Part shown: piece by piece, positions 1-64,000 of the stretch | How the letters are laid out: each line of letters opens with the position of its first letter | Numbering within the stretch: position 1 is the first letter of the stretch | Assembly: GCF_900078705.1 (NCBI RefSeq) | Contig: NZ_FKIF01000008.1 | Location: 124,001-188,000, forward strand | Direction: 5' to 3' | Length of the DNA: 64,000 nucleotides | From: Bordetella ansorpii | GTDB taxonomy: Bacteria; Pseudomonadota; Gammaproteobacteria; Burkholderiales; Burkholderiaceae_B | Position numbers and translations under genes: made by a program | The notes under the pieces: model-generated | Told to the model about the DNA's origin: nothing | Seen by the model: only the letters and a program-made list of their open reading frames with translations | The model's database searches: none

Positions 1-1125
1 GAGCTGGGCACGGGCCTGTGGGACCGCTCCAAGGTCGTGCTGGTGATGGACCATTACGTGCCCGAGTCCGATGACGAATCGCGCCGCATCGTGCGCATCG
101 CCCGCGACTGGGCGCACGACCAGGCGTTGCCGCACGTGTACGACTCGGTCGGCATCTGCCACGTGGTGGTGCCCGAGCACGGCCACATCCGTCCAGGCAT
201 GTTCTGCGTGGGCGGCGATTCGCATTCGCCCACCGGGGGCGCGTTCGGCGCCTATATGTTCGGCGTCGGCAGCACCGAGATGCTGGGCGTGGTGGCCAGC
301 GGCGAGATCTGGATCAAGGTGCCGCAGACGCTGATGATGCGCTGGAACGGCCGGCTGCGTCCGGGCGTCACCGCCAAGGACATGGCGCTGCACATGATCG
401 GCCGCTTCGGCATGAGCGGCGGACGCTACCAGGCCGTGGAATTCTGCGGCGAAGCCGTGCGGGCGCTGTCCATGCAGGAGCGCATGACGCTGTCCAACAT
501 GTCCGCCGAACTGGGTTCGCAGGTGGGGCTGGTCGCGCCGGACGAACTGACCGTGCGCTATCTGCGCGAGGCCGGCGTGCCCGAGGACCGCGTTCCCGAC
601 GTCTCGGCCTGGCAATCCGACGCCGGCGCGGTGGCCGAATGGTATGACTTCGATGCCGGCACGCTGGCGCCGCAAGTCGCCGCGCCCCACAGCCCGGCCA
701 ACGCGGCCGACGTGCAGGACTATCCGGGAACGGGTATCCAGGCTGCCTACATCGGCGCCTGTACCGGCGCCAAGCTCGAAGACCTGCGCGCCGCCGACCA
801 GGTGCTGCAGGGCCGCCGCGTGGCCGCGGGCGTCAGCCTGATGGTGGCGCCGGCCAGCCTGCAGGACCAGCAGCAAGCCGAGCGCGAGGGCGTCATGGCG
901 CGCCTGGTGCGGGCCGGCGCGACGGTGCTGCCCACCTCGTGCGGCGCCTGCTCCGGCTACGGCGGTTCCATTCCGGAAGGCGCCAACGTCATCTCGACCA
1001 CGGCACGCAACTTCAAGGGCCGCATGGGCGCGGACACCGCCCGCGTGTTCCTGGCTTCGCCGTACACCGTGGCCGCGTCGGCACTGGCCGGCCGCATCGC
1101 CGATCCCCGCGAGGTGATGGCGTGA
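1..1125 (+). CDS. Aconitase-family dehydratase, large subunit (LeuC-like), 5' partial
   Basis: The frame is open from the first base, so the true start lies before the window and roughly the first tenth of a LeuC-length protein is missing. The three cysteines expected to bind the 4Fe-4S cluster are visible: one in a GACTG context (codon at 760) and a CxxC pair in SCGACSGYGG (codons at 940 and 949). The family catalyses dehydration and rehydration of branched malate-type acids. It overlaps the small-subunit gene by 4 bases, the usual arrangement for a two-subunit enzyme. The third gene of the operon is an isocitrate lyase/PEP mutase-fold protein, not leuB. That argues against a plain leucine role and for a catabolic dehydratase such as 2,3-dimethylmalate dehydratase. 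Family call is firm; substrate is inference. Confidence 0.85.
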   Translation, partial: ELGTGLWDRSKVVLVMDHYVPESDDESRRIVRIARDWAHDQALPHVYDSVGICHVVVPEHGHIRPGMFCVGGDSHSPTGGAFGAYMFGVGSTEMLGVVASGEIWIKVPQTLMMRWNGRLRPGVTAKDMALHMIGRFGMSGGRYQAVEFCGEAVRALSMQERMTLSNMSAELGSQVGLVAPDELTVRYLREAGVPEDRVPDVSAWQSDAGAVAEWYDFDAGTLAPQVAAPHSPANAADVQDYPGTGIQAAYIGACTGAKLEDLRAADQVLQGRRVAAGVSLMVAPASLQDQQQAEREGVMARLVRAGATVLPTSCGACSGYGGSIPEGANVISTTARNFKGRMGADTARVFLASPYTVAASALAGRIADPREVMA

Positions 1126-1667
1126 ACACCGACAACATGACCTCCCAGGTGGAAACAGGCCATCGCGCCTGGAAACTCGGCAATGACGTCGACACGGACC
1201 AGCTGGCGCCCGGCGCCTACATGAAGTTCGGCATCGACGAAATCGCCAGGCACTGCCTGCAAGGCGTGCGCCCCGAGTTCGCCGGCGGCGTGCGGCCGGG
1301 CGACGTGCTGGTGGCGGGCCCGAACTTCGGCATCGGCTCGTCGCGCGAGCAGGCGGCCGCCGCGCTGGTCGCGCTGGGCGTGCATGCCGTCATCGCGCCG
1401 GCCTACAGCGGGCTGTACTTCCGCAATGCGTTCAACGTGGGCCTGCTGCTGCTGACCTGCGCGCGCGCCACGGAAATCGAAGAGGGCGAACGCGTGCGCA
1501 TCGACCTGGACGGCCCGTCGGTCGTGCGGGCCGACGGCAGCGTGCTGCCCTGCGAGCCCATTCCGGGCTTCCTGCTGGACATGGTGCAGGCCGGCGGCCT
1601 GCTCAACCAGCTCAAGCGCCGGCTCGCCTCGGGCGAACTGGCGCGCCATCCCATGAAGGCGATATGA
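1122..1667 (+). CDS. Aconitase-family dehydratase, small subunit (LeuD-like)
   Basis: A 181-residue protein with the swivel-domain signature of LeuD/DmdB subunits: an FGIGSSREQA loop, which contributes substrate-binding serine and arginine, followed by a long hydrophobic core. The preferred start is the GTG at 1122 that overlaps the large-subunit stop in a GTGA arrangement. An ATG five codons later (1137) is the alternative. It should pair with the upstream large subunit into a cytoplasmic heterodimer. Its own stop overlaps the next start (ATGA at 1664), so all three genes are translationally coupled. Assignment to leucine biosynthesis is not supported by the neighbours. Confidence 0.82.
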   Translation: MNTDNMTSQVETGHRAWKLGNDVDTDQLAPGAYMKFGIDEIARHCLQGVRPEFAGGVRPGDVLVAGPNFGIGSSREQAAAALVALGVHAVIAPAYSGLYFRNAFNVGLLLLTCARATEIEEGERVRIDLDGPSVVRADGSVLPCEPIPGFLLDMVQAGGLLNQLKRRLASGELARHPMKAI

Positions 1668-2527
1668 ATCCCACTACGTTGAAAGCCAAGCTGGCCGCCG
1701 GCCAGACCATCCTGGCGCCCGGCGTCTACGACGCGTTCTCGGCCCTGGTGGCCGAGCAGGCCGGGTTCGAGGCGCTGTACCTGTCGGGCGCATCCATCGC
1801 CTATACCGCGCTGGGCCGCTCCGACGTGGGCCTGACCACCTACACCGAAGTGTGCGAGACCCTGGCGCGCATCACTGAACGCGTGTCCACGCCGGTCATC
1901 GTCGACGGCGACACCGGTTTCGGCAATGCCCTGAACGTGCAGCGCACCGTGCGCGGCTTCGAGCGCGCCGGCGCCGCCATGATCCAGCTGGAAGACCAGG
2001 GCTTTCCCAAGCGCTGCGGCCACCTGTCGGGCAAGTCGGTCGTGCCGGTGCGGGAAATGTGCGGCAAGCTGCGCGCCGCGCTGGATGCGCGCACCGATCC
2101 GAATACGCTGATCCTGGCGCGCACCGATTCGCTGGCCATCGAGGGCCTGGACGCCGCGCTGGAGCGCGCCGAGCGCTACCTGGAGTGCGGCGTGGACGCA
2201 CTGTTCATCGAGGCGCTGCGCACCTCCGAGCAGATGGACGCCGCCTGCGCGCGCTTCGCCTCGCGCGTGCCGCTGCTGGCCAACATGGTCGAAGGCGGCC
2301 AGACGCCCGTGGAAAGCGCCCGCGCGCTGGGCGGGCGTGGCTTTCGCCTGGTGATCTTCCCGGGCGGCACGATGCGCGCCGTGGCCCATATGCTGCAAGG
2401 CTATTACGGCAGCCTGCGCGAACACGGCACCACCTCGCCGTGGCGCGACCGCATGCTCGACTTCGACGGCCTGAACGCCGTCATCGGCACGCCCGAGCTG
2501 CTGGAACAAGGCAAACGTTACGAGTGA
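1664..2527 (+). CDS. Isocitrate lyase/PEP mutase superfamily enzyme
   Basis: A 287-residue TIM-barrel protein with the superfamily's metal/substrate motif DGDTGFG (residues 81-87) and a lyase-type KRCGH motif (116-120). The cysteine that marks C-C lyases, rather than phosphonate mutases, is present. Family members include methylisocitrate lyase, oxaloacetate decarboxylase and 2,3-dimethylmalate lyase. Coupling to an aconitase-type dehydratase pair matches the DmdA-DmdB-Dml arrangement known from nicotinate fermentation, where 2,3-dimethylmalate is split to propionate and pyruvate. That substrate is inference from gene order; methylisocitrate or another alkylmalate is also possible. Confidence 0.82.
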   Translation: MNPTTLKAKLAAGQTILAPGVYDAFSALVAEQAGFEALYLSGASIAYTALGRSDVGLTTYTEVCETLARITERVSTPVIVDGDTGFGNALNVQRTVRGFERAGAAMIQLEDQGFPKRCGHLSGKSVVPVREMCGKLRAALDARTDPNTLILARTDSLAIEGLDAALERAERYLECGVDALFIEALRTSEQMDAACARFASRVPLLANMVEGGQTPVESARALGGRGFRLVIFPGGTMRAVAHMLQGYYGSLREHGTTSPWRDRMLDFDGLNAVIGTPELLEQGKRYE

Positions 2528-2679
2528 AGGCGGCGACTGTTGCGCAATTGCACAACTCGCATCGCGCGCGCGGCCTATCCATTGCGCTGCGCCACCACGC
2601 TACTTTAGAGTGCTTCCTTGTAAGGCCGCATCGCATCACGCGTGCGGCAAGTCATCCGGGCAGTGGTCCCGAGGAAGTC

Positions 2680-3201
2680 ATGAGTCGTTCGTTCTTGCCT
2701 TTGGCCGGCGCGCTGTGCGCCGGGTTGGTGTTGGCCGGTTGCGCGGTCCAGAAACCCACGGCCTCCAAGCCGTCGGATGCGTCTTCGCCCGCCGTGGCCG
2801 CCGCCGCCGAACCGTTACGCTGCACTCCCGTGCGCAGCGACGACCCGATGGTCGGCACCTGGTATTCGGTATCCCGCCCGCGCGGTTTCGCGGGCGATCT
2901 CCAGGCCCTCACGGTGCTGTCGCCCGATGGCCGCATGACCTACGAAACCCAGATGAAAGTGGGCCGCAAGACCCGTCCCGCGCTGCGCGAATCCGGCTGC
3001 TGGACGGTGGCCGACGGCGTCTACACCATGCGCACCACCGAATCCAACGGCGACGCCGTGGACGTGGCCGATCCCATCTACACCAACAGCTACCGCGTCG
3101 AGAAAGTCGACCGCAGCCAGTTGAAGCTGCGCGAGATCCGCGGCAACGGCCAGGTGCTGGTCGCCAGGCGCATGTCGCCGGGCTACCGCCTGCCCAATTG
3201 A
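2680..3201 (+). CDS. Small lipoprotein of unknown function
   Basis: A 173-residue protein starting with a type II signal peptide: basic start, hydrophobic stretch and the lipobox LAGC with the acylated cysteine at residue 21. The next 20 residues are Ala/Ser/Pro-rich, as in lipoprotein linkers. The mature part begins with two cysteine-containing turns (around RCTPVRSDDP and RESGCW) and has a VGTWYSVSR segment like a lipocalin-type or DUF-type beta barrel, which is a weak resemblance only. GAGGAAG six bases before the ATG serves as ribosome binding site. Function is not recognised. The gene stands alone between the dehydratase operon and an MFS transporter. Confidence 0.75.
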   Translation: MSRSFLPLAGALCAGLVLAGCAVQKPTASKPSDASSPAVAAAAEPLRCTPVRSDDPMVGTWYSVSRPRGFAGDLQALTVLSPDGRMTYETQMKVGRKTRPALRESGCWTVADGVYTMRTTESNGDAVDVADPIYTNSYRVEKVDRSQLKLREIRGNGQVLVARRMSPGYRLPN

Positions 3202-3303
3202 CACGCTCGATGCTCCGCACGCTCGCGGCGCATGCCCGTCTGCTGCTGCGCACGCGCCTGAGGTAAGGTAGCGGACTTCCGCCCACTTACCGCCCGCGCT
3301 CCC

Positions 3304-4503
3304 ATGTCCACGCCGTCTTCGGAAACCCGCGCCATCCTGTTGCTGGCCCTGGCGGCGTTCGTCAGCGCCTGCGCGTTCCGCATCTGCGATCCCATGCTGC
3401 CGCTGCTGGCGACCGAGTTCGGCACCACCACCGGCCAGGCGGCGCATGCCGTCACCGCCTTCGCGGTGGCCTATGGCGTGCTGCAGATGTTCTTCGGTCC
3501 GGTCGGCGACCGCTACGGCAAGTACCGCGTGGTCTGCGTGGCCACCTTCCTGTGCGCGCTGGGCAGCGCGGGCGCTGTGCTGGCGGAGTCGCTGGACCTG
3601 CTGGTGGTCTGCCGCGCGCTGTCCGGCGCGGCGGGCGCGGGCATCGTGCCGCTGTCGATGGCCTGGATCGGCGACAACGTTCCCTATGAACGCCGGCAGG
3701 CCACGCTGGCACGTTTCCTCACGGGCACCATCCTGGGCATGGCGTGCGGCCAGTTGGCCGGCGGCCTGTTCGCGGAAACCCTGGGCTGGCGCTGGGCGTT
3801 CGGTTCGCTGGTGCTCGGCTATCTGGCGGTGGGCATGCTGCTGGTGCGCGAGCTGCGTCGCCAGCGCGAGCAGGGCGTCTTCCCGCCTGCGCAGGCCACG
3901 GCCGCGGGCGGCGGCTTCGTGGCCCAGGCGCGGCGGGTGCTCGGCGTGCCGTGGGCGCGCGTGGTGCTGTTCACCGTCTTCATCGAAGGGGTGCTGGTGT
4001 TCGGCGCCCTGGCGTTCGCTCCGGCCTATCTGCACGAGAAGTTCGGCCTGTCCCTGACCAGCGCTGGCGCGGTGGTGGCCGTATATGCGCTGGGCGGGCT
4101 GCTTTATACGGTGGTGGCGCAGAGGGTGCTCAAGCGCCTGGGCGAACGCGGCCTGGCCCTGGCCGGCGGCCTGGTGCTGTGCCTGGCCTTCCTGTTCTAT
4201 CTGCTGGGGCCGTCGTGGCACTGGGCCATCGCGGCCAGCGTGTTCGCGGGCTTCGGCTACTACCTGCTGCACGCCACGCTGCAGACCAACGCCACGCAGA
4301 TGGTGCCCGCCGCGCGCGGCACGGCGGTGGCATGGTTCGCGTCGTGCCTGTTCATGGGCCAGGCGGCGGGCGTGGCGCTGGCGGGGCCGGTGGTGGATGC
4401 CAGCGGCCCGGGCGTGCTGTTCGGCATCGCGGCAGGGTTGCTGCCGGTGCTGGGGTGTTTCTTCGCGGGGCAGTTGAAGGGGCGGGCAAGCCGCCCCGCT
4501 TGA
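3304..4503 (+). CDS. Major facilitator superfamily transporter
   Basis: A 399-residue, strongly hydrophobic protein with about twelve predicted membrane segments. The MFS motif between helices 2 and 3 is visible as GPVGDRYGKYR (residues 65-75), and an RALSGAAGAG segment follows in helix 4. The organisation resembles the drug:H+ antiporter (DHA1, 12-helix) and sugar-efflux branch, so export of a small molecule across the inner membrane is the likely role. The substrate cannot be read from sequence. It converges with gltX, with 13 bases between stop codons. Confidence 0.85.
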   Translation: MSTPSSETRAILLLALAAFVSACAFRICDPMLPLLATEFGTTTGQAAHAVTAFAVAYGVLQMFFGPVGDRYGKYRVVCVATFLCALGSAGAVLAESLDLLVVCRALSGAAGAGIVPLSMAWIGDNVPYERRQATLARFLTGTILGMACGQLAGGLFAETLGWRWAFGSLVLGYLAVGMLLVRELRRQREQGVFPPAQATAAGGGFVAQARRVLGVPWARVVLFTVFIEGVLVFGALAFAPAYLHEKFGLSLTSAGAVVAVYALGGLLYTVVAQRVLKRLGERGLALAGGLVLCLAFLFYLLGPSWHWAIAASVFAGFGYYLLHATLQTNATQMVPAARGTAVAWFASCLFMGQAAGVALAGPVVDASGPGVLFGIAAGLLPVLGCFFAGQLKGRASRPA

Positions 4504-4516
4504 TGCGCCAGGCGGA

Positions 4517-5920
4517 TTACACCGCCGCCAGGCGCTGCAACACCAGTTCCTTGCCCAGCAGCGCCAGCACGGCATCCACGGCCGGCGTCTGCGCCCGGCC
4601 GGTGATGGCCACGCGCAGCGGGATGGCCAGTTGCGGCATCTTCATGCCGCGCTCGGCCAGCACCGCCTTGATCAGCGCCGCGATGGCTTCGCGGGTCCAG
4701 TCGGTGTCCTGTGCGCGGGCGGCGAAGTCGGCCAGCGCCTCGCGGGCGGCCGGGGTCAGGTGCTGTTCGGCCAGTTCGGCGGGGGCGGGCGCGTAGGGGG
4801 CGCAGAACAGCATGGCGCTTTCGGCCAGTTGTTCCAGCGTCTCGGCGCGGTCCTTCAGCAGGCCGATGGCGCTGGCCAGGTCGACCGCATGCGGGTTGCC
4901 GCCGCGGCGGGCGATGCGCGGCGCCACGCGTTCGGCCAGCTCGGCATCGGCCATTTCGCGGATGTAGTGCGCGTTCACCCAGTTCAGCTTCTTGGGATCC
5001 CATTGCGAGGCCGACTTCGACAGGTGCTCGGTGTCGAACCATTCCACCAGTTGTTCGCGGGTGAACAGCTCGTCGTCGCCGTGGCTCCAGCCCAGGCGGG
5101 CCAGGTAGTTGACCATGGCCTCGGGCAGGTAGCCCTCGTTGTCGTACTCCATGACGTTGACCGCGCCGTGGCGCTTGGACAGCTTCTGGCCGTCCGGGCC
5201 GAGGATCATGGGCACGTGGCCGTATTGCGGCAGCGTGGCGCCCAGCGCCAGCAGGATGTTGATCTGGCGCGGCGTGTTGTTGACGTGGTCATCGCCGCGC
5301 AGCACGTGGGTGATGCCCATTTCCCAGTCGTCGACCACCACGCAGAAGTTGTAGGTGGGCGTGCCGTCGGGTCGCGCGATGATCAGGTCGTCCAGTTCGG
5401 TGTTGTCGAAGCTGATCGGGCCCTTGACCATGTCGTTCCAGCTGGTGGCGCCTTCCTGCGGATTGCGGAAGCGCACCACGGGCTTGCGGCCTTCGGGGAT
5501 GGGCGGCAGCGTCTTGCCGGGCTCGGGACGCCAGGTGCCGTCGTAGCGGGGCTTGTCGCCACGGGCGCGGGCGGCTTCGCGCATCGCCTCGACCTCTTCG
5601 GGCGAGCTGTAGCAATGGTAGGCGGTGCCTTTTTCCAGCATGCCGGCCAGGACCGCGCGATAGCGGTCCATGCGCTGCATCTGATAGAAAGGGCCTTCGT
5701 CGGGCTGCATGCCCAGCCAGTCCATGCTGTCCAGGATGGCCTGGGTGGCCTCCTCGCTGGAGCGTTCGACGTCGGTGTCCTCGACGCGCAGGACGAACAC
5801 GCCCTGGTGGCGGCGCGCATAGGCCCAGGAGAACAGGGCGGTGCGGGCGCCGCCCAGGTGCAGGAAGCCGGTGGGAGAAGGCGCGAAGCGGGTGCGGACG
5901 ATGGGCGTTTGAGCAGTCAT
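4517..5920 (-). CDS. gltX: Glutamyl-tRNA synthetase
   Basis: Class I aminoacyl-tRNA synthetase that charges tRNA-Glu. At 467 residues it has the normal length. The HIGH-type signature appears as HLGG (residues 21-24) in [15 protein letters not shown], and the KMSKS-type loop as KLSKR (246-250) followed by HGAV. The chosen start, [12 protein letters not shown], places the first beta strand where the family has it; an upstream in-frame ATG would add 13 residues with no similarity. The gene diverges from the GNAT fusion at 6022 across about 100 bases. Confidence 0.96.
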
Positions 5921-6021
5921 GGATGGCTTGCGCGGATGGCGGGAGCGATGTCCCAACATGGATGTTGCGCGGCGGTCTTGTTACGATGATCGGTATTTTA
6001 GAGTAGCAAGCGAACCGCGCC

Positions 6022-8475
6022 ATGTTGCGACACGCTCTCGCCCCGTTGTTCGAGCCCGGCTCACTGCTCGTGGTGGCCGATCGAGCGCTTCCCGTCGCCT
6101 CGGTGTTGCCGGCCAGCGTGCGGGCGCGCACCACCCTCGTCGACTGTCCGCCGGGCCAGGCGCCCGAACTGCCTGACCGCTGCGCCGGCCTGGCCGAGGG
6201 CGAACGCCCCGACCTGGCGCTGGTCTGCGTCTCGCCGGCCGTCCTGCCCGAAACCCTGCGCCGGCTGGCGCCGCTGGCGCCGCGCGCCGCCATTCTTCTG
6301 CCGCACGAGTTGTCCGACCCCTATCCCGGCGGCACCATGGCCCTGTGCCGGGCCTGGGCCGAGGAAACCGGTTGCCAGTTGCTCGGTCCGCGCTCGTTCG
6401 GCGCCCAGCGTCCGCATGCGGGATTCAACTTCAGCCAGCACCCCACGCTGGCGCGCGCCGGCCGCGTGGCCCTGCTGGCCCAGTCGCGTTCCATCATGGC
6501 CGCGGTCATGGACTGGGCCGAGGACGTGCACATCGGCTTTTCCCTGACGCTGGCCTTGGGCGACACCGCGGTGGTCGGCCTGTCGCAGTTGCTGGATTAC
6601 CTCGCCAGCGATCCGCGCACCGACAGCATCGTCATCTACCTGGAAGACGTCGGTCCCGCGCGCGAGTTCATGAGCGCGCTGCGTGCCGCCGCCAGCGTGA
6701 AGCCCGTCATCGTGCTCAAGGCCGGCCGCGCCGATCCCGATGGCGCCGACGCGGTGTTCGACGCCGCCTTGCGGCGGGCCGGCGCGGTGCGGGTGCGGTA
6801 CTTCGTGCAGTTGTTCTCGGCCGTGAAGGTGCTGGCCTACAAGGCCCGGCCGCGCGGCCGCCGCGTGGCCCTGCTGTCCAACGGCAGCGGCCCCCCGCAA
6901 CTGGCGCTCGACCTGACCGGCCCCGATACTCCCATCCTGCGCGCCGAGCTGTCGCCCGCCACGCGGCGCGCGCTGGAGGGCATGCTCGAACCCGATGCGC
7001 AGACCGCCAATCCGGTCATCACCTATCTGCCGCTGACGCCCGAACGCATCCAGGGCATCCTGGACGTGCTGCTGGCCGATGCCGGGGTGGACGGCGTACT
7101 GGTGCTGCTGGCGCCCGACGCGCTGGCCGACATGCCCGCCGTCGCCCGCCAGCTGGCGCAGATCGCGCCCAAGGCGCGCAAGCCGGTGGTGTCGTGCTTC
7201 ATGGGCGATGCCGGCATGCGGCCGCTGCGCCGCATGCTCGACGACGCGGGCACCTCGGCCTTCCGCACCCCCGAATCCGCCGCCGATGCCTTCGGCGTGC
7301 TGGCCACGCACCACTACAACCAGCAGTTGCTGCTGCAGACCCAGCCGCCCGAGCCGCCCAGCCTGGCGCCCGACATCGCGGGCGCGCGCGCCATCATCCA
7401 GCGCGTGCGCGCGCAGCAGCGCCTGCAGCTCGATCCCACCGAGGCCCGGGCCCTGCTGGATACCTTCCTGGTGCCCCTGCGCGCCGCGCCGCGCGACGTG
7501 CTGCCCAGCGAGCCCGAGTCCCGGCCCATGGCCATCCGGGTGCGGCGCGATCCGCAGTTCGGTCCCGTCATCCGCTTCGGCGCGGGCGGCGCCGACGCCG
7601 TGCTGTCGCCGGTCGATCGCGGGCTGGACCTGCCGCCGCTCAACAGCTTCCTGGCGCGCCAACTGGTCGAGCGCAGCCGCATCTGGCGCCGTGTGCTGGC
7701 GCCGCAGGTCGGCGGCATCGCGGCCGAGGCGCTGCATCATGCGCTGGTGCAGGTCTCAGAACTGGTGTCCGAACTGCCGGACGTCGAGTCGCTGGACATC
7801 GACCCGCTGTATGCGGGCGAGACGCAGTTGCGCGCCGCCGGCCTGCGCATCGTGCTGTCGCGCGAGGCCGCCTGCGAGTCGCCGCAGCAAAGCGGGTATC
7901 CGCACATGGCGATCCATCCGTATCCGTCGCGCCTGGTGCAGGTGCGGCGTTTCGAGGACGGCGCGCCGTGGGTCATCCGCCCCATCCGGCCCGAGGACGG
8001 CCAGCCCCTGCAGGATTTCATCCGCGGCCTGTCGGAGCGCTCGCGCTATATGCGCTTCGTGTCGATGATGCGCGAGCTGACGCCGCGCATGGTGTCACGC
8101 TACACCCAGGTCGACTATCACCGCGAGCTGGCGCTGGTGGCCGCCACGCAGGTGCCCAATCCGGCCAACCGCGGCCATCCGCACGAAGTCATCATCGGCT
8201 TCGCGCACTATCTGCGCAATCCGGACGGACGCGGCGCGGAGTACGCATTGGTGATCGGGGACGACTGGCAGCGCCGCAGGCTGGGCGGCCAGTTGATGCG
8301 GGCGCTGATCGATGCGGCGCGCGAGCAGGGATTGGAATACATCGATGGCCTGGTGTTGTCCACCAACCGCCCGATGCTGACGCTGATGACGCGCCTGGGC
8401 TTTACCAACGATGCGGATCCGGAGGATCCGACCATGCGGCGTGTGTGGCTGAACCTGCGCGGCGAGGACGCCTGA
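6022..8475 (+). CDS. Degenerate NDP-forming acyl-CoA synthetase fused to GNAT acetyltransferase (PatZ/Pat-like)
   Basis: An 817-residue multidomain protein. Residues 1-140 correspond to the CoA-binding part, 150-430 to the two succinyl-CoA synthetase-like domains (LDYLASDPRTDSIVIYLE), about 480-640 to an ATP-grasp remnant and 650-810 to a GNAT domain with acetyl-CoA loop RRRLGG (751-756). This resembles PatZ-type protein lysine acetyltransferases, which modify enzymes such as acetyl-CoA synthetase. The segment after VIVLKAGR (229-236) goes straight to a DAVFDAALRRAG-type helix and lacks the HTGA block that carries the phosphohistidine in active synthetases. The ATP-grasp half is also short. 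Synthetase activity is therefore doubtful and regulatory acetylation more likely. A LysR gene follows after 19 bases. Confidence 0.85.
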   Translation: MLRHALAPLFEPGSLLVVADRALPVASVLPASVRARTTLVDCPPGQAPELPDRCAGLAEGERPDLALVCVSPAVLPETLRRLAPLAPRAAILLPHELSDPYPGGTMALCRAWAEETGCQLLGPRSFGAQRPHAGFNFSQHPTLARAGRVALLAQSRSIMAAVMDWAEDVHIGFSLTLALGDTAVVGLSQLLDYLASDPRTDSIVIYLEDVGPAREFMSALRAAASVKPVIVLKAGRADPDGADAVFDAALRRAGAVRVRYFVQLFSAVKVLAYKARPRGRRVALLSNGSGPPQLALDLTGPDTPILRAELSPATRRALEGMLEPDAQTANPVITYLPLTPERIQGILDVLLADAGVDGVLVLLAPDALADMPAVARQLAQIAPKARKPVVSCFMGDAGMRPLRRMLDDAGTSAFRTPESAADAFGVLATHHYNQQLLLQTQPPEPPSLAPDIAGARAIIQRVRAQQRLQLDPTEARALLDTFLVPLRAAPRDVLPSEPESRPMAIRVRRDPQFGPVIRFGAGGADAVLSPVDRGLDLPPLNSFLARQLVERSRIWRRVLAPQVGGIAAEALHHALVQVSELVSELPDVESLDIDPLYAGETQLRAAGLRIVLSREAACESPQQSGYPHMAIHPYPSRLVQVRRFEDGAPWVIRPIRPEDGQPLQDFIRGLSERSRYMRFVSMMRELTPRMVSRYTQVDYHRELALVAATQVPNPANRGHPHEVIIGFAHYLRNPDGRGAEYALVIGDDWQRRRLGGQLMRALIDAAREQGLEYIDGLVLSTNRPMLTLMTRLGFTNDADPEDPTMRRVWLNLRGEDA

Positions 8476-8494
8476 TGCGCACAAGACAGCCGCG

Positions 8495-9394
8495 ATGAAC
8501 CTGCGCCAGATCGAAGTGTTTCGCGCCGTGATGCTGGCCGGCTCGGTCAGCGGGGCGGCGGAGTTGCTGCATGTCTCGCAGCCCGCCGTCAGCCGGCTCA
8601 TTTCGTATACCGAGCAGCGCCTGGGATTCGCGCTGTTCCAGCGCATGCGCGGCCGCCTGCACCCCACCGCCGAGGCCCAGAAGCTGTTCAGCGAGGTCGA
8701 GGTGCTTTACCAGGGCGTGCAGCGCATCAACGGGCTGGCCGGCAACCTGGCGAACCAGGCCGGCGGCATGCTGCGCGTGGCGTGCAGCCCCAGCCTGGCC
8801 TACGCCTTGATGCCCATGGCGGTGGCGGCGTTCGCACGGCACTGGCCCGACGTGAAGGTCTGCGTCGAGGGCATGCTGGCCGATCCCCTGACGGATGCCT
8901 TGCTGACCCAGCGGGTCGATCTGGCGGTGGCCATGGTGCCGCTGCAGCATCCCCGCATCCAGACGCATCGCCTGTTTCGCAACCGCATCGTGGCCGTGCT
9001 GCCGCCGGGCCATCGGCTGGTCACGCGCAAGCGCCTGCGCGTGAACGATCTGCGCGGCGAGCGGGTCATCGGCTACAGCCCCGAGACGCCCCTGGCGCAC
9101 GCCATCGGCAGGTTGTACGACGGCGCGCATCTGGCGCCCAGATGGGTGGCCGAGGTCAAGCAGACCCACGTGGCCTGCGCCATGGTGCAGCAGGGCCTGG
9201 GCATCGCGCTGGTCGACGAGCAGGTCCAGCTTGGCGGTGCCTGGCCGGGCTTGCATGTGCGCGAGTTGGCGCCTTCCATCGATCTGCAGGTGCGGCTGGG
9301 CTACTCGCGCCATGAACCGCTGCCTTCCCTGGCGCAGGCCTTCGCCGACGAGTTGCGCGCGCTCAGCCATCCCGGCCTGGTTTCCGCCGCCTGA
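8495..9394 (+). CDS. LysR-family transcriptional regulator
   Basis: A 299-residue regulator with an N-terminal winged helix-turn-helix (residues 1-60: MNLRQIEVFRAVMLAGSVSG, then AAELLHVSQPAVSRLI) and a C-terminal periplasmic-binding-protein-like effector domain starting near residue 90. It follows the GNAT fusion by 19 bases on the same strand. A Bug receptor/AtuA operon begins 186 bases downstream, which is its more likely target. The inducer is unknown. Confidence 0.9.
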   Translation: MNLRQIEVFRAVMLAGSVSGAAELLHVSQPAVSRLISYTEQRLGFALFQRMRGRLHPTAEAQKLFSEVEVLYQGVQRINGLAGNLANQAGGMLRVACSPSLAYALMPMAVAAFARHWPDVKVCVEGMLADPLTDALLTQRVDLAVAMVPLQHPRIQTHRLFRNRIVAVLPPGHRLVTRKRLRVNDLRGERVIGYSPETPLAHAIGRLYDGAHLAPRWVAEVKQTHVACAMVQQGLGIALVDEQVQLGGAWPGLHVRELAPSIDLQVRLGYSRHEPLPSLAQAFADELRALSHPGLVSAA

Positions 9395-9580
9395 AACTGG
9401 TCTGCGGGTAAGGCCTGATACGGCCCGGAAAGCCAATGGCAGCGCGGGACTTAACGCCGTGTTATGGGCTTTCCCCATATCCGAATGCGACAGCCGCGGC
9501 CGCCATGCCTAGAATTTTCCTTGAACCGCCAGCAAGGCGGCGGGGCGCCTGCCAGGCGGCCCCAACAGCAAGGGGAAAAC

Positions 9581-10558
9581 ATGAAGCCTTTACCGAACAT
9601 GCGACGGTGGGTTGCCGCCGTTGCTTGCGCCGCATTGCCGGGGCTGGCCGCCGCGGCCGGATTCCCGGATCGCCCCGTGACCATGGTCGTGCCGTATCCC
9701 GCGGGCGGATCGCTCGATACCGTGGGCCGGCCGTTGGCCCAGGGATTCGAGAAGGCCACGGGCCAGCCCATGATCCTGGAAAACGCCGGTGGCGCCGGAG
9801 GCCTGATCGGCGCGGGCAAGGTGGCCAAGTCCGCGCCCGACGGCACCACGCTCTTGCTGGCCAGCAATGGACAGGTCACGCTGGCGCCCCTCATGTACAA
9901 GGACATGCCGTACGACCCGGCGCATGACCTGGTGCCCATCGTGCATCTGGTGGATCAGACGGCGGTGCTGTACGCCAGCGCCAAATCGCCGTACAAGACG
10001 TTCGCCGACGTGGCCGCCGCCGCCCGCGCTGGGCAGGAACCGCTGCCGTTCGCCTCCAGCGGCGCCGGCAGCATCTCGCACCTGGCGCTGGAGTTGCTGG
10101 CGCAGAAGATGGGCACGCGCTTCTCGCATATCCCGTATCGCGGCGCCGCGCCGGCCTTGCAGGATCTGGCCGGCGGCCAGGTGCCGCTGCTTTTCACTTT
10201 CGTCGGGTCCGCCAGGCCCTTGACCGCATCGGGCATGGTTCGGCCGCTGGCCGTCGCCGCCAGCAAGCGCCTGGCCGCGCTGCCCGACGTGCCCACTTTC
10301 GCCGAACTGGGCTATCCCGGCGTCGAGGCCTCGGTGTGGATCGGCCTGATGGCGCCCAAGGGCACGCCGCAGGATCGCATCGAACGCCTGTCCGGCGTGG
10401 CCACCGGAATGCTGGCGCAGCCCGCGTTCCAGAAGCTCATGGCCGAGAACAACATGGAGATCAAGGGGGGGTCCGTGCAGGACTTCCGCAAGATGATGGC
10501 CGAGGACGCGGCCCGCTGGGCCGAGTTGGCCAAGTCCGTGAACCTGGCTTCCAGGTAA
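9581..10558 (+). CDS. Bug-type tripartite tricarboxylate receptor (periplasmic)
   Basis: A 325-residue secreted binding protein. The start at 9581 follows AGGGGAAAAC and gives a clean signal peptide (MKPLPNMRRWVAAVACAALP then AAAA, cleavage near GFPDRP). An upstream in-frame ATG would add 39 unlikely residues. The mature start PDRPVTMVVPYPAGGSLDTV is the Bug family hallmark. These receptors bind carboxylated small molecules in the periplasm and usually have no dedicated permease beside them, as here. The next two genes (AtuA-family and DUF4387) suggest the ligand is processed by that pair. Ligand unknown. Confidence 0.93.
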   Translation: MKPLPNMRRWVAAVACAALPGLAAAAGFPDRPVTMVVPYPAGGSLDTVGRPLAQGFEKATGQPMILENAGGAGGLIGAGKVAKSAPDGTTLLLASNGQVTLAPLMYKDMPYDPAHDLVPIVHLVDQTAVLYASAKSPYKTFADVAAAARAGQEPLPFASSGAGSISHLALELLAQKMGTRFSHIPYRGAAPALQDLAGGQVPLLFTFVGSARPLTASGMVRPLAVAASKRLAALPDVPTFAELGYPGVEASVWIGLMAPKGTPQDRIERLSGVATGMLAQPAFQKLMAENNMEIKGGSVQDFRKMMAEDAARWAELAKSVNLASR

Positions 10559-10566
10559 GGCAGTCC

Positions 10567-10599
10567 GCTGGACCGGGCGGCGCCGGGTCCGGCTTTTTT
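10567..10599 (+). terminator. Hairpin with T-run after the Bug gene
   Basis: GCTGGACC and GGTCCGGC pair (one G-T pair), with a GC-rich inner loop and six T's directly after. It lies between the Bug stop and the AtuA start, so it could act as a leaky terminator that lowers expression of the downstream enzymes relative to the abundant receptor. Confidence 0.6.
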
Positions 10600-10615
10600 C
10601 TCACAGGATCATCAG

Positions 10616-11977
10616 ATGAAACAAGTCACCGGGGTCGCGCCTTCGGGATCGATGGGCAGCGGCTACAACCTCGCGTCATTCAAGCGGGCCATGCAGGCGC
10701 AGCCTGATTTCATTGGCCAGGACGCGGGCTCGACCGACATGGGACCGTACTATCACGGCGCCGACAAGCCGTTCCTGCCCCTGTCCGCCTACCGGCGCGA
10801 CCTGTCCGTCATGCTGGCGGCCGCTCGTGCTGCGCGCATTCCGCTGTTGATCGGGTCCGCCATCACCAACGGGTCGAACGCCACGCTGGCGCTGATGATC
10901 CAGATGCTGCGCGAGGTGGCGGCCGAGCAGAAGCTGTCCTTCAAGCTGGCGGTCATCGGCGCCGAGATCGACAAGGCCTACCTGAAAGCCAAGATTGCCG
11001 CCGGTCCGGTCGAACCCATGGGCCCCGAGGGCCTGCTGACGGCTCAGGCCGTGGACGCCGCCGGGCCCATCGTCGCGCAGATGGGCATGGAGCCCTTCAT
11101 GCGGGCGCTGCAAGAGGGCGCCGACGTGATCATCGCCGGCCGGGCGTGCGACGATGCGATCTTCGCGGCGCTGCCGGTGCTGCGCGGTTTCGATCCGGGG
11201 TTGTCCCTGCATTGCGGCAAGATCCTGGAATGCGCCGGCCTGTCGGCGGTCCCCTACGACCTGGGCGAGCCCATGATCGGCCGCGTCCGAGAAGATCACT
11301 TCGAGGTGGAACCGGGCAATCCGGAAAGCCGCTGCACCACGGTATCGGTGGCGGGGCACTCGCTGTACGAACGCAGCGATCCCTTCCTGCAGGCAGGGCC
11401 GGGCGGCATCAACGACCTGACGCACGCCACCTTCGAGCAGGCCGGCTCGCGCATCGTGCGCGTGCGGGGCAGCGCCTACATCAAGGACAGCGGCTACCGC
11501 GTCAAGCTGGAGGCCGCCGAACAGGTCGGCTACCGCAGCATCGTGGTGGTGGGCATCCGCGATGCCGTGATGATCCGCGAGCTGGACCACGTCTTCGACC
11601 ACGTGCGAGAGCGGGCGGAGGAACGCTTCGGCCTTGCCGGGAACGGCATCAGCCTGCTGTTGCGCACCTATGGCCGCGACGGCGTGATGGGCAGCCTGGA
11701 ACCCGAACGCGATCTGCCGCCCAAGGAGGTGGGCCTGGTCATCGACGCGGTGGCTCCCGACCAGGACACCGCCACCGCGGTCGCCATGTTCACGCGCGGG
11801 GTGCTGCAGCATGCCCACTATCCCGGCATCCTGACCACCGCCGGCAACATGGCCTATCCGTTCTCGCCGTTCGGCGTGCCCGTCGGTCCCGCGTACCGGT
11901 TCTCCATCTATCACCTGATGCCGGTGGCCGACGCCTGCGAATGCTTTCCCATCCACTACGAGACGATCAGGAACTGA
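10616..11977 (+). CDS. AtuA-family (DUF1446-like) acyclic terpene utilisation protein
   Basis: A 453-residue cytoplasmic protein with the glycine-rich N-terminal region of the AtuA/DUF1446 family (APSGSMGSGYN and FIGQDAGSTDMGP), then RIPLLIGSAITNGSN and a central VIIAGRACDDAIFAA block. AtuA belongs to the citronellol/geraniol degradation system of Pseudomonas, but its reaction is not established. AtuA relatives outside that system often sit next to Bug receptors and a DUF4387 protein, exactly as seen here. The gene starts after AGGATCATCAG and ends four bases before the DUF4387 start. Family call is good; function unknown. Confidence 0.8.
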   Translation: MKQVTGVAPSGSMGSGYNLASFKRAMQAQPDFIGQDAGSTDMGPYYHGADKPFLPLSAYRRDLSVMLAAARAARIPLLIGSAITNGSNATLALMIQMLREVAAEQKLSFKLAVIGAEIDKAYLKAKIAAGPVEPMGPEGLLTAQAVDAAGPIVAQMGMEPFMRALQEGADVIIAGRACDDAIFAALPVLRGFDPGLSLHCGKILECAGLSAVPYDLGEPMIGRVREDHFEVEPGNPESRCTTVSVAGHSLYERSDPFLQAGPGGINDLTHATFEQAGSRIVRVRGSAYIKDSGYRVKLEAAEQVGYRSIVVVGIRDAVMIRELDHVFDHVRERAEERFGLAGNGISLLLRTYGRDGVMGSLEPERDLPPKEVGLVIDAVAPDQDTATAVAMFTRGVLQHAHYPGILTTAGNMAYPFSPFGVPVGPAYRFSIYHLMPVADACECFPIHYETIRN

Positions 11978-11981
11978 GGCC

Positions 11982-12308
11982 ATGGCAACCACGACGCAAC
12001 CCATGACGGCCTACGCCAAGGTGATCCGCAGCAAGAATTCCGGGCCGTTCGAGCTGACCTTCGACATCATGTTCGACGAGGACGCGCCGTACCTGCACGT
12101 CAAGCGCAGCGGCGTGATCACGGTGGACAGCGTGGCGGTCGCGTTCTCCATCCCGGCCGAGGACGTGCTGGTGTGCACCGCCTTCGATGCGGCGCGGGCG
12201 TTCAAGATCACGATCAAGCGGCCGGTCAGTTCCGGTGACCTGCTGGACCGCGATGTGTATGGCTGCCAGCAGCATGTGCCGCTGACGCGCTTGCAGGTGC
12301 CCGTCTAG
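11982..12308 (+). CDS. DUF4387-type protein
   Basis: A 108-residue cytoplasmic protein matching the DUF4387 pattern: it opens with AYAKVIRSKNSGPFELTFDI and ends with a DRDVYGCQQHVPL segment. Relatives either stand alone next to an AtuA-family gene or are fused to its C-terminus, which suggests the two form one enzyme. It starts 4 bases after the AtuA stop and is certainly cotranscribed. No catalytic residues can be assigned by eye. Confidence 0.78.
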   Translation: MATTTQPMTAYAKVIRSKNSGPFELTFDIMFDEDAPYLHVKRSGVITVDSVAVAFSIPAEDVLVCTAFDAARAFKITIKRPVSSGDLLDRDVYGCQQHVPLTRLQVPV

Positions 12309-12318
12309 GCCTTGTGTG

Positions 12319-12337
12319 CGCCGGGCCCGGCCCGGCG
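12319..12337. terminator. GC hairpin between convergent genes
   Basis: A perfect 7-bp stem (CGCCGGG/CCCGGCG) with a 5-base loop lies between the DUF4387 stop and the stop of the minus-strand esterase gene. It has no T-run, so it is a weak candidate for a bidirectional transcription end. Confidence 0.3.
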
Positions 12338-12354
12338 GGTGGGAGACCCGGGAC

Positions 12355-13032
12355 CTAGCGCAGCACGCTGGCCAGGAACTGCGCGATGTCGTTGACCTCG
12401 GGCGCGCACACCGAGTGCGGCATGGGATAGGTGTGCCAGCGCACGTCGTAGCCCAGCGATTGCAGCGTCTGGCGCGAGGCCTCGGCGCGGGCCAGTTGCA
12501 CCACGGGATCGTACAGGCCGTGCGCCATGAAGATCGGCGTGTCCTGGTTGGCCGGTTGGCGCTCGGCCGTGGCCGTATCGGCCAGCGGCAGGTAGCCGGA
12601 CAGCGCGATCATGCCGGCCAGCTTCTCGGGCAGGCGCAGGCCGGTGTGCAGCGTCATCGCGCAGCCTTGCGAGAAGCCCGCCAGCACGATGCGTCCGGTG
12701 GGGATGCCGCGTGCATTCTCGCGGCGCAGCAGCGCGCGCACCGCCAGTTCGCTGGCGCGGATGCCGTCACCGTCTTCGCGGCGCACCAGGTCCTGGCCCA
12801 GGATGTCGTACCACGACCGCATGGCCATGCCGCCGTTGATGGTGACCGGCTGCACGGGCGCGTTGGGAAACACGAAGCGCACGGCCGGCGGCAGCACGGA
12901 CTGCAACTCCGGCACGATGGGCGCGAAATCGTTGCCGTCTGCGCCCAGGCCATGCAGCCATACCACCGCGTGCGTGGGATTCGGGGCGGTCTCGATCTCG
13001 ATGCAGTCCAGCAGGGGCAGGTCGGTGGTCAT
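12355..13032 (-). CDS. Carboxylesterase/phospholipase-type alpha/beta hydrolase
   Basis: A 225-residue protein of the YpfH/EstB-type carboxylesterase family. The catalytic triad is visible: Ser121 in the elbow GFSQG, Asp175 in GLYDPVV and His206 in MPHSV. The oxyanion region is HGLGADGND near residue 27. The protein has no signal peptide and is expected to act in the cytoplasm on small esters or lysophospholipids. It lies 48 bases downstream of yjgA on the same strand and may share its transcript. Confidence 0.9.
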   Translation of the reverse strand: MTTDLPLLDCIEIETAPNPTHAVVWLHGLGADGNDFAPIVPELQSVLPPAVRFVFPNAPVQPVTINGGMAMRSWYDILGQDLVRREDGDGIRASELAVRALLRRENARGIPTGRIVLAGFSQGCAMTLHTGLRLPEKLAGMIALSGYLPLADTATAERQPANQDTPIFMAHGLYDPVVQLARAEASRQTLQSLGYDVRWHTYPMPHSVCAPEVNDIAQFLASVLR

Positions 13033-13080
13033 GGCGTGAAGGAAATGGAAGGGCCTGGGGCCAGGCGGATCGGCTTCGGA

Positions 13081-13632
13081 TCAGGCGGTCAGCGACTTCA
13101 GGGCCTGGAACAGGGCGCGGTATTGCTTGCGCTGGGGCTCCTGGCCCTGCGCCAGCGCGGCGTTCTGCTGCGCTTCCTTGCGCGCGGCGCGGATGACGGC
13201 GCGCAGGTGCTGGATGTCGGTGTCGGGATATTCCTGCAGCAGCTCGGTCAGGACGTCGTCGTCGGCCAGCAGGCGTTCGCGCAGGTTTTCCAGGCGATGC
13301 ATGGCCGCGGTGTCTTCGCGCGAGCCGTTGCGCCAGGTGTCGAGCTGGGCGCGGATGACGTCGGCCGGCGCATCGCGCATCAGCTTGCCGACGAAGTGGG
13401 TCTGGCGGCGCAGGCCTTCGCGGCTGGTGGTGCGCTGGGCTTCGCGGATGGCCTCGTACAGGCGTTCGGCCAGCGGCAGCTGCTTCAGGCGGTCGGGCGA
13501 CAGCGCGATCAGTTCCTTGCCCAGGTCGAGCAGGGCGTGCAATTCGCGCTTGACCTGCGATTTGCTGGGACGGTCGTAGCCGTTTTCGTCGAAACCGCCT
13601 TCGTCGACGGAATTCTGGTGGTCGGAATGCAT
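13081..13632 (-). CDS. yjgA: Ribosome biogenesis factor YjgA (DarP)
   Basis: A 183-residue, highly charged helical protein with the family core [20 protein letters not shown] and [14 protein letters not shown]. DarP associates with immature 50S subunits and helps late assembly steps. The start [11 protein letters not shown] was chosen over an upstream ATG because the extra residues would run into the divergent pmbA promoter and resemble nothing in the family. It diverges from pmbA with about 60 bases between starts, a pairing common in proteobacteria. Confidence 0.9.
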
Positions 13633-13693
13633 GGAAAGAAGCGTTTGGGAGGCGGACTTGGCTATGATAACCGTCTCTGCAAATTGGACTGCG

Positions 13694-15061
13694 ATGGTCA
13701 ACTCTTCTTCTTCCCTGCCGGTGGCCGCGAATCACGCGCGTTTCAGCGAACTCGTCGAGAAGGTGCTGGACTACGCCCGGCGCGCCGGCGCCAGCGATGC
13801 GGTGGCCGAAGTCTCCGAAAGCCTGGGCCTGTCCGTCTCGGTGCGCAAAGACGACATCGAGACCGTCGAACAGACCCGCGACCGCTCCCTCGACCTGACC
13901 CTGTACGCCGGCCAGAGCCGCGGCTCGGCCTCCACCTCCGATTTTTCCGACGAGGCCCTGCGCCAGACCGTCGAGGCCGCCTGGCACATTGCCCGGCACA
14001 CCGCGGCCGATCCGGCCGCCGGGCTGCCCGACGCCGACCGCCTGGCCATCGGCGGCTACCCCGACCTGGCCCTGCACTACCCGTGGCAAGTGGGCACCGA
14101 GGCCGCCGCCGAGCTGGCGCTGCGCGCCGAGCGCGCCGCCCGCGCGCTCGATCCGCGCATCACCAACACCGATGGCGCCAGCGTGGGCACCTACGAAGGC
14201 CAGTTCGTCATGGGCAACACCCGTGGCTTCCTGGGCGGCTATCCGTACTCGCGCCACAGCCTGTCGGTGGCGCCCATCGCCGGCCGCGGCAACAGCATGC
14301 AGCGCGACTACTGGTACACCTCCGAGCGCGATCCGGCCAACCTGGCCTCGCCCGAGGCCATCGGCCGCTACGCCGCCGAGCGCACCCTGTCGCGCCTGTC
14401 GGCCCGCCGCATCCGCACGGGCAAGTTCCCGGTGCTGTTCGAGGCGCCCCTGGCCCTGGGCCTGCTGGGCGCCTTCACGCAGGCCACCAATGGCGGCGCG
14501 CTGTACCGCAAGGCCAGCTTCCTGGTCGATTCCCTGGGCAAGCCGGTGTTCGCCGATCACATCGACATGGCCGAAGACCCCCACGTGGCGGGCGCCATGG
14601 GCAGTTCGCCGTTCGACGACGAGGGCGTGCGCACGCAGGCCCGCAGCGTGGTGTCGGGCGGCCTGCTCGAAGGCTACTTCCTGTCCAGCTACACGGCGCG
14701 CAAGCTCGGCATGGCCACCACCGGCAATGCCGGCGGCTCGCACAACCTGTCGCTCACCTCGCGCCTGACGCGCCCCGAAGACGACTTCGAGGAGATGCTG
14801 CGCAAGCTGGGCACGGGCCTGCTGGTCACCGAACTGATCGGGCAGGGCGTCAACTACGTCACGGGCGATTATTCCCGCGGCGCGTTCGGCTACTGGGTCG
14901 AGAACGGCAAGATCCAGCATGCGGTGCAGGAAATCACCATCGCGGGCAACCTGGCCGACATGTTCCGCGCCATCGCGGCGGTCGGCGCGGACACCATCGC
15001 GCGCGGCACCAAGCGCACGGGCTCGATCCTGATCGAGCAGATGTCGGTCGCGGGCACCTGA
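13694..15061 (+). CDS. pmbA: Metalloprotease PmbA (TldE)
   Basis: A 455-residue member of the TldD/TldE family, which matures small peptides such as microcin B17 and takes part in antitoxin turnover as a TldD/TldE heterodimer. The start at 13694 ([17 protein letters not shown]) gives the usual length; the open frame extends 21 codons further upstream into the promoter. TldE is the partner without its own zinc site, and no HExxxH motif is present here, as expected. Diverges from yjgA. Confidence 0.92.
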
Positions 15062-15084
15062 GCCGGCGTCCTTCCCGCACGCAC

Positions 15085-15122
15085 AAGGGCGTCCCTGTTT
15101 TCCGGAGGGCGCCCTTTGTTCT
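15085..15122 (+). terminator. Terminator after pmbA
   Basis: AAGGGCG and CGCCCTT form a stem about 20 bases apart, followed by the T-rich TTGTTCTTTTG. It separates pmbA from the rplM promoter. Confidence 0.5.
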
Positions 15123-15136
15123 TTTGCCACACCGTA

Positions 15137-15166
15137 TGGGCAAGATTTGAACAGCCATGCTAGAAT
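15137..15166 (+). promoter_or_regulatory. Candidate rplM-rpsI promoter (extended -10)
   Basis: TGGGCA, then 18 bases, then TAGAAT. The -10 is preceded by TGC, giving an extended -10 element. The same TGCTAGAAT string lies before the tRNA-Ser gene, which supports a shared strong promoter type. The remaining leader to rplM is about 145 bases. Confidence 0.5.
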
Positions 15167-15317
15167 GATCGACTTTCCCTATTCACGACTTTGGCACGGG
15201 CGGGTAATAACGCTTTGGCAGGATCGTTGGCTGGCTTGGCAGTAGGCAGCCTTGGAAGGGGGAAAGAGGCTCAGCCGATTTCCGGCGGGCTTTCATCTGA
15301 ATGAACTAGGAACCATC

Positions 15318-15746
15318 ATGAAGACCTTTGTGGCCAAGCCGCATGAAGTCCAACGTGACTGGTTTGTGATCGACGCCAAGGGCAAGGTCCTCGGTCGTGT
15401 GGCCAGCGAAGTCGCACACCGTCTGCGTGGCAAGCACAAACCTGAATTCACGCCGCACGTTGACACCGGTGATTACATCATCATCGTCAACGCTGCCGAT
15501 ATCGTCGTCACGGGTAACAAGGCGCACGACAAGAAGTACTTCCGCCACACCACCTACCCGGGCGGTATCCGCGAGACGAACTTCGAGAAAATGCAGCAGC
15601 GTTTTCCCGGCCGCGCCATCCAGAAGGCCGTCAAGGGCATGCTGCCCAAGGGTCCGCTGGGCTACGCCATGATCAAGAAACTCAAGGTGTACGCCGGTGC
15701 CGAGCACCCGCACACCGCTCAGCAGCCCAAGCCGCTGGAATTCTAA
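15318..15746 (+). CDS. rplM: Large ribosomal subunit protein uL13
   Basis: A 142-residue protein, exactly the usual length, starting [20 protein letters not shown] and ending in [11 protein letters not shown]. It binds 23S rRNA early in 50S assembly. It is cotranscribed with rpsI, 9 bases downstream. The unusually long leader could hold an autoregulatory structure, since L13 represses this operon in E. coli. Confidence 0.98.
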
Positions 15747-15755
15747 GGACACGCC

Positions 15756-16148
15756 ATGATCGGTAACTGGAATTACGGAACCGGCCGTCGCAAGACCTCG
15801 GTGGCTCGTGTTTTCATCAAGAAGGGCACTGGCAAGATCGTCGTCAACGGCAAGCCCGTCGACGAGTTCTTCGCTCGTGAAACCGGCCGCATGGTCGTGC
15901 GTCAACCCCTGGTCCTGACGGGCCTGGGCGAGTCGTTCGACATCAAGGTCAACGTGCACGGCGGCGGTGAAACCGGCCAAGCCGGCGCGATCCGCCACGG
16001 CATCACCCGCGCGCTGATCGACTACGACACCGCGCTGAAGCCGGCGCTGTCGCAAGCGGGCTTCGTGACCCGTGACGCGCGAGAAGTCGAACGCAAGAAG
16101 GTCGGCTTCCGCAAGGCACGTCGGCGCAAGCAGTTCAGCAAGCGCTAA
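15756..16148 (+). CDS. rpsI: Small ribosomal subunit protein uS9
   Basis: A 130-residue protein with the conserved [15 protein letters not shown] start and the basic tail [11 protein letters not shown], whose final Lys-Arg reaches the P-site tRNA in the ribosome. It is the second gene of the rplM-rpsI operon and is followed directly by a strong terminator. Confidence 0.98.
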
Positions 16149-16156
16149 TGTTCCCC

Positions 16157-16188
16157 AAAAAGGCCGCGAAAGCGGCCTTTTTGTTTTT
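16157..16188 (+). terminator. Rho-independent terminator of rplM-rpsI
   Basis: AAGGCCGC-GAAA-GCGGCCTT stem with a GNRA-type tetraloop, A-run before and T-run after. Textbook intrinsic terminator a few bases after the rpsI stop; the flanking A and T runs make it bidirectional in principle. Confidence 0.9.
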
Positions 16189-16328
16189 GGCCCGGCGTGT
16201 CATACGCCTGCAGCACCCGGCGCGGAACCTCGTGCTGTTCCTCCAGTCGGATCGGGGACATTTGCGGCACCGCCGCAACGCCCGCATCCTGAGCGATACT
16301 ATCGGTCTACGTTTTTGGGGTCCCCATC

Positions 16329-17393
16329 ATGGCTCAAGCATCGAACTCCCGCATCAAGGTTGGCATCGTCGGCGGCACCGGCTACACCGGCGTCGAGCTG
16401 CTGCGTCTGCTGTCGCACCATCCCCACGTCGAACTGGCCGCCATCACGTCCCGCAAGGAAGATGGCCTGCCCGTGGCCGACATGTATCCCAACCTGCGCG
16501 GCCACGTGAAGCTGGCCTTCAGTTCGCCCGAGAAAGCCAACCTGGCCGACTGCGACGTGGTGTTCTTCGCCACGCCCCATGGCGTGGCCATGGCCCAGGC
16601 CCAGGAACTGCTGGCGGCCGACACCCGCGTGATCGACCTGGCGGCCGACTTTCGCCTGCAGGACACCGCCGTCTTCGAGCACTGGTACAAGATGCCCCAC
16701 AGCTGCCCCGACGTGCTGGCCGAGTCGGTCTACGGCCTGCCCGAGATCAACCGCGAAGCCATCGCGAAGGCGCGCGTCATCGGCAATCCCGGCTGCTATC
16801 CCACCACTGTGCTGCTGGGCCTGACCCCGCTGCTGGAAGGCGGCAAGCAACTGGTCGACGCCCAGACCCTGATCGCCGACTGCAAGTCGGGCGTGTCGGG
16901 CGCCGGCCGCAAGGCCGAGGTGGCCACGCTGTTCTCCGAGGCTTCCGACAACTTCAAGGCCTACGGCCTGCCCGGCCACCGCCACCACCCCGAGATCACC
17001 GAGCACCTGGAGAAGATCTCCGGCGGCCCGGTGTCGCTGACCTTCGTGCCCCACCTGGTGCCGATGATCCGCGGCATGTTCTCCACCATCTATGCCCGCA
17101 TCCAGCCCGGCGCGCGCGACACCGATTTCCAGGCCCTGTTCGAGCAGCGCTACGCCGACGAGCAGTTCGTCGACGTCATGCCGGCCGGCAGCCTGCCGGA
17201 AACCCGTTCGGTGCGCGCCTCCAACACGCTGCGCATTTCGGTCCAGCGCCCGAACAACGGCGACCTGCTGATCGTGCTGGTGGTGCAGGACAATCTGGTC
17301 AAGGGCGCCGCCGGCCAGGCCGTGCAGAACATGAACCTGATGTTCGGCCTGCCCGAATCGGCCGGTCTCGACCACGTCGCCATCCTGCCGTAA
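16329..17393 (+). CDS. argC: N-acetyl-gamma-glutamyl-phosphate reductase
   Basis: A 354-residue arginine biosynthesis enzyme that reduces N-acetylglutamyl phosphate with NADPH. The Rossmann start [16 protein letters not shown] is at residues 13-28, and the catalytic cysteine lies in GNPGCYPTT. The length fits the family. Argininosuccinate-pathway genes are not adjacent, so this argC is monocistronic or leads the short unit with the gene at 17432. Confidence 0.96.
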
Positions 17394-17431
17394 TGGCACG
17401 GGGAGGGCGCCTGGGCGTCCTCCCGCCGTAG

Positions 17432-18214
17432 ATGCAAGATTCACACGCTTCATCCTCCAGCCGTCCGCGCTCGCCGCGCAGGGCGGCCCGCATTGCCTGG
17501 CTGGCCGCCGTCCTGGGCGCGGGCATCGCGCTGGGCATCGGCATCGCCTCCCGCTATGCGCAAGCGCCGCATCAGGGCATGGTGGTGCTGACCGAAGACC
17601 AGGCCAACGCGCAGCGCGCGGCCATGCGCCAGCGCGACGCCGAGTTGCAGGGCCTGCGCACCCGGCTCGACACCACCACGGGCGAGATGGCCATCGAGCG
17701 CGCGGCCCGCATCGAACTCGAAGAGCAGTTGAAGCTCGCGCAGGCCGAAGCCGGCCGCGCGCGCGACCAGCTTGCGTTCTTCGAGCAACTGCTGCCCGCC
17801 GGGCCCGAGGGCACGGTGGATATCCGGGGCACGCAGATCGACCGCGCGGGCAAGGCGCTGGCCTACAAGGTGCTGCTGATGCGCTCGGGCCGCCCTGGCG
17901 ACGCGGCCTTCTCCGGCAGGCTGCGTTTTCACGCGGTGGGCACCCTGAAGGACAGGAAGGCCGAGTTCGACCTGTTGCCCCTGCGCATCAAGGAAGAGCC
18001 CTCCGGCAAGAAGCCCGCGGCTGCGAAGCCGCAGGCCGACAAGGTCTCGCCGCTGGCCGTGCATTTCGAGCAGTACCAGCGCAGCCAGGGCATGCTCGAA
18101 TTGCCCGAGGGATTCGTCCCCGAATCCGTCACCGTCAGCGTGCTGGAAGGCGATACGGTGAGGGCGTCGCGCACCGTCACATTGATTTTGAGTCCGACGT
18201 CGCCTGGGCTATAG
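17432..18214 (+). CDS. Membrane-anchored coiled-coil protein (DUF6776-like)
   Basis: A 260-residue protein. Residues 1-20 are Ser/Arg-rich, 22-42 form one membrane segment ([20 protein letters not shown]), and 55-115 contain a heptad-rich coiled coil ([20 protein letters not shown] and onward), followed by a small beta-rich domain. The layout matches a betaproteobacterial conserved protein lying between argC and erpA. A periplasmic or cell-envelope role is inferred from topology only. The stop codon overlaps the -10 element of the erpA promoter. Confidence 0.75.
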
Positions 18215-18215
18215 T
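18188..18215 (+). promoter_or_regulatory. Candidate erpA promoter
   Basis: TTGAGT, 16 bases, TATAGT: a good sigma-70 match at 18188-18193 and 18210-18215. The -10 overlaps the stop codon of the upstream gene, leaving a leader of about 55 bases before the erpA start. Confidence 0.5.
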
Positions 18216-18278
18216 GGACCCATACGGGCGGCCGTAGCCGTCCCACCGAATTTGGCCTTCGCGGCCAGGAGTCTGACC

Positions 18279-18650
18279 ATGAACGCTCTTACCGAAACCG
18301 TAGATCTGCAGGCGCCTCCGCCTGTTCCCCTCGTCTTCACCGACTCGGCCGCCGTCAAGGTCGCCGACCTGCTGGCCGAAGAAGGCAACCCCGAATTGAA
18401 GCTGCGCGTCTTCGTCCAGGGTGGCGGCTGCTCCGGCTTCCAGTACGGCTTCACCTTCGATGAAGTCGTCAACGAAGACGACACCGTGCTCGACAAAAAT
18501 GGCGTGCAGTTGCTGGTCGATCCCATGAGCTTCCAGTATCTGGTCGGCGCCGAGATCGACTACAAGGAAGACATCGAAGGCGCGCAGTTCGTCATCCGCA
18601 ATCCCAACGCCACGACCACCTGCGGTTGCGGCTCGTCGTTCTCGGTCTAA
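18279..18650 (+). CDS. erpA: Iron-sulfur cluster insertion protein ErpA
   Basis: A 123-residue A-type carrier that delivers 4Fe-4S clusters to apo-enzymes, including those of isoprenoid synthesis and respiration. The three conserved cysteines are visible: one in [12 protein letters not shown] and two in the C-terminal [10 protein letters not shown]. The start [10 protein letters not shown] follows CAGGAG; a longer frame adding nine residues is unlikely. Confidence 0.96.
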
Positions 18651-18676
18651 GACCCGGCGATCGCATCACGAATGAA

Positions 18677-18717
18677 AGGCCCCCGCGCGCCGGCAGGTGC
18701 GCGGGGGCCTTGTTTTT
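18677..18717 (+). terminator. Terminator after erpA
   Basis: GGCCCCCGCGC pairs with GCGCGGGGGCC around a short loop, followed by TTGTTTTT. It lies between the convergent erpA and anmK genes. Confidence 0.85.
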
Positions 18718-18796
18718 CGATTGCATCATTCGCGGCGGCGTGGCCCCGCTTTCGGCAGCCGCCTTGGCAGGGGCTTCCGAAAGCCCGTCCGCATGC

Positions 18797-19936
18797 TCAA
18801 TGCGGATACAGCGCGCCCAGCACGCGCGCCGAACGCGCACCCGTCACCGCCGGCACGCTGGCCGGCAGGCGATCCACGTGCGCCTGCGCCAGCCAGGCAA
18901 AGGCCAGCGCCTCGACCCATTGCGCCGGCACGCCTTCGGTGTCGGTGGGGCGCACCGGGCGTCGCAGGCAATCGGCCAGATCCCGCATCAAGCCGGTATT
19001 GCGCGCGCCGCCGCCACAGACCAGCACGTCGCGGGCTTGCGGCAAGGTGCGCTCCAGTGCATCGGCCACCGTGCGGGCCGTCAGGCGCTGCAGCGTGGCC
19101 TGCACGTCGGCGGGATCCAGCGCAGGGCCGCTGAAGGCATTCAGGCGCTGCGCCAGCCAGACGCTGTCGAACAGGTCGCGTCCCGTGGACTTGGGCGGGG
19201 GCAGCGCGAACCAGGGTTCGTCGGCAATCAGCAATTCGAGCAGGTCGGCATTGGCGTGTCCCGTGGCGGCCCAGCGCCCTTCATCGTCGTAGGGATGGCC
19301 GGTGTGCTGGTGGCACCAGAAGTCCAGCAGCATGTTGGCCGGGCCGGTGTCGAAGCCGCGCGGCGCGCTGCCGCCGTCCAGCAATGTCAGGTTGGCGATG
19401 CCACCCAGATTGAGTACCGCGCGCGGCTGCGCGCCGCCGAACATCGCGGCATGAAAGGGCGGCACCAGCGGCGCACCCTGGCCGCCCGCGGCCACGTCGC
19501 GGCTGCGGAAATCGGCCACCACGTCGATGCCGCTCAGTTCGGCCAGCAGGGCGGGGTTGTTCAATTGCACGGTGTAGCCCAGCTCGGGCCGGTGGCGCAC
19601 GGTCTGGCCGTGCGCGCCGATGGCGGTGACGTCCGCCGTGCCATGGCCGGATTGCGACAGCAGCGCGGTGACCGCCTCGGCATACAGCCGCGCCAGCGCA
19701 TTGCCGGCCAGCGCGGCGCGAGCCAGCTCGTCCTGGCCGGGGCGGTTCAGCGCCAGCAGTTCGCCGCCCAACGCCTCCGGCATGTCCAGGCTGGCGCTGG
19801 CCAGCAGAACAGGGCGTGCGCCCGCTTGCAGGCGCACCAGCACGCCGTCCACGCCATCGGTGCTGGTGCCCGACATCAGGCCGATGAAAAGACGGCCCGG
19901 GGCGTTGCCGTCCGGGCCGTCAGGGTGCTGGAGCAT
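18797..19936 (-). CDS. anmK: Anhydro-N-acetylmuramic acid kinase
   Basis: A 379-residue kinase that phosphorylates and opens 1,6-anhydroMurNAc during peptidoglycan recycling. The nucleotide-binding motif FIGLMSGTSTDGVD is near residue 20, and GAHGQTVRH, NLGGIANLT and DTGPANMLLD follow in family order. It lies 14 bases downstream of an M23 endopeptidase gene on the same strand, so a wall hydrolase and a recycling enzyme are cotranscribed. Confidence 0.94.
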   Translation of the reverse strand: MLQHPDGPDGNAPGRLFIGLMSGTSTDGVDGVLVRLQAGARPVLLASASLDMPEALGGELLALNRPGQDELARAALAGNALARLYAEAVTALLSQSGHGTADVTAIGAHGQTVRHRPELGYTVQLNNPALLAELSGIDVVADFRSRDVAAGGQGAPLVPPFHAAMFGGAQPRAVLNLGGIANLTLLDGGSAPRGFDTGPANMLLDFWCHQHTGHPYDDEGRWAATGHANADLLELLIADEPWFALPPPKSTGRDLFDSVWLAQRLNAFSGPALDPADVQATLQRLTARTVADALERTLPQARDVLVCGGGARNTGLMRDLADCLRRPVRPTDTEGVPAQWVEALAFAWLAQAHVDRLPASVPAVTGARSARVLGALYPH

Positions 19937-19950
19937 GGCTGCCGCCGGGC

Positions 19951-21366
19951 TCAGCGCGACGCCAGGCTGGTGCTGCCTTCCGGCGCGGTCTTCTGCAGCG
20001 CGGTCAGCATCTCGATCTGCGCGCGGTAGGGGGCGACGGCCTGGGTGAACTTCTTGCGTTCGGCGGCTTCCAGCGTGCGGGCCACGGGCAGGTCGACGGC
20101 CAGCGGATCGACCGGCGTGTTGTCGACGCGGAACTCGTAGTGCAGGTGCGGGCCGGTGGCCCAGCCGGTGGAGCCGACGTAGCCGATCAACTGGCCTTGC
20201 GATACGTGCACGCCCTTCTTGATGCCTTCGGCCAGCGCGCTCTGGTGGCCGTACAGCGTGGAGTACTTGCCGTAGTGCTTGACGATCACCACGTTGCCGT
20301 AGCCGTTCTGCCAGCCCGCGAACTCGATCACGCCATCGGCCGTGGTGTGGATCGGGGTGCCCGACGGCGCGGCATAGTCGACGCCCTTGTGGCCGATCCA
20401 GCGCTTGTGGATCGGATGCATGCGCATGCCGAAGGTGGAGCTGATGCGGGTGAACTTCAGGGCGGTACGCAGGAAAGCGCCGCGCAGGTTGGTGCCTTCG
20501 AAGTCGTAGTAGGCCCCCGACTTGCCGTCCGGGTTGAACCACACGGCGTTGTAGGTCTTGGTGCCGTTGACGAATTCGACGGCCAGCACGCGCCCCGCGC
20601 CGGCGTAGCGGCCATCGTGCGAACGGGTTTCGTACACCACGCGGAACTGGTCGCCCTGGCGCAGGTCGCGCAGGAAGTCGATCTTGGAACCCAGGATCTC
20701 GGCGATCTGCAGCGTGATGGCGTCGGGGATGCCGGCGGCGTCGGTGGCGCCGAACAGCGACGAGCGGATGGTGCCCACCGCCACGCGCGTCTGCAGGTGG
20801 GTGTCCTCGCTGACTTCGCGGGCCTTGAAGCCGTCGTTGCCGTCGGCTTCCACGAAAAGCATGCGCGTGGAGACCTGGCCGTCGTCTTCGGTGCCCGGCG
20901 TGTGGATGTAGCGCATCCACACCATGTTGCCTTCCTGGTCGACGGCGGCCTGCACGGCGCGGCCCGGATACAGCTTGTAGATGCTGCGGGCGCTGGGATC
21001 GTGCGTGAGGAAGCTCTGCAGCTTGGGATTGTCGATTTCCAGGCGCTGCAGCACCGTGGCCAACGTGTCGCCGCGGCGGATGCGGGTTTCGTTGATGAAG
21101 GGCGCGCCCGTCTCGGCGCTGACCTGCATCTGTTCGGCTTCCAGCGGCATGGGGCTGTCGACCAGGCGCGTCGGAGGCAGTTCGGTGTGATCGGGCTGTT
21201 GCACCATGCCGAGCGCGGCGGCGCCGGCGAACAGGGCGATGGCGCTGACCAGCAGCGTGCGCCGTAGCAGGGCACCACCGCGGGACAGGGTTTCTTTCGG
21301 AGGGGCGATCAGGGGGGCCACCTTGTGTATGACGCTACGTACCAGGCTGTCCGACCCACGAATCAT
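19951..21366 (-). CDS. M23-family peptidoglycan D,D-endopeptidase (MepM-like)
   Basis: A 471-residue inner-membrane-anchored, periplasmic enzyme. The start MIRGSDSLVRS is favoured because AGGAGG stands 10 bases before it; upstream in-frame ATGs lack a ribosome site. One membrane segment lies near residues 38-57, then a LysM-like/OapA region (RRGDTLATVLQRL), then the LytM domain. Zinc ligands are visible in GHKGVDYAAP (HxxxD) and in PHLHYEF (HxH). Such enzymes cleave peptide crosslinks to allow sacculus growth. It precedes anmK and diverges from tyrS over a 20-bp palindrome. Confidence 0.92.
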   Translation of the reverse strand: MIRGSDSLVRSVIHKVAPLIAPPKETLSRGGALLRRTLLVSAIALFAGAAALGMVQQPDHTELPPTRLVDSPMPLEAEQMQVSAETGAPFINETRIRRGDTLATVLQRLEIDNPKLQSFLTHDPSARSIYKLYPGRAVQAAVDQEGNMVWMRYIHTPGTEDDGQVSTRMLFVEADGNDGFKAREVSEDTHLQTRVAVGTIRSSLFGATDAAGIPDAITLQIAEILGSKIDFLRDLRQGDQFRVVYETRSHDGRYAGAGRVLAVEFVNGTKTYNAVWFNPDGKSGAYYDFEGTNLRGAFLRTALKFTRISSTFGMRMHPIHKRWIGHKGVDYAAPSGTPIHTTADGVIEFAGWQNGYGNVVIVKHYGKYSTLYGHQSALAEGIKKGVHVSQGQLIGYVGSTGWATGPHLHYEFRVDNTPVDPLAVDLPVARTLEAAERKKFTQAVAPYRAQIEMLTALQKTAPEGSTSLASR

Positions 21367-21496
21367 CGCGAAAGACCCTCCTGGCAGCATGAATTTCGGG
21401 TTGCAGCCGGCTTGGGCGCTGCCCGGTTCCGGCAAGGCCGGACGAGGGGCGCGCTCCGTGTGGCGCAGTGGAAACAGCTATGGAAGTACAGCAGGA

Positions 21497-21516
21497 CAAC
21501 TGTCATATGACAGTTG
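21497..21516. promoter_or_regulatory. Perfect 20-bp palindrome between M23 peptidase and tyrS
   Basis: CAACTGTCAT/ATGACAGTTG is a perfect inverted repeat without a loop, centred in the divergent intergenic region. Lack of a loop and of a T-run argues for a dimeric protein's operator rather than a terminator. It is close to the expected tyrS promoter (TTGCGT at 21514 and TGCTAT at 21535, a short 15-base spacing). Confidence 0.55.
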
Positions 21517-21618
21517 CGTATGATTAGGGCAGTATGCTATCGGATTCGAGAAGAATTTTCGACCGCTTTTTGTCGGATTTACACCTTTTTTGCGCCTAGA
21601 ACCGCGGTAAAAATTACA

Positions 21619-22848
21619 ATGTCCCTGCCTGAAGCTCCCCTGTCCCCCGATGTCGAAGAGGCCTTGCGCATCGCGCGCCGCGGCTGCGACGAACTGCTGG
21701 TCGAAGAAGAATTCGCCCGCAAGCTCGCCAAGAGCCGGCAAACCGGGGTGCCGCTGCGCATCAAGCTCGGCCTGGATCCCACCGCGCCCGACATCCACCT
21801 GGGCCATACGGTGGTGCTCAACAAGATGCGCCAGCTCCAGGATCTGGGCCACAACGTCATCTTCCTCATCGGCGATTTCACCGCCACCATCGGCGACCCC
21901 AGCGGCCGCAATTCGACCCGCCCGCCGCTCACGCGCGAGCAGATCGAAGCCAACGCGCAGACCTACTACGCGCAGGCCAGCATGGTGCTGGATCCGGCCC
22001 GTACCGAGATCCGCTACAACTCCGAGTGGTGCGACCCATTGGGCGCGCGCGGCATCATCCAGCTGGCGTCGCGCTACACCGTGGCCCGCATGATGGAGCG
22101 CGAGGATTTCACCAAGCGCTTCAAGGGCGGCGTGCCGATCTCGGTGCACGAATTCCTGTACCCGCTGCTGCAAGGGTACGACTCGGTCGCGCTTTCGTCC
22201 GACCTGGAGCTGGGCGGCACCGACCAGAAGTTCAACCTGCTGGTGGGCCGCGAACTGCAGAAGGAATACGGCCAGGCACCGCAGTGCGTGCTCACCATGC
22301 CGCTGCTGGAAGGCCTGGACGGCGTCGAGAAGATGTCCAAGTCCAAGGGCAACTACATCGGCATCTCCGAGACGCCCGATTCCATGTTCGGCAAGCTGAT
22401 GTCGATCTCCGACACACTGATGTGGCGCTATTTCGAGCTGCTGTCGTTCCGCTCGCTGGACGACATCGCCGCGTTGCGCGCCGAGACCGGGAACGGCCGC
22501 AATCCGCGCGACGCCAAGGTCATGCTGGCCCAGGAAATCATCACCCGCTTCCACTCGAAGCAGGCCGCGCAGGACGCGCTGGCCTCCTTCGAGGCCCGCT
22601 TCCGCGACGGCGCCATGCCCGAGGACATGCCCGAGGTCTCGGTGGCCGGCGCGCCCATCGGCATCCTGCGCCTGCTGCGCGAGGCGGGCCTGGTGGCGTC
22701 CAGCTCCGAGGCGCAGCGCAACCTGGAGCAGGGCGGCGTGCGCGTCGACGGCAGCCGGGTCGACGACAAGTCGTTGCAATTGGCGGCCGGCACCTATGTG
22801 CTGCAGGTCGGCAAGCGCAAGTTCGCCCGTGTTAATTTGGGTGCGTAG
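21619..22848 (+). CDS. tyrS: Tyrosyl-tRNA synthetase
   Basis: A 409-residue class I synthetase. It shows the HIGH-type motif HLGH in [14 protein letters not shown], the tyrosine-binding GTDQKFN and the KMSKSKGN loop, with a C-terminal S4 RNA-binding domain ([20 protein letters not shown]). The open frame continues 35 codons upstream, but only [11 protein letters not shown] at 21619 fits the family length. The ribosome site is weak (GGTAAAAAT). Diverges from the M23 gene. Confidence 0.96.
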
Positions 22849-22881
22849 GAAGCGCCTACGGCATTTCTTCAGGAGCTGGAC

Positions 22882-23538
22882 ATGAAACTCTCGAGTCTTT
22901 CCTTCCAAGATGGCGAGTCCATCCCCGAGCGCTACGCCTTCGGGCGGATCGACGCCCAGTCGCATGTGGCGTTGGCCGACAACCTGAACCCGCAGTTCTC
23001 CTGGGACGACGTGCCCACGAGCACCCAGTCGTTCGCCCTGATCGCCCACGATCCGGACGTGCCGTCCAAGCCCGACGACGTCAACCAGGAGGGCCGCACG
23101 CTGCCCGCCGACCTGCCGCGCGTCGACTTCTTCCATTGGGTGCTGGTCGACCTGCCGGCCGACCTGCGCGAGATCGACGAAGGCGCGTTCTCCAACGGCA
23201 TCACCCCGCGCGGCAAGGGGGGGCCGCTGGCGCCGATGAACGCGCGCCAGGGCGTCAACAGCTACACGCAGTGGTTCGCGGCCGATCACGACATGAGCGG
23301 CGAGTACTTCGGCTACGACGGTCCGTGCCCGCCCTGGAACGACGCGCTGGTGCACCGCTACACGTTCACGCTCTACGCCCTGGACACGTCCACCCTGGGC
23401 CTGCAGGGCAGCTTCACCGGCGAGGACGCGCTGAAGGCCATCCAGGGCCACGTGCTGGCCCAGGCATCCCTCACCGGCACCTACACGCTGAATCCCGATC
23501 TGGCGCCCAGGCAGATCGGCGCGACTTCCAGCACCTGA
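22882..23538 (+). CDS. YbhB/YbcL family (PEBP-like) protein
   Basis: A 218-residue protein of the phosphatidylethanolamine-binding-protein superfamily. The anion-pocket motifs are visible: FALIAHDPDVP near residue 50 and the YDGPCPPWNDALVHRYTF block, with the GPCPP-to-HRY spacing of the family. Bacterial members are cytoplasmic with unclear ligands, and some influence kinases. It starts 33 bases after tyrS and is probably cotranscribed. Confidence 0.9.
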   Translation: MKLSSLSFQDGESIPERYAFGRIDAQSHVALADNLNPQFSWDDVPTSTQSFALIAHDPDVPSKPDDVNQEGRTLPADLPRVDFFHWVLVDLPADLREIDEGAFSNGITPRGKGGPLAPMNARQGVNSYTQWFAADHDMSGEYFGYDGPCPPWNDALVHRYTFTLYALDTSTLGLQGSFTGEDALKAIQGHVLAQASLTGTYTLNPDLAPRQIGATSST

Positions 23539-23560
23539 TCCGCTCGGACGAGGTCTCGGG

Positions 23561-23586
23561 AACGCCCGGCATGCCGGGCGTTTTTC
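23561..23586 (+). terminator. Terminator after the PEBP gene
   Basis: Perfect 9-bp stem ACGCCCGGC/GCCGGGCGT with a 2-base loop and a T-run. It ends the tyrS-PEBP transcript before the convergent LysR gene. Confidence 0.88.
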
Positions 23587-23656
23587 ATGGGAGAGCCGGC
23601 CGGCAGGCGGATGGCGCGGCGGAATGACCGGCCGGAACGTGGCGGCGCCTGGAACC

Positions 23657-24526
23657 TCACTGCGGATTGTTCGCCGACAGCCGCAGGTTCGTCTTCAGCA
23701 TGTTGTACACGTGGCGCGTCAGCGGGTTGATCAGGTCGTGCCGGATCCACAGGAAGTAGTTCACGTCGGGCAGGGGCGGCAGGCCGTCCTTCTCGCCCAG
23801 CACGCGCAGGTCGGATCCCAGCATCTCCACGCTGCGCGCGGTGATGCCCAGGCGGGCGCGCAGCGCCGCCTTGATGCCCACCAGGTTGGGCGCCACGTAG
23901 TTGGTCTGCCAGGGCACCTGGTACTGTTCCAGCGCGTTCAGGGCCAGGCGGCGGAAGATGCTGGGTTCGTCGGCCAGCACCAGCGGCACGGGCGCGCTGC
24001 TGTCGTGCACGTAGTCGGCCGAGCACAGCCACACGGTGGGCGAGGTGCGCAGCACCACGCCCTCGAAATCCTGGTCGAAGCGGGTGGACACGGTCAGGTC
24101 CAGGTCGCCGTTGCGCAGCGCGGTCATCAGGTTGGGGCTGCGGTCCACGCGGATCTCCAGCTTGATGCGCGGGAAGGTGCGGGCCACGTGCGTCAGCACG
24201 CTGGGCAGGATGCTGTCGGCCACGTCGTGCGGCGAGCCCAGGCGCAGTTCGCCTTCCAGCAGGCTGTCCTGCAGCGAGCGCAGGGCTTCATCGTTGATCG
24301 CCAGCATGTGGCGCGCGTAGGTGACGAGCTTCTCGCCATGGCTGGACAGTTGCTTGTGCCGGCCGCGCTTCTCGAACAGCGGCAGGTCGATCAGGCTCTC
24401 CAGCCGCTGCATCTGCTGGGTGATGGCCGATTGCGTCTTGTGCAGGCTCTGGGCCGCGGCCGAGAACGAATCGTGCTCGGCGATGGCGACCAGCGTGCGC
24501 AGCAGGTCCAGGTCCAGGTTGCGCAT
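23657..24526 (-). CDS. LysR-family regulator next to the amino acid/sulfur operon
   Basis: A 289-residue LysR protein. Its N-terminal helix-turn-helix reads RNLDLDLLRTLVAIAEHDSF, then SAAAQSLHKTQSAITQQMQR, and the effector domain starts near residue 92. It lies last in a minus-strand series after the ABC ATPase, separated by 137 bases that contain a large hairpin, so it may have its own promoter. Control of the importer and thiol-oxidation genes upstream is inferred from position. Confidence 0.9.
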   Translation of the reverse strand: MRNLDLDLLRTLVAIAEHDSFSAAAQSLHKTQSAITQQMQRLESLIDLPLFEKRGRHKQLSSHGEKLVTYARHMLAINDEALRSLQDSLLEGELRLGSPHDVADSILPSVLTHVARTFPRIKLEIRVDRSPNLMTALRNGDLDLTVSTRFDQDFEGVVLRTSPTVWLCSADYVHDSSAPVPLVLADEPSIFRRLALNALEQYQVPWQTNYVAPNLVGIKAALRARLGITARSVEMLGSDLRVLGEKDGLPPLPDVNYFLWIRHDLINPLTRHVYNMLKTNLRLSANNPQ

Positions 24527-24555
24527 GGGCGGTCCTCGATCAGTCGGTCTTGCGA

Positions 24556-24611
24556 CCAGGGCCTGCCCGCGCGGGATCGCCGGACGGCCATCCCGGGCGG
24601 GCAGGCCCTGG
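24556..24611 (-). terminator. Long 22-bp-arm hairpin downstream of the ABC ATPase gene
   Basis: Arms at 24556-24577 and 24590-24611 match at 21 of 22 positions (CCAGGGCCTGCCCGC and its complement), around a 12-base loop. It lies between the ATPase stop and the LysR start. There is no T-run on either strand, so it is either an mRNA-stabilising 3' structure or a factor-dependent end. Confidence 0.5.
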
Positions 24612-24663
24612 AACATAGCGCAAGGGACCGGGCCTGTACAGGTACGGACCCGGACCGCCGCCG

Positions 24664-25392
24664 TCAATGCCGCCGCACGTCCTCCAGGAACTTGCAGGCC
24701 CGGGGATGCTTCGGCGCATTGAAGAACGCTTGCGGCGTGGTGTCCTCGAGAATGCTGCCCGCGTCCATGAACCAGATGCGGTCGGCCACCTCGCGCGCGA
24801 AGTCCATCTCGTGCGTGACCACGATCATCGTCATGCCTTCCGAGGCCAGTTGCTTCATCACCGCCAGCACTTCCGAGACCATCTCGGGGTCCAGCGCGCT
24901 GGTGGGCTCGTCGAACAGGATGACCGGCGGGCGTTGCGCCAGCGCGCGGGCGATCGCCACGCGCTGCTGCTGGCCGCCCGACAGGTTGATGGGCATGGCG
25001 TCGATCTTGTGCGCCAGGCCCACCTTGGCCAGCAGTTCCTCGGCCAGTTGGTTGGCCTGGTCGGCGCCGAGGCCGAACACCTTGCGCGCCGACAGCGTCA
25101 CGTTCTGGCGCACCGAGTAGTGCGGGAACAGGTTGAACTGCTGGAACACGAAGCCGATCGAGGCGCGCAGCCGGTTCAGGTCCCGTTTCGGGTCGTAGAT
25201 GCTGGCGCCGTCGATGGTGATGTCGCCCTTCTGGATGGCTTCCAGCCGGTTCAGCGTGCGGATCATCGTCGACTTGCCCGAGCCCGACGGGCCGCACACC
25301 ACCAGCACCTCGCCTTTCTCGATGCGGCCGTTGACGTCGTTCAGCGCGTGGTAGTCGCCGTACCATTTGTTGACGTGGTTCAGTTCGATCAT
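24664..25392 (-). CDS. Polar amino acid ABC transporter, ATP-binding protein
   Basis: A 242-residue ATPase of the GlnQ/GltL type. It shows Walker [10 protein letters not shown] (residues 33-41), signature [15 protein letters not shown] and Walker [15 protein letters not shown]. It energises uptake through the two permeases encoded just upstream (13 bases). Closest in pattern to glutamate/aspartate and cystine importers; the adjacent sulfur genes favour a sulfur amino acid. Confidence 0.94.
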
Positions 25393-25405
25393 GACGGTAT
25401 TCCCC

Positions 25406-26098
25406 TTACGCCAGTCCGAGCCGGCGCTTTTGAATGCGGACCTCGACGAGCCGGGCCAGGCGCGACAGCGCCCAGCAGATCACGAAATAGAAGCCCGCCA
25501 GAATGAGATAAGTCTGCAGTGCCGACGTCAGTTCGATGCTGTTGACCTGCTGGCCCACGAAGGTCACTTCCTCGACGCCGATGATGTAGACGATGGAGGT
25601 CGCCTTGATGGTGGACACGAACTGGCTGACCAGCGACGGAATCATGTTCACCAGCGCCTGCGGCAGGATCACGTAGCGCATGCTGCGCCAGTACGACAGG
25701 CCCACGGAACGCGCCGCCTCGGTCTGGCCGCGCGGCAGGCCCTGCAGGCCGGCGCGCACGATCTCCGCCAGGAAGGCGCTTTCATACAGCACGATCGCCA
25801 CCAGCGCCGTCTTGAAGGCCGAGATCGTCATGCCCGTCACCAGCGGCACGGCGAAATAGGCCCAGAAGATGATCATGATCAGCGGCACGCCGCGGAATGC
25901 CGTCACCCAGCAGGTGGCCAGGATGCGCAGCACGCGGATCTGGCCGGCCCGGGCGAAGCCCAGCAGCACCGCGATCGGAAACGCCAGCGCCAGGCCCAGC
26001 GAGGCCAGCACCAGCGTGGCCGCGAAGCCGCCCAGCGGCCCCTCGGGCCACGAGCCCACCAGGAACATCACGCCGTATTTGTGCAGGATCTCCAGCAT
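25406..26098 (-). CDS. Polar amino acid ABC transporter permease (second)
   Basis: A 230-residue His/Glu/Gln-type permease with about five membrane segments. The cytoplasmic EAA loop reads [21 protein letters not shown] (shortened here: [20 protein letters not shown]), which contacts the ATPase. Its first permease partner ends 3 bases before it. The two likely form a heterodimer, as in GltJK. Confidence 0.93.
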
Positions 26099-26101
26099 GG
26101 C

Positions 26102-26797
26102 TTACCCCTTGTATGCCGAAGGAAAGGCGCGTTCGATACGGCTGCCCGCGAACATGATCACCAGCGAGCACGACAGGTAGATCAGCGTGGCGACGGCGAA
26201 GACGTCGAACGTGCGGAAGGTCAGGTTGTCGATGTTCTTGGCCTCGTAGGTCAGTTCGGTCACGCCGATCACCATGGCCAGGCTCGTGTCCTTGAACAGG
26301 ATCAGCGAGCGGTTGACCAGCGGCGGCACGGCGATGCGCAGCGCCTGGGGCAGGATCACGTAGCGCATGGCCTGCAGGAAGCCCAGGCCGATGGCGCGGC
26401 CGGCTTCCACCTGCGCGGCCGGAATGGCCTTCAGGCCGGAGCGCAGGTCTTCCGACATGTACGCGCTGACGTTCAGCGACAGGGCCACCACGGCGAACAG
26501 GATCTCGGTGTTGCCCGAGTTCACGTACGCCTTCAGGCCCGCCGGCAGCACCTCGGGCATGCCGAAGTACCACACCATGATCTGCACCACCGTCGGCACG
26601 TTGCGGTGGTACTCCACGAACAGCGACATCACCGCGTCCAGCGGCTTGAAGGGAACCGCGCGCAGCAGCACGATGGCCAGGGCCACCGCCATGCCGCAGG
26701 CCCAGGCCAGCGCGAACAGCAGAATAGTGGTCCGCAGGCCGTTCAGCAGCAGCGTGCCGTACTGCCCCTGCAACAAGAATGAGATATCCAGATCCAT
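26102..26797 (-). CDS. Polar amino acid ABC transporter permease (first)
   Basis: A 231-residue permease of the HisMQ/GltJ family with an EAGRAIGLGFLQAMRYVILP coupling loop and a conserved LRGVPLLVQ-like region replaced by EYHRNVPTVVQIMVWYFG, as in GltJ-type proteins. It lies 40 bases after the binding protein and overlaps nothing. Inner membrane component of the importer. Confidence 0.93.
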   Translation of the reverse strand: MDLDISFLLQGQYGTLLLNGLRTTILLFALAWACGMAVALAIVLLRAVPFKPLDAVMSLFVEYHRNVPTVVQIMVWYFGMPEVLPAGLKAYVNSGNTEILFAVVALSLNVSAYMSEDLRSGLKAIPAAQVEAGRAIGLGFLQAMRYVILPQALRIAVPPLVNRSLILFKDTSLAMVIGVTELTYEAKNIDNLTFRTFDVFAVATLIYLSCSLVIMFAGSRIERAFPSAYKG

Positions 26798-26837
26798 AAT
26801 GCGGCCGCGGCGGCGCTCGCGCGCCGCCGCGTCATCC

Positions 26838-27656
26838 TCAGTTGGCCTGTGCGACCGGTTCGACCTTGAACTGGCGGGTCAGCTTGTAGATGGAGTCGCG
26901 GCCCAGCCACTTGGCGTAGATGCCGTCCAGTTCGCCATCCTTGTCCATCCTGGCGATGACCTTGTTGATGGCGTCCAGCAGTTCGGTGTTGCCCTTGGAG
27001 ACCACCACGCCGATCCGCTCGGTGAACAGCGGCTCATCGACCAGCACGGCGGCCGCGCCGGACTTGGCCGATTCGATCTCGAAGCGCTTGAGCGTCAGTT
27101 CGCCGGCCGAGATGCCGTCGACCTTGCCGTTCTGCAGGCCCAGGTAGCAGGTGGCCAGATCCTGATAGGTCACGATCTGCGACTTGGCCAGCACGCGCGT
27201 GGCCAGCGCCGCCGACGATGAGCCCTTGCTGGCGCAGATGCGCTTGCCTTCCAGCTTGGCCAGCGAGTCGATCTTGTCGTCGCGGCGCACCAGCACCTTG
27301 ATGCTGCCCTGCAGGTATTGCACGCTGTAGTCCACCTGCGTGGCGCGTTCCGGCAGATAGGCCATCGAGCCGGCCACCACGTCCACGCGGCCCATCTTCA
27401 GCTCGGGGATGCGGGCTTCGGTGGACAGCGGCTTGTGCTCCAGCGCGACGCCCAGGCCCTTTGCCAGCGCCTGGCACATGTCCACGTCGTAACCGACGAA
27501 CTTGCGCGTGGCGGGATCCTGGAAGGCATAGGGTTCGCTGGCGCTCTGGGTGCCGCAGATCAGCTTCTTGCTGCCTTCGATCTCTTTCAGGTCTCGCGCC
27601 TGGGCGGTCGAGGACAGGGCAAGCAGGGTCACGGCAACTGCGAGGAACGGCTTCAT
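26838..27656 (-). CDS. ABC transporter periplasmic amino acid-binding protein
   Basis: A 272-residue family 3 solute-binding protein. The start MKPFLAVAVTLLALSSTAQA gives a clean signal peptide with cleavage near residue 20; an upstream frame adds 42 Arg/Pro-rich residues and is rejected. The mature part has SEPYAFQDPATRKFVGYDVD, then ERATQVDYSVQYLQGS, typical of glutamate/aspartate- and cystine-type binders. AAGGAGAAAACC precedes the start. It leads the importer genes and follows the rhodanese by 59 bases. Confidence 0.93.
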   Translation of the reverse strand: MKPFLAVAVTLLALSSTAQARDLKEIEGSKKLICGTQSASEPYAFQDPATRKFVGYDVDMCQALAKGLGVALEHKPLSTEARIPELKMGRVDVVAGSMAYLPERATQVDYSVQYLQGSIKVLVRRDDKIDSLAKLEGKRICASKGSSSAALATRVLAKSQIVTYQDLATCYLGLQNGKVDGISAGELTLKRFEIESAKSGAAAVLVDEPLFTERIGVVVSKGNTELLDAINKVIARMDKDGELDGIYAKWLGRDSIYKLTRQFKVEPVAQAN

Positions 27657-27715
27657 GGTTTTCTCCTTGGAATGTATTGATGGCGCAGGCGGCGGGGGCA
27701 CCCGCCGCCGTGGCC

Positions 27716-29293
27716 TCAGGGGGCGAAGCGGTACGAGGCGCGTTCGCGCTCGTCGATCTGGGTGACCAGATTGGTCTCCCATTCCAGGTACTTGACCGCC
27801 GCGGCCTTGTTGCCGCTGTGACGGTCATGCACGAAGAAGAGGAAGTCGATGCAGTCCGCGTCCGGCGGCAGGTCCGGCGTGGCTTCGCGCGGCAGGCCGG
27901 CGGCGTCCCATTGGGCGGCGCCTTCGGTCAGCAGCAGCGGCGCATGGCCGGCGGGCAGGTCGCGGGCATACAGTTCGGCCACGCGGGCGTCGTCGGCCAC
28001 CAGCACCACCGTGCGGCCGGCGGGCGCGGCGGCCTTGCCGCGGATGCTCCATTGCGCGCCGGCGATGTGGTCCTTGCGGTAGGCCATGCTGGGGCGCACG
28101 TCGATGAAGAGGGCGCCTTCGTCGCGCAGCTTCCGGGCGGCGGCGCTGTCGATGCGGGCCAGCGTGCCTGGTACCGCGATGGCGGCGGCGGGCGTGGCGT
28201 CCAGCGCCGTGTTCTCCAGCACATACACCTCCCAGCCCAGTTGGCGCATCCAGGTGGCGACGGTCGGGGCTCGCACGCCTTCGCCATCCACCAGCACCAG
28301 CCGCGCGCGGCGCGTGCCGACGTACTGGTCGGTGGCCTGGATCAACTGCCCGCCGGGGGCGTGCGCGGCACCGGCATGCGTGCCCGCGCGGTATTCCTCG
28401 GGCGTGCGCACGTCGAAGACGTAGGTGGTGCGCGACGCGTCGGCCTGCAGGGCCTGCAGTCGCGCGGCGGAGACCGTCTCGATGCCGAAGCGCGTGGCCA
28501 GGGCCTGGGCGCGGGCGCGGGCCTTCGCCAGCGATTGCGGCGTGGTCCGCAGCGCATGGCGGCGGGCCTGGCCGTGATCCAGCGCGTAGTCCTTCAGGTA
28601 CCAGCCCTGCGTGCCGTTCTCCAGGGCGTAGACCGGGTTCTTCACGCCCAGGTTGATCAGGGTCTGCGCGCCGATGATGCTGCGGGTGCGGCCCGCGCAG
28701 TTGATGACGATGGTGGTCGACTCGTCGGGCACCAGGTCGTCCACGCGCAGGGCCAGCTCGCCATTGGGGCAGCAGGTGGCGGTGGGGATGCTCATCTTCT
28801 GGTATTCAGGGAACGGCCGGCCGTCCAGCACCACCAGGTTGTCGCCGGCCTCGATGCGGCGGTTCAGTTCGTCCGCGCCGATGGCCGGCGTGTGCAGCTC
28901 GTGTTCGGCCAGTTCGCCGAAGGTCTTGCTGGGCAGGTTCACGCCCGCGAACAGCTGGTAGCCCGCGGCGCGCCAGGCGGCCGCGCCGCCGTCCAGCACC
29001 GTGACGTCGTCATAGCCTTGCGCGGCCAGCGCGGCGGCCGCCTTGTCGGCGGTGGTGTCGCCGTCGCCATCGTCATACACGACGACGCGTGTCGTCTTGC
29101 GCGGCACCAGGCGCGCGGCTTCGAATTCGAGCTGGCTGTAGGGGACGTTGACGGCGTAGAACAGGTGGGATTCGCCGTACAGGCCGTGCTCGCGCACGTC
29201 GAGCAGGGCGATCTCCTGGCCGTCGTGCAGCCAGTTCTTGAGCACGGCCGTAGGTGTGGCGGCGCCTTCGCGGGCGCGAATGGTCTGGGTCAT
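27716..29293 (-). CDS. Four-domain rhodanese-like sulfurtransferase
   Basis: A 525-residue cytoplasmic protein made of four rhodanese modules (approximately residues 15-115, 130-245, 270-375 and 390-490). Only the second module has the catalytic cysteine, in the loop NCAGRTRS. The corresponding loops of modules 1, 3 and 4 read YDDGDGD, VDGEGVR and VADDARV, with Asp instead of Cys, so they are probably structural or regulatory. The enzyme would move sulfane sulfur between thiols. It stands between a PLP beta-lyase and an amino acid importer, suggesting it handles sulfur released from an imported thiol. Confidence 0.9.
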   Translation of the reverse strand: MTQTIRAREGAATPTAVLKNWLHDGQEIALLDVREHGLYGESHLFYAVNVPYSQLEFEAARLVPRKTTRVVVYDDGDGDTTADKAAAALAAQGYDDVTVLDGGAAAWRAAGYQLFAGVNLPSKTFGELAEHELHTPAIGADELNRRIEAGDNLVVLDGRPFPEYQKMSIPTATCCPNGELALRVDDLVPDESTTIVINCAGRTRSIIGAQTLINLGVKNPVYALENGTQGWYLKDYALDHGQARRHALRTTPQSLAKARARAQALATRFGIETVSAARLQALQADASRTTYVFDVRTPEEYRAGTHAGAAHAPGGQLIQATDQYVGTRRARLVLVDGEGVRAPTVATWMRQLGWEVYVLENTALDATPAAAIAVPGTLARIDSAAARKLRDEGALFIDVRPSMAYRKDHIAGAQWSIRGKAAAPAGRTVVLVADDARVAELYARDLPAGHAPLLLTEGAAQWDAAGLPREATPDLPPDADCIDFLFFVHDRHSGNKAAAVKYLEWETNLVTQIDERERASYRFAP

Positions 29294-29343
29294 TACTGAT
29301 GGTGATACCGAAGAAAGCGCGCCGGCACCCCGGCGCGCGGGGA

Positions 29344-30528
29344 CTAGGAAAGATGTGCGTCGAAGGCCTGGCGCAGATCCGCGATGAGGTCGGCCGGGTC
29401 TTCCAGGCCGATGTGGAAGCGGCACATGGGGCCGCGCCCTTCCCAGGACGAGAGGCTGCGCGCCGAAGGCATGTTCATGGGCACGACCAGGCTTTCGAAG
29501 CCGCCCCAGGACGCGCCGATGCCGAAGTACTGCAACGCGTCGATCATGGCCTCCATCTGGCCGGCCGTGATGGCCGGCGCGAACTCGACCGACACCAGGC
29601 CGTTGCTGCCCGTGAAGTCGCGTTCGAAGATCTCGCGCTGCGTGCCCTGCGCGCTTTCCGCGCTGAACACGCGGGCGACGCGCGGGTCCTGCCGCAGCCA
29701 TTGCGCCACGGCGCGCATGTGCTCCTGATGGGCGCGCAGCCGCACATGCAGCGTGCGCATGCCGCGCAGCATCAGGTAGGCGTCGTCGGCGCCGACCGTC
29801 TGGCCATAGTTGACCTGGGCGGTCTCCATGTCCCGCCACACGTCCTGCGTGGTGACCACGGTGCCCATCATCACGTCGGCATGGCCGCTCAGGTACTTGG
29901 TGGCCGCCATGATGGAGATGTCCGCGCCCAGTTCCAGCGGCCGGTGCAGGATGCCCGAGCCCCAGGTGTTGTCCACGGCCAGCAGGCAACCGTGCTTTTT
30001 CGCCAGCGCCGAGACCGCGCGCAGGTCCATCAGTTCGTAGATCAGCGAACTGGGGTTCTCGGCGTAGATCATGGCCGTGTCCGGCTGGATCTTCCCGGCC
30101 AGGTCGGAGCCATCGGGCTTGTAGAAACTGTGGGTGATGCCCAGGCGCGACAGGCTCTGGGCGCACAGCGCACGCGCCGGCTCGTAGACGCCGTCGGTGA
30201 TCAGCACGTGGTCGCCGGACTTCAGGTAGGCCAGGAACACCATCGCGATGGCGGCCAGGCCCGTGGGAAACACCTTGGCGCGGTAGCCGCCTTCCAGCAG
30301 CACCAGCGCGTCTTCCAACGCATACGTGCTGTCGGTGCCGCGCGCGCCGTACGAGACCACGCGTTCCTGGGCGCGGCGCTGGCGCGTTTCGCGCCACTGC
30401 GCCACGCTGTCGAACACATAGGTGCTGGCGCGGGTGACGGGCGTGTTCACCCATCCCTGCCGCGGACGCCCCGAATGCAGCAAGGCCGTCGAAGAGGCGC
30501 TGTCGGGCGCGTGCATGTCCTTGGGCAT
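29344..30528 (-). CDS. PLP-dependent cystathionine beta-lyase-type enzyme
   Basis: A 394-residue member of the Cys/Met metabolism PLP family. Visible are the PLP phosphate region and YGARGTDSTYALEDAL substrate segment, the Asp of LAVDNTWGSG and the Schiff-base lysine in MAATKYLSGH. MetC-type enzymes cleave cystathionine or cystine to release thiols or persulfides. The start MPKDMHAPDS was chosen because it lies 8 bases after the upstream dioxygenase stop, indicating coupling. In this operon it is more likely catabolic than part of methionine synthesis. Confidence 0.9.
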   Translation of the reverse strand: MPKDMHAPDSASSTALLHSGRPRQGWVNTPVTRASTYVFDSVAQWRETRQRRAQERVVSYGARGTDSTYALEDALVLLEGGYRAKVFPTGLAAIAMVFLAYLKSGDHVLITDGVYEPARALCAQSLSRLGITHSFYKPDGSDLAGKIQPDTAMIYAENPSSLIYELMDLRAVSALAKKHGCLLAVDNTWGSGILHRPLELGADISIMAATKYLSGHADVMMGTVVTTQDVWRDMETAQVNYGQTVGADDAYLMLRGMRTLHVRLRAHQEHMRAVAQWLRQDPRVARVFSAESAQGTQREIFERDFTGSNGLVSVEFAPAITAGQMEAMIDALQYFGIGASWGGFESLVVPMNMPSARSLSSWEGRGPMCRFHIGLEDPADLIADLRQAFDAHLS

Positions 30529-30536
30529 CACGGGTC

Positions 30537-31127
30537 TCACTTGCGCGTCTGCACGCCGATGGCCATGACCTGGCAGGTTCCCTTCTCCATGTCGAAGGCC
30601 ATGCGGCGGTCCAGCGTCTCCAGGGCGCGGCCGTACATGTGCAGGTGGCGGATCACGTCCTGGCCCTCGATGTGCACGGCGTGGATGTCGTCGGGCATCA
30701 GCGCGATGCCGGTGCCGGGTTCGACCACCACGGTGCCGCTCTTCTCGATGCGGGCGTGGCCGGGCACGCTGCCGTCGTCCGTGCGGTCGTACGTGTAGTT
30801 CAGCTCCACGCCTTCGACCGCGGCGATGCAGGCCCAGGTGGTGTGGTCGTGCGGCACGATCTTCTTGCCGGGGCGCATCACGTTCAGGTACAGCGCGTAC
30901 GACTTGTCCGCGTCTTCCTGGATCAGGTAGCGGGCCTGCAGCTCGCCCTGCTCGGGCGCCGGATACAGGTCGGCGTTCCACCACTCCTTGTGCGCGGCCA
31001 GGCCCACCAGCTTGTCCAGGGTCTTGGCCAGGGTGGCGCGGTTCTCGCCCTCGCTGTTGAACAGCCCCTTGATTTCGGCAATGGCGGCGCTGATCTGCGC
31101 GGAACCGGGGTTGGCTTGCTGCGACAT
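30537..31127 (-). CDS. Cysteine dioxygenase-type thiol dioxygenase (CDO/3MDO)
   Basis: A 196-residue cupin of the cysteine dioxygenase type I family. The iron ligands are visible as HDH in [10 protein letters not shown] and a third His in [10 protein letters not shown]. An ELNYTYDR segment lies between them. Bacterial members oxidise cysteine or 3-mercaptopropionate to the sulfinate. The start [11 protein letters not shown] follows AAGGAG and excludes 25 upstream codons. It is the first gene of the minus-strand operon, so thiol oxidation is its leading function. Choice between cysteine and 3-mercaptopropionate cannot be made by eye. Confidence 0.92.
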
Positions 31128-31539
31128 CTGGAAAGCTCCTTGGGAGAGAGTGGAAAAGCTCGACAGGGGCCCACAGTAAAGAGCGGGACGATGCAGTTCC
31201 AATTAATGTTGGAGGCAAATACATAAGCAACGCTAATAGTTCTGCGCGTTTCATAGACGGCGCGTGGCTGGGCCCGGCAGGTCGCGGCAGTGCGGCTAAG
31301 GGAAAATCCTAGGCGTTCGGAGCGATGTTTCCCGTCGGTTCGGGGCGGTGTCCGGGCTTGCATGAGCCCCGTTCAAGGCCGACATGAACCCGCCTCGCGC
31401 AATGGTGCGAATCGCGCAACGGTCGCCGATAAAGCGTGCCGGGGATCAGGGTTTCCGAGCAGAACCTGCCCAGGGGCGCGGTAAACTAGCCGTCATCCGA
31501 GCGTCACGCAGCATCCCCTTACCCATCCAGGAACCTCCC
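31128..31539. promoter_or_regulatory. Divergent control region between the thiol dioxygenase and glyA, with a structured element
   Basis: No gene is seen in these 412 bases. The left part is A+T-richer and should hold the dioxygenase promoter. At 31334-31383, GTCGG/CCGAC and CGGGGC/GCCCCG pair as nested stems, while an inner GGGCT/AGCCC pairing competes with the second stem. This is a candidate regulatory RNA in the glyA leader. TAAACT at about 31481 is a possible -10 for glyA. No known riboswitch class was recognised. Confidence 0.4.
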
Positions 31540-32787
31540 ATGTTCGACCGCAACCTCAGCCTCTCCCAGGTAGATCCCGACGTCTGGGCCGCCATCCAGA
31601 AGGAAGACGTCCGCCAGGAACAGCACATCGAGCTGATCGCCTCCGAGAACTACGCCAGCCCCGCCGTCATGCAGGCCCAGGGCACGCAGCTGACCAACAA
31701 GTACGCCGAAGGCTACCCGGGCAAGCGTTACTACGGCGGCTGCGAGTACGTGGACGTGGTCGAGCAACTGGCCATCGACCGCCTGAAGGAACTGTTCGGC
31801 GCCGAAGCCGCCAACGTGCAGCCGAACTCGGGCTCGCAGGCCAACCAGGGCGTGTACAACGCCATCCTGAAGCCGGGCGACACCGTGCTGGGCATGAGCC
31901 TGGCCGAAGGCGGCCACCTCACGCACGGCGCCTCGGTCAACCAGTCGGGCAAGCTGTACAACTTCCTGCCCTATGGGCTGGACGAGAACGAAGTCCTGAA
32001 TTACGCCCAGGTCGAGCAACTGGCCCGCGAACACAAGCCCAAGCTGATCGTGGCCGGCGCCTCCGCCTACGCCCTGCACATCGACTTCGAGCGCATGGCC
32101 CGCATCGCCCGCGACAACGGCGCGCTGTTCATGGTCGACATCGCCCACTACGCCGGCCTGGTGGCGGGCGGCCAGTACCCCAATCCGGTGCCGCACGCCG
32201 ACTTCGTCACGTCCACCACGCACAAGTCGCTGCGCGGCCCGCGCGGCGGCGTCATCATGATGAAGTCCGAGTTCGAGAAGGCCGTCAATTCGGCCATCTT
32301 CCCCGGCATCCAGGGCGGTCCGCTGATGCACGTCATCGCCGCCAAGGCCGTGGCCTTCAAGGAAGCGCTGTCGCCCGAGTTCAAGGGCTACGCCGAACAG
32401 GTCGTCAAGAACGCCCAGGTGCTGGCCGACACGCTGATCAAGCGCGGCCTGCGCATCGTTTCCGGCCGCACCGAAAGCCACGTCATGCTGGTCGACCTGC
32501 GCCCCAAGGGCATCACCGGCAAGGAAGCCGAAGCGGTGCTGGGCCAGGCCCACATCACGGTCAACAAGAACGCCATCCCCAACGATCCCGAAAAGCCCTT
32601 CGTCACCAGCGGCATCCGCGTCGGTACTCCGGCCATGACCACCCGCGGCTTCAAGGAAGCCGAGGCCGAGCTTACCGGCAACCTGATCGCCGACGTGCTG
32701 GACAACCCGCGCGACGAGGCCAACGTGGCCGCCGTGCGCGCCCGCGTCAACGAACTGACCAAGCGCCTGCCCGTCTACGGCCACTGA
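31540..32787 (+). CDS. glyA: Serine hydroxymethyltransferase
   Basis: A 415-residue PLP enzyme that interconverts serine and glycine and feeds one-carbon units to tetrahydrofolate. Motifs: [30 protein letters not shown], and the PLP lysine in [14 protein letters not shown]. The start [10 protein letters not shown] fits the family; the frame extends 52 codons further into the leader. The gene is monocistronic, ended by a strong hairpin. Confidence 0.97.
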
Positions 32788-32835
32788 GCGCGGCGAGGGC
32801 GGCCCCGGGCCGCTTTCCTGTTCCGCGCGACCCGG

Positions 32836-32890
32836 AACGCCGCCGATCCGGCGCTGTCCCTTGCGGACAGGGCCGGACCGGCGGCGTTTT
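32836..32890 (+). terminator. Terminator after glyA
   Basis: A 17-bp arm AACGCCGCCGATCCGGC pairs with its near-complement (one mismatch), with an inner CTGTCC/GGACAG stem, and ends in TTTT. One continuous long hairpin. Confidence 0.75.
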
Positions 32891-32951
32891 CCATCGCCGG
32901 GGGCTCCCGTCCCCATTACAATATCGTCATCACTGGCCTGCTGGAGTTCGC

Positions 32952-33431
32952 ATGAAATGCCCTTTCTGCGGCAATGCCGATACCCAGGTAGTCGACAGCC
33001 GGGTCTCGGAGGAAGGCGACACCATCCGCCGCCGCCGACGCTGCCTGTCCTGTGACAAGCGCTTCACCACCTACGAGCGCGTCGAACTGGCCATGCCGTC
33101 CGTGGTCAAGCGCAACGGCAGCCGCACCGACTACGACGCCGCCAAGCTGCGTGGCAGTCTGTCGCTGGCGCTGCGCAAGCGTCCTGTCAGCACTGCCGAC
33201 GTCGATGGCGCCGTGGCGCGCATCGAAGACGTCCTGCTGGCCAGCGGCGTGCGCGAAGTGCCCAGCGAGCGCATCGGCGAGCTGGTCATGGCCGAGCTGA
33301 AGAAGCTGGACAAGGTGGCTTACGTGCGCTTCGCGTCGGTGTACAAGAGCTTCGAGGACATCGGCGAATTCGTCGAGGCCATCCGCGAAATGAGCGGCCC
33401 CAAGCTGCCGAACAAGCTGCGCAAGGAATAG
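32952..33431 (+). CDS. nrdR: Transcriptional repressor NrdR
   Basis: A 159-residue zinc-finger/ATP-cone repressor of ribonucleotide reductase genes. The four zinc cysteines are in [10 protein letters not shown] and [14 protein letters not shown]; the ATP-cone follows from residue 46 ([19 protein letters not shown]). The glyA-nrdR order is common in betaproteobacteria. CTGGAG stands before the start. Confidence 0.97.
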
Positions 33432-33795
33432 GGGCGGCTCGCCGGCCGCCTGGCGGCCAGGGCCGGAACGTATCGCGGGAGTATCATGTCGAGCCGTTCG
33501 GCCTGGCCCGTGCGGCAGCGGCGTGCAGACCTTGCCCGACAGCCTGGCATGGGGCCCTCGAAGGGGTTGACGGCAACCTGACACGGGCCGATGCATGGGC
33601 GGGCCGTGAACTTTTCACGAGCCATCCGGACGAACCATCCAGCCAACTTGCGGATCGCATGGCCCTGCCGGGCCTGGTGGGCGGTAACGACCTGCCGCGC
33701 CTGGCCGGCGAGCATGAACGGATGGCCTGCCTGCGCCGGCGCGCGGGCGGGTACGCGGTTGGCAGTCCCGAAGCACACGCAGCACCTACAACGAT
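33432..33795. other. Intergenic region without recognised gene
   Basis: About 364 bases between nrdR and the carboxypeptidase gene. Open frames on both strands here are antisense or low-complexity high-GC artefacts without ribosome sites or family similarity. The region must contain the carboxypeptidase promoter, but no convincing -35/-10 pair was found. Confidence 0.5.
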
Positions 33796-35016
33796 ATGTC
33801 CTTCAAGAAAACAATCGTGGCGTCGACCGGCGCCATTGCCATTTTGGCGGCCTTCAGCGGCGTGCCCGCGCAGGCCGTCACCCCGCCGTCGCCGGCCACC
33901 GCCGCGCCTGCGCCGGCGTCCAGCGGCATGGAGGCATTGTCCCGGCAAGTGCCGGCGCTGACCGCCAAGGCCTGGCTGCTGCTGGACGCCACCAGCGGCC
34001 AGGTGCTGGGCGAGCAGAATGCGGACATGCGCATCGAGCCCGCATCGCTGACCAAGATCATGACGGCGTACCTGGTGTTCCAGGCGCTGCAGAACAAGCA
34101 GATCACGCTGGACCAGCAGGTGCTGGTGTCCGAGCGCGCCTGGAAGGTGGCGGCGGACAGTTCGAAGATGTTCATCGAACCCAACACCCGCGTGTCCGTC
34201 GACGACCTGATCTCGGGCCTGCTGATCCAGTCGGGCAACGACGCCGCCATCGCGCTGGCCGAGGCCGTGTCGGGTTCGGTCGAGGCCTTCGTCACGCGCA
34301 TGAACCAGCAGGCCGAGGCGCTGGGCCTGCACGACACGCACTTCGCCAGCCCGCACGGCCTGCCCAGCCCTGACACGTACACCACGGCGCGCGAGATCGG
34401 CCTGCTGGCCGCGCGGCTGCAGCGCGACTTTCCCCAGTCGCGCAAGTACGACGTCACCAGGCAGTTCACGTACAACAAGATCACGCAATCCAACCGCAAC
34501 CGCCTGCTGTGGCTGGATCCGTCGGTCGATGGCCTGAAGACCGGGCACACCAGTTCGGCCGGCTATTGCATCGTCAACTCGGCCCAGCGGCCAGCCAACG
34601 GCCTGCAACGCCGCCTGATCTCGGTCATCATCGGCACCTCGTCCGACAAGCTGCGCACCCAGGAAAGCCGCACGTTGCTGGAATGGGGCTTCCGCGCCTT
34701 CGATACGGTGCGCCTGTACGCCAAGGGCGAGCCAGCCGGCACCGCCCAGGTCTGGAAGGGCGATCACGATGCCGTCAAGACGGGTTTCGCCAACGACGTC
34801 TTCCTGACGGTGCCGATGGGTTCGAGGATCGAACGCCACGAGCAGCCGGCCGACACGCTGATCGCGCCGCTGGAACAGGGCCAGCGCGTGGGCGCGGTCC
34901 AGGTCACGGTGGACGGCAAGCCGGCGGTGCAGGTGCCGGTGGTGGCGCTGGAACCCGTGGCGCAGGCGGGCATCGCCGGGCGCGCGTGGGATACCGTGCG
35001 GTTGTGGATGCGCTGA
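33796..35016 (+). CDS. D-alanyl-D-alanine carboxypeptidase (PBP5/6 family)
   Basis: A 406-residue secreted penicillin-binding protein with signal peptide MSFKKTIVASTGAIAILAAF and cleavage near AQA (residue 26). The active-site set is complete: SLTK (SxxK), SGN in LIQSGNDAAIAL and KTG in GLKTGHTSSAGYC. A C-terminal beta domain and an amphipathic tail ending DTVRLWMR, which anchors such enzymes to the inner membrane, follow. It trims pentapeptides and sets crosslinking in the periplasm. Confidence 0.94.
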   Translation: MSFKKTIVASTGAIAILAAFSGVPAQAVTPPSPATAAPAPASSGMEALSRQVPALTAKAWLLLDATSGQVLGEQNADMRIEPASLTKIMTAYLVFQALQNKQITLDQQVLVSERAWKVAADSSKMFIEPNTRVSVDDLISGLLIQSGNDAAIALAEAVSGSVEAFVTRMNQQAEALGLHDTHFASPHGLPSPDTYTTAREIGLLAARLQRDFPQSRKYDVTRQFTYNKITQSNRNRLLWLDPSVDGLKTGHTSSAGYCIVNSAQRPANGLQRRLISVIIGTSSDKLRTQESRTLLEWGFRAFDTVRLYAKGEPAGTAQVWKGDHDAVKTGFANDVFLTVPMGSRIERHEQPADTLIAPLEQGQRVGAVQVTVDGKPAVQVPVVALEPVAQAGIAGRAWDTVRLWMR

Positions 35017-35140
35017 TCGGCCTTCTGCCCGAGACGACGATGCACCGCCCCGTGCGGGGCATCTCATGGGCGATCGGAGGATCGATCCTGGCGAACGAGG
35101 GGCTCGCGGCGCTGGGCCGGGTCGCGCCCGGATGGCGCCG

Positions 35141-36100
35141 TCAGCCGGCCATGGCTCGCAACGAACTGGGCGATCCCTGCGCGTGCCGGCGCCAGACGCG
35201 CCGCAGATGGTGCGCCGACCCGAATCCCGTGCGTTCGGCCACCCGTTCCAGGTCCAGCCGCGTCTCGCGTATCAGTTCGCTGGCCAGCGCCAGACGGATG
35301 CGATAGACATACTCCATGGGCGTGCAGCCCGCGTGTTCCGCGAACAGCCGGTTCAGGTGCCGGGGGCTGGTGTGGGCCTGTTCGGCCAGCATCCCGGCCG
35401 ACCAGTCGGCCGCGGGGGCGCGCAGCACGGCGTCCTGCACGCGATGCACGCCCGGATGCAGGTGATTGCGTCCGTCCAGCCACGGCGACAGCGCCGGATC
35501 GTTGCCGGCGCGGCGCAGGTACACCACCATGTCGCGTGCCGTGGCCGCCGCCGCCTGCGGGCCGCACTCGCGCGCCACCAGGTGCAGCGCCAGGTCGATG
35601 CCCGCCGTGATGCCCGCGCTGGTCAGCATCGGGCCGTCTTCCACGAAGATGCGGTTGTCATGCACGCGCGCGGTGGGCGCCAGGCGGGCCAGCGCGTCCA
35701 GGCAGGCGTGGTGGCTGGTGCATTCGCGGCCATGCAGCAGGCCGGCCGAGGCCGCCAACAGCGCGCCGGCGCAGACCGACATCAGCGTGAAGCCATCGGC
35801 GGGCTGGCGCCGTGCCAGCCATCGCACGACTTGGCCGACGGCCGGCGAGGGCCAGTCGGGGCTGGCGCCCACCATGCCCGACAGCACCACCAGCGCATTG
35901 GCGGGCAGGTGGTCCGGCAGCGGCTCCAGGCCGCTCAGGCGCAGCCCGGCCAGGCCGCTTTCCACCTCGGGTTCCGGTCCGCAGTAATGCACGTCGAAGC
36001 TGCCGGGCGCGAACTTGTTGGCCGCGCGGAAGGCTTCGGCAGGTCCCGCCACGTCCAGCAGCACGATGCGCGGCACCACCACGAAATAGACCGGAACCAT
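35141..36100 (-). CDS. GlxA-type transcriptional regulator (DJ-1/PfpI plus AraC domains)
   Basis: A 319-residue regulator. Residues 1-170 form a DJ-1/PfpI-like sensor domain (YFVVVPRIVLLDVAGPAEAF; LMSVCAGALLAASAGLL with the nucleophile-elbow Cys), and 215-315 an AraC DNA-binding domain (RHLNRLFAEHAGCTPMEYVY). The start at 36100 is 5 bases after the stop of the isochorismatase-like gene, so the two are cotranscribed and the regulator probably controls that hydrolase. Longer frames upstream only read the hydrolase gene out of phase. Confidence 0.9.
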   Translation of the reverse strand: MVPVYFVVVPRIVLLDVAGPAEAFRAANKFAPGSFDVHYCGPEPEVESGLAGLRLSGLEPLPDHLPANALVVLSGMVGASPDWPSPAVGQVVRWLARRQPADGFTLMSVCAGALLAASAGLLHGRECTSHHACLDALARLAPTARVHDNRIFVEDGPMLTSAGITAGIDLALHLVARECGPQAAAATARDMVVYLRRAGNDPALSPWLDGRNHLHPGVHRVQDAVLRAPAADWSAGMLAEQAHTSPRHLNRLFAEHAGCTPMEYVYRIRLALASELIRETRLDLERVAERTGFGSAHHLRRVWRRHAQGSPSSLRAMAG

Positions 36101-36105
36101 GCGGA

Positions 36106-36666
36106 TCAGGCCAGGGCGTCGGCGGCCGGCACGACGTCGGCAAAACGGCCCTGCAGCACCAGCGCGGTGTGCTCGCGGATCTCCTGCGGCGAATAACGCT
36201 TGCCCATGGCGCTCTGCATGGTGAACGTCAGCGTGGCGTCCAGCGCGTAGCGCACCTTGAAACCTTCGTCCGAGGCATGCCGGGCGGTGGTTTCGCAGCA
36301 CTGCTCGGTGCGCAGCCCGCTGATGGCGACGGCCTGGATGCCGTTGGCCTTCAGCCAGCCGTGCAGCGTGCCGCCGGCCTCGTCCCGGGCGTACAGCGAC
36401 GAATGCACCGTCTTGCGGAACACGGCGGTGGGCGCGATGCGCAGTTCGCGCAGGGTGGCGACGTGGCCGGAAGCGGGCGAGAACGGGTTCGCGGGATCGT
36501 CGCTGCCGGCCTGATGGAACACCTGCAGCACGGGGATATCGCGCGCGGCGGCGGCGTCGATCAGCGCCTGCTGGGCGCGCACATACGCCGGATACTCGGC
36601 ATCGTCCCAAAACGGACGATGCCGAAAGGATTCCTGCGCGTCGATCACGATCAAGGCTTGTTTCAT
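36106..36666 (-). CDS. Isochorismatase-family cysteine hydrolase
   Basis: A 186-residue hydrolase with the family triad: Asp in ALIVIDAQESF (near residue 9), Lys in VFRKTVHSSLY and Cys in the LRTEQCCETTARHASDEG loop. Members include nicotinamidases and N-carbamoyl or biuret hydrolases; the substrate here is unknown. It precedes a GlxA-type regulator by 5 bases. An extended upstream frame is rejected since it runs into the divergent ribD promoter. Confidence 0.88.
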   Translation of the reverse strand: MKQALIVIDAQESFRHRPFWDDAEYPAYVRAQQALIDAAAARDIPVLQVFHQAGSDDPANPFSPASGHVATLRELRIAPTAVFRKTVHSSLYARDEAGGTLHGWLKANGIQAVAISGLRTEQCCETTARHASDEGFKVRYALDATLTFTMQSAMGKRYSPQEIREHTALVLQGRFADVVPAADALA

Positions 36667-36839
36667 GGCTGTCCTGGAAAAAATGGTGTTGAAAGAGGGA
36701 ACGACGCCATTGTCCGTCCGCACAGGATACCGCCGCGAGACTGCCCGCGGACCACTACCGGACCGATTCGGACATTCCCCCATGCCCAGGATGGGCAGGG
36801 CGGGCCCACGCCCGGGACGGGCATACAATCGTAGGCCTC

Positions 36840-37985
36840 ATGAGCCAACCCGATCCCCTGGACCCCACCTGGATGCGGCGCGCGCTGGCGCTGGCGCGCG
36901 GCGTGCTGTACATCACTTCCCCCAATCCCCGCGTGGGATGCGTCATCGTGCGCGACGGGCAGGTGCTGGGCGAAGGCGCCACGCAGCCGCCGGGCGGCCC
37001 GCATGCCGAGATCGTCGCGCTGCGCGACGCCGCCGCGCGCGGCCATTCCGTGGCCGGCGCCACGTTCTACGTCACGCTGGAACCCTGCAGCCATTTCGGG
37101 CGCACGCCGCCGTGCGCGGACGCCCTGGTGGCCGCGCAGCCGGCTCGCGTGGTGATCGCCATGGGCGATCCGAATCCCAAGGTCAACGGTCGCGGTATCG
37201 AACGCCTGAGCAAGGCTGGCATCGCCGTGCACGTCGGCCTGTGCCAGGAAGAGGCGCTGGAACTGAATCCCGGCTTCGCCTCGCGCATGCATCGCGGCAC
37301 GCCCTGGACCTGGCTGAAGCTGGCGGCGTCGCTGGACGGCCGCAGCGCGCTGCACAACGGCATGTCGCAGTGGATCACCGGCCCCGAGGCCCGCGCCGAT
37401 GGCCATCACTGGCGCGCCCGCAGCTGCGTGGTGCTCACGGGCATGGGCACCGTGCTGGCCGACGATCCGCAACTGAACGTGCGGGAAGTGGCCACGCCCC
37501 GCCAGCCGCGCAAGGCGGTGGTGGATGCGCGCTTCGCCCTGCCCGAGAACGCACGGCTGATCGACGGCGCCGAAGTGCTGGTCTTCACCGTCCGGTCCGA
37601 TCCGGCCAAGGCCGAGCGGCTGGCGCGGCGCAACGTGCACACCATCCTGATGCCTGCGCAGCAGCCGCACCGCGTCGACCTGCCCGGCATGATGCGCTGG
37701 CTGGGCGAGCACGACGTCAATGAGGTGCACGTCGAAGCGGGCGCGGGCCTGTCGGGCGCGCTGCTGTCGGCGCATTGCGTCGACGAACTGCTGGTGTACC
37801 TGGCGCCCACGCTGCTGGGAGACGCGGCCGGCATGGTGCGCATGCCCATGATCGACCACCTGGACGCCGCGCGCCGTTTCGAATTCATCGATTTCACCCG
37901 CGTGGGCAGCGATGCGCGCCTGCGCGCCCGCGTGGCGGCAAGCTGGCAGTCCCTGGTGCAAGGGCTGGCCGGCGAGACCCGCTGA
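36840..37985 (+). CDS. ribD: Bifunctional riboflavin biosynthesis protein RibD
   Basis: A 381-residue deaminase/reductase for the second and third steps after GTP opening in riboflavin synthesis. The zinc-binding deaminase motifs HAE (GPHAEIVALRDAA) and PCSHFGRTPPC are present in the N-terminal half; the NADPH reductase fold follows from about residue 155 (TWLKLAASLDGRSALHNG). It leads a two-gene unit with ribE, 31 bases downstream. A TACAAT -10 element stands only 11 bases before the start. Confidence 0.96.
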   Translation: MSQPDPLDPTWMRRALALARGVLYITSPNPRVGCVIVRDGQVLGEGATQPPGGPHAEIVALRDAAARGHSVAGATFYVTLEPCSHFGRTPPCADALVAAQPARVVIAMGDPNPKVNGRGIERLSKAGIAVHVGLCQEEALELNPGFASRMHRGTPWTWLKLAASLDGRSALHNGMSQWITGPEARADGHHWRARSCVVLTGMGTVLADDPQLNVREVATPRQPRKAVVDARFALPENARLIDGAEVLVFTVRSDPAKAERLARRNVHTILMPAQQPHRVDLPGMMRWLGEHDVNEVHVEAGAGLSGALLSAHCVDELLVYLAPTLLGDAAGMVRMPMIDHLDAARRFEFIDFTRVGSDARLRARVAASWQSLVQGLAGETR

Positions 37986-38016
37986 CCCCGAATATCCCCC
38001 AGGAAGGAACCCGATC

Positions 38017-38646
38017 ATGTTCACCGGTCTTGTCGCGGCGGTAGGCCGCATCGTCAACGTCGAGCCGCTGCCTGGCGGCGAACAGGCCGGCGTGCGGCTG
38101 GACATCGACGCGGCCAGTCTCGACCTGGGCGACGTGGGCATCGGCGACTCGATCGCGGTGCAGGGCGCCTGCATGACGGTCATCGCCCTGCCGGCGCCGG
38201 GCCGCTTCCACGTCGACGTGTCGCAGGAAAGCCTGTCGCGCACCGTCGGCCTGCATGCGCCGGGCGAGGTCAACCTCGAAAAATCATTGTGCGTCGGCGA
38301 CCAGATCGGCGGGCATCTGGTGTCGGGCCACGTCGACGGCCTGGGCACCGTGGTGCGTTTCGCGCCGGTGGGCGAGTCGCGCGAACTGGTGATTCGCGTG
38401 CCACGCGACCTGGCCCGCTACCTGGCGTACAAGGGATCGGTCACCGTCAACGGCATCAGCCTGACGGTCAATCGCGTGGCCGACGATGCGGACGGCTGCG
38501 AGATCAGCATCAACGTCATTCCGCACACGCAGGCAGTCACCACGCTGCGCAATGTCCAGGCGGGCGACAAGGTCAACATCGAGATCGACACCATCGCGCG
38601 CTACGTCGAGCGCATGTTGAACCTGCCCGGCGCGCAAGGCCGCTGA
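38017..38646 (+). CDS. ribE: Riboflavin synthase, alpha subunit
   Basis: A 209-residue protein of two lumazine-binding repeats (about 1-97 and 98-200), each with a conserved GDSIAVQGACMTV or GSVTVNGISLTV block and the N-terminal MFTGLV essential for activity. It converts two lumazine molecules into riboflavin. Usual neighbours ribBA and ribH do not follow: the next genes are the unrelated prkA unit. Confidence 0.96.
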   Translation: MFTGLVAAVGRIVNVEPLPGGEQAGVRLDIDAASLDLGDVGIGDSIAVQGACMTVIALPAPGRFHVDVSQESLSRTVGLHAPGEVNLEKSLCVGDQIGGHLVSGHVDGLGTVVRFAPVGESRELVIRVPRDLARYLAYKGSVTVNGISLTVNRVADDADGCEISINVIPHTQAVTTLRNVQAGDKVNIEIDTIARYVERMLNLPGAQGR

Positions 38647-39041
38647 GCATGCGGACACGGGGCGGCCGCGACGCCGTCCCGAACGATGCGGCATGCATCG
38701 AGCCGGCATGCCGAATCATCGGCATCACGCGAAACCCCTTCCTCATCAATGTTTTTTCGGCACGGCTGCCCTACGCCCGCATCCGGTGCGTGTCCATCTT
38801 CGTATGTACTCATAACGTGCACGCGTGCATCGAATCGTGCATGCCGGCCATGTTGGCACTCGTGCGCCCCGCGTGCTGACACGAGGGTCATTCATGCAGG
38901 ACCGGCCCTGAATTTACGCATTGCCGGAACTTGTTGACGAAGATGGGGGCCTAAGCAAATAAGGGTCTTCCTATCCCTTCTATTGTGTGTGGTGAAACAG
39001 CCACGTCAACATCATGTGGTGTGTCCAATCGCAATAAGGAC
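38647..39041. other. Intergenic region upstream of the sigma-54 promoter
   Basis: About 395 bases without a recognisable gene. Between 38690 and 38870 the string GCATG and short inverted repeats (for example CCGGCATGCCG, and GCGTGC/GCATGC pairs) recur. From about 38930 the base composition turns A+T-rich. Distal activator sites of a sigma-54 promoter would be expected here, but no specific one is identified. Confidence 0.45.
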
Positions 39042-39057
39042 TGGCACCGCTCTTGCT
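39042..39057 (+). promoter_or_regulatory. Sigma-54 (RpoN) promoter of the prkA operon
   Basis: TGGCACCGCTCTTGCT matches the -24/-12 consensus TGGCAC-N5-TTGCW at every invariant position, with GG (39043-39044) and GC (39055-39056) at the required 10-base spacing. Transcription would start near 39068, leaving a leader of about 155 bases. In E. coli the homologous yeaGH unit is also sigma-54 controlled, which supports the call. Confidence 0.85.
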
Positions 39058-39224
39058 TGAGGAACACAATGAAGGCAACCGACCTGATTTTTTGCCGTAG
39101 TTGTTGCCGCAGCTTTTTACCGCCGCGCAGTTCCAAGGCAAACCCCCATTCCGATGGGAAAGCAAGCCGAAGGTGCAGCACGGATGGTTAGTTCAGTGCT
39201 TCGAAACCGTAGGAGGGGTTGGCC

Positions 39225-41150
39225 GTGCAAAGCATCCTCGAGGGCTTCAAATCGCAGTACGCCCGCGACCAGGAAACCGAGCTTTCTCTCGAAGAATATC
39301 TCGCCCTGGCAAAACGCGATCCCATGGCGTACGCCAGTCCGGCCGAACGCATGTTGTCGGCCATCGGTGAACCCGAGCTGGTAGACACGCGCAACGATCC
39401 GCGGCTGTCGCGCCTTTTCTCCAACCGCGTCATCCGGCGTTATCCCGCGTTCCGCGAGTTCTACGGCATGGAAGACGTCATCGACCAGATCGTGGCGTTC
39501 TTCAAGCACGCGGCGCAGGGGTTGGAAGAGCGCAAGCAGATCCTGTACCTGCTGGGGCCCGTGGGCGGCGGCAAGTCGTCCATCGCCGAGCGGCTCAAGG
39601 TGCTGATGGAGGCTTATCCCATCTATGCCCTGAAGGGGTCGCCCGTCAACGAATCGCCGCTGGGCCTGTTCCATCCCGACCGCTTCGGCGACACGCTGGA
39701 GGCCGAGTACGGCATTCCTCGGCGCTACCTCAGCGGCATCATGTCGCCGTGGGCCGTCAAGCGCCTGCGCGAGTTCGACGGCGACATCTCGCAATTCCGC
39801 GTGGTGCGCCTGAACCCGTCGGTGCTGCGGCAGGTGGCCATCGCCAAGACCGAGCCGGGCGACGAGAACAACCAGGACATCTCCTCGCTGGTGGGCAAGG
39901 TCGATATTCGCAAACTTGATCGTTTTTCGCAGGACGACCCGGATGCGTACAGCTACTCCGGCGGCCTGTGCCTGGCCAACCAGGGCCTGCTCGAGTTCGT
40001 GGAAATGTTCAAGGCGCCCATCAAGATGCTGCACCCGTTGCTGACGGCGACGCAGGAAGGCAACTTCAAGGGCACCGAGGGCTTCTCGGCCATCCCGTTC
40101 AATGGCAGCATCCTGGCCCACTCGAACGAATCCGAGTGGCAGACCTTCCGCAACAACAAGCACAACGAGGCCTTCCTCGACCGGATCTACATCGTCAAGG
40201 TGCCGTACTGCCTGCAGGTGTCCGAAGAGGTGCGCATCTACGACAAGCTGCTGCGGCACAGTTCGCTGTCATCGGCCCCGTGCGCCCCCGGAACACTGGA
40301 AATGATGGCCCAGTTCTCGGTGCTGACACGCCTGAAAGAGCCGGAGAATTCCAGCATCTATTCCAAGATGCGGGTGTACGACGGCGAGACCTTGAAGGAC
40401 GTCGATCCCAAGGCCAAGGCGCTGCAGGAGTACAAGGACTACGCCGGCACCGACGAAGGCATGACGGGGGTTTCCACGCGCTTCGCGTACAAGATCCTGT
40501 CCAGCGTCTTCAACCATGACCAGACCGAGGTGGCGGCCAACCCCGTGCACCTGATGTATGTGCTCGAGCAGCGCATCGCCCGCGAAGACTTCCCCGAGGA
40601 AACCCGGCGCCGCTATCTCGAGTTCATCAAGGGCTGGCTGGGGCCGCGCTATGCCGAGTTCATCGGCAAGGAGATCCAGACCGCCTATCTCGAGTCGTAT
40701 TCCGAGTACGGCCAGAACATCTTCGACCGCTACGTCACGTTCGCCGATTGCTGGATCCAGGACGAAGAGTTCCGCGATCCCGAAACCGGCGAGAGTTTCG
40801 ACCGCAGCGCATTGAACGACGAACTGGAAAAGATCGAGAAACCGGCGGGTATCGCCAATCCCAAGGATTTCCGCAACGAGATCGTCAATTTCGTGCTGCG
40901 GGCGCGTGCCAACAACTCGGGCCGCAATCCCAACTGGACCAGCTACGAGAAGCTGCGTGAAGTGATCGAGAAGAAGATGTTCTCGAACACCGAAGACTTG
41001 CTGCCGGTCATTTCGTTCAACGCCAAGGCGTCGGCCGAAGACCGCAACAAGCATCAAAGCTTCGTCGACAGAATGGTGGAGAAGGGGTACACCGAGAAGC
41101 AGGTGCGTCTGCTGTGCGAGTGGTACCTTCGGGTGAGGAAGTCTTCCTGA
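39225..41150 (+). CDS. prkA: PrkA-family serine protein kinase (YeaG)
   Basis: A 641-residue AAA+/kinase protein. Walker A GPVGGGKS is at residues 111-118, and the C-terminal half is the PrkA kinase-like domain ending in KQVRLLCEWYLRVRK. The start is set to the GTG at 39225 because AGGAGG ends 8 bases before it; a TTG at 39219 would be too close. YeaG/PrkA proteins act in stress and starvation adaptation in enterobacteria. The gene leads the prkA-yeaH-spoVR unit under a sigma-54 promoter. Confidence 0.94.
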   Translation: MQSILEGFKSQYARDQETELSLEEYLALAKRDPMAYASPAERMLSAIGEPELVDTRNDPRLSRLFSNRVIRRYPAFREFYGMEDVIDQIVAFFKHAAQGLEERKQILYLLGPVGGGKSSIAERLKVLMEAYPIYALKGSPVNESPLGLFHPDRFGDTLEAEYGIPRRYLSGIMSPWAVKRLREFDGDISQFRVVRLNPSVLRQVAIAKTEPGDENNQDISSLVGKVDIRKLDRFSQDDPDAYSYSGGLCLANQGLLEFVEMFKAPIKMLHPLLTATQEGNFKGTEGFSAIPFNGSILAHSNESEWQTFRNNKHNEAFLDRIYIVKVPYCLQVSEEVRIYDKLLRHSSLSSAPCAPGTLEMMAQFSVLTRLKEPENSSIYSKMRVYDGETLKDVDPKAKALQEYKDYAGTDEGMTGVSTRFAYKILSSVFNHDQTEVAANPVHLMYVLEQRIAREDFPEETRRRYLEFIKGWLGPRYAEFIGKEIQTAYLESYSEYGQNIFDRYVTFADCWIQDEEFRDPETGESFDRSALNDELEKIEKPAGIANPKDFRNEIVNFVLRARANNSGRNPNWTSYEKLREVIEKKMFSNTEDLLPVISFNAKASAEDRNKHQSFVDRMVEKGYTEKQVRLLCEWYLRVRKSS

Positions 41151-41162
41151 GGAGAGTGAATC

Positions 41163-42425
41163 ATGAATTCGCTCATCGACAGGCGTTTGAATGGCCGCAA
41201 CAAAAGCGCGGTGAACCGGGAACGGTTCCTGCGCCGCTACAAGGATCAGATTCGCAAGGCTGTCGGCGATATGATCAAGGAACGGTCCATCGAGGACATG
41301 GATCGCGGGGGCGAGATCAACCTGCCCACGCGAGACATCTCCGAGCCGAGTTTCCGCCACGGACAGGGGGGTGATCGCGAGATCGTCCACCCGGGCAACC
41401 GTGAGTTCACCAAGGGCGATACCTTCGATCGCCCCAATGGCGGCGCAGGCGGCGGGGGCGGGTCGGAGCCCGGCGAAGGCGAGTCGGTGGATCAGTTCAC
41501 CTTCAGCCTGTCGCGCGCCGAGTTCCTCAACCTGTTCTTCGAGGATCTCGAACTGCCGCATCTGGTGCGCACGCAGTTGGGTGACGTGTCGCAGAAGAAG
41601 TGGCAGCGCGCCGGCTACACCACCAGCGGCTCGCCCAGCCAGCTCAGCATCAACCGCACGCTGCGCGCCTCGCTGTCGCGCCGCGTGGCGCTCAGCATCA
41701 ACGCGCGCAACGGGCTGGAAGAAGCCGACCAGAAGCTGCACGAGGCCGAGGCGCGCGAGGCGCCGGAAGACGAGCTGGAGTCCCTGCGCGCCGACGTGGC
41801 CGAATGGACGGCGCGCGTGGCCCGCGTGCCTTTCCTGGACGACATGGACCTGCGCTACCGCCATCGCGTGGCGGTCGCCACGCCCGTGGCGCGCGCGGTC
41901 ATGTTCTGCCTGATGGACGTGTCCGGCTCGATGGACGAGGGCAAGAAGGACCTGGCCAAGCGCTTCTACACGTTGCTTTACCTGTTCCTGTCGCGCAAGT
42001 ACGAGCACGTCGACGTGGTCTTCATCCGCCACACCGACAACGCGGAAGAGGTCGACGAGCAGACCTTCTTCTACGATCCCAAGAGCGGCGGCACCATCGT
42101 GCTGTCGGCCCTGGAGCTGATGCGCGACATCATGAACGACCGCTATCCGCCCTCGGCCTGGAACGTGTATGCGGCCCAGGCCAGCGACGGCGATTCGTTC
42201 GGCGCCGACGCGGGCAAGAGCGCGCGCTTCCTGTCCGAGCATCTGTTGCCGGGCGCGCGGTATTTCGCCTACATCGAAGTGCCCGATTCGGCCGAGGCCC
42301 GCAAGAGCAGCCTGTGGGCCGAGTACGAGCAGGAGACCTCGCCGCACTTCGCGATGCGCCGCATCTGCGACCGCAGCGAGATCTATCCGGTGTTTCATGA
42401 CCTGTTCAAGAAGGAGGCGGCATGA
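41163..42425 (+). CDS. yeaH: YeaH/YhbH family protein (DUF444)
   Basis: A 420-residue protein with a basic start (NSLIDRRLNGRNKSAVNRER), a Gly-rich linker around residue 95 (GGAGGGGGSEPGEGES) and a C-terminal von Willebrand A-like domain with a MIDAS-type DVSGSM (in CLMDVSGSMDEGKK). It starts 12 bases after prkA behind GAGGAGAGTG and overlaps spoVR by 4 bases. It is the conserved partner of PrkA; biochemical role unknown. Confidence 0.94.
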   Translation: MNSLIDRRLNGRNKSAVNRERFLRRYKDQIRKAVGDMIKERSIEDMDRGGEINLPTRDISEPSFRHGQGGDREIVHPGNREFTKGDTFDRPNGGAGGGGGSEPGEGESVDQFTFSLSRAEFLNLFFEDLELPHLVRTQLGDVSQKKWQRAGYTTSGSPSQLSINRTLRASLSRRVALSINARNGLEEADQKLHEAEAREAPEDELESLRADVAEWTARVARVPFLDDMDLRYRHRVAVATPVARAVMFCLMDVSGSMDEGKKDLAKRFYTLLYLFLSRKYEHVDVVFIRHTDNAEEVDEQTFFYDPKSGGTIVLSALELMRDIMNDRYPPSAWNVYAAQASDGDSFGADAGKSARFLSEHLLPGARYFAYIEVPDSAEARKSSLWAEYEQETSPHFAMRRICDRSEIYPVFHDLFKKEAA

Positions 42426-43966
42426 ACATGATCGTGGGGCCTTCGGGCGAGCGGGCCGCGCGGCCTGGCGCGGCCCGGCCGATATCAGAAGGATCCGAAT
42501 GGACCTTCGACCTGATCCAGCGCTATGACGAAGCCATCTCCGATACCGCCGCGGAGTATGGCCTGGACACCTATCCCAACCAGATCGAGATCATCACCTC
42601 CGAGCAGATGCTGGACGCCTATGCGTCGGCGGGCCTGCCGCTGGGCTATCCGCACTGGTCTTACGGCAAGGAGTTCATCCGCAACGAGCAGTACTACCGC
42701 ACGGGCATGCAAGGGCTGGCGTACGAGATCGTCATCAACTCGAACCCCTGCATCTCGTACCTGATGGAAGAGAATTCCATGGCCATGCAGGCGCTGGTGA
42801 TCGCGCACGCCTGCTATGGGCACAATTCCTTCTTCAAGAACAACTACCTGTTCCGCCAGTGGACCGATGCCGACGGTGTACTGGACTACCTGGTGTTCGC
42901 GCGCAAGTTCGTCATGGACTGCGAGGAGCGCTACGGCATCGAGACGGTCGAGGCCATCCTGGATTCGTGCCATGCGCTCAGCCTGCATGGCGTGGACCGC
43001 TACAAGCGGCCCACGCCGCCATCGCTGCGCGAGGAGACGCAGCGCCAGGCCGAACGCGAAGAGCATGCCCGCCTGCAATACAACGACCTGTGGCGCACCG
43101 TGCCCAGGTCCGAGGCCGCGCATGCCGAGGCGCGCCGCGAGAGCACCTTTCCGCCCGAACCCGAAGAGAACCTGCTGTACTTCATCGAGAAGCACTCGCC
43201 TAGGCTCGAACCCTGGCAGCGTGAGCTGGTGCGCATCGTGCGCAAGGTCGCCCAGTACTTCTATCCGCAAAGCCAGACCAAGGTCATGAACGAGGGCTGG
43301 GCCACGTTCTGGCACTACACGCTGCTGAACCGCCTGCACCACAAGGGCCTGGTCAACGACGGCTTCATGATGGAGGTGCTGCAGAGCCATACCGGCGTGG
43401 TCAGCCAGCGCGGCTTCGACCAGCGCGGCTACGGCGGCATCAATCCGTATGCGCTGGGCTATTCGATGATGACGGACATCCGCCGCATGTGCGAATCGCC
43501 CACGCCCGAAGACCGCAAGTGGTTTCCGGACATCGCCGGCAGCGATTGGCTCAGCACGCTGGACTTCGCCATGCGCAACTTCAAGGACGAGTCGTTCATC
43601 TCCCAATACCTGTCGCCGCGCCTGATCCGCGAGTTCCGCTTCTTCGCCATTGCCGACCACCAGGAGAATCCCAAGCTGGCCGTGGCGGCGATCCACGACG
43701 ACGAGGGCTACCGCGACATCCGCCGCCTGCTGGCCGCGCAGCACAACCGCGACAACCAGGTGCCGGACATCCAGGTGGTGCGCTACAAGCGCGAATCCGA
43801 CCGCTCGCTGGTGCTGCGGCACCAGCAGACGCGCAGACGGCCGCTGGCGGCCGAGGATGCCGACCAGGTGATGAAGCACCTCGGACGCCTGTGGGGCTTC
43901 CGGGTGCGCCTGGAAGAGACCTCGCCGGATGGCACCGTGCTGTCGTACCGGCAGATCGAGCCATGA
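42422..43966 (+). CDS. SpoVR-family protein (YcgB)
   Basis: A 514-residue SpoVR protein. It contains HACYGHNSFFKNNYLFRQW, and VMNEGWATFWHYTLLNRLH with an HxxEG-like metal-binding arrangement. In Bacillus SpoVR is needed for spore cortex formation, while in non-sporulating proteobacteria it is always linked with prkA and yeaH and rises in stationary phase. Here it is translationally coupled to yeaH (ATGA) as the last gene of the sigma-54 unit. Confidence 0.94.
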   Translation: MNMIVGPSGERAARPGAARPISEGSEWTFDLIQRYDEAISDTAAEYGLDTYPNQIEIITSEQMLDAYASAGLPLGYPHWSYGKEFIRNEQYYRTGMQGLAYEIVINSNPCISYLMEENSMAMQALVIAHACYGHNSFFKNNYLFRQWTDADGVLDYLVFARKFVMDCEERYGIETVEAILDSCHALSLHGVDRYKRPTPPSLREETQRQAEREEHARLQYNDLWRTVPRSEAAHAEARRESTFPPEPEENLLYFIEKHSPRLEPWQRELVRIVRKVAQYFYPQSQTKVMNEGWATFWHYTLLNRLHHKGLVNDGFMMEVLQSHTGVVSQRGFDQRGYGGINPYALGYSMMTDIRRMCESPTPEDRKWFPDIAGSDWLSTLDFAMRNFKDESFISQYLSPRLIREFRFFAIADHQENPKLAVAAIHDDEGYRDIRRLLAAQHNRDNQVPDIQVVRYKRESDRSLVLRHQQTRRRPLAAEDADQVMKHLGRLWGFRVRLEETSPDGTVLSYRQIEP

Positions 43967-44009
43967 GCCGCCGATAGGGGGCCCGCGCGCCAGGCCCTGA
44001 AAACGGGGG

Positions 44010-45662
44010 TCAGGCCGCCGGCAAGGCTTTCGGCGCCATCTTGCGCGGCGCGTGCGCGACGCGTAGCGCCACCGCATCGGGTTGGGGGGTGGCCGTCAGG
44101 CTGTCCAGGCGGAACACCTGCATGGTCTGCGAGGTGTTCTGCGCCACCTGCTCCAGCAACATCGCCGACGAGGCCACCTGTTCCACCAGCGTCGCGTTCT
44201 GCTGCGTGATGCCGTCCAGCTGTGCCACCGCCGCGTTCACCTGCGAGATGCCTGCCAGCTGCTCGCGCGTGGCGTTGCTGATCTCGGCGATCAGGTCGTT
44301 CACCGACTGCACGCTGGCCAGCACGTCGCTCATCGTCTTGCGGGCCAGTTCGGTGCGCTCGTTGCCCTGCGCCACCTTGTCGGCCGATTCGTCGATCAGG
44401 TGGCGGATTTCCTTGGCGGCGTGGGCGCTGCGTTGCGCCAGCGCCCGCACCTCGGCCGCCACCACCGCGAAGCCTCGGCCCTGTTCGCCGGCCCGCGCGG
44501 CTTCCACCGCCGCGTTCAGCGCCAGGATGTTGGTCTGGAAGGCGATGCTGTCGATCAGTTGCGTGATCTCGCTGATGCTGCGCGACGACTTCAGGATGTC
44601 CTGCATCGTCAGGCTGACCTGCTCGACGGCCTCGGCGCCGCGCTGGGCCACCTGGCTGGTCTGCGCCGACAGCTGGCCGGCCTTCTGGGCCGACTCGGCC
44701 GCCTGGGCGACCGTGCCCGTGATCTGCTCCATCGAGGCCGCGGTCTGCTGCACGTTGCTGGCCTGCGCCTCGGTGCGGCCGGACAGGTCCAGGTTGCCGC
44801 GCGCGATCTCCGCCGTGCCGGCCGCGATTTCCTGGCTCTGGTCGCGGGCATCGCGCACGATGGAGTGTACGTTCACGCTGAGCTGCGCCAGCGCGGTCTG
44901 CAGCTCGCCCAGCTCGTCGCTTCGATCGCGCTCCAGCGTCTGCGTCAGGTCGCCGGCGGCCAGTCTGTTGGCCGTCCGCACCACTTCGTCCAGGGGCTGC
45001 GTCAGCCCCTGGACCAGCCAGCGCCAGGCGAATCCCAGCAGGATCAGGCGCAGCGCCCAGCCCAGGCCGGTCATCAGCGTGGTGTCGGCCGGCATGAAGC
45101 GGTCGATGGCCGCGAACGCAGCCACCACCAGGACCAGCCCGGTCATGCTCTTGCCCGCCAGGCCCATGCGCGTCGATTCGGCCAGGCGCCCGAACAGCGT
45201 GCGCTTGACCAGCCGGCCACGCGACAGGGTGTGCCGGCGGCGGCCCGCCTCGCGCTCTTCGCGCATCGTGGCGTAGAGCGCTTCGGCGTCCTCGATTTCC
45301 GCCCGCGTGGCCTCGGTGCGCACCGACATGTAGCCCACCGGCACGCCGTCTTCCATCAGCGGGGTGGCATTGGCCATCACCCAGTAGTAGTCGCCGTTCT
45401 TGCGCCGGTTCTTCACCGGCGCCGACCAGGGGCGTCCGGACGAGATCGTGGCCCACATGTCGCGGAACGCCTCTTCCGGCATGTCCGGGTGGCGGATCAC
45501 GTTGTGCGGCTGGCCCAGCAGTTCGTCTTTCGAGAAGCCGCTGACTTCCACGAACGCGGGGTTGCAGTACAGGATGCGGCCCTTGGTGTCCGTGGTGGAA
45601 ACCAGGGTATGGCCCGTGGGGAAGGGATATTCCCGCTGGGTGATGGGGAGGTTGGTGCGCAT
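44010..45662 (-). CDS. PAS-domain methyl-accepting chemotaxis receptor (Aer-like)
   Basis: A 550-residue receptor. An Aer-type PAS domain occupies residues 15-120 (LVSTTDTKGRILYCNPAFVE, then RRKNGDYYWVMANATP); two close membrane segments lie near 170-215; then a HAMP-like linker and a signalling domain with the hairpin tip EQGRGFAVVAAEVRALAQRS. As in Aer, no periplasmic sensor exists, so it should sense redox or energy state through a PAS cofactor. The C-terminus lacks a CheR-docking pentapeptide. Converges with spoVR. Confidence 0.93.
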   Translation of the reverse strand: MRTNLPITQREYPFPTGHTLVSTTDTKGRILYCNPAFVEVSGFSKDELLGQPHNVIRHPDMPEEAFRDMWATISSGRPWSAPVKNRRKNGDYYWVMANATPLMEDGVPVGYMSVRTEATRAEIEDAEALYATMREEREAGRRRHTLSRGRLVKRTLFGRLAESTRMGLAGKSMTGLVLVVAAFAAIDRFMPADTTLMTGLGWALRLILLGFAWRWLVQGLTQPLDEVVRTANRLAAGDLTQTLERDRSDELGELQTALAQLSVNVHSIVRDARDQSQEIAAGTAEIARGNLDLSGRTEAQASNVQQTAASMEQITGTVAQAAESAQKAGQLSAQTSQVAQRGAEAVEQVSLTMQDILKSSRSISEITQLIDSIAFQTNILALNAAVEAARAGEQGRGFAVVAAEVRALAQRSAHAAKEIRHLIDESADKVAQGNERTELARKTMSDVLASVQSVNDLIAEISNATREQLAGISQVNAAVAQLDGITQQNATLVEQVASSAMLLEQVAQNTSQTMQVFRLDSLTATPQPDAVALRVAHAPRKMAPKALPAA

Positions 45663-46057
45663 TGTCTTCCGTTGACCTTATGGTGCTCGCAGCACGTCCT
45701 GCGCCCTGGGCAGCCGCCTCCAGGCCACTTGTCCGGGGAACGCGAGGTCTAATTCTCGTTTTGCAAAGATTGTAGGAATGGCGTACTTGCAATGTTTGAT
45801 ACTGCTCATTTTTCCGTAACTTGGGCGCGCGGAGTATCGCAGATTCCGCCCCCTTCTTTGGGCGATTGACAGGTTTCTGTCAGTGAGTGGCGACGGGGGG
45901 TGTTGCAGATCCGCACTGCCCCGTCCTGTCTTGGTCTGATTCGGCGTCGGTCGGGGTGGTTCGGCCCCGCATCCGTGCTCCGATGCCTTGCGGATCCGTT
46001 CGCGCGCCGGCTTGCCTGGGGCTGGCCGCGGACCCCGCCCTGGCCCAAGGAACCCCC
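45663..46057. promoter_or_regulatory. Divergent region between chemoreceptor and AraC regulator
   Basis: No gene is visible in these 395 bases. An inverted repeat TGACAG-GTTT-CTGTCA lies at 45867-45882, and GCAGATTCCGC/GCAGATCCGC occur as near-direct repeats on both sides of it. These are candidate operator elements for the AraC gene. A motility sigma-28 promoter for the chemoreceptor was looked for and not found. Confidence 0.4.
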
Positions 46058-46825
46058 ATGATCGATTTCGACGTCCTATGCAACGACCGGCCGCACTACG
46101 GCAACGGTCCGCACGCGCATGCCGAGGACATGCTGTTCATTCCGCTGGAGGGCGCTTTTTCCGTCACGGCGGGCGACCGCTCGGCGGTCATCTCCGACGG
46201 CGCCCTGTGGGTCGTGCCGGGCAGATGCGCGCATCACGTCGAGGCCAGCAGCGCGCAGCGGCACCTTTGCTACTACGCGGACCTGGCCAGCCTGGAGGGC
46301 GGCGGCTTCGGGCAGCCACGCTGCATGAGCATGAGCTCCCTCCTGTACGACCTGGTGCGGCTGCGGCGGCACTTCCTGCCCGGCCACGCCGTCGCCATCG
46401 GGCTGACCCGCGACGCATTGGACCGGATGATCCTTGCGGAAGTGGGACGGATCGCCGCCGCCCGCCCGATCGCCCTGGCGGCCGACGACACGGCAGCCGT
46501 GCTGTCCGCGGTCAAGGCGTACATCGCCCGCCATCTGGCCGAGGACCTGTGCTGCGCCTCGCTGGCCCAACGGTTCCGCCTGAAAGAGCGCACCCTGGCC
46601 CGGTGGTTCAGTACGAAAGAAGGGATGTCCATCGGCCAGTACATCCTCGAGGCCCGGCTGCAAGAGGCTGCCCGGCTGCTGCGCACCTGCGACCTGCCGG
46701 TCGCCGACATCCAGGATGCGGTCGGCTTCGCGTCGGCCGCGCACTTCGCCTTTGCCGTGCGCAAGCGTTTCGGCGTGCCGCCTTCCGGGCTGCGCCTGGA
46801 AATTACTAATGTGATAAATCGATAG
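46058..46825 (+). CDS. AraC-family regulator (first of a paralogous pair)
   Basis: A 255-residue regulator with an N-terminal cupin-like sensor (MIDFDVLCNDRPHYGNGPHA, then HAEDMLFIPLEG) and a C-terminal double helix-turn-helix (ASLAQRFRLKERTLARWFST; VADIQDAVGFASAAHFAFAV). The start behind AAGGA was chosen because it aligns with the paralogue at 52192. The two proteins match closely at their first 30 residues and in the DNA-binding domain. They lie at opposite ends of a five-gene cluster which they probably control. Confidence 0.9.
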   Translation: MIDFDVLCNDRPHYGNGPHAHAEDMLFIPLEGAFSVTAGDRSAVISDGALWVVPGRCAHHVEASSAQRHLCYYADLASLEGGGFGQPRCMSMSSLLYDLVRLRRHFLPGHAVAIGLTRDALDRMILAEVGRIAAARPIALAADDTAAVLSAVKAYIARHLAEDLCCASLAQRFRLKERTLARWFSTKEGMSIGQYILEARLQEAARLLRTCDLPVADIQDAVGFASAAHFAFAVRKRFGVPPSGLRLEITNVINR

Positions 46826-46896
46826 CGCTGGCCGACGGATCATAACGAAGCGGTTCGGCCCGGTCGTATCGTCATCGGACTTCATCGAGGACCGAC

Positions 46897-47871
46897 ATGC
46901 GACTTCCCTTCATTCCTGCCCTGCTTGCGGCGTGCCTGACGGCAGCCGGTATTTCCACCGCGGCGCACGCCGCGGATTGGCCCACGCGGCCCGTATCCGT
47001 GGTCGTGCCCTTTCCGCCCGGCGGTACCACGGATGTGATCGGTCGGCTGGTGGCGCAGAAGCTCTCGCAGCGTCTGGGGCACACCTTCGTCGTCGAGAAC
47101 AAGGCCGGCGCATCGGGCGCCATCGGCACCCGCCAGGCGCTGCAATCGCCGCCGGACGGCCACACCATCCTGGTGGTGACCACCACCACCTTCTCCACCT
47201 ATCCGGCCACGCATCCCAAGGCCCCCTACCGGGTAGACCGCGATGCGGTGGCCGTGATCAACCTGGCCGAAGTGGCCAACGTGCTGATGGTGCATCCCAG
47301 CCTGAAGGTCAAGACCTTGCCCCAGTTGCTGGACTACGCAAAGAAGCATCCCGGCGAACTGGACTACGGCACGCCCGGCGCCGGCTCGTTCGCGCACCTG
47401 GCCATGGCGCTGCTGGGGGCGAAGACGGACACGGAATTCGTCCATATTCCCTACAAGGGCGCGGGCCCGGCGCTGAATGACGCCATCGGCGGGCAGATCA
47501 AGGTGCTGTTCGACCAGGTGCCGACGACGCTGGCACAGATCCAGGCCGGAAAGCTCGTGCCGGTTGCCGTCACCGGCAGGCAGGGCAGCATGCCCGCCGT
47601 TCCCACCTTCGAGCAGCAGGGCGTGCCGGATTACGCGCCCACGATCTGGTACGGATTGGCCGTTCCCGCCGGCACGCCGCCGGCCATCGTCGAGCGCCTG
47701 AACCGCGAGGCCAACGCCATCCTGGCCGATCCCGACGTCAAGGCACTGTTGCAGGCCCAGGGCGCCACGGCCAAGGGCGGTACGGCCGAGGCGTTCGCGG
47801 CGCAGGTGCAAGCCGATTACGTCCGCTGGCGCGACCTGGCCCGGGCGCAGCACCTGCAGATGGAAGAGTAG
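46897..47871 (+). CDS. Bug-type tripartite tricarboxylate receptor (periplasmic)
   Basis: A 324-residue periplasmic receptor. Signal peptide MRLPFIPALLAACLTAAGIS with cleavage near AHAA, then the family start DWPTRPVSVVVPFPPGGTTD. It has no adjacent membrane subunits. It precedes a fumarase/aspartase-like gene by 4 bases, so the ligand it captures is probably the substrate or inducer of that cluster. Ligand unknown, expected to be a small carboxylate or amide. Confidence 0.92.
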   Translation: MRLPFIPALLAACLTAAGISTAAHAADWPTRPVSVVVPFPPGGTTDVIGRLVAQKLSQRLGHTFVVENKAGASGAIGTRQALQSPPDGHTILVVTTTTFSTYPATHPKAPYRVDRDAVAVINLAEVANVLMVHPSLKVKTLPQLLDYAKKHPGELDYGTPGAGSFAHLAMALLGAKTDTEFVHIPYKGAGPALNDAIGGQIKVLFDQVPTTLAQIQAGKLVPVAVTGRQGSMPAVPTFEQQGVPDYAPTIWYGLAVPAGTPPAIVERLNREANAILADPDVKALLQAQGATAKGGTAEAFAAQVQADYVRWRDLARAQHLQMEE

Positions 47872-47875
47872 GGCC

Positions 47876-49009
47876 ATGCCGCACAGCGATGGCGAGATGG
47901 CCGCCCGCGAGCCCGGCAAGTTCCTGCCCCGAATCTTCCTGGATACGCTCATGGCGCACAAGGCCGCGGCGGCGCAGGCGAACCGCGCCCTGGGCGCCTT
48001 GCCCGATGACGTCGCCCATGCGATCGCGCAACAGGCGCAAGCCTTGCGCACGGGCTTTCCGGACGATCCCGGACCGTCGCTCTGGCAGTCGGGCTGCGGG
48101 CTCGAGACCAACCGCTGGGCCAATGCGCGTATCGCGCTGGCCTGCCTTCGAGCGGGGGTTCCGGCGACGCCTGAACAGGTCAACCGCAACCAGTCGACCA
48201 ACGACACCTTTCCCACCGTGCTGCAGCTGTCGCTGCTGCGCGCCTATCTCGCGCAGCTCCATCCGGCCTGCGATCTGTTGCGGGCGCGCCTGCGCGACAG
48301 CGCGGCGCGCATGGGAGAACGCCTCGTCATGGGAAGGACCTTCCTGCGCGACGCGAAATGGATGCCGTTGAGCCAGATCGTTGGCGGATGGGCCGACCTG
48401 GTCCAGGCGCATCACGAATGGCTGGCGCTGGCCGCGTCCGCGCTGGGGACGATCCCGCTGGGCGGCTATTCCCTGGGCAATGGCGACGGCGTGGATCCGG
48501 GCTTCGCGGCGGCCTACGCCGTCAGGTGGAATGCCTCGGAAGACGTTCCGTGCCGCCTCAGCGCCGCGCCCAGCAGCGAGATGGCCGGCATCCGCTGCGT
48601 GGCGGCTTTCGGCGGCGCGCTCGGCGCATTGGCCGGCGGCATCGAGAAGATGGCGGGCGACGTGCTGCTGCTGTGTTCGGGGCCCGAGCATGGCTTCGCC
48701 GATCTGGGTTTCCAAGAAAGCGCCGCCGATTCCACCACGCTGCTGGGCAAGAGCAACCCCAAGCAGGCCACCACCTTGCTGATGGCGTGCGCCTATGCCA
48801 GAACGCAAGGCGGCCTGGCCGTCGACCTTGCGGCGCGCGGGCAGCTTGCCGTATTCACCGGCTTTCCCTTGCTGGCCCATGTGCTGCTCGACGCGGTTCA
48901 CGTGCTGGCGCAGCAGACGCACGTCTTCGCGGCCGAATTCGTGCCGTCCTTGCATCCGCTGAAGCCAGCAGGCGTTTCCGATCCGACTCCCCAGGAGCCC
49001 GTGGCATGA
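47876..49009 (+). CDS. Divergent fumarase/aspartase superfamily protein
   Basis: A 377-residue protein, clearly shorter than the usual 450-470. It retains the superfamily's three regions in altered form: GLETNRWAN and NRNQSTNDTFPT, GRTFLRDAKWMPLSQ (family GRTHxQDAxP, His replaced) and DSTTLLGKSNPKQ (family GSSxMPxKxNP). The catalytic-loop serine pair reads ST, and the glutamate normally following KxNP is absent. The active site is therefore reshaped, and the reaction is unknown; a C-N or C-O lyase is possible. It is coupled to the PhzF gene (ATGA) and follows a Bug receptor. Confidence 0.75.
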   Translation: MPHSDGEMAAREPGKFLPRIFLDTLMAHKAAAAQANRALGALPDDVAHAIAQQAQALRTGFPDDPGPSLWQSGCGLETNRWANARIALACLRAGVPATPEQVNRNQSTNDTFPTVLQLSLLRAYLAQLHPACDLLRARLRDSAARMGERLVMGRTFLRDAKWMPLSQIVGGWADLVQAHHEWLALAASALGTIPLGGYSLGNGDGVDPGFAAAYAVRWNASEDVPCRLSAAPSSEMAGIRCVAAFGGALGALAGGIEKMAGDVLLLCSGPEHGFADLGFQESAADSTTLLGKSNPKQATTLLMACAYARTQGGLAVDLAARGQLAVFTGFPLLAHVLLDAVHVLAQQTHVFAAEFVPSLHPLKPAGVSDPTPQEPVA

Positions 49010-49863
49010 GTGTCGAACCCGACGTCATCATCGTGAACGTCTTCACCGAACAAGAACAAGGCGGCAACCCCTGTCCTGTCGTGCTCGATGCACGCGCCAT
49101 GACGGCGGCGGACATGCAGGCGCTGGCGCAGCGCCATGGCCACGAGGCCGCCTTCCTGCTGCCCGCTGACGATGGCGCGCCGTACCGGCTGCGGTACTTC
49201 GTGCCCGCGCGTGAAGTGGACATGTGCGGGCACGCCACGCTGGGAACCGGCTGGCTGCTGCGCAGGCAAGGCCTGGCACCCGCGCCGCTGCTGACCGTGC
49301 AGACCCTTGCGGGGGATGTCTTGATCGACATGCGGGGTACGCAGGTTCGCATCGCGCAGCCCGGCGCCACCGTCCGCCCCGTGGCGGCCGCGGAGGCTGA
49401 CGAGATACTGCGCGTGCTGGGCATCGGGCCGTCCGGGCTGGCTTCACCGTTCATCTGCAATGCCGCCACCAGCCGCACCAAGACGCTGGTCCAGCTGGCG
49501 TCGGCGGATATCCTGCACGGCCTGTCGCCGCGATTCGGCGAGATGCGGGCGCTATGCAACCGGATCGGTTCCACCGGACTGTATCCCTTCGTGCTGTCCG
49601 ACGAGGCGCCGTTCACGCTGGAGGCGCGGCAGTTTCCCCAGGCCTCCGGCTACCCTGAGGATGCCGCCACCGGTATCGCCGCGACGGCCTTGTTCGGCGC
49701 GCTGGGCCACTACGGGATCGCCGTGCCCGCCGCAGAAACCGTGCATGTGCTGCAAGGGCGTGCGATGGGGCGGTTGTCGCGCCTGTGCGTCGCGCAGGAC
49801 GTGGCCCAGGCCGGGCCGCCCAGGGTCTGGCTCAGCGGGGAGGTGACGGTCCAGATTCCGTAG
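49006..49863 (+). CDS. PhzF-family isomerase/epimerase-like protein
   Basis: A 285-residue protein with the PhzF diaminopimelate-epimerase-like double fold. Motifs: VFTEQEQGGNPCPVV at the start, EVDMCGHATLGTGWLL in the middle and the anion loop YPEDAATGIAATAL near residue 215. PhzF itself isomerises a dihydroxyanthranilate-type acid; most relatives are uncharacterised. It overlaps the upstream lyase gene by 4 bases, implying a shared pathway. Its 3' end overlaps the convergent MFS gene by 32 bases. Confidence 0.88.
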   Translation: MSVEPDVIIVNVFTEQEQGGNPCPVVLDARAMTAADMQALAQRHGHEAAFLLPADDGAPYRLRYFVPAREVDMCGHATLGTGWLLRRQGLAPAPLLTVQTLAGDVLIDMRGTQVRIAQPGATVRPVAAAEADEILRVLGIGPSGLASPFICNAATSRTKTLVQLASADILHGLSPRFGEMRALCNRIGSTGLYPFVLSDEAPFTLEARQFPQASGYPEDAATGIAATALFGALGHYGIAVPAAETVHVLQGRAMGRLSRLCVAQDVAQAGPPRVWLSGEVTVQIP

Positions 49864-51070
49864 CGCCTGTCTCCGGCATCCCGCTGTACCGCATGGCGAC
49901 GGCCAGCAGGCCGGCCAGCGCCAGCCAGCCTGGCGCGGGGTCCGGCAGCGCGTCCAGCAATGCGCCGAAGGCCAAGGGCACGGCCGCGATGATGAGCTGG
50001 TTCGCGGCAAGCGCCGAAGCCAATACGCGGCCTATCTGCCGCGGGCCCGCGCAGTCGGACAACCAGACCACCCAGGGGCCGTACCAGCCGAAGCCGAAGA
50101 CGCCGATGGCGACGGAGCAGGCGAGCATCATGGCGTCGTGGCCGCGTGTCGGCAACGCGATCGCGGTCAACAGCGCGCAGCCCGTCATCAGCGCGCACAA
50201 GCGCACCATGCGCCGCCTGCCATCGTGCAGATGGTCGCTGATCGCGGATATCGCAAGCCGTCCCGCTGCGCCGCCCAACTGCAGCGCGAACAAGTGCCAT
50301 GCGGCCGCGTGCGTGCTCAGGCCGAAGCGGTGGTGCACCAGCAAGGCCCAGAATACGGAGATGACCGTCTGCACGCCAACCATCGCCATGCCGACGATCC
50401 CCAACCGGCGCAACGAGGTTTGTCGCGGCAGGGCAGCCGGCGCATGGTGCGCCGTATGGCGCGGGCGGGCGCAGGGGCCCAGCGCGCAGCGAAACAGCGT
50501 CAGGTATATCAGGCCGGCCGCCACGAGAATCGATGCCGCGGCAAGCATGGCGGCGTGCCAGCCGGCATGGCCGATCATGAAGGGGAAGAAGGCTGCCGCG
50601 CAGGCGCCGCCCATGGGCAACGCCGCCTGGCGTATGCCCATCGCCAGGCCACGTTCCCGTGGCGGAAACCATTGGTAGATCGCCTTGCCGCCGGCGGGCT
50701 GGATGGGGCTGTAGCCCAGGCCGGCGATCAGCATGGCAAGGGCCAGCGTGGCGTAATGCGCGGCATCGCCGAGAACCAGCAGCGCCACGCCCATGACCGC
50801 CATGCCGAGAAACACCGGCAGCCTTTCGCCGAAGCGGTCCAGCATGGGGCCGACCAGCAGCAATGCCGCCGCGGCGGCGCCATTGAGCAAGGTCGCCAGC
50901 AGGCCCAGATCCCGGTTGGAGAACTGCAGCGCCTGCTGGGCATGCGGCGCCCAGGCGCCGATGCCCTGGCTGGCGAGCGCCGCGGCCAGTTGCGTCGCCG
51001 TCGCGATCGCCAGGATCCACCAGCGATAACGGTTTGCATCGCTGGCGGGAGGGGGCGCCGGCTGACTCAT
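49832..51070 (-). CDS. Major facilitator superfamily transporter
   Basis: A 412-residue permease with about twelve membrane segments. It starts MSQPAPPPASDANRYRWWIL and has the MFS loop GPMLDRFGERLPVFLG between helices 2 and 3; the pattern GKAIYQWFPPRERGLAMGIR after helix 4 is typical of monocarboxylate/organic-acid transporters. It probably moves the substrate or product of the lyase-PhzF pair. It ends inside the PhzF gene on the other strand and starts 16 bases after the upstream minus-strand gene stops. Confidence 0.88.
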   Translation of the reverse strand: MSQPAPPPASDANRYRWWILAIATATQLAAALASQGIGAWAPHAQQALQFSNRDLGLLATLLNGAAAAALLLVGPMLDRFGERLPVFLGMAVMGVALLVLGDAAHYATLALAMLIAGLGYSPIQPAGGKAIYQWFPPRERGLAMGIRQAALPMGGACAAAFFPFMIGHAGWHAAMLAAASILVAAGLIYLTLFRCALGPCARPRHTAHHAPAALPRQTSLRRLGIVGMAMVGVQTVISVFWALLVHHRFGLSTHAAAWHLFALQLGGAAGRLAISAISDHLHDGRRRMVRLCALMTGCALLTAIALPTRGHDAMMLACSVAIGVFGFGWYGPWVVWLSDCAGPRQIGRVLASALAANQLIIAAVPLAFGALLDALPDPAPGWLALAGLLAVAMRYSGMPETGATESGPSPPR

Positions 51071-51086
51071 GGCGGCCGCGGCCGGC

Positions 51087-51935
51087 TCAGGCGGGCACGT
51101 GGGCCCGTTCCACCGTTTCGCCATCGTGGTCCAGTGCGACCAGACGGTCGTACAACTCGTCGTAAGACCGCGCCATGTCGCTCAGCAGGCCGGTGTTGGC
51201 CTGGTACATCGTGTTCCAGTCTGGCTCCACCGACATGGCGATGCAATAGTCCTCGAAGCCGCGCACCAGCGATGCGAAGTGCCCGCGTTCGGTGTCCCCC
51301 AGGTGGTCATGGATGAAGCGCAGGTCGGCGCTCCAGGCGGTCTCGGGCCGAGTCAGCACGTTGCGCTGCCAACGTGAGAATCGGGCGGCGGCATAGGCGA
51401 ATTCGCCATGGTTGTACAACTCCTCGGGCAGCGAGATCAGCATGGCGTGCCCCAGGTCATCGCCGCCTTGCCGATAGTCGCGCGAGGCGTTGACGAAGCG
51501 CCGGAGCCCGGGCACCGCATAGCGGTCGAGCTTCCACTGATCGGTGTCGGCCAGCCGGGTCGCGAAGTCTTCGTACAGTTTCTGATGGTCCGTCGTGCCG
51601 ATGCCGACGTCTTCCTGAGACACCTCGGAGACGCGGGTGGCGCAGCGGTAGAGCAGGGCGCGCTGAGAATCTCCGCTCACCGTTTCCGCCGCCGCCATCA
51701 GGCGGAATGTCAGCGCACAGAAACTGGCTGCACCTCTGCCCGGCGATCTCCAGTTGCGGAAGAACGTATTGCGCGATGCGGCTGACCAGGGCCGAGCGGT
51801 GAATGCGTCGAAGAAGGCTTCGATGCGTTCCACGGCCTGCGACTCGGCTTCGTAGGAGTCGTGGAGCGCCTGGCGAGCGGCGGCATTGTCGACCAGCGCT
51901 ATCTCGGCGTCGACGATGTGACGGATGCGGTTCAT
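51087..51935 (-). CDS. Putative haem-oxygenase-like (TenA/CADD-type) protein
   Basis: A 282-residue, mostly helical, soluble protein. The start follows AGGAGAAAACGCA. Two acidic/histidine clusters stand out: LPEELYNHGEF near residue 180 and FIHDHLGDTERGH near 220. Such spaced His and Asp/Glu on two helices recall the ligand sets of haem-oxygenase-like diiron oxidases, but the exact H-x3-D-x2-H pattern is not met, so this is tentative. It lies between a regulator and a transporter of the same cluster. If correct, it could perform an oxidative C-C or N-oxidation step. Confidence 0.4.
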   Translation of the reverse strand: MNRIRHIVDAEIALVDNAAARQALHDSYEAESQAVERIEAFFDAFTARPWSAASRNTFFRNWRSPGRGAASFCALTFRLMAAAETVSGDSQRALLYRCATRVSEVSQEDVGIGTTDHQKLYEDFATRLADTDQWKLDRYAVPGLRRFVNASRDYRQGGDDLGHAMLISLPEELYNHGEFAYAAARFSRWQRNVLTRPETAWSADLRFIHDHLGDTERGHFASLVRGFEDYCIAMSVEPDWNTMYQANTGLLSDMARSYDELYDRLVALDHDGETVERAHVPA

Positions 51936-52191
51936 TGCGTTTTCTCCTGGCGAGCCCCGGCAAGGCGCGCGCGCGGGTGCGCGCCGCCGTGGGGCTGGAT
52001 GGGTAGGGGTGATGTCAATGCAAGCCGGCACGTGGACGCGATATGCGTGTGGCTCGCGGCGTCCGCACGCTGCGGGCACCGGACCGCTCCACGAGACGCC
52101 GGCCGTGTGGGCCGGCTCGATCAGCTTAAGCGTGGCCGATCAGTGAGGATTGCGATATTCCGCCAGGACTATCGAATTCGTGCCATTGAGC

Positions 52192-52983
52192 TCAATGATG
52201 CGCCGTCCGCATGGCTTGGGCACGCAGGTGCCGAGGCGATACGCCATAGCGTCGGCGTATGGAATAGGCGAAATGAGCAGCGGAGTTGAAGCCGACCGCC
52301 TGCTGGATATCGGAAATGGGCAAGGTCGTGAGCATCAGCAGGCGACGGGCCTCGGTCAATCTCGCCCGCAGGACGTATCGGCCCAAGGACATGCCCTGCG
52401 CGAGCTGGAACCAGCGCGCCAGCGTACGGGGACTGGTGTGCGTATGGTCCGCCAGCGCGTCACAGGACAGGTCGTGATCCAGATGGGCATGCACGAACGT
52501 CTTGACGGCCTGGATCAACTGATCGGGTTCGCGCGCCCGTGCGGGCGCGGTCGACGCCAGGATGCGTCCGACTTCGGACAGGACGAGGCGATCGAGATTG
52601 GCGTGCGAGAGCAGCCCCGCCGAGAGGGGACGATGCCGGACGTTGGCGCGCAACCGCAGCAGGTCCGACAGATAGGTCGACATCATCCAGCGCTGTGCGC
52701 CGGCATGCGGCGATCTGCCGTCGGCCCGGTGGGCGGCCAACAGCGAGGGCATGTCCAGGTAGTAGCAAAGGTGCCGCTGGCCCGCGGTGGCCTGCACCTG
52801 ATGAACGTGCCGGCTCGGCACCCACCATACGCTGCTGCTGTCCAGCAGCCCGGGCCGTCCGTCGTCCTGCGACGAAATCGAGAACAGGCCGTCCAGCGGC
52901 ATGAACAGCATGTCGTCGGCATGGGCATGCGGCCCATTCGAATAATCGTGACGGTCATTGCAGACGACGTCGAAGTCCACCAT
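52192..52983 (-). CDS. AraC-family regulator (second of a paralogous pair)
   Basis: A 263-residue regulator starting MVDFDVVCNDRHDYSNGPHA and ending with an AraC domain (CDALADHTHTSPRTLARWFQ; ISDIQQAVGFNSAAHFAYSI). It is a clear paralogue of the protein at 46058, sharing the HADDMLFMPLDG metal/ligand-pocket region. It stands 256 bases upstream of the haem-oxygenase-like gene on the same strand. The pair may have arisen by duplication and then split control of the two halves of the cluster. Confidence 0.9.
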   Translation of the reverse strand: MVDFDVVCNDRHDYSNGPHAHADDMLFMPLDGLFSISSQDDGRPGLLDSSSVWWVPSRHVHQVQATAGQRHLCYYLDMPSLLAAHRADGRSPHAGAQRWMMSTYLSDLLRLRANVRHRPLSAGLLSHANLDRLVLSEVGRILASTAPARAREPDQLIQAVKTFVHAHLDHDLSCDALADHTHTSPRTLARWFQLAQGMSLGRYVLRARLTEARRLLMLTTLPISDIQQAVGFNSAAHFAYSIRRRYGVSPRHLRAQAMRTAHH

Positions 52984-53173
52984 GGCGTACTCCTGGGGTA
53001 CGTAGGGCGTGGGGGGTTGCCTGCGCGTGGGGAATGACTATATGTCGGATTCGTGACAGTGGCGATGCCGATGGTCCGAGGTTTTCCGGGCCGCGGGCTG
53101 CATGCGAGGTCTGGCTCGGGTCGTGCCGGCGCGACATCCAGGCAGGCCCGCCAGCAGATCCGCGACGATCCGC

Positions 53174-53203
53174 TGGAAATAGTGGGCGAAAACCTGCTAG
53201 AAT
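53174..53203 (+). promoter_or_regulatory. Candidate tRNA-Ser promoter
   Basis: TGGAAA, 18 bases, TAGAAT with an upstream TGC (extended -10). Same architecture as the rplM promoter. The start point would be near 53210, about 60 bases before the tRNA. Confidence 0.5.
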
Positions 53204-53272
53204 CGCGGATTGCCGCTTTTTGCTGCGCGGGTGTTTGTGCCCCCGATAAGCTGAAAGCGGTAGATCAAATTA

Positions 53273-53363
53273 GGACAGGTGGCCGAGCGGTTGAAGGCGC
53301 ACGCCTGGAAAGCGTGTATACGTCAAAAGCGTATCGGGGGTTCGAATCCCCCTCTGTCCGCCA
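53273..53363 (+). tRNA. tRNA-Ser (anticodon GGA)
   Basis: A 91-base tRNA with encoded CCA. The acceptor arm GGACAGG pairs with TCTGTCC, the D-arm is TGGCCGAGCGGTTGAAGGCG, the anticodon loop CTGGAAA reads GGA (UCC/UCU codons), and the long variable arm typical of serine tRNAs is formed by TATACG/CGTATC. The T-arm GGGGGTTCGAATCCCCC is perfect. The 3' half is the probable attachment site of the integrase that follows. Confidence 0.97.
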
Positions 53364-53395
53364 AGAATTTTTCCGAGCAAGTCCAGAAAGATCCG

Positions 53396-53431
53396 AAAAC
53401 CCCGTAAAAACAAGTATTTACGGGGTTTTTT
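53396..53431 (+). terminator. Terminator after tRNA-Ser
   Basis: A perfect 13-bp stem (AAAACCCCGTAAA and complement) around an 8-base loop, with the T-run continuing. It ends the tRNA transcript just before the integrase promoter; the A/T flanks make it work on both strands. Confidence 0.88.
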
Positions 53432-53476
53432 CTTTCCAGGGTAGTCCAAGAATGTCCACGAGCATCCGACTCTTCT

Positions 53477-53534
53477 GTTGGTATCGCTGTTGGTATTTCG
53501 GTGCTATCTTCGTTGGTATCGACAAAATACCAAC
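53477..53534. repeat. GTTGGTAT repeats in the integrase control region
   Basis: GTTGGTAT occurs three times in direct orientation (53477-53484, 53489-53496, 53512-53519) and once inverted as ATACCAAC (53527-53534), all within 58 bases just before the integrase start at 53547. The arrangement suggests arm-type binding sites for the integrase or an operator array. Confidence 0.65.
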
Positions 53535-53546
53535 AAAAGAGGCGCC

Positions 53547-54764
53547 ATGCCCCTGACCGACCTGGCTGTCCGCAATGCCAAGCCCGGCCCCCGCCTGCAA
53601 AAGCTTTCCGACGGGCGGGGCCTGCAATTGCACATCTCCCCAACCGGCTCCAGGCTCTGGCGCTGGGCCTATCGCTTCGACGGCAAGCAGAAACTGATGG
53701 CGCTGGGCGTCTATCCGGACATTTCCCTAGCCCAAGCGCGCCAGGCGGCCGATGCCGCCCGCAAGCTGCTGGCCACCGGCATCGACCCGATGGACCAGCG
53801 CAAGGCTGACAAACTCAACCGCCAGCAGGCTGTGGACAACACGTTCCAGGAAGTGGCCAAGCGGTGGTGGGCACATTGGTCGCCCTCGCGTAGCGCACGG
53901 CATGCGGAATACGTCATCCGGCGCTTGGAGTCGGATGTTTTCCCTGTTTTGGGCGAACGCCCCGTGGATCAAATCCAGGCTCCCGAGCTGGTGAAGATGA
54001 CCAAGGCCATCGAGGAGCGCGGAGCGCTCGACATTGCCAAGCGTTCTCTGCAAACCTGCGGGCAGGTGTTTCGTTACGCGATTGCACACGGCCACGCGAC
54101 CCGCAACCCCGCCACGGAAATCCGTCCGGGTGACATCCTCACAGCACGCAAGAAGCAGAACTACGCCCGTCTGGATGCCAAGGAGCTACCCGAGTTGCTG
54201 CGGCATATCGAGGTCTACCAAGGCAGCAGTGTTACCCGCTTGGCGATGAAGCTGATGGCGATGACCTTTGTTCGTACCAGCGAACTTATTGGGGCTCGCT
54301 GGGAAGAGTTCGATCTGGACAATGCCCGCTGGGACATCCCGGCCGAGCGGATGAAGATGAAATCGCCGCACATCGTTCTGCTTTCGCATCAGGCGGTGCA
54401 GTTACTGCGCAATTTGCATACGCTGACGGGGCATCGAGCCTTGCTGTTTCCTGGCGAGCGGAGTCATGAAAAGCCCATGTCGAACAACACAATCCTCAAG
54501 GCACTGGAGCGCATGGGGTACAAAGGTCGAATGACTGGCCATGGATTTCGGGGTATTGCTTCGACTGTTTTACATGAGCAGGGGTGGCCACATGAGCATA
54601 TCGAACTGCAGCTGGCGCATCAGGAACGCGACGATACGAGTGCTGCATACAACCATGCGTTGTATCTCAAGCACCGGGCCAAGATGATGCAATGGTGGTC
54701 TGATTACCTTGACCATTGTGTTCAAAATAGTGAAGTGGCAACTCTACATAAGAAGAGTGCTTGA
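53547..54764 (+). CDS. P4-type tyrosine integrase
   Basis: A 405-residue site-specific recombinase with the DUF4102 N-terminal arm-binding domain (MPLTDLAVRNAKPGPRLQKL), a core-binding domain (about 98-185) and a catalytic domain. Visible catalytic residues are Arg243, His332-x-x-Arg335, His358 and Tyr368. Such integrases insert genomic islands and P4-like satellites into tRNA 3' ends, consistent with tRNA-Ser 184 bases upstream. The start at 53547 follows AGAGGCGCC. Its direction, reading away from the tRNA into the island, is standard. Confidence 0.95.
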   Translation: MPLTDLAVRNAKPGPRLQKLSDGRGLQLHISPTGSRLWRWAYRFDGKQKLMALGVYPDISLAQARQAADAARKLLATGIDPMDQRKADKLNRQQAVDNTFQEVAKRWWAHWSPSRSARHAEYVIRRLESDVFPVLGERPVDQIQAPELVKMTKAIEERGALDIAKRSLQTCGQVFRYAIAHGHATRNPATEIRPGDILTARKKQNYARLDAKELPELLRHIEVYQGSSVTRLAMKLMAMTFVRTSELIGARWEEFDLDNARWDIPAERMKMKSPHIVLLSHQAVQLLRNLHTLTGHRALLFPGERSHEKPMSNNTILKALERMGYKGRMTGHGFRGIASTVLHEQGWPHEHIELQLAHQERDDTSAAYNHALYLKHRAKMMQWWSDYLDHCVQNSEVATLHKKSA

Positions 54765-54812
54765 CGTCGCCACACCCAGAATCTCGTAAGTAACCATACA
54801 CGGCGGGTTGCC

Positions 54813-55691
54813 ATGAAAAAAGCAGCAACCATCACCATGAATCGGCTGATCAAAGACCTTGTCGTTTGTCGATTCCAAAAAATACGGGAAATCTTGAACG
54901 ATGTCGTCAGCATGAAGATCATCATGAAAGAAGATGTTCCTGGAGGACGAGAGATTGCGAGCGTTAGTCTGACTAGGGAAGATAGTACGCATTGGAAGAT
55001 AGAATCGCCGGCCTTGCTTCCAAGGGAGGACATAGACTGGGAATCGGTCGATATGCCACTCGTGCTAGAAACAATGCGGGATCACGCCTTGAAGTACTGG
55101 CTTGAATTTGAGAGCCAGGAGTCTTGGGATGTCTGGGAGGAAACGGTCAGTCAATATCTTGAGGCCGGAGGGGCAGCTTTCGACTTTGAGGACGGAAAGC
55201 CTGGTGGCCTCGCTTTAACCGAGCACGGGTATGACGCCCATAAATATGCGCCCTTGTTCTCGTATGCCTATTATCTGCAAGCAAAAAAATTACTGAGCGA
55301 CAATGATGTCGATGGTGCAAGGTGCAGTGTAGAACGTGGGGTTGGCTGGCTCTTTCGGATGATTCCAAATCCGAAAATGCGCTATTCAGAACGAGCCAAG
55401 AACAACGGAAGGAAAAAGCATCAGAAGGCAGATGCCTTGAAAGCAAAGGTCATTGATCTACTCAAGGATACGTCTACCAATGATCTTCACGATAAGAAGG
55501 CCGGTATAGAGCGTATCGTTCTGCGGCTCAAATCCGACCATCAAGACTTGATAGAAGCAAGTGGCTTGGACGAATGGAATCTTGAGAGAGTAGTGGCTGA
55601 CTGGATACGACGTGATCCGGTCAAATTCCAACTCGGCACGCAGGACAGTCCATCCGTAGTCAAGGGGTCAAAAAAGCATCCTCGTACATGA
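54813..55691 (+). CDS. Island protein of unknown function
   Basis: A 292-residue soluble protein, acidic in the centre and Lys-rich near residues 195-215 (AKNNGRKKHQKADALKAK). The codon use is markedly more A+T-rich than the core genes, a sign of transfer. There is no good ribosome site before the ATG at 54813; an ATG at 54837 is the alternative. It occupies the same place as yfjH in E. coli CP4-57 (between int and alpA) and is of similar size, but similarity cannot be judged by eye. No function proposed. Confidence 0.75.
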   Translation: MKKAATITMNRLIKDLVVCRFQKIREILNDVVSMKIIMKEDVPGGREIASVSLTREDSTHWKIESPALLPREDIDWESVDMPLVLETMRDHALKYWLEFESQESWDVWEETVSQYLEAGGAAFDFEDGKPGGLALTEHGYDAHKYAPLFSYAYYLQAKKLLSDNDVDGARCSVERGVGWLFRMIPNPKMRYSERAKNNGRKKHQKADALKAKVIDLLKDTSTNDLHDKKAGIERIVLRLKSDHQDLIEASGLDEWNLERVVADWIRRDPVKFQLGTQDSPSVVKGSKKHPRT

Positions 55692-55759
55692 GGAGCGCAT
55701 GAGTCAAAATTTCTGAATTTGGCAAAAGTTAGGGTCTGGCGAGGCGCCAAAGCTATATT

Positions 55760-55792
55760 GATTCCACCGGAATTTCCGGGCTTTATGGAATC
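55760..55792. promoter_or_regulatory. Nested inverted repeats before the AlpA-like gene
   Basis: GATTCCA (55760-55766) and TGGAATC (55786-55792) are perfect inverted repeats enclosing a second palindrome CCGGA-ATT-TCCGG. The element ends 5 bases before the start codon. It is a candidate operator for autoregulation, or an RNA hairpin covering the ribosome site. Confidence 0.5.
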
Positions 55793-55797
55793 ACTAT

Positions 55798-56055
55798 ATG
55801 CAAATTGAAATGAAAGGTCAGGTGCTTTTGCACTGCCCCGAGGTTCAGGCCTTGACCGGCCTGTCCCGTTCCTCGTTATACGAGCGTCTCAATCCGCGCT
55901 CGCCCTACCACGATAGTAGCTTCCCGCAGCCGGTTCGTGTCGGCCAGTCTTCCGTGCGCTGGATTCCGAGCGAGGTGGAGTCGTGGGTTTTGTCGCGCCC
56001 CCGTGCTCTCGGGAAACGTAAAAGCGGCGCCAAGCTCGGCCAGGCCAAGGAGTAG
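55798..56055 (+). CDS. AlpA-like excisionase/transcriptional regulator
   Basis: An 85-residue winged-helix MerR/AlpA-type protein: LLHCPEVQALTGLSRSSLYE forms the DNA-binding helix pair, followed by FPQPVRVGQSSVRWIPSEVE and the tail ESWVLSRPRA. AlpA in CP4-57 turns on the integrase and promotes excision. The gene starts the module of replication genes and is followed 3 bases later by a small conserved-looking gene. Confidence 0.88.
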   Translation: MQIEMKGQVLLHCPEVQALTGLSRSSLYERLNPRSPYHDSSFPQPVRVGQSSVRWIPSEVESWVLSRPRALGKRKSGAKLGQAKE

Positions 56056-56058
56056 AGC

Positions 56059-56340
56059 ATGGACGATACTCCCCACGTCTCGAACAATGACGAAGCTCCC
56101 GAAGATCGCGACGAACTCGAAGTGCGTGTCGCGCAAGCCGAACGCGACGTGCAATTGTTCAACGAGCGCTACATGCTGATGCAGAAGGCCATCAAGGCGC
56201 ATGTGTTCAAGAACAAAGACGAAGCGCACGCCGATCTGCAAAAGCGCGGGTTCATCGGCGACCTGGAGCGTTTCAAGTCCCTCTGGATCGCCCGTCAATA
56301 CCGCGACAAGCGTAATGCAAAAAAACAAGACGGTTCGTAG
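56059..56340 (+). CDS. Small island protein (93 aa), unknown
   Basis: A 93-residue, highly charged, probably helical protein: acidic first 25 residues, then QAERDVQLFNERYMLMQKAI and a basic tail YRDKRNAKKQDGS. No family recognised. It starts 3 bases after the AlpA-like stop, so it is clearly in one operon with it and with the DUF3987 gene 62 bases downstream. Confidence 0.7.
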   Translation: MDDTPHVSNNDEAPEDRDELEVRVAQAERDVQLFNERYMLMQKAIKAHVFKNKDEAHADLQKRGFIGDLERFKSLWIARQYRDKRNAKKQDGS

Positions 56341-56402
56341 GAGCCTACTGACAAGCAGAAATTCCAGACGCCCTACGGGGCGTCATTTTTTAGGTACACA
56401 AC

Positions 56403-58013
56403 ATGATGAATGAAGAAAGACCCAAGGGCGGAATCCCCAGATACAACAAAAAATTCCGCAACAACCCGAACGACGGTTTGGCGCCCAAACCGAATTGCCT
56501 GGGCCTGCCCAACGAATTGCTCGAACAGTCGGGCAACACTCTAGCAAGCCGCTTTCCACCGAAAACACGCGAGCTGATCGAAGAACTCGCAGCAGAAGCG
56601 GAAACCAGCGCGGACATGGTGGCGGCGGCGGTGCTGGCGACCAGCGCCATTCCCATTCAACTGCTCTATGACGTGCAGTGCCCTCACATCGGTCGGAAGC
56701 CTACGTCGCTGTTTTGCTTTGCGATACTCGGCTCCGGGCTGCGCAAGAGCACAACCCTCAATAGCCTGACCAAAGTCCATAAAGAATTTCAAAATAGCCA
56801 AGTCGCCAAGGCGCAAGAAGACGACGATAGCGATGTGCGGATCATCGTCTGGGAAAAAAAGATGGGCGATCTGCGCAGGGACATCCGGAAGAACGCCCAT
56901 GACGAGGAGGCCCTTCGCGGGTTGAAAGAGCGGATGGTCGCCCTGAAAGCCGAAAAACCCAAAACGCGGAAATCCGGCGCGGGCATCATGCAGAAGGACA
57001 TCACTTGGTCGGCCATGGTGAAAAGCCTTGGCGAAGACGCGGAATGCACGTCCTGGGTACACGCTGACGCCTCGGCGTTTCTACCTAGCTTGACGCATAT
57101 TGCCCCCGGCCTGAACGAGCTGTGGGATGGCGTAACCCTTAATCGCAAGCGCACGACCACGGAACCTGTCTATGCCAGCGAGCCGCGCGGCTCGTTGTTC
57201 TGGGCGCTGCAAGAAGGACGCTTTCAGACTTTCGTAAAAAAACATGGCGCCGACATCGTGGATGTTGGCTTGGCCGCGCGTACCCTGATCGTCATCTGCC
57301 GCGAAGATGACAAACCGGGTAACGAAGAACCCCGTCGTTACGAAATCGCGCGCACGGCGCGGGATCGACACGACAGCATCCTGCGGCGCCTTTTTGTCCG
57401 CTACGAGGAGATGCTGGAGGCGGGCGCGATCACCCGCGAGGTGCTGGTGTTATCCGAGAAAGCAACTGAACAGTGGCATGCGGCCATGACGTGGATCAAG
57501 GCCGAAAGCCACGGCAAGGGTGCATTCCACAACATACGCCCTTTCGGCAACCGCTACATGGAGAACGTCGCGCGCGTCGCCGCGGTTCTGCACGTCATCG
57601 AAGGCAACACAGGGCATGAAATATCGGCGGATGTCCTGCAATACGCGATCCTGATCGTCATGCACTTCGGCGTCGAGCACGAAAAACTGTTCGGCTACGT
57701 TGAAAAACCACTACATGAGCAAGATGCGCAAAATGTTCTCCTCGGTCTTCAAACGCTCGTTATTCGCAGTCAGCACAACCAAAAATACGTCGGGGGATAC
57801 CAAACGGCTTTCAACATCAGCGATGTGAAGCGTAATGCACACGGCGGTCTCACATTGCGGTACAGCGAAAAGCGCATACGCATGGCACTCGACCACTTGG
57901 CCGATCAAGGGAAGATTGCCTGGTGGCCGGTAGATCAGCGGCAATACTTCCAGGTGTCCCCCCTGCTGTTGAACGAGTGGACAAGCCCGTCTGGGCTGTT
58001 TGTCTACGCCTGA
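56403..58013 (+). CDS. DUF3987 (YfjI-like) putative replication/ATPase protein
   Basis: A 536-residue protein of the DUF3987/YfjI type found in P4-like islands. A P-loop variant GSGLRKST lies at residues 110-117. An acidic, helical insertion follows (about 135-190), then SWVHADASAFLPSLTHIAPG, LNELWDGVTLNRKRTTTEPV and RFFVRYEEML-like motifs, with a C-terminal winged-helix-like part. Related proteins resemble primase-helicase ATPases, so a role in island replication is inferred. The product lies between AlpA-type and YfjJ-type genes, as in CP4-57. Confidence 0.8.
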   Translation: MMNEERPKGGIPRYNKKFRNNPNDGLAPKPNCLGLPNELLEQSGNTLASRFPPKTRELIEELAAEAETSADMVAAAVLATSAIPIQLLYDVQCPHIGRKPTSLFCFAILGSGLRKSTTLNSLTKVHKEFQNSQVAKAQEDDDSDVRIIVWEKKMGDLRRDIRKNAHDEEALRGLKERMVALKAEKPKTRKSGAGIMQKDITWSAMVKSLGEDAECTSWVHADASAFLPSLTHIAPGLNELWDGVTLNRKRTTTEPVYASEPRGSLFWALQEGRFQTFVKKHGADIVDVGLAARTLIVICREDDKPGNEEPRRYEIARTARDRHDSILRRLFVRYEEMLEAGAITREVLVLSEKATEQWHAAMTWIKAESHGKGAFHNIRPFGNRYMENVARVAAVLHVIEGNTGHEISADVLQYAILIVMHFGVEHEKLFGYVEKPLHEQDAQNVLLGLQTLVIRSQHNQKYVGGYQTAFNISDVKRNAHGGLTLRYSEKRIRMALDHLADQGKIAWWPVDQRQYFQVSPLLLNEWTSPSGLFVYA

Positions 58014-58026
58014 CCCTCATCCACCC

Positions 58027-58056
58027 TGCTATTTTGCTACGGATAGCAGAATAGCA
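58027..58056 (+). terminator. First of two tandem hairpins after the DUF3987 gene
   Basis: TGCTATTTTGCTA pairs with TAGCAGAATAGCA (12 of 13) around the loop CGGA. There is no T-run, but it stands 8 bases before a complete terminator. Confidence 0.55.
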
Positions 58057-58063
58057 GCGTCCC

Positions 58064-58100
58064 GCCCCCGATCAGGTGCATTCTGGTCGGGGGCTTTTTT
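58064..58100 (+). terminator. Rho-independent terminator after the DUF3987 gene
   Basis: GCCCCCGATCAG pairs with CTGGTCGGGGGC (one G-T pair), loop of 7, followed by TTTTTT. It separates the alpA-DUF3987 transcript from the Rep-like gene. Confidence 0.88.
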
Positions 58101-58142
58101 CTTCCATGTGCGCGGCGCCATGTATGTATATGAGGGAAAGAA

Positions 58143-58232
58143 ATGAAAAGCCAATATTTACACGATGTCGTGGATCTCGATCAAAGCAGACCGCTGGGGT
58201 TTGTCGTATTGGTGAATTGTGCTTCTTCTTAA
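58143..58232 (+). CDS. Possible 29-aa leader peptide upstream of the Rep-like gene
   Basis: A short frame with a strong ribosome site (GAGGGAAAG) directly before its ATG. It encodes MKSQYLHDVVDL, then a short hydrophobic end (GFVVLVNCASS). It lies between a terminator and the Rep-like gene with no other coding signal. It could be a translated leader or a genuine small protein; length makes this uncertain. Confidence 0.3.
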   Translation: MKSQYLHDVVDLDQSRPLGFVVLVNCASS

Positions 58233-58295
58233 CATATAAGAATAAAAGAACACTTCATTTCTTCCTCACTCCTACAACACACATGGAGAGAGGCC

Positions 58296-59387
58296 ATGAA
58301 CGAAGACTACCTGGAAATCGAATCCGACATCTATCATGAGATAGACCGATTTAACAATATCGAATCGACATACCGTACCAACAAGAGGCAGGACATCATC
58401 CATGCCGAATACGGCCAGATCAGCACCTTTGCCATCATCGAGCGATTCGTCAAGGAATGCATCAAGGCGAAGACACTGCCCTTTGATCTAGAAGTGTACG
58501 AACACAAAGGGCAACGTCGAAAGCGGTTGCATCGCTCTACGCTGGTGTATTTCTATCCGATGCTTAACGGAATGCTGCAAGCCTATGACGAACGGTTTAT
58601 CTACAGCCCTTACGTCGGTGCGTTCTTCACCATCTGCAAGCAACTGGAGATGTTGTCTGACTTCCGTTGGCTATCGGACATCTACAAGAAACCCATGCCT
58701 GGCGACATGAACTACCTGAACCAGTTCAACAAACTGGCATGGTCGATCAAGAAGCATTGCGAAGGCAAGGAATTCCAGGAAAAGCTCAAGGCGCAAGCAA
58801 GACGTGTCAAGGATAGGAAGGACGCGGTACTGGAATGGGAGCACAAGCTGTTCAAGTGGCACTCCAGGCATCTCCTCGTCCACCTTACGTTGAAATACAA
58901 GGAAGAATACAGAGAGGAACTTACGCCTGAAATCATGCAGGCTCTATGGGCGCGCCTGCTCAGAAACAAACGCATGAACAAGATGCTCAAGGGCATCAAG
59001 CATTATGTCTGGCGCATTGAGGCTGGTAACGATAAAGGCGGCATTCACATGCACGTGGTCATTGCCTACAACGGACGATCTCACGAAGACCAGAATATCG
59101 CCAAATACATCTGTACCTACTTCAATGAGAAGCTCACCAATGGCAAGGGCGATGCTCGCGCGGATAATTTCTTCAAGAAAAGCATTGCCCGTAGGGGATT
59201 TGGCGACGGCACCGGCCAGATCAACTGCTACGACATGGATAAGCGCAAGGGATTGCGTACTGCATTGCAGTATCTGGACAAGGCAGGCCAGGTATTGCAG
59301 TGTAAAGCGCATGAGCGGGTGAGAACATTCGGCATGAGCCAAATTCCTGAGCCATCTAACTTGGGAAGGCCTCGAAAGGATTTGTGA
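58296..59387 (+). CDS. YagK/YfjJ (inovirus Gp2-like) putative HUH replication initiator
   Basis: A 363-residue protein of the YagK/YfjJ C-terminal domain/inovirus Gp2 type. In the second half, the motifs of rolling-circle initiators appear in order: a strand HLLVHLTLKY (192-201), the HUH metal motif HMH (251-253) in GGIHMHVVIAY, and YLDK (326-329), which fits the catalytic YxxK motif. It should nick a replication or transfer origin and stay linked to the 5' end. Codon use is A+T-rich. GGAGAGAGG precedes the ATG. An SSB gene follows 91 bases later. Confidence 0.8.
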   Translation: MNEDYLEIESDIYHEIDRFNNIESTYRTNKRQDIIHAEYGQISTFAIIERFVKECIKAKTLPFDLEVYEHKGQRRKRLHRSTLVYFYPMLNGMLQAYDERFIYSPYVGAFFTICKQLEMLSDFRWLSDIYKKPMPGDMNYLNQFNKLAWSIKKHCEGKEFQEKLKAQARRVKDRKDAVLEWEHKLFKWHSRHLLVHLTLKYKEEYREELTPEIMQALWARLLRNKRMNKMLKGIKHYVWRIEAGNDKGGIHMHVVIAYNGRSHEDQNIAKYICTYFNEKLTNGKGDARADNFFKKSIARRGFGDGTGQINCYDMDKRKGLRTALQYLDKAGQVLQCKAHERVRTFGMSQIPEPSNLGRPRKDL

Positions 59388-59478
59388 TCCGTATATATCT
59401 TATGCATACATGCGACCGTCGTTGCCTTGGCTATGTACAAGCAATGGCGGTATTTTCACGAACCATACAGGCATCACC

Positions 59479-59883
59479 ATGAACTATGAATCCATCAATC
59501 ACATTCACGTCGTCGGCGAATTAGACCGAGATCCTGAAGTACGTCGGCAGCAGAACGGCCAGTTTGTCACGACCGTCATGGTCAAAACCACAGACCATTA
59601 CATCAAGACCAAGACGAAAGAGAAGGTCGAGGAGCATACCGTGCATCGAGCAGTCCTCTTCTATGATAATGCGGATACTGCCAGAAAACTAAAAGCGGGT
59701 GATGTCGTAGACATTGAGGGCACACTGAAGAAAAGGTCATATCAGGACAGGAATACCGGCGAGACCAAATTCTCCACGCAAATATCTGCCTCGTCGTTGA
59801 AAGTTATGTCGGGTACTCGCGGGAATTCGAAAACGGTGGATGATCCCTTTGCAAGCGCGGCGGAATTTGAAATTCCGTGGTAG
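59479..59883 (+). CDS. ssb: Single-stranded DNA-binding protein (island-encoded)
   Basis: A 134-residue OB-fold protein starting MNYESINHIHVVGELDRDPE, with KLKAGDVVDIEGTLKKRSYQ in strand 4-5 and a short tail ending AEFEIPW. The last three residues resemble the IPF tip that SSB proteins use to recruit partners, with Trp for Phe, but the tail is shorter and less acidic. Placed after the Rep-like gene, it probably coats single-stranded replication intermediates of the element. Confidence 0.88.
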   Translation: MNYESINHIHVVGELDRDPEVRRQQNGQFVTTVMVKTTDHYIKTKTKEKVEEHTVHRAVLFYDNADTARKLKAGDVVDIEGTLKKRSYQDRNTGETKFSTQISASSLKVMSGTRGNSKTVDDPFASAAEFEIPW

Positions 59884-59946
59884 GAATATATGGCTGCACG
59901 GACGGTTCTCACCGCCAATGCTTATTTAAGCGCACTGCAACGGTAT

Positions 59947-60075
59947 TCAGTAAAACCCGCCTGATGTATGTCTCCATATCGCGATGGCAATGATAACGAG
60001 GATTAGGGTGAAAACCCACTTGGGTTTGATGAAAAGAAGAACGAGGAGTCCTACGATCAGGATGGAAAACAGCAT
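59947..60075 (-). CDS. Small two-helix membrane protein (42 aa)
   Basis: A very short gene, MLFSILIVGLLVLLFI then KPKW then VFTLILVIIAIAIW and a polar tail RHTSGGFY. It forms two hydrophobic stretches separated by a positively charged turn, so a hairpin in the inner membrane is likely. It is third in a row of small minus-strand genes and 57 bases after the zinc-ribbon gene. No family recognised; the regular alternation of hydrophobic segments and turn argues against chance. Confidence 0.55.
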   Translation of the reverse strand: MLFSILIVGLLVLLFIKPKWVFTLILVIIAIAIWRHTSGGFY

Positions 60076-60132
60076 GGGATATCCGTGTGTCGTAAAGCGC
60101 CTATTCCCATGCTTGTCAGGACATGTTGTGTT

Positions 60133-60324
60133 TCATCGGAAGAAGAATGACCGCAACATGTCTTTCAGTAGAGGGCGGCACATTGTGTCGATTTTGAAAC
60201 TGGTTGCACCACACTTCTTGCAATAGTCAGGATTGGGGTTTAGAAGGACATCACCATTAGGAATCGTGGTTGACCATCTGCATGATTTGCACGTGTATTT
60301 TTTATAGCCGAAGGCCATTATCAT
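60133..60324 (-). CDS. Small zinc-ribbon protein (63 aa)
   Basis: A 63-residue protein with two CxxC knuckles, CKSC near residue 12 and CKKC near 35, spaced as in a zinc ribbon, and a basic aromatic C-terminus (LKDMLRSFFFR). AAGGGAAATGCC precedes the start. It lies 23 bases after the 117-residue membrane protein on the same strand. Function unknown; nucleic acid or protein binding is possible. Confidence 0.65.
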   Translation of the reverse strand: MIMAFGYKKYTCKSCRWSTTIPNGDVLLNPNPDYCKKCGATSFKIDTMCRPLLKDMLRSFFFR

Positions 60325-60347
60325 GGCATTTCCCTTGAGATCTGTTC

Positions 60348-60701
60348 TCAGCTTTGAGTTTTCTTCTTATATGTCACGGCCAACGTACGCATGACACGAT
60401 TCTTTCCGATCTCATAGTCGGGGCTCCACGTAATGAGACGGTGTATTCCTATTGCAGCTCCCGCAGCCAGACCAAAGAAGACGGTCGGCCCCAAAAGTCC
60501 CGTGGCCAATACAGAAGAGCGATATTGCGTGTAGGTCCGGCATCTCAAGCCTGCTCTCTCGATACGGCCTTCCACCTTGGTGACGACCTTACCCATGTCG
60601 GTAACGGCAACAACCTCGAAGTCCTTTTTATTGAGGATGAGTTCGTCGAGACGATCGTCGGTCAATTCGTCTGCTGTGTATTTCACGATATCGGTCGGCA
60701 T
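60348..60701 (-). CDS. Predicted membrane protein (117 aa), unknown
   Basis: A 117-residue protein. Residues 1-58 are polar (MPTDIVKYTADELTDDRLDE), residues about 62-90 are hydrophobic and glycine-rich (SSVLATGLLGPTVFFGLAAG), and the end is basic (VTYKKKTQS). The start is preceded by AAGGA with good spacing, overlapping the end of the open frame upstream. No family recognised. It is part of the small-protein cassette. Confidence 0.65.
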   Translation of the reverse strand: MPTDIVKYTADELTDDRLDELILNKKDFEVVAVTDMGKVVTKVEGRIERAGLRCRTYTQYRSSVLATGLLGPTVFFGLAAGAAIGIHRLITWSPDYEIGKNRVMRTLAVTYKKKTQS

Positions 60702-60709
60702 AAAAATCC

Positions 60710-60904
60710 TTAGGTATTTTTCTTAACCTTGTTAGTGATGCGAAATCCCAATTTTTCCCTTATCAGATGAAGCTCCTCTTGTTGCGGTTCATTGCCTCTT
60801 GGCTGTATCGCTGGGTGTTGATGTACTAAAAGCTCCTGAATAAGCGAAGGAATGGGTTCATCGGCAACTAATGCAGCAATGACATGATGGTCTGTGACAC
60901 GTGA
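60710..60904 (-). pseudogene. Possible remnant of an upstream gene in the small-protein cassette
   Basis: An open frame of 64 codons ending 8 bases before the 117-residue gene, at the spacing of a true operon gene. It reads as a plausible charged helical protein (LIQELLVHQHPAIQPRGNEP, then EELHLIREKLGFRITNKV), but has no ATG, GTG or useful TTG start and is preceded at once by an in-frame TAA. Either a decayed gene or a sequence error upstream. Confidence 0.35.
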
Positions 60905-61060
60905 TTAGTTCGGACGCCTACTGGGGTGCCGGTTCACACACCTCACACCTGCTAAGGTTTGTGGTGCTATAGGTGTTTACGGGTCTAAATTGTACTTCTT
61001 AAGTTCTTAACCTTCTAAAGCTCAAGCCCGACTATTAGGGTCGGATTTGAGGGGGAAGGT
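60905..61060. promoter_or_regulatory. Control region of the XRE regulator with ACACCT repeats
   Basis: ACACCT occurs twice in tandem (60938-60943, 60945-60950) and inverted as AGGTGT (60971-60976). A CCGAC/GTCGG hairpin lies near 61028-61044. These are candidate operator sites for autoregulation by the XRE protein. Composition shifts from A+T-rich to more G+C-rich from here on, marking a junction between island modules. Confidence 0.45.
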
Positions 61061-61399
61061 TTGGATACGGATCAACTAGCAGAGCGGATCGGACGCGCCA
61101 TCGCAACGCGACGAGCTGCTCGCGGTATGACACAGGAGGAGGTGGCCGAAAGGCTGGGCATCGGCCTAGCGGCGATTTCCCGTCTGGAGCGGGGCTTGAT
61201 CATGCCCACGGTCGGTCGGCTGGTTGAACTTGCCGAAATTTTTGAATGCAATGCAACAGACCTAATGAACCAGGTCAGCGTGGGTGCACATGATCAAGCC
61301 CAGCACTTGGTTCAGGTACTTTCAGGGTTGAGCGAGCATGATCGCTCTGTGCTCGTGGACGCTATGGAGCGTATCGCTGCCTGTCTGGGGCGCCGTTGA
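61061..61399 (+). CDS. XRE-family helix-turn-helix regulator
   Basis: A 112-residue repressor-like protein with a Cro/C1 domain at residues 5-62 (RAARGMTQEEVAERLGIGLA, ISRLERGLIMPTVGRLVELA) and a short helical C-terminus. The start is a TTG at 61061 behind GAGGGGGAAGG, since no in-frame ATG precedes the DNA-binding domain. It converges with the nuclease-like gene. It may control the neighbouring defence pair. Confidence 0.85.
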   Translation: MDTDQLAERIGRAIATRRAARGMTQEEVAERLGIGLAAISRLERGLIMPTVGRLVELAEIFECNATDLMNQVSVGAHDQAQHLVQVLSGLSEHDRSVLVDAMERIAACLGRR

Positions 61400-61524
61400 C
61401 GTTGCCCTGTCACTATCTGTCGGCGTGACCTTTCCGAGGTGCTGCTGTTCGTTGTAAATCGACGATGTGTCAAACCCGTTTACTAGGCGTATAGCAGAAA
61501 CATCTTACCGGGTCGAATGATTGT

Positions 61525-62751
61525 TTAGATAGTCGCGATGGTGGCTGCCCATGGACTGAGCACTGTTCCACCAAGATCGACGAATCCAAGGCATCCGACA
61601 GGGGCACCCATCCTTAACGGTGCCAGTCCTCTGTGAGCAAGGGCAACGACACTTCTGGAGAGTATGTCGCCTGCTGCTTCCCCTTGCGCGTATGCAGCAT
61701 CCCGTGCATATCCAACAATTTGTGGAACTGCGTCTAGAATGGCCCCGTGGGCAGAATCTGGATCGCCAAACCACTTGCATTCGATGATGGAGAGTATACG
61801 GCCCGCCCGTTCTATAACAATGTCGGCGCGGGCAGTACCCGCTGCAGCGCCCAGCGAGGCAGCCAGATCTTTCGCCATAATCTCCCCCGGGTCAAGATCA
61901 GCATTGGGTCGCTGCGGAATAGCCCGCTGCCAGCGTATTTCGATGTCGCCGACTTTAGCTGCCGGACGACCGGCAGCGAACGACGCATCCAGTACACACG
62001 GATGGCCCGTCGCTCCAGCTAGAGCGTCGCCAACCTCTAGCAAGACGGCTAGTTCGAATTTGCGCCATGTCTCCATCCCAGGCAAGGTGTCACCAGCCAA
62101 CAGCGCAGCCACACTCTCCGGCTGGAGCGCATCTATGCCAGCAAGGGTGGAGGCACAATCCCAAGAGAGCCGGTAAAGCGGTGCCCTGGCTTTGGCAGCC
62201 TGCCTGCGCTCGTGCGATCCAATTCTCGCCCGTCCAGCAGGCGTGGCCAGCAGGTCTCTCATGGGAGCTACCTTTAGGGCATCGTCGAGAATGGCAAGCC
62301 GCTCCTTGGCTGGGCCATCGAACAATCCACCTCTCACATGTAGCGCCGCCGCCCGGAGAGCCTTCCTTGCGGCGTCGAGGGTCTTTGCGAGCACGCGGTT
62401 AGGGCCAGCTAACCAGGTTGCAGAAATCTCCGTCACGACGAACGCGGAAGGATCGAGCGTGATGGCTTGCAAGAGTGCTGAAGCCGCCGCGTCGGGTGGG
62501 CCAGGGATCTCGCCGGAGACCTCCCGGCGGAAGCCGTCAAGTGCCGGAGATACTTCGCGTGGCCTCGTGGCAAGGCGAGCCGCCAATGCACCGACCGGCC
62601 GGGAGAGTGCCCACCACATCCTGAGAGCATCTATATCCTCGTGGCGCACGGGGGCCACCGGCCCGTTATATGGAGACCGAGGCCCCTTGCTGAGCCAACG
62701 GAGTAGGCCACGCAGGCAGATCTCATCCAAATCGGATGCAGAGACTGTCAA
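61525..62751 (-). CDS. PD-(D/E)XK nuclease-like protein, putative McrC-type partner
   Basis: A 408-residue protein. Its C-terminal part holds a nuclease core: Asp310 in ARADIVIE, then Glu324-x-Lys326 in SIIECKWFGD, preceded by a helix with WRKFELAVLLEVGDAL that resembles the conserved Glu-bearing helix of McrC/DUF2357-type nucleases. The N-terminal 220 residues are helical and unrecognised. The TTG start at 62751 overlaps the upstream stop (TTGA) and has GGAG 8 bases before it; an ATG at 62811 lacks a ribosome site. The tight coupling to an McrB-like NTPase suggests a restriction complex. Confidence 0.65.
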   Translation of the reverse strand: MTVSASDLDEICLRGLLRWLSKGPRSPYNGPVAPVRHEDIDALRMWWALSRPVGALAARLATRPREVSPALDGFRREVSGEIPGPPDAAASALLQAITLDPSAFVVTEISATWLAGPNRVLAKTLDAARKALRAAALHVRGGLFDGPAKERLAILDDALKVAPMRDLLATPAGRARIGSHERRQAAKARAPLYRLSWDCASTLAGIDALQPESVAALLAGDTLPGMETWRKFELAVLLEVGDALAGATGHPCVLDASFAAGRPAAKVGDIEIRWQRAIPQRPNADLDPGEIMAKDLAASLGAAAGTARADIVIERAGRILSIIECKWFGDPDSAHGAILDAVPQIVGYARDAAYAQGEAAGDILSRSVVALAHRGLAPLRMGAPVGCLGFVDLGGTVLSPWAATIATI

Positions 62752-64000
62752 GCCGAGAACTCCGCGCAGTCGAGGGCTAGCCTCTCCGCTCTTCCCATGT
62801 CGAGCGCCCATTCAGCAGAAATGCCGGTGGCTAGGTCGCCCGCCTCACGAGGGGAAAGTCCATCCATTAGGGGAAGGACGCACATGCGAAATGCGGAAAG
62901 GAATGGCTCGGCGGTCGCACCGGCTGGCAGTGCAAAAAGATCGGCGGCGGGATCGAGAGCCTGGATCGTTCTGATGAAATCGACAATGGGCGCTCCGCCA
63001 ATTTCTCGGATGGTATTGACAGATCTCCACATCGCTCCAATAGGATTCACGGGAATGGGGTTAGGAACCGCGACACCGATTCTATTCGCCATTTCAGAGA
63101 CAAATACATCGAGATCGGCTGGAGCCCCGACCTTAATCCAGGCAAAGCGCCGGCTGAGAGCATATGAGATTTGACCCAGTTGAGTCTTGTCATAGGTGTT
63201 CAGTGTGCAGATAAGACGCCAAGCAGAATCCGGCGCATGCTCATGGGCCGCCATGCCGGGACGTGGCTCGGGATGGATGATGTGAAATGGGCTGGTCGGA
63301 TCGGCCGCATCTACACGGCACGGTAGAGTTGAGGACTGACCAGAGAGGATGGAGAACATCGGTCCAAGTACCTTGTCGATGGGACAGCGGTTAAGCTCGT
63401 CGATGATGGCCGGTTTGTCGAAATTCCTAAGGAGTGCACCGGGGATAAATCCGATAGCTCCTCCGCCGAGCGGTTGGTATCCGCCGACGAGATCCTGTTG
63501 ACTCCATGCTGATGAGGCGGTGAGCATTAGGTAAGAACCGTCGCCATCGTCCCTCTCAGAAAGTTCCCGAGCCAGATACTCGGCCAGAGTCGTTTTACCC
63601 GTGCCGGGCGGACCGTACAGGATAATGTGGCGTTTGCCGGAATTGACTGCGGCTTCGATCTGCCGATAGACCGATGGATCGATCCCGACGAGCGTTGTGT
63701 CTTCGGCAAGCACGAATGGGGTTTGGCCAGGTGCTGGCGCAAACACGGCCGCTAGATCGGTAACGAAACGGTCGCGGTCGGTGTCCTGCGTTCCGTCATA
63801 TAGGGTAGCGCCCAAAAATTGGGCGGTGGCAGCACCGACCTCGTCGTAGGTTGTCCCCGCCGCAGCAGTCAGAGTAACCGGTGCTTTGACGACGGCACGG
63901 AATGCGAGCGGATAGCTCGCCCTGGCGGTTCCGCCACCAAAATTAACCGTACCGTTCACTGGGTTAAAGTCGGTGAGTGGATCACCTGACGTTCCTGCCG
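62748..64000 (-). CDS. McrB-like AAA+ NTPase, 5' partial
   Basis: At least 417 residues; the frame stays open to the window edge, so the N-terminus is missing. Counting from a GTG at 63959, Walker A GPPGTGKT is at 116-123, Walker B IIDELNR at 185-191, and NTYD at 254-257, followed by SYALSRRFAWIKV. The IIDE(L/I)NR and NTxD signatures, with the YALxRRF sensor region, are those of the McrB/GTP-using AAA+ clade rather than of MoxR. McrB moves along DNA and drives the McrC nuclease at modified sites. Translationally coupled to the nuclease-like gene. Confidence 0.78.
   Translation of the reverse strand, partial: AGTSGDPLTDFNPVNGTVNFGGGTARASYPLAFRAVVKAPVTLTAAAGTTYDEVGAATAQFLGATLYDGTQDTDRDRFVTDLAAVFAPAPGQTPFVLAEDTTLVGIDPSVYRQIEAAVNSGKRHIILYGPPGTGKTTLAEYLARELSERDDGDGSYLMLTASSAWSQQDLVGGYQPLGGGAIGFIPGALLRNFDKPAIIDELNRCPIDKVLGPMFSILSGQSSTLPCRVDAADPTSPFHIIHPEPRPGMAAHEHAPDSAWRLICTLNTYDKTQLGQISYALSRRFAWIKVGAPADLDVFVSEMANRIGVAVPNPIPVNPIGAMWRSVNTIREIGGAPIVDFIRTIQALDPAADLFALPAGATAEPFLSAFRMCVLPLMDGLSPREAGDLATGISAEWALDMGRAERLALDCAEFSA

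Follow-up and report, generated by a model that had tools for sequence, protein, structure and literature searches.

The stretch of DNA analysed here (the window) covers 64,000 nucleotides of the Bordetella ansorpii genome (G000:C8:124001-188000), and the extended locus, L003, comprises 19 kb. At the end of the window lie the genes for a McrB-like AAA+ subunit and a McrC-like PD-(D/E)XK nuclease (Table 1). The AAA+ gene continues 439 bases past the window end and encodes 563 amino acids from the ATG aligned with the start of its relatives. Inspection of the sequence past base 64000 revealed the N-terminal part of this protein and, upstream and in the same direction, a methyltransferase gene separated from the AAA+ gene by about 220 bases. 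An earlier annotation made from the letters of the window (the sequence-only reading) had described a two-gene system; at least three genes are involved. The TTGA overlap that it had reported was found upon reading the junction, and it suggests that translation of the AAA+ and nuclease genes is coupled. These two genes touch or overlap by a few bases in nine relatives (loci L002, L005, L006, L008, L009, L010, L014, L015 and L016), and the junction in L012 is TAATG. In L013 (L013:1290-1540), the start of the nuclease gene after the AAA+ stop is apparently disturbed and the frame found begins further down.

Table 1. Features of the locus. Plain numbers are window positions; C8 and L003 mark positions on the contig and on the extended locus.
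Feature	Position	Strand	Remarks
tRNA-Ser(GGA), likely island edge	53273-53363	+	
Integrase-like frame of the island	53478-54764	+	by eye
McrC-like PD-(D/E)XK nuclease	61525-62751	-	408 aa, TTG start; frame read
TTGA overlap, AAA+ stop/nuclease start	62748-62751	-	junction read
McrB-like AAA+ subunit	62748-64000, on to C8:188439	-	C-terminal part alone inside the window
Methyltransferase, 392 aa	C8:188660-189838, beyond the window	-	PF01555 N6_N4_Mtase, E 4.2e-39
17-bp operator-like site	C8:189889-189905, beyond the window		site-model match
MTaX1-HNH gene, divergent	C8:190005-190979 (L003:14005-14979), beyond the window	+	MTaX1, E 3.3e-29

The AAA+ and nuclease subunits

The signatures from which a McrB-type AAA+ protein had been proposed (IIDELNR, NTYD and SYALSRRF) are all present in the AAA+ frame, residues 271-432 of which match AAA_5 (E 6.6e-16). 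When the AAA+ profile was compared to a McrB-like alignment, built from four AAA+ proteins whose genes adjoin those of PF10117 proteins, a probability of 98.8 and an E value of 9.8e-17 were obtained, which supports the proposal. Among PDB sequences, the single protein matched McrB of T. gammatolerans (3.4e-8) and midasin (4e-8), ranked together, and the profile ranked midasin first. The rows of the AAA+ alignment carry the N-T/S-x-D motif; the NxxD form is assigned to one branch of the McrB GTPases in the census of PMC11090510. A MoxR chaperone acting with a VWA protein was also considered and rejected, as the neighbours of the AAA+ gene are the methyltransferase and the PD-(D/E)XK protein and no VWA partner lies beside it.

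Residues 1 to about 249 of the AAA+ protein form a separate N-terminal domain. Its identity to distant relatives is 26-29%, compared to 47-48% for the AAA+ part and 66-75% for the catalytic part of the methyltransferase in the same relatives. The model of this domain is confident (pLDDT 87.1, pTM 0.88); a structure search with it gave no clear match, a B3-like fold was absent from the matches and no Pfam match to the methyl-DNA-binding N-terminal domain of McrB was obtained in the AAA+ protein. As modelled, the domain is apparently a new feature of the system and, by analogy with McrB and R1.LlaJI, it would read DNA. In L014 and L015, it is encoded as a separate protein of 488 or 492 aa ahead of an AAA+ protein of 373 or 374 aa; the full-length AAA+ alignments do not include these two loci. 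The separate proteins (L014:7161-8627 and L015:7134-8612) are extended at the N-terminus by about 280 residues that match no Pfam family; part of this extension shows 37-38% identity to the McrB-like protein encoded in L009, in the N-terminal region of the latter.

The nuclease core proposed from the window was recovered and consists of D309, E323xK325 and Q343xxxY347 (residue 1 being the one that follows the TTG start). It is invariant in 12/12 aligned homologues, L011 with its frame of 128 aa not being part of the alignment, and its spacing is that of four PF10117 proteins. No Pfam family was matched over cut-off and the first 220 residues match none; none of the 12 members matched the PF10117 (McrC) profile with an E value of 1 or less. 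The best Foldseek matches of the nuclease model are nonetheless McrC chains, 6hz4_M (E 3.4e-4), 6ut7_G (3.8e-4) and 6ut6_G (1.1e-3), in alignments spanning nearly the whole model, and the fold also matches restriction endonucleases. The sequence-only reading had reported that the first 220 residues resemble nothing and that a classical McrC N-terminus is absent; both statements hold for the sequence, and the near full-length McrC matches of the model make them doubtful for the structure. This combination of a sequence distant from McrC with a model that best matches McrC is apparently a new feature.

Linkage to a methyltransferase

Residues 70-354 of the methyltransferase match the M.PvuII crystal protein (E 4.8e-108) and the enzyme is 56.1% identical to the product of the pPvu1 gene; by sequence, it is classed as an N4-cytosine methyltransferase related to M.PvuII. 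The specificity of M.PvuII is CAGCTG, a sequence with raw counts of 16 in the window and one in L003 (19 kb).

The association of this gene with the AAA+/nuclease pair was analysed in 13 loci: the B. ansorpii locus and 12 others gathered with nuclease or AAA+ queries, the methyltransferase not being used as a query. The latter come from Cupriavidus gilardii (L002), plasmids of Novacetimonas (L005) and Ensifer (L006) and nine viral contigs (L008-L016). The methyltransferase is present in 12/13 loci, with 61-92% identity to that of B. ansorpii; the exception, L011, is a 4.4-kb contig with the 128-aa nuclease frame mentioned above. It lies in front of the pair in B. ansorpii and C. gilardii and is convergent in the other ten, so the linkage survives rearrangement of the gene order. 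The ends of the Novacetimonas plasmid record (NZ_CP062148.1; L005, L026) overlap exactly over 127 bases inside the methyltransferase gene, which explains why this gene is unannotated.

In the converse scan, the methyltransferase alignment was run against viral contigs and detected 22 loci; based on the N-terminus pattern, 14 carry a fusion to a putative ribbon-helix-helix (RHH) domain (see below) and eight do not. Twelve of the RHH-fused loci extend at least 1 kb downstream; the nuclease was found in all of these and the AAA+ gene in nine: the L028 contig ends just after the nuclease, and in L030 and L035 the nuclease is partial and AAA+ was not found. Neither gene was found in the RHH-less loci (0/8), one of which, L041, has only 111 bases downstream. 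As eight of the 14 RHH-fused contigs were already in the AAA+ scan, four loci with flank are new (L028, L030, L035 and L036); each has the nuclease, and there is resemblance between L030 and L008 and between L035 and L036.

How rare the system is was gauged with a four-row nuclease profile, which, run against 398 genomes of the phylum and 268 of the family, detected that of B. ansorpii alone; a scan of genome contigs, which detects close relatives only, returned one locus. Phages gave no match to the nuclease and a single, distant one to AAA+; in plasmids, the nuclease was found in 2 records and AAA+ in 76, 2 of these covering 80% or more.

The methyltransferase N-terminus and the promoter site

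Residues 1-45 of the methyltransferase constitute an extra domain. All 12 methyltransferase N-termini gave a NikA-like (RHH) match with an E value of at most 1 (best 2e-7; 0.015, below cut-off, for the B. ansorpii protein), RHH_1 was matched in 3/12, and a PDB search with the N-terminus gave no hit. The invariant positions are M-x-R-P, R10, R17, E22, G34, Y41, R43 and L45. In the relatives from Roseivivax and Thiothrix, the annotated start lies a few codons before the point aligned with residue 66, leaving no room for an RHH domain.

The stretches upstream of the methyltransferase genes have in common a 17-base pseudo-palindrome, TTATTGTATTACAATAA in B. ansorpii and TTCTTGTAATACGAAAA in the Ensifer plasmid. 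Because the motif columns were picked after inspecting the upstream regions, only the hold-out, the Novacetimonas plasmid and the new viral loci count as tests. In the hold-out, in which the site model was built from the other clusters and loci of 9-25 kb were scanned on both strands, the top-scoring site of the whole locus preceded the methyltransferase start by 42-62 bases in 10/10 cases (8 clusters); L009, a near-copy of L008, was kept out of both motif training and hold-out. For the Novacetimonas plasmid, which was outside the training, 12,258 positions were scored; the top one lies 45 and the runner-up 71 bases upstream. Of six additional viral RHH loci, five (L027, L028, L030, L035 and L036) have their best site 45-60 bases upstream, and in L048 the site upstream was not the best one (9.1, second, 99 bp upstream). 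By comparison, neither of the two best sites was within 300 bases upstream in the eight RHH-less loci (0/8), and four plasmid relatives lacking the pair had no site at the methyltransferase, the nearest (14.5, on pPvu1) being more than 250 bases away. The site is repeated at a spacing of 26-28 bp in L006, L012, L016 and the Novacetimonas plasmid. A consensus scan gave no sigma-70-like promoter at the B. ansorpii methyltransferase gene, so the overlap of the site with a -35 element was judged by eye. The conserved site and the fused RHH domain suggest, at the level of sequence, that the methyltransferase may repress its own gene. RHH repressors are better known among the proteins of toxin-antitoxin systems and plasmid mobilisation, and an RHH domain fused to a methyltransferase, with a conserved promoter site, appears to be new.

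Neighbouring genes and island setting

The sequence-only reading had placed the pair in a tRNA-linked island. The link to the tRNA is real, and it is loose: the tRNA-Ser gene and the integrase-like frame are about 7-8 kb from the pair. The G+C content is 0.676 over positions 1-50000 of the window and 0.538 over 54001-64000; no exact repeat of the tRNA region (att) of at least 15 nt was found up to C8:214000. Genes for Rep, SSB-like and XRE proteins precede the pair in the island, and a recombination-directionality-like gene and a YqaJ gene follow it. The replication gene is of the REP_ORF2-G2P-like type (window 58296-59387, E 2.1e-6) and, by eye, sits between a large primase-like frame and the SSB-like frame. 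A Gabija pair is present outside the window at C8:195505-199280 (L004:505-4280; GajA E 2.3e-172, GajB E 6.5e-157 with PADLOC), followed by a second integrase-like frame (L004:4859-6133), and the neighbourhood looks like a defence island. In four viral contigs, serine-recombinase-like frames were seen by eye near the system (L010:5136-6569, L013:4531-5994, L014:12930-14507 and L016:5870-7372), as if the system were cargo of an integration module.

Other genes recur or occur at single loci. MTaX1-HNH genes lie beside PvuII-like methyltransferases, with or without the pair, at L009:4989-6047, L015:12417-13475, L017:9075-10094 and L018:1689-2672. In L009, a second, ordinary McrB/McrC pair (L009:1800-5002; PF10117 E 2.7e-23) is divergent, directly beside the system, and overlaps the MTaX1-HNH gene. 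A gene for an AAA family ATPase is located near the Aurantiacibacter methyltransferase.

Discussion

The system is real and mobile and is probably functional. We consider it likely that it is a three-gene restriction-modification system with a McrBC-type nuclease that restricts unmethylated DNA and whose RHH-methyltransferase is autorepressed. Since the methyltransferase is upstream of the pair and travels with it, restriction would be directed at unmethylated DNA, as reported for LlaJI (PMC1459862) and PcaRCI (PMC8989522), so that unmarked foreign DNA is more likely to be destroyed than marked DNA. The defence role proposed by the sequence-only reading is supported. The starting points are gene content, linkage, motifs, structural resemblance and the conserved promoter site; from these we infer the activity of the system, its target site and nucleotide, every biochemical step and the order of events. 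The AAA+/nuclease pair would be the restriction enzyme, and the N4-cytosine methyltransferase would protect host sites, CAGCTG if the specificity of M.PvuII is kept. The N-terminal domain of the AAA+ subunit would read unprotected sites, the subunit would assemble as an NTP-driven ring moving along DNA, and the McrC-like subunit would dock on this ring and cut. Once enough enzyme is present, the RHH domain of the methyltransferase would repress the methyltransferase gene by binding to its promoter at one or two 17-bp pseudo-palindromes; we propose that, through this autorepression, modification precedes restriction in a cell that the element has newly entered.

Type IV McrBC enzymes cleave modified DNA and are GTP-specific, and the sequence-only reading had taken the pair for a modification-dependent enzyme of this kind, which would leave the methyltransferase as a neighbour or as the source of the mark. 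The kinds of subunits do resemble McrBC, and L009 carries an ordinary McrB/McrC pair beside the system. However, an enzyme cutting the mark of its partner would cut the host, the methyltransferase is directly upstream and accompanies 12/13 loci, and the AAA+ protein gave no Pfam match to the McrB domain that binds methylated DNA; modification dependence is probably wrong and we regard it as quite improbable. It is very improbable, too, that the AAA+/nuclease genes are a separate defence module and that the true restriction partner of the methyltransferase is MTaX1-HNH. The HNH gene adjoins the methyltransferase in B. ansorpii, and it adjoins PvuII-like methyltransferases lacking the pair on Roseivivax and Thiothrix plasmids and in L040 and L046 (by tblastn only). 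Yet it was detected in only 3/13 AAA+/nuclease loci, with the B. ansorpii HNH as the only query, and in 5/14 RHH loci, against 12/12 for the nuclease in RHH loci with flank; and as an additional REase gene (Mrr_cat) is present at the Roseivivax locus, the HNH protein looks like an accessory.

The role of the 17-bp site is a separate matter. It could be another promoter element or a site for a host factor, and its overlap with the expected place of the -35 element, seen by eye, could alone conserve part of it. This is unlikely given that the site is palindromic, is often repeated at a regular spacing and goes with RHH-fused methyltransferases, neither of the two best sites lying within 300 bp upstream of any of the eight RHH-less ones. 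An operator for the fused RHH domain thus remains our preferred reading.

McrBC-type enzymes that restrict unmethylated DNA have been little studied, and we found two with experiments, LlaJI and PcaRCI. LlaJI, from a Lactococcus plasmid, is described as restricting unmethylated DNA, with R1 binding the site, both subunits needed in vivo and no GTPase activity in vitro (PMC1459862); its recognition domain is reported to be B3-like (PMC12707154). Like the system described here, it combines a methyltransferase, a McrB-like specificity subunit and a PD-(D/E)XK subunit; in contrast, it has two 5-methylcytosine methyltransferases instead of one of N4 type, and the sections of the paper drawn on here describe no RHH fusion (PMC1459862). 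The separate N-domain and short AAA+ protein of L014 and L015 recall LlaIB and BsuMIB, McrB-like proteins shorter than R1.LlaJI in the three-ORF cassettes of LlaI and BsuMI (PMC1459862). PcaRCI of Pectobacterium, described as mobile and as restricting unmethylated DNA, likewise has one methyltransferase, an AAA+ protein similar to McrB in its C-terminal part only and a McrC-like nuclease with divergent flanks; its methyltransferase is Dcm-like (CCNGG) and its nuclease is annotated DUF2357 (PMC8989522), whereas here the methyltransferase is of N4 type and the nuclease matches neither DUF2357 nor PF10117. A census finds McrB-like GTPases frequently associated with methyltransferases and defers treatment of this association to another paper (PMC11090510).

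E. coli McrBC shares the AAA+ protein with the NxxD motif, the PD-(D/E)XK partner and, going by the best matches of the model, probably the fold of that partner, but it has no cognate methyltransferase, reads methylated DNA and differs in its N-terminal domains. The PvuII system of pPvu1 shares the catalytic part of the methyltransferase and relies on a small single-chain nuclease and a separate, adjacent HTH regulator; the alignment of its methyltransferase to the B. ansorpii enzyme starts at residue 70 of the latter and hence includes no RHH part. M.Ecl18kI-type methyltransferases belong to the 5-methylcytosine type, in contrast to the N4 type found here. They also carry a fused N-terminal DNA-binding domain, in their case a helix-turn-helix rather than an RHH, through which their own gene is described as being repressed (PMC3874152). 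A literature search, mostly at the level of titles, found no description of such a system or of an RHH-methyltransferase fusion.

The edge of the window had made a restriction-modification system look like a Type IV one. In a bolder form, for and against which we find the evidence evenly balanced, these loci would represent a distinct phage- and plasmid-borne McrBC-type restriction-modification lineage in which the methyltransferase itself may act as the timer through its RHH domain and a pair of palindromes, an AAA+ ring may read unmethylated sites with a recognition fold absent from solved structures, and the L014/L015 branch, with its separate recognition protein, may be a four-part enzyme. 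The lineage offers compact plasmid-borne examples of a little-studied kind of enzyme, together with a putative recognition domain for which a confident model, and no clear match, is at hand. Its control is unusual, as the methyltransferase seems to carry its own repressor.
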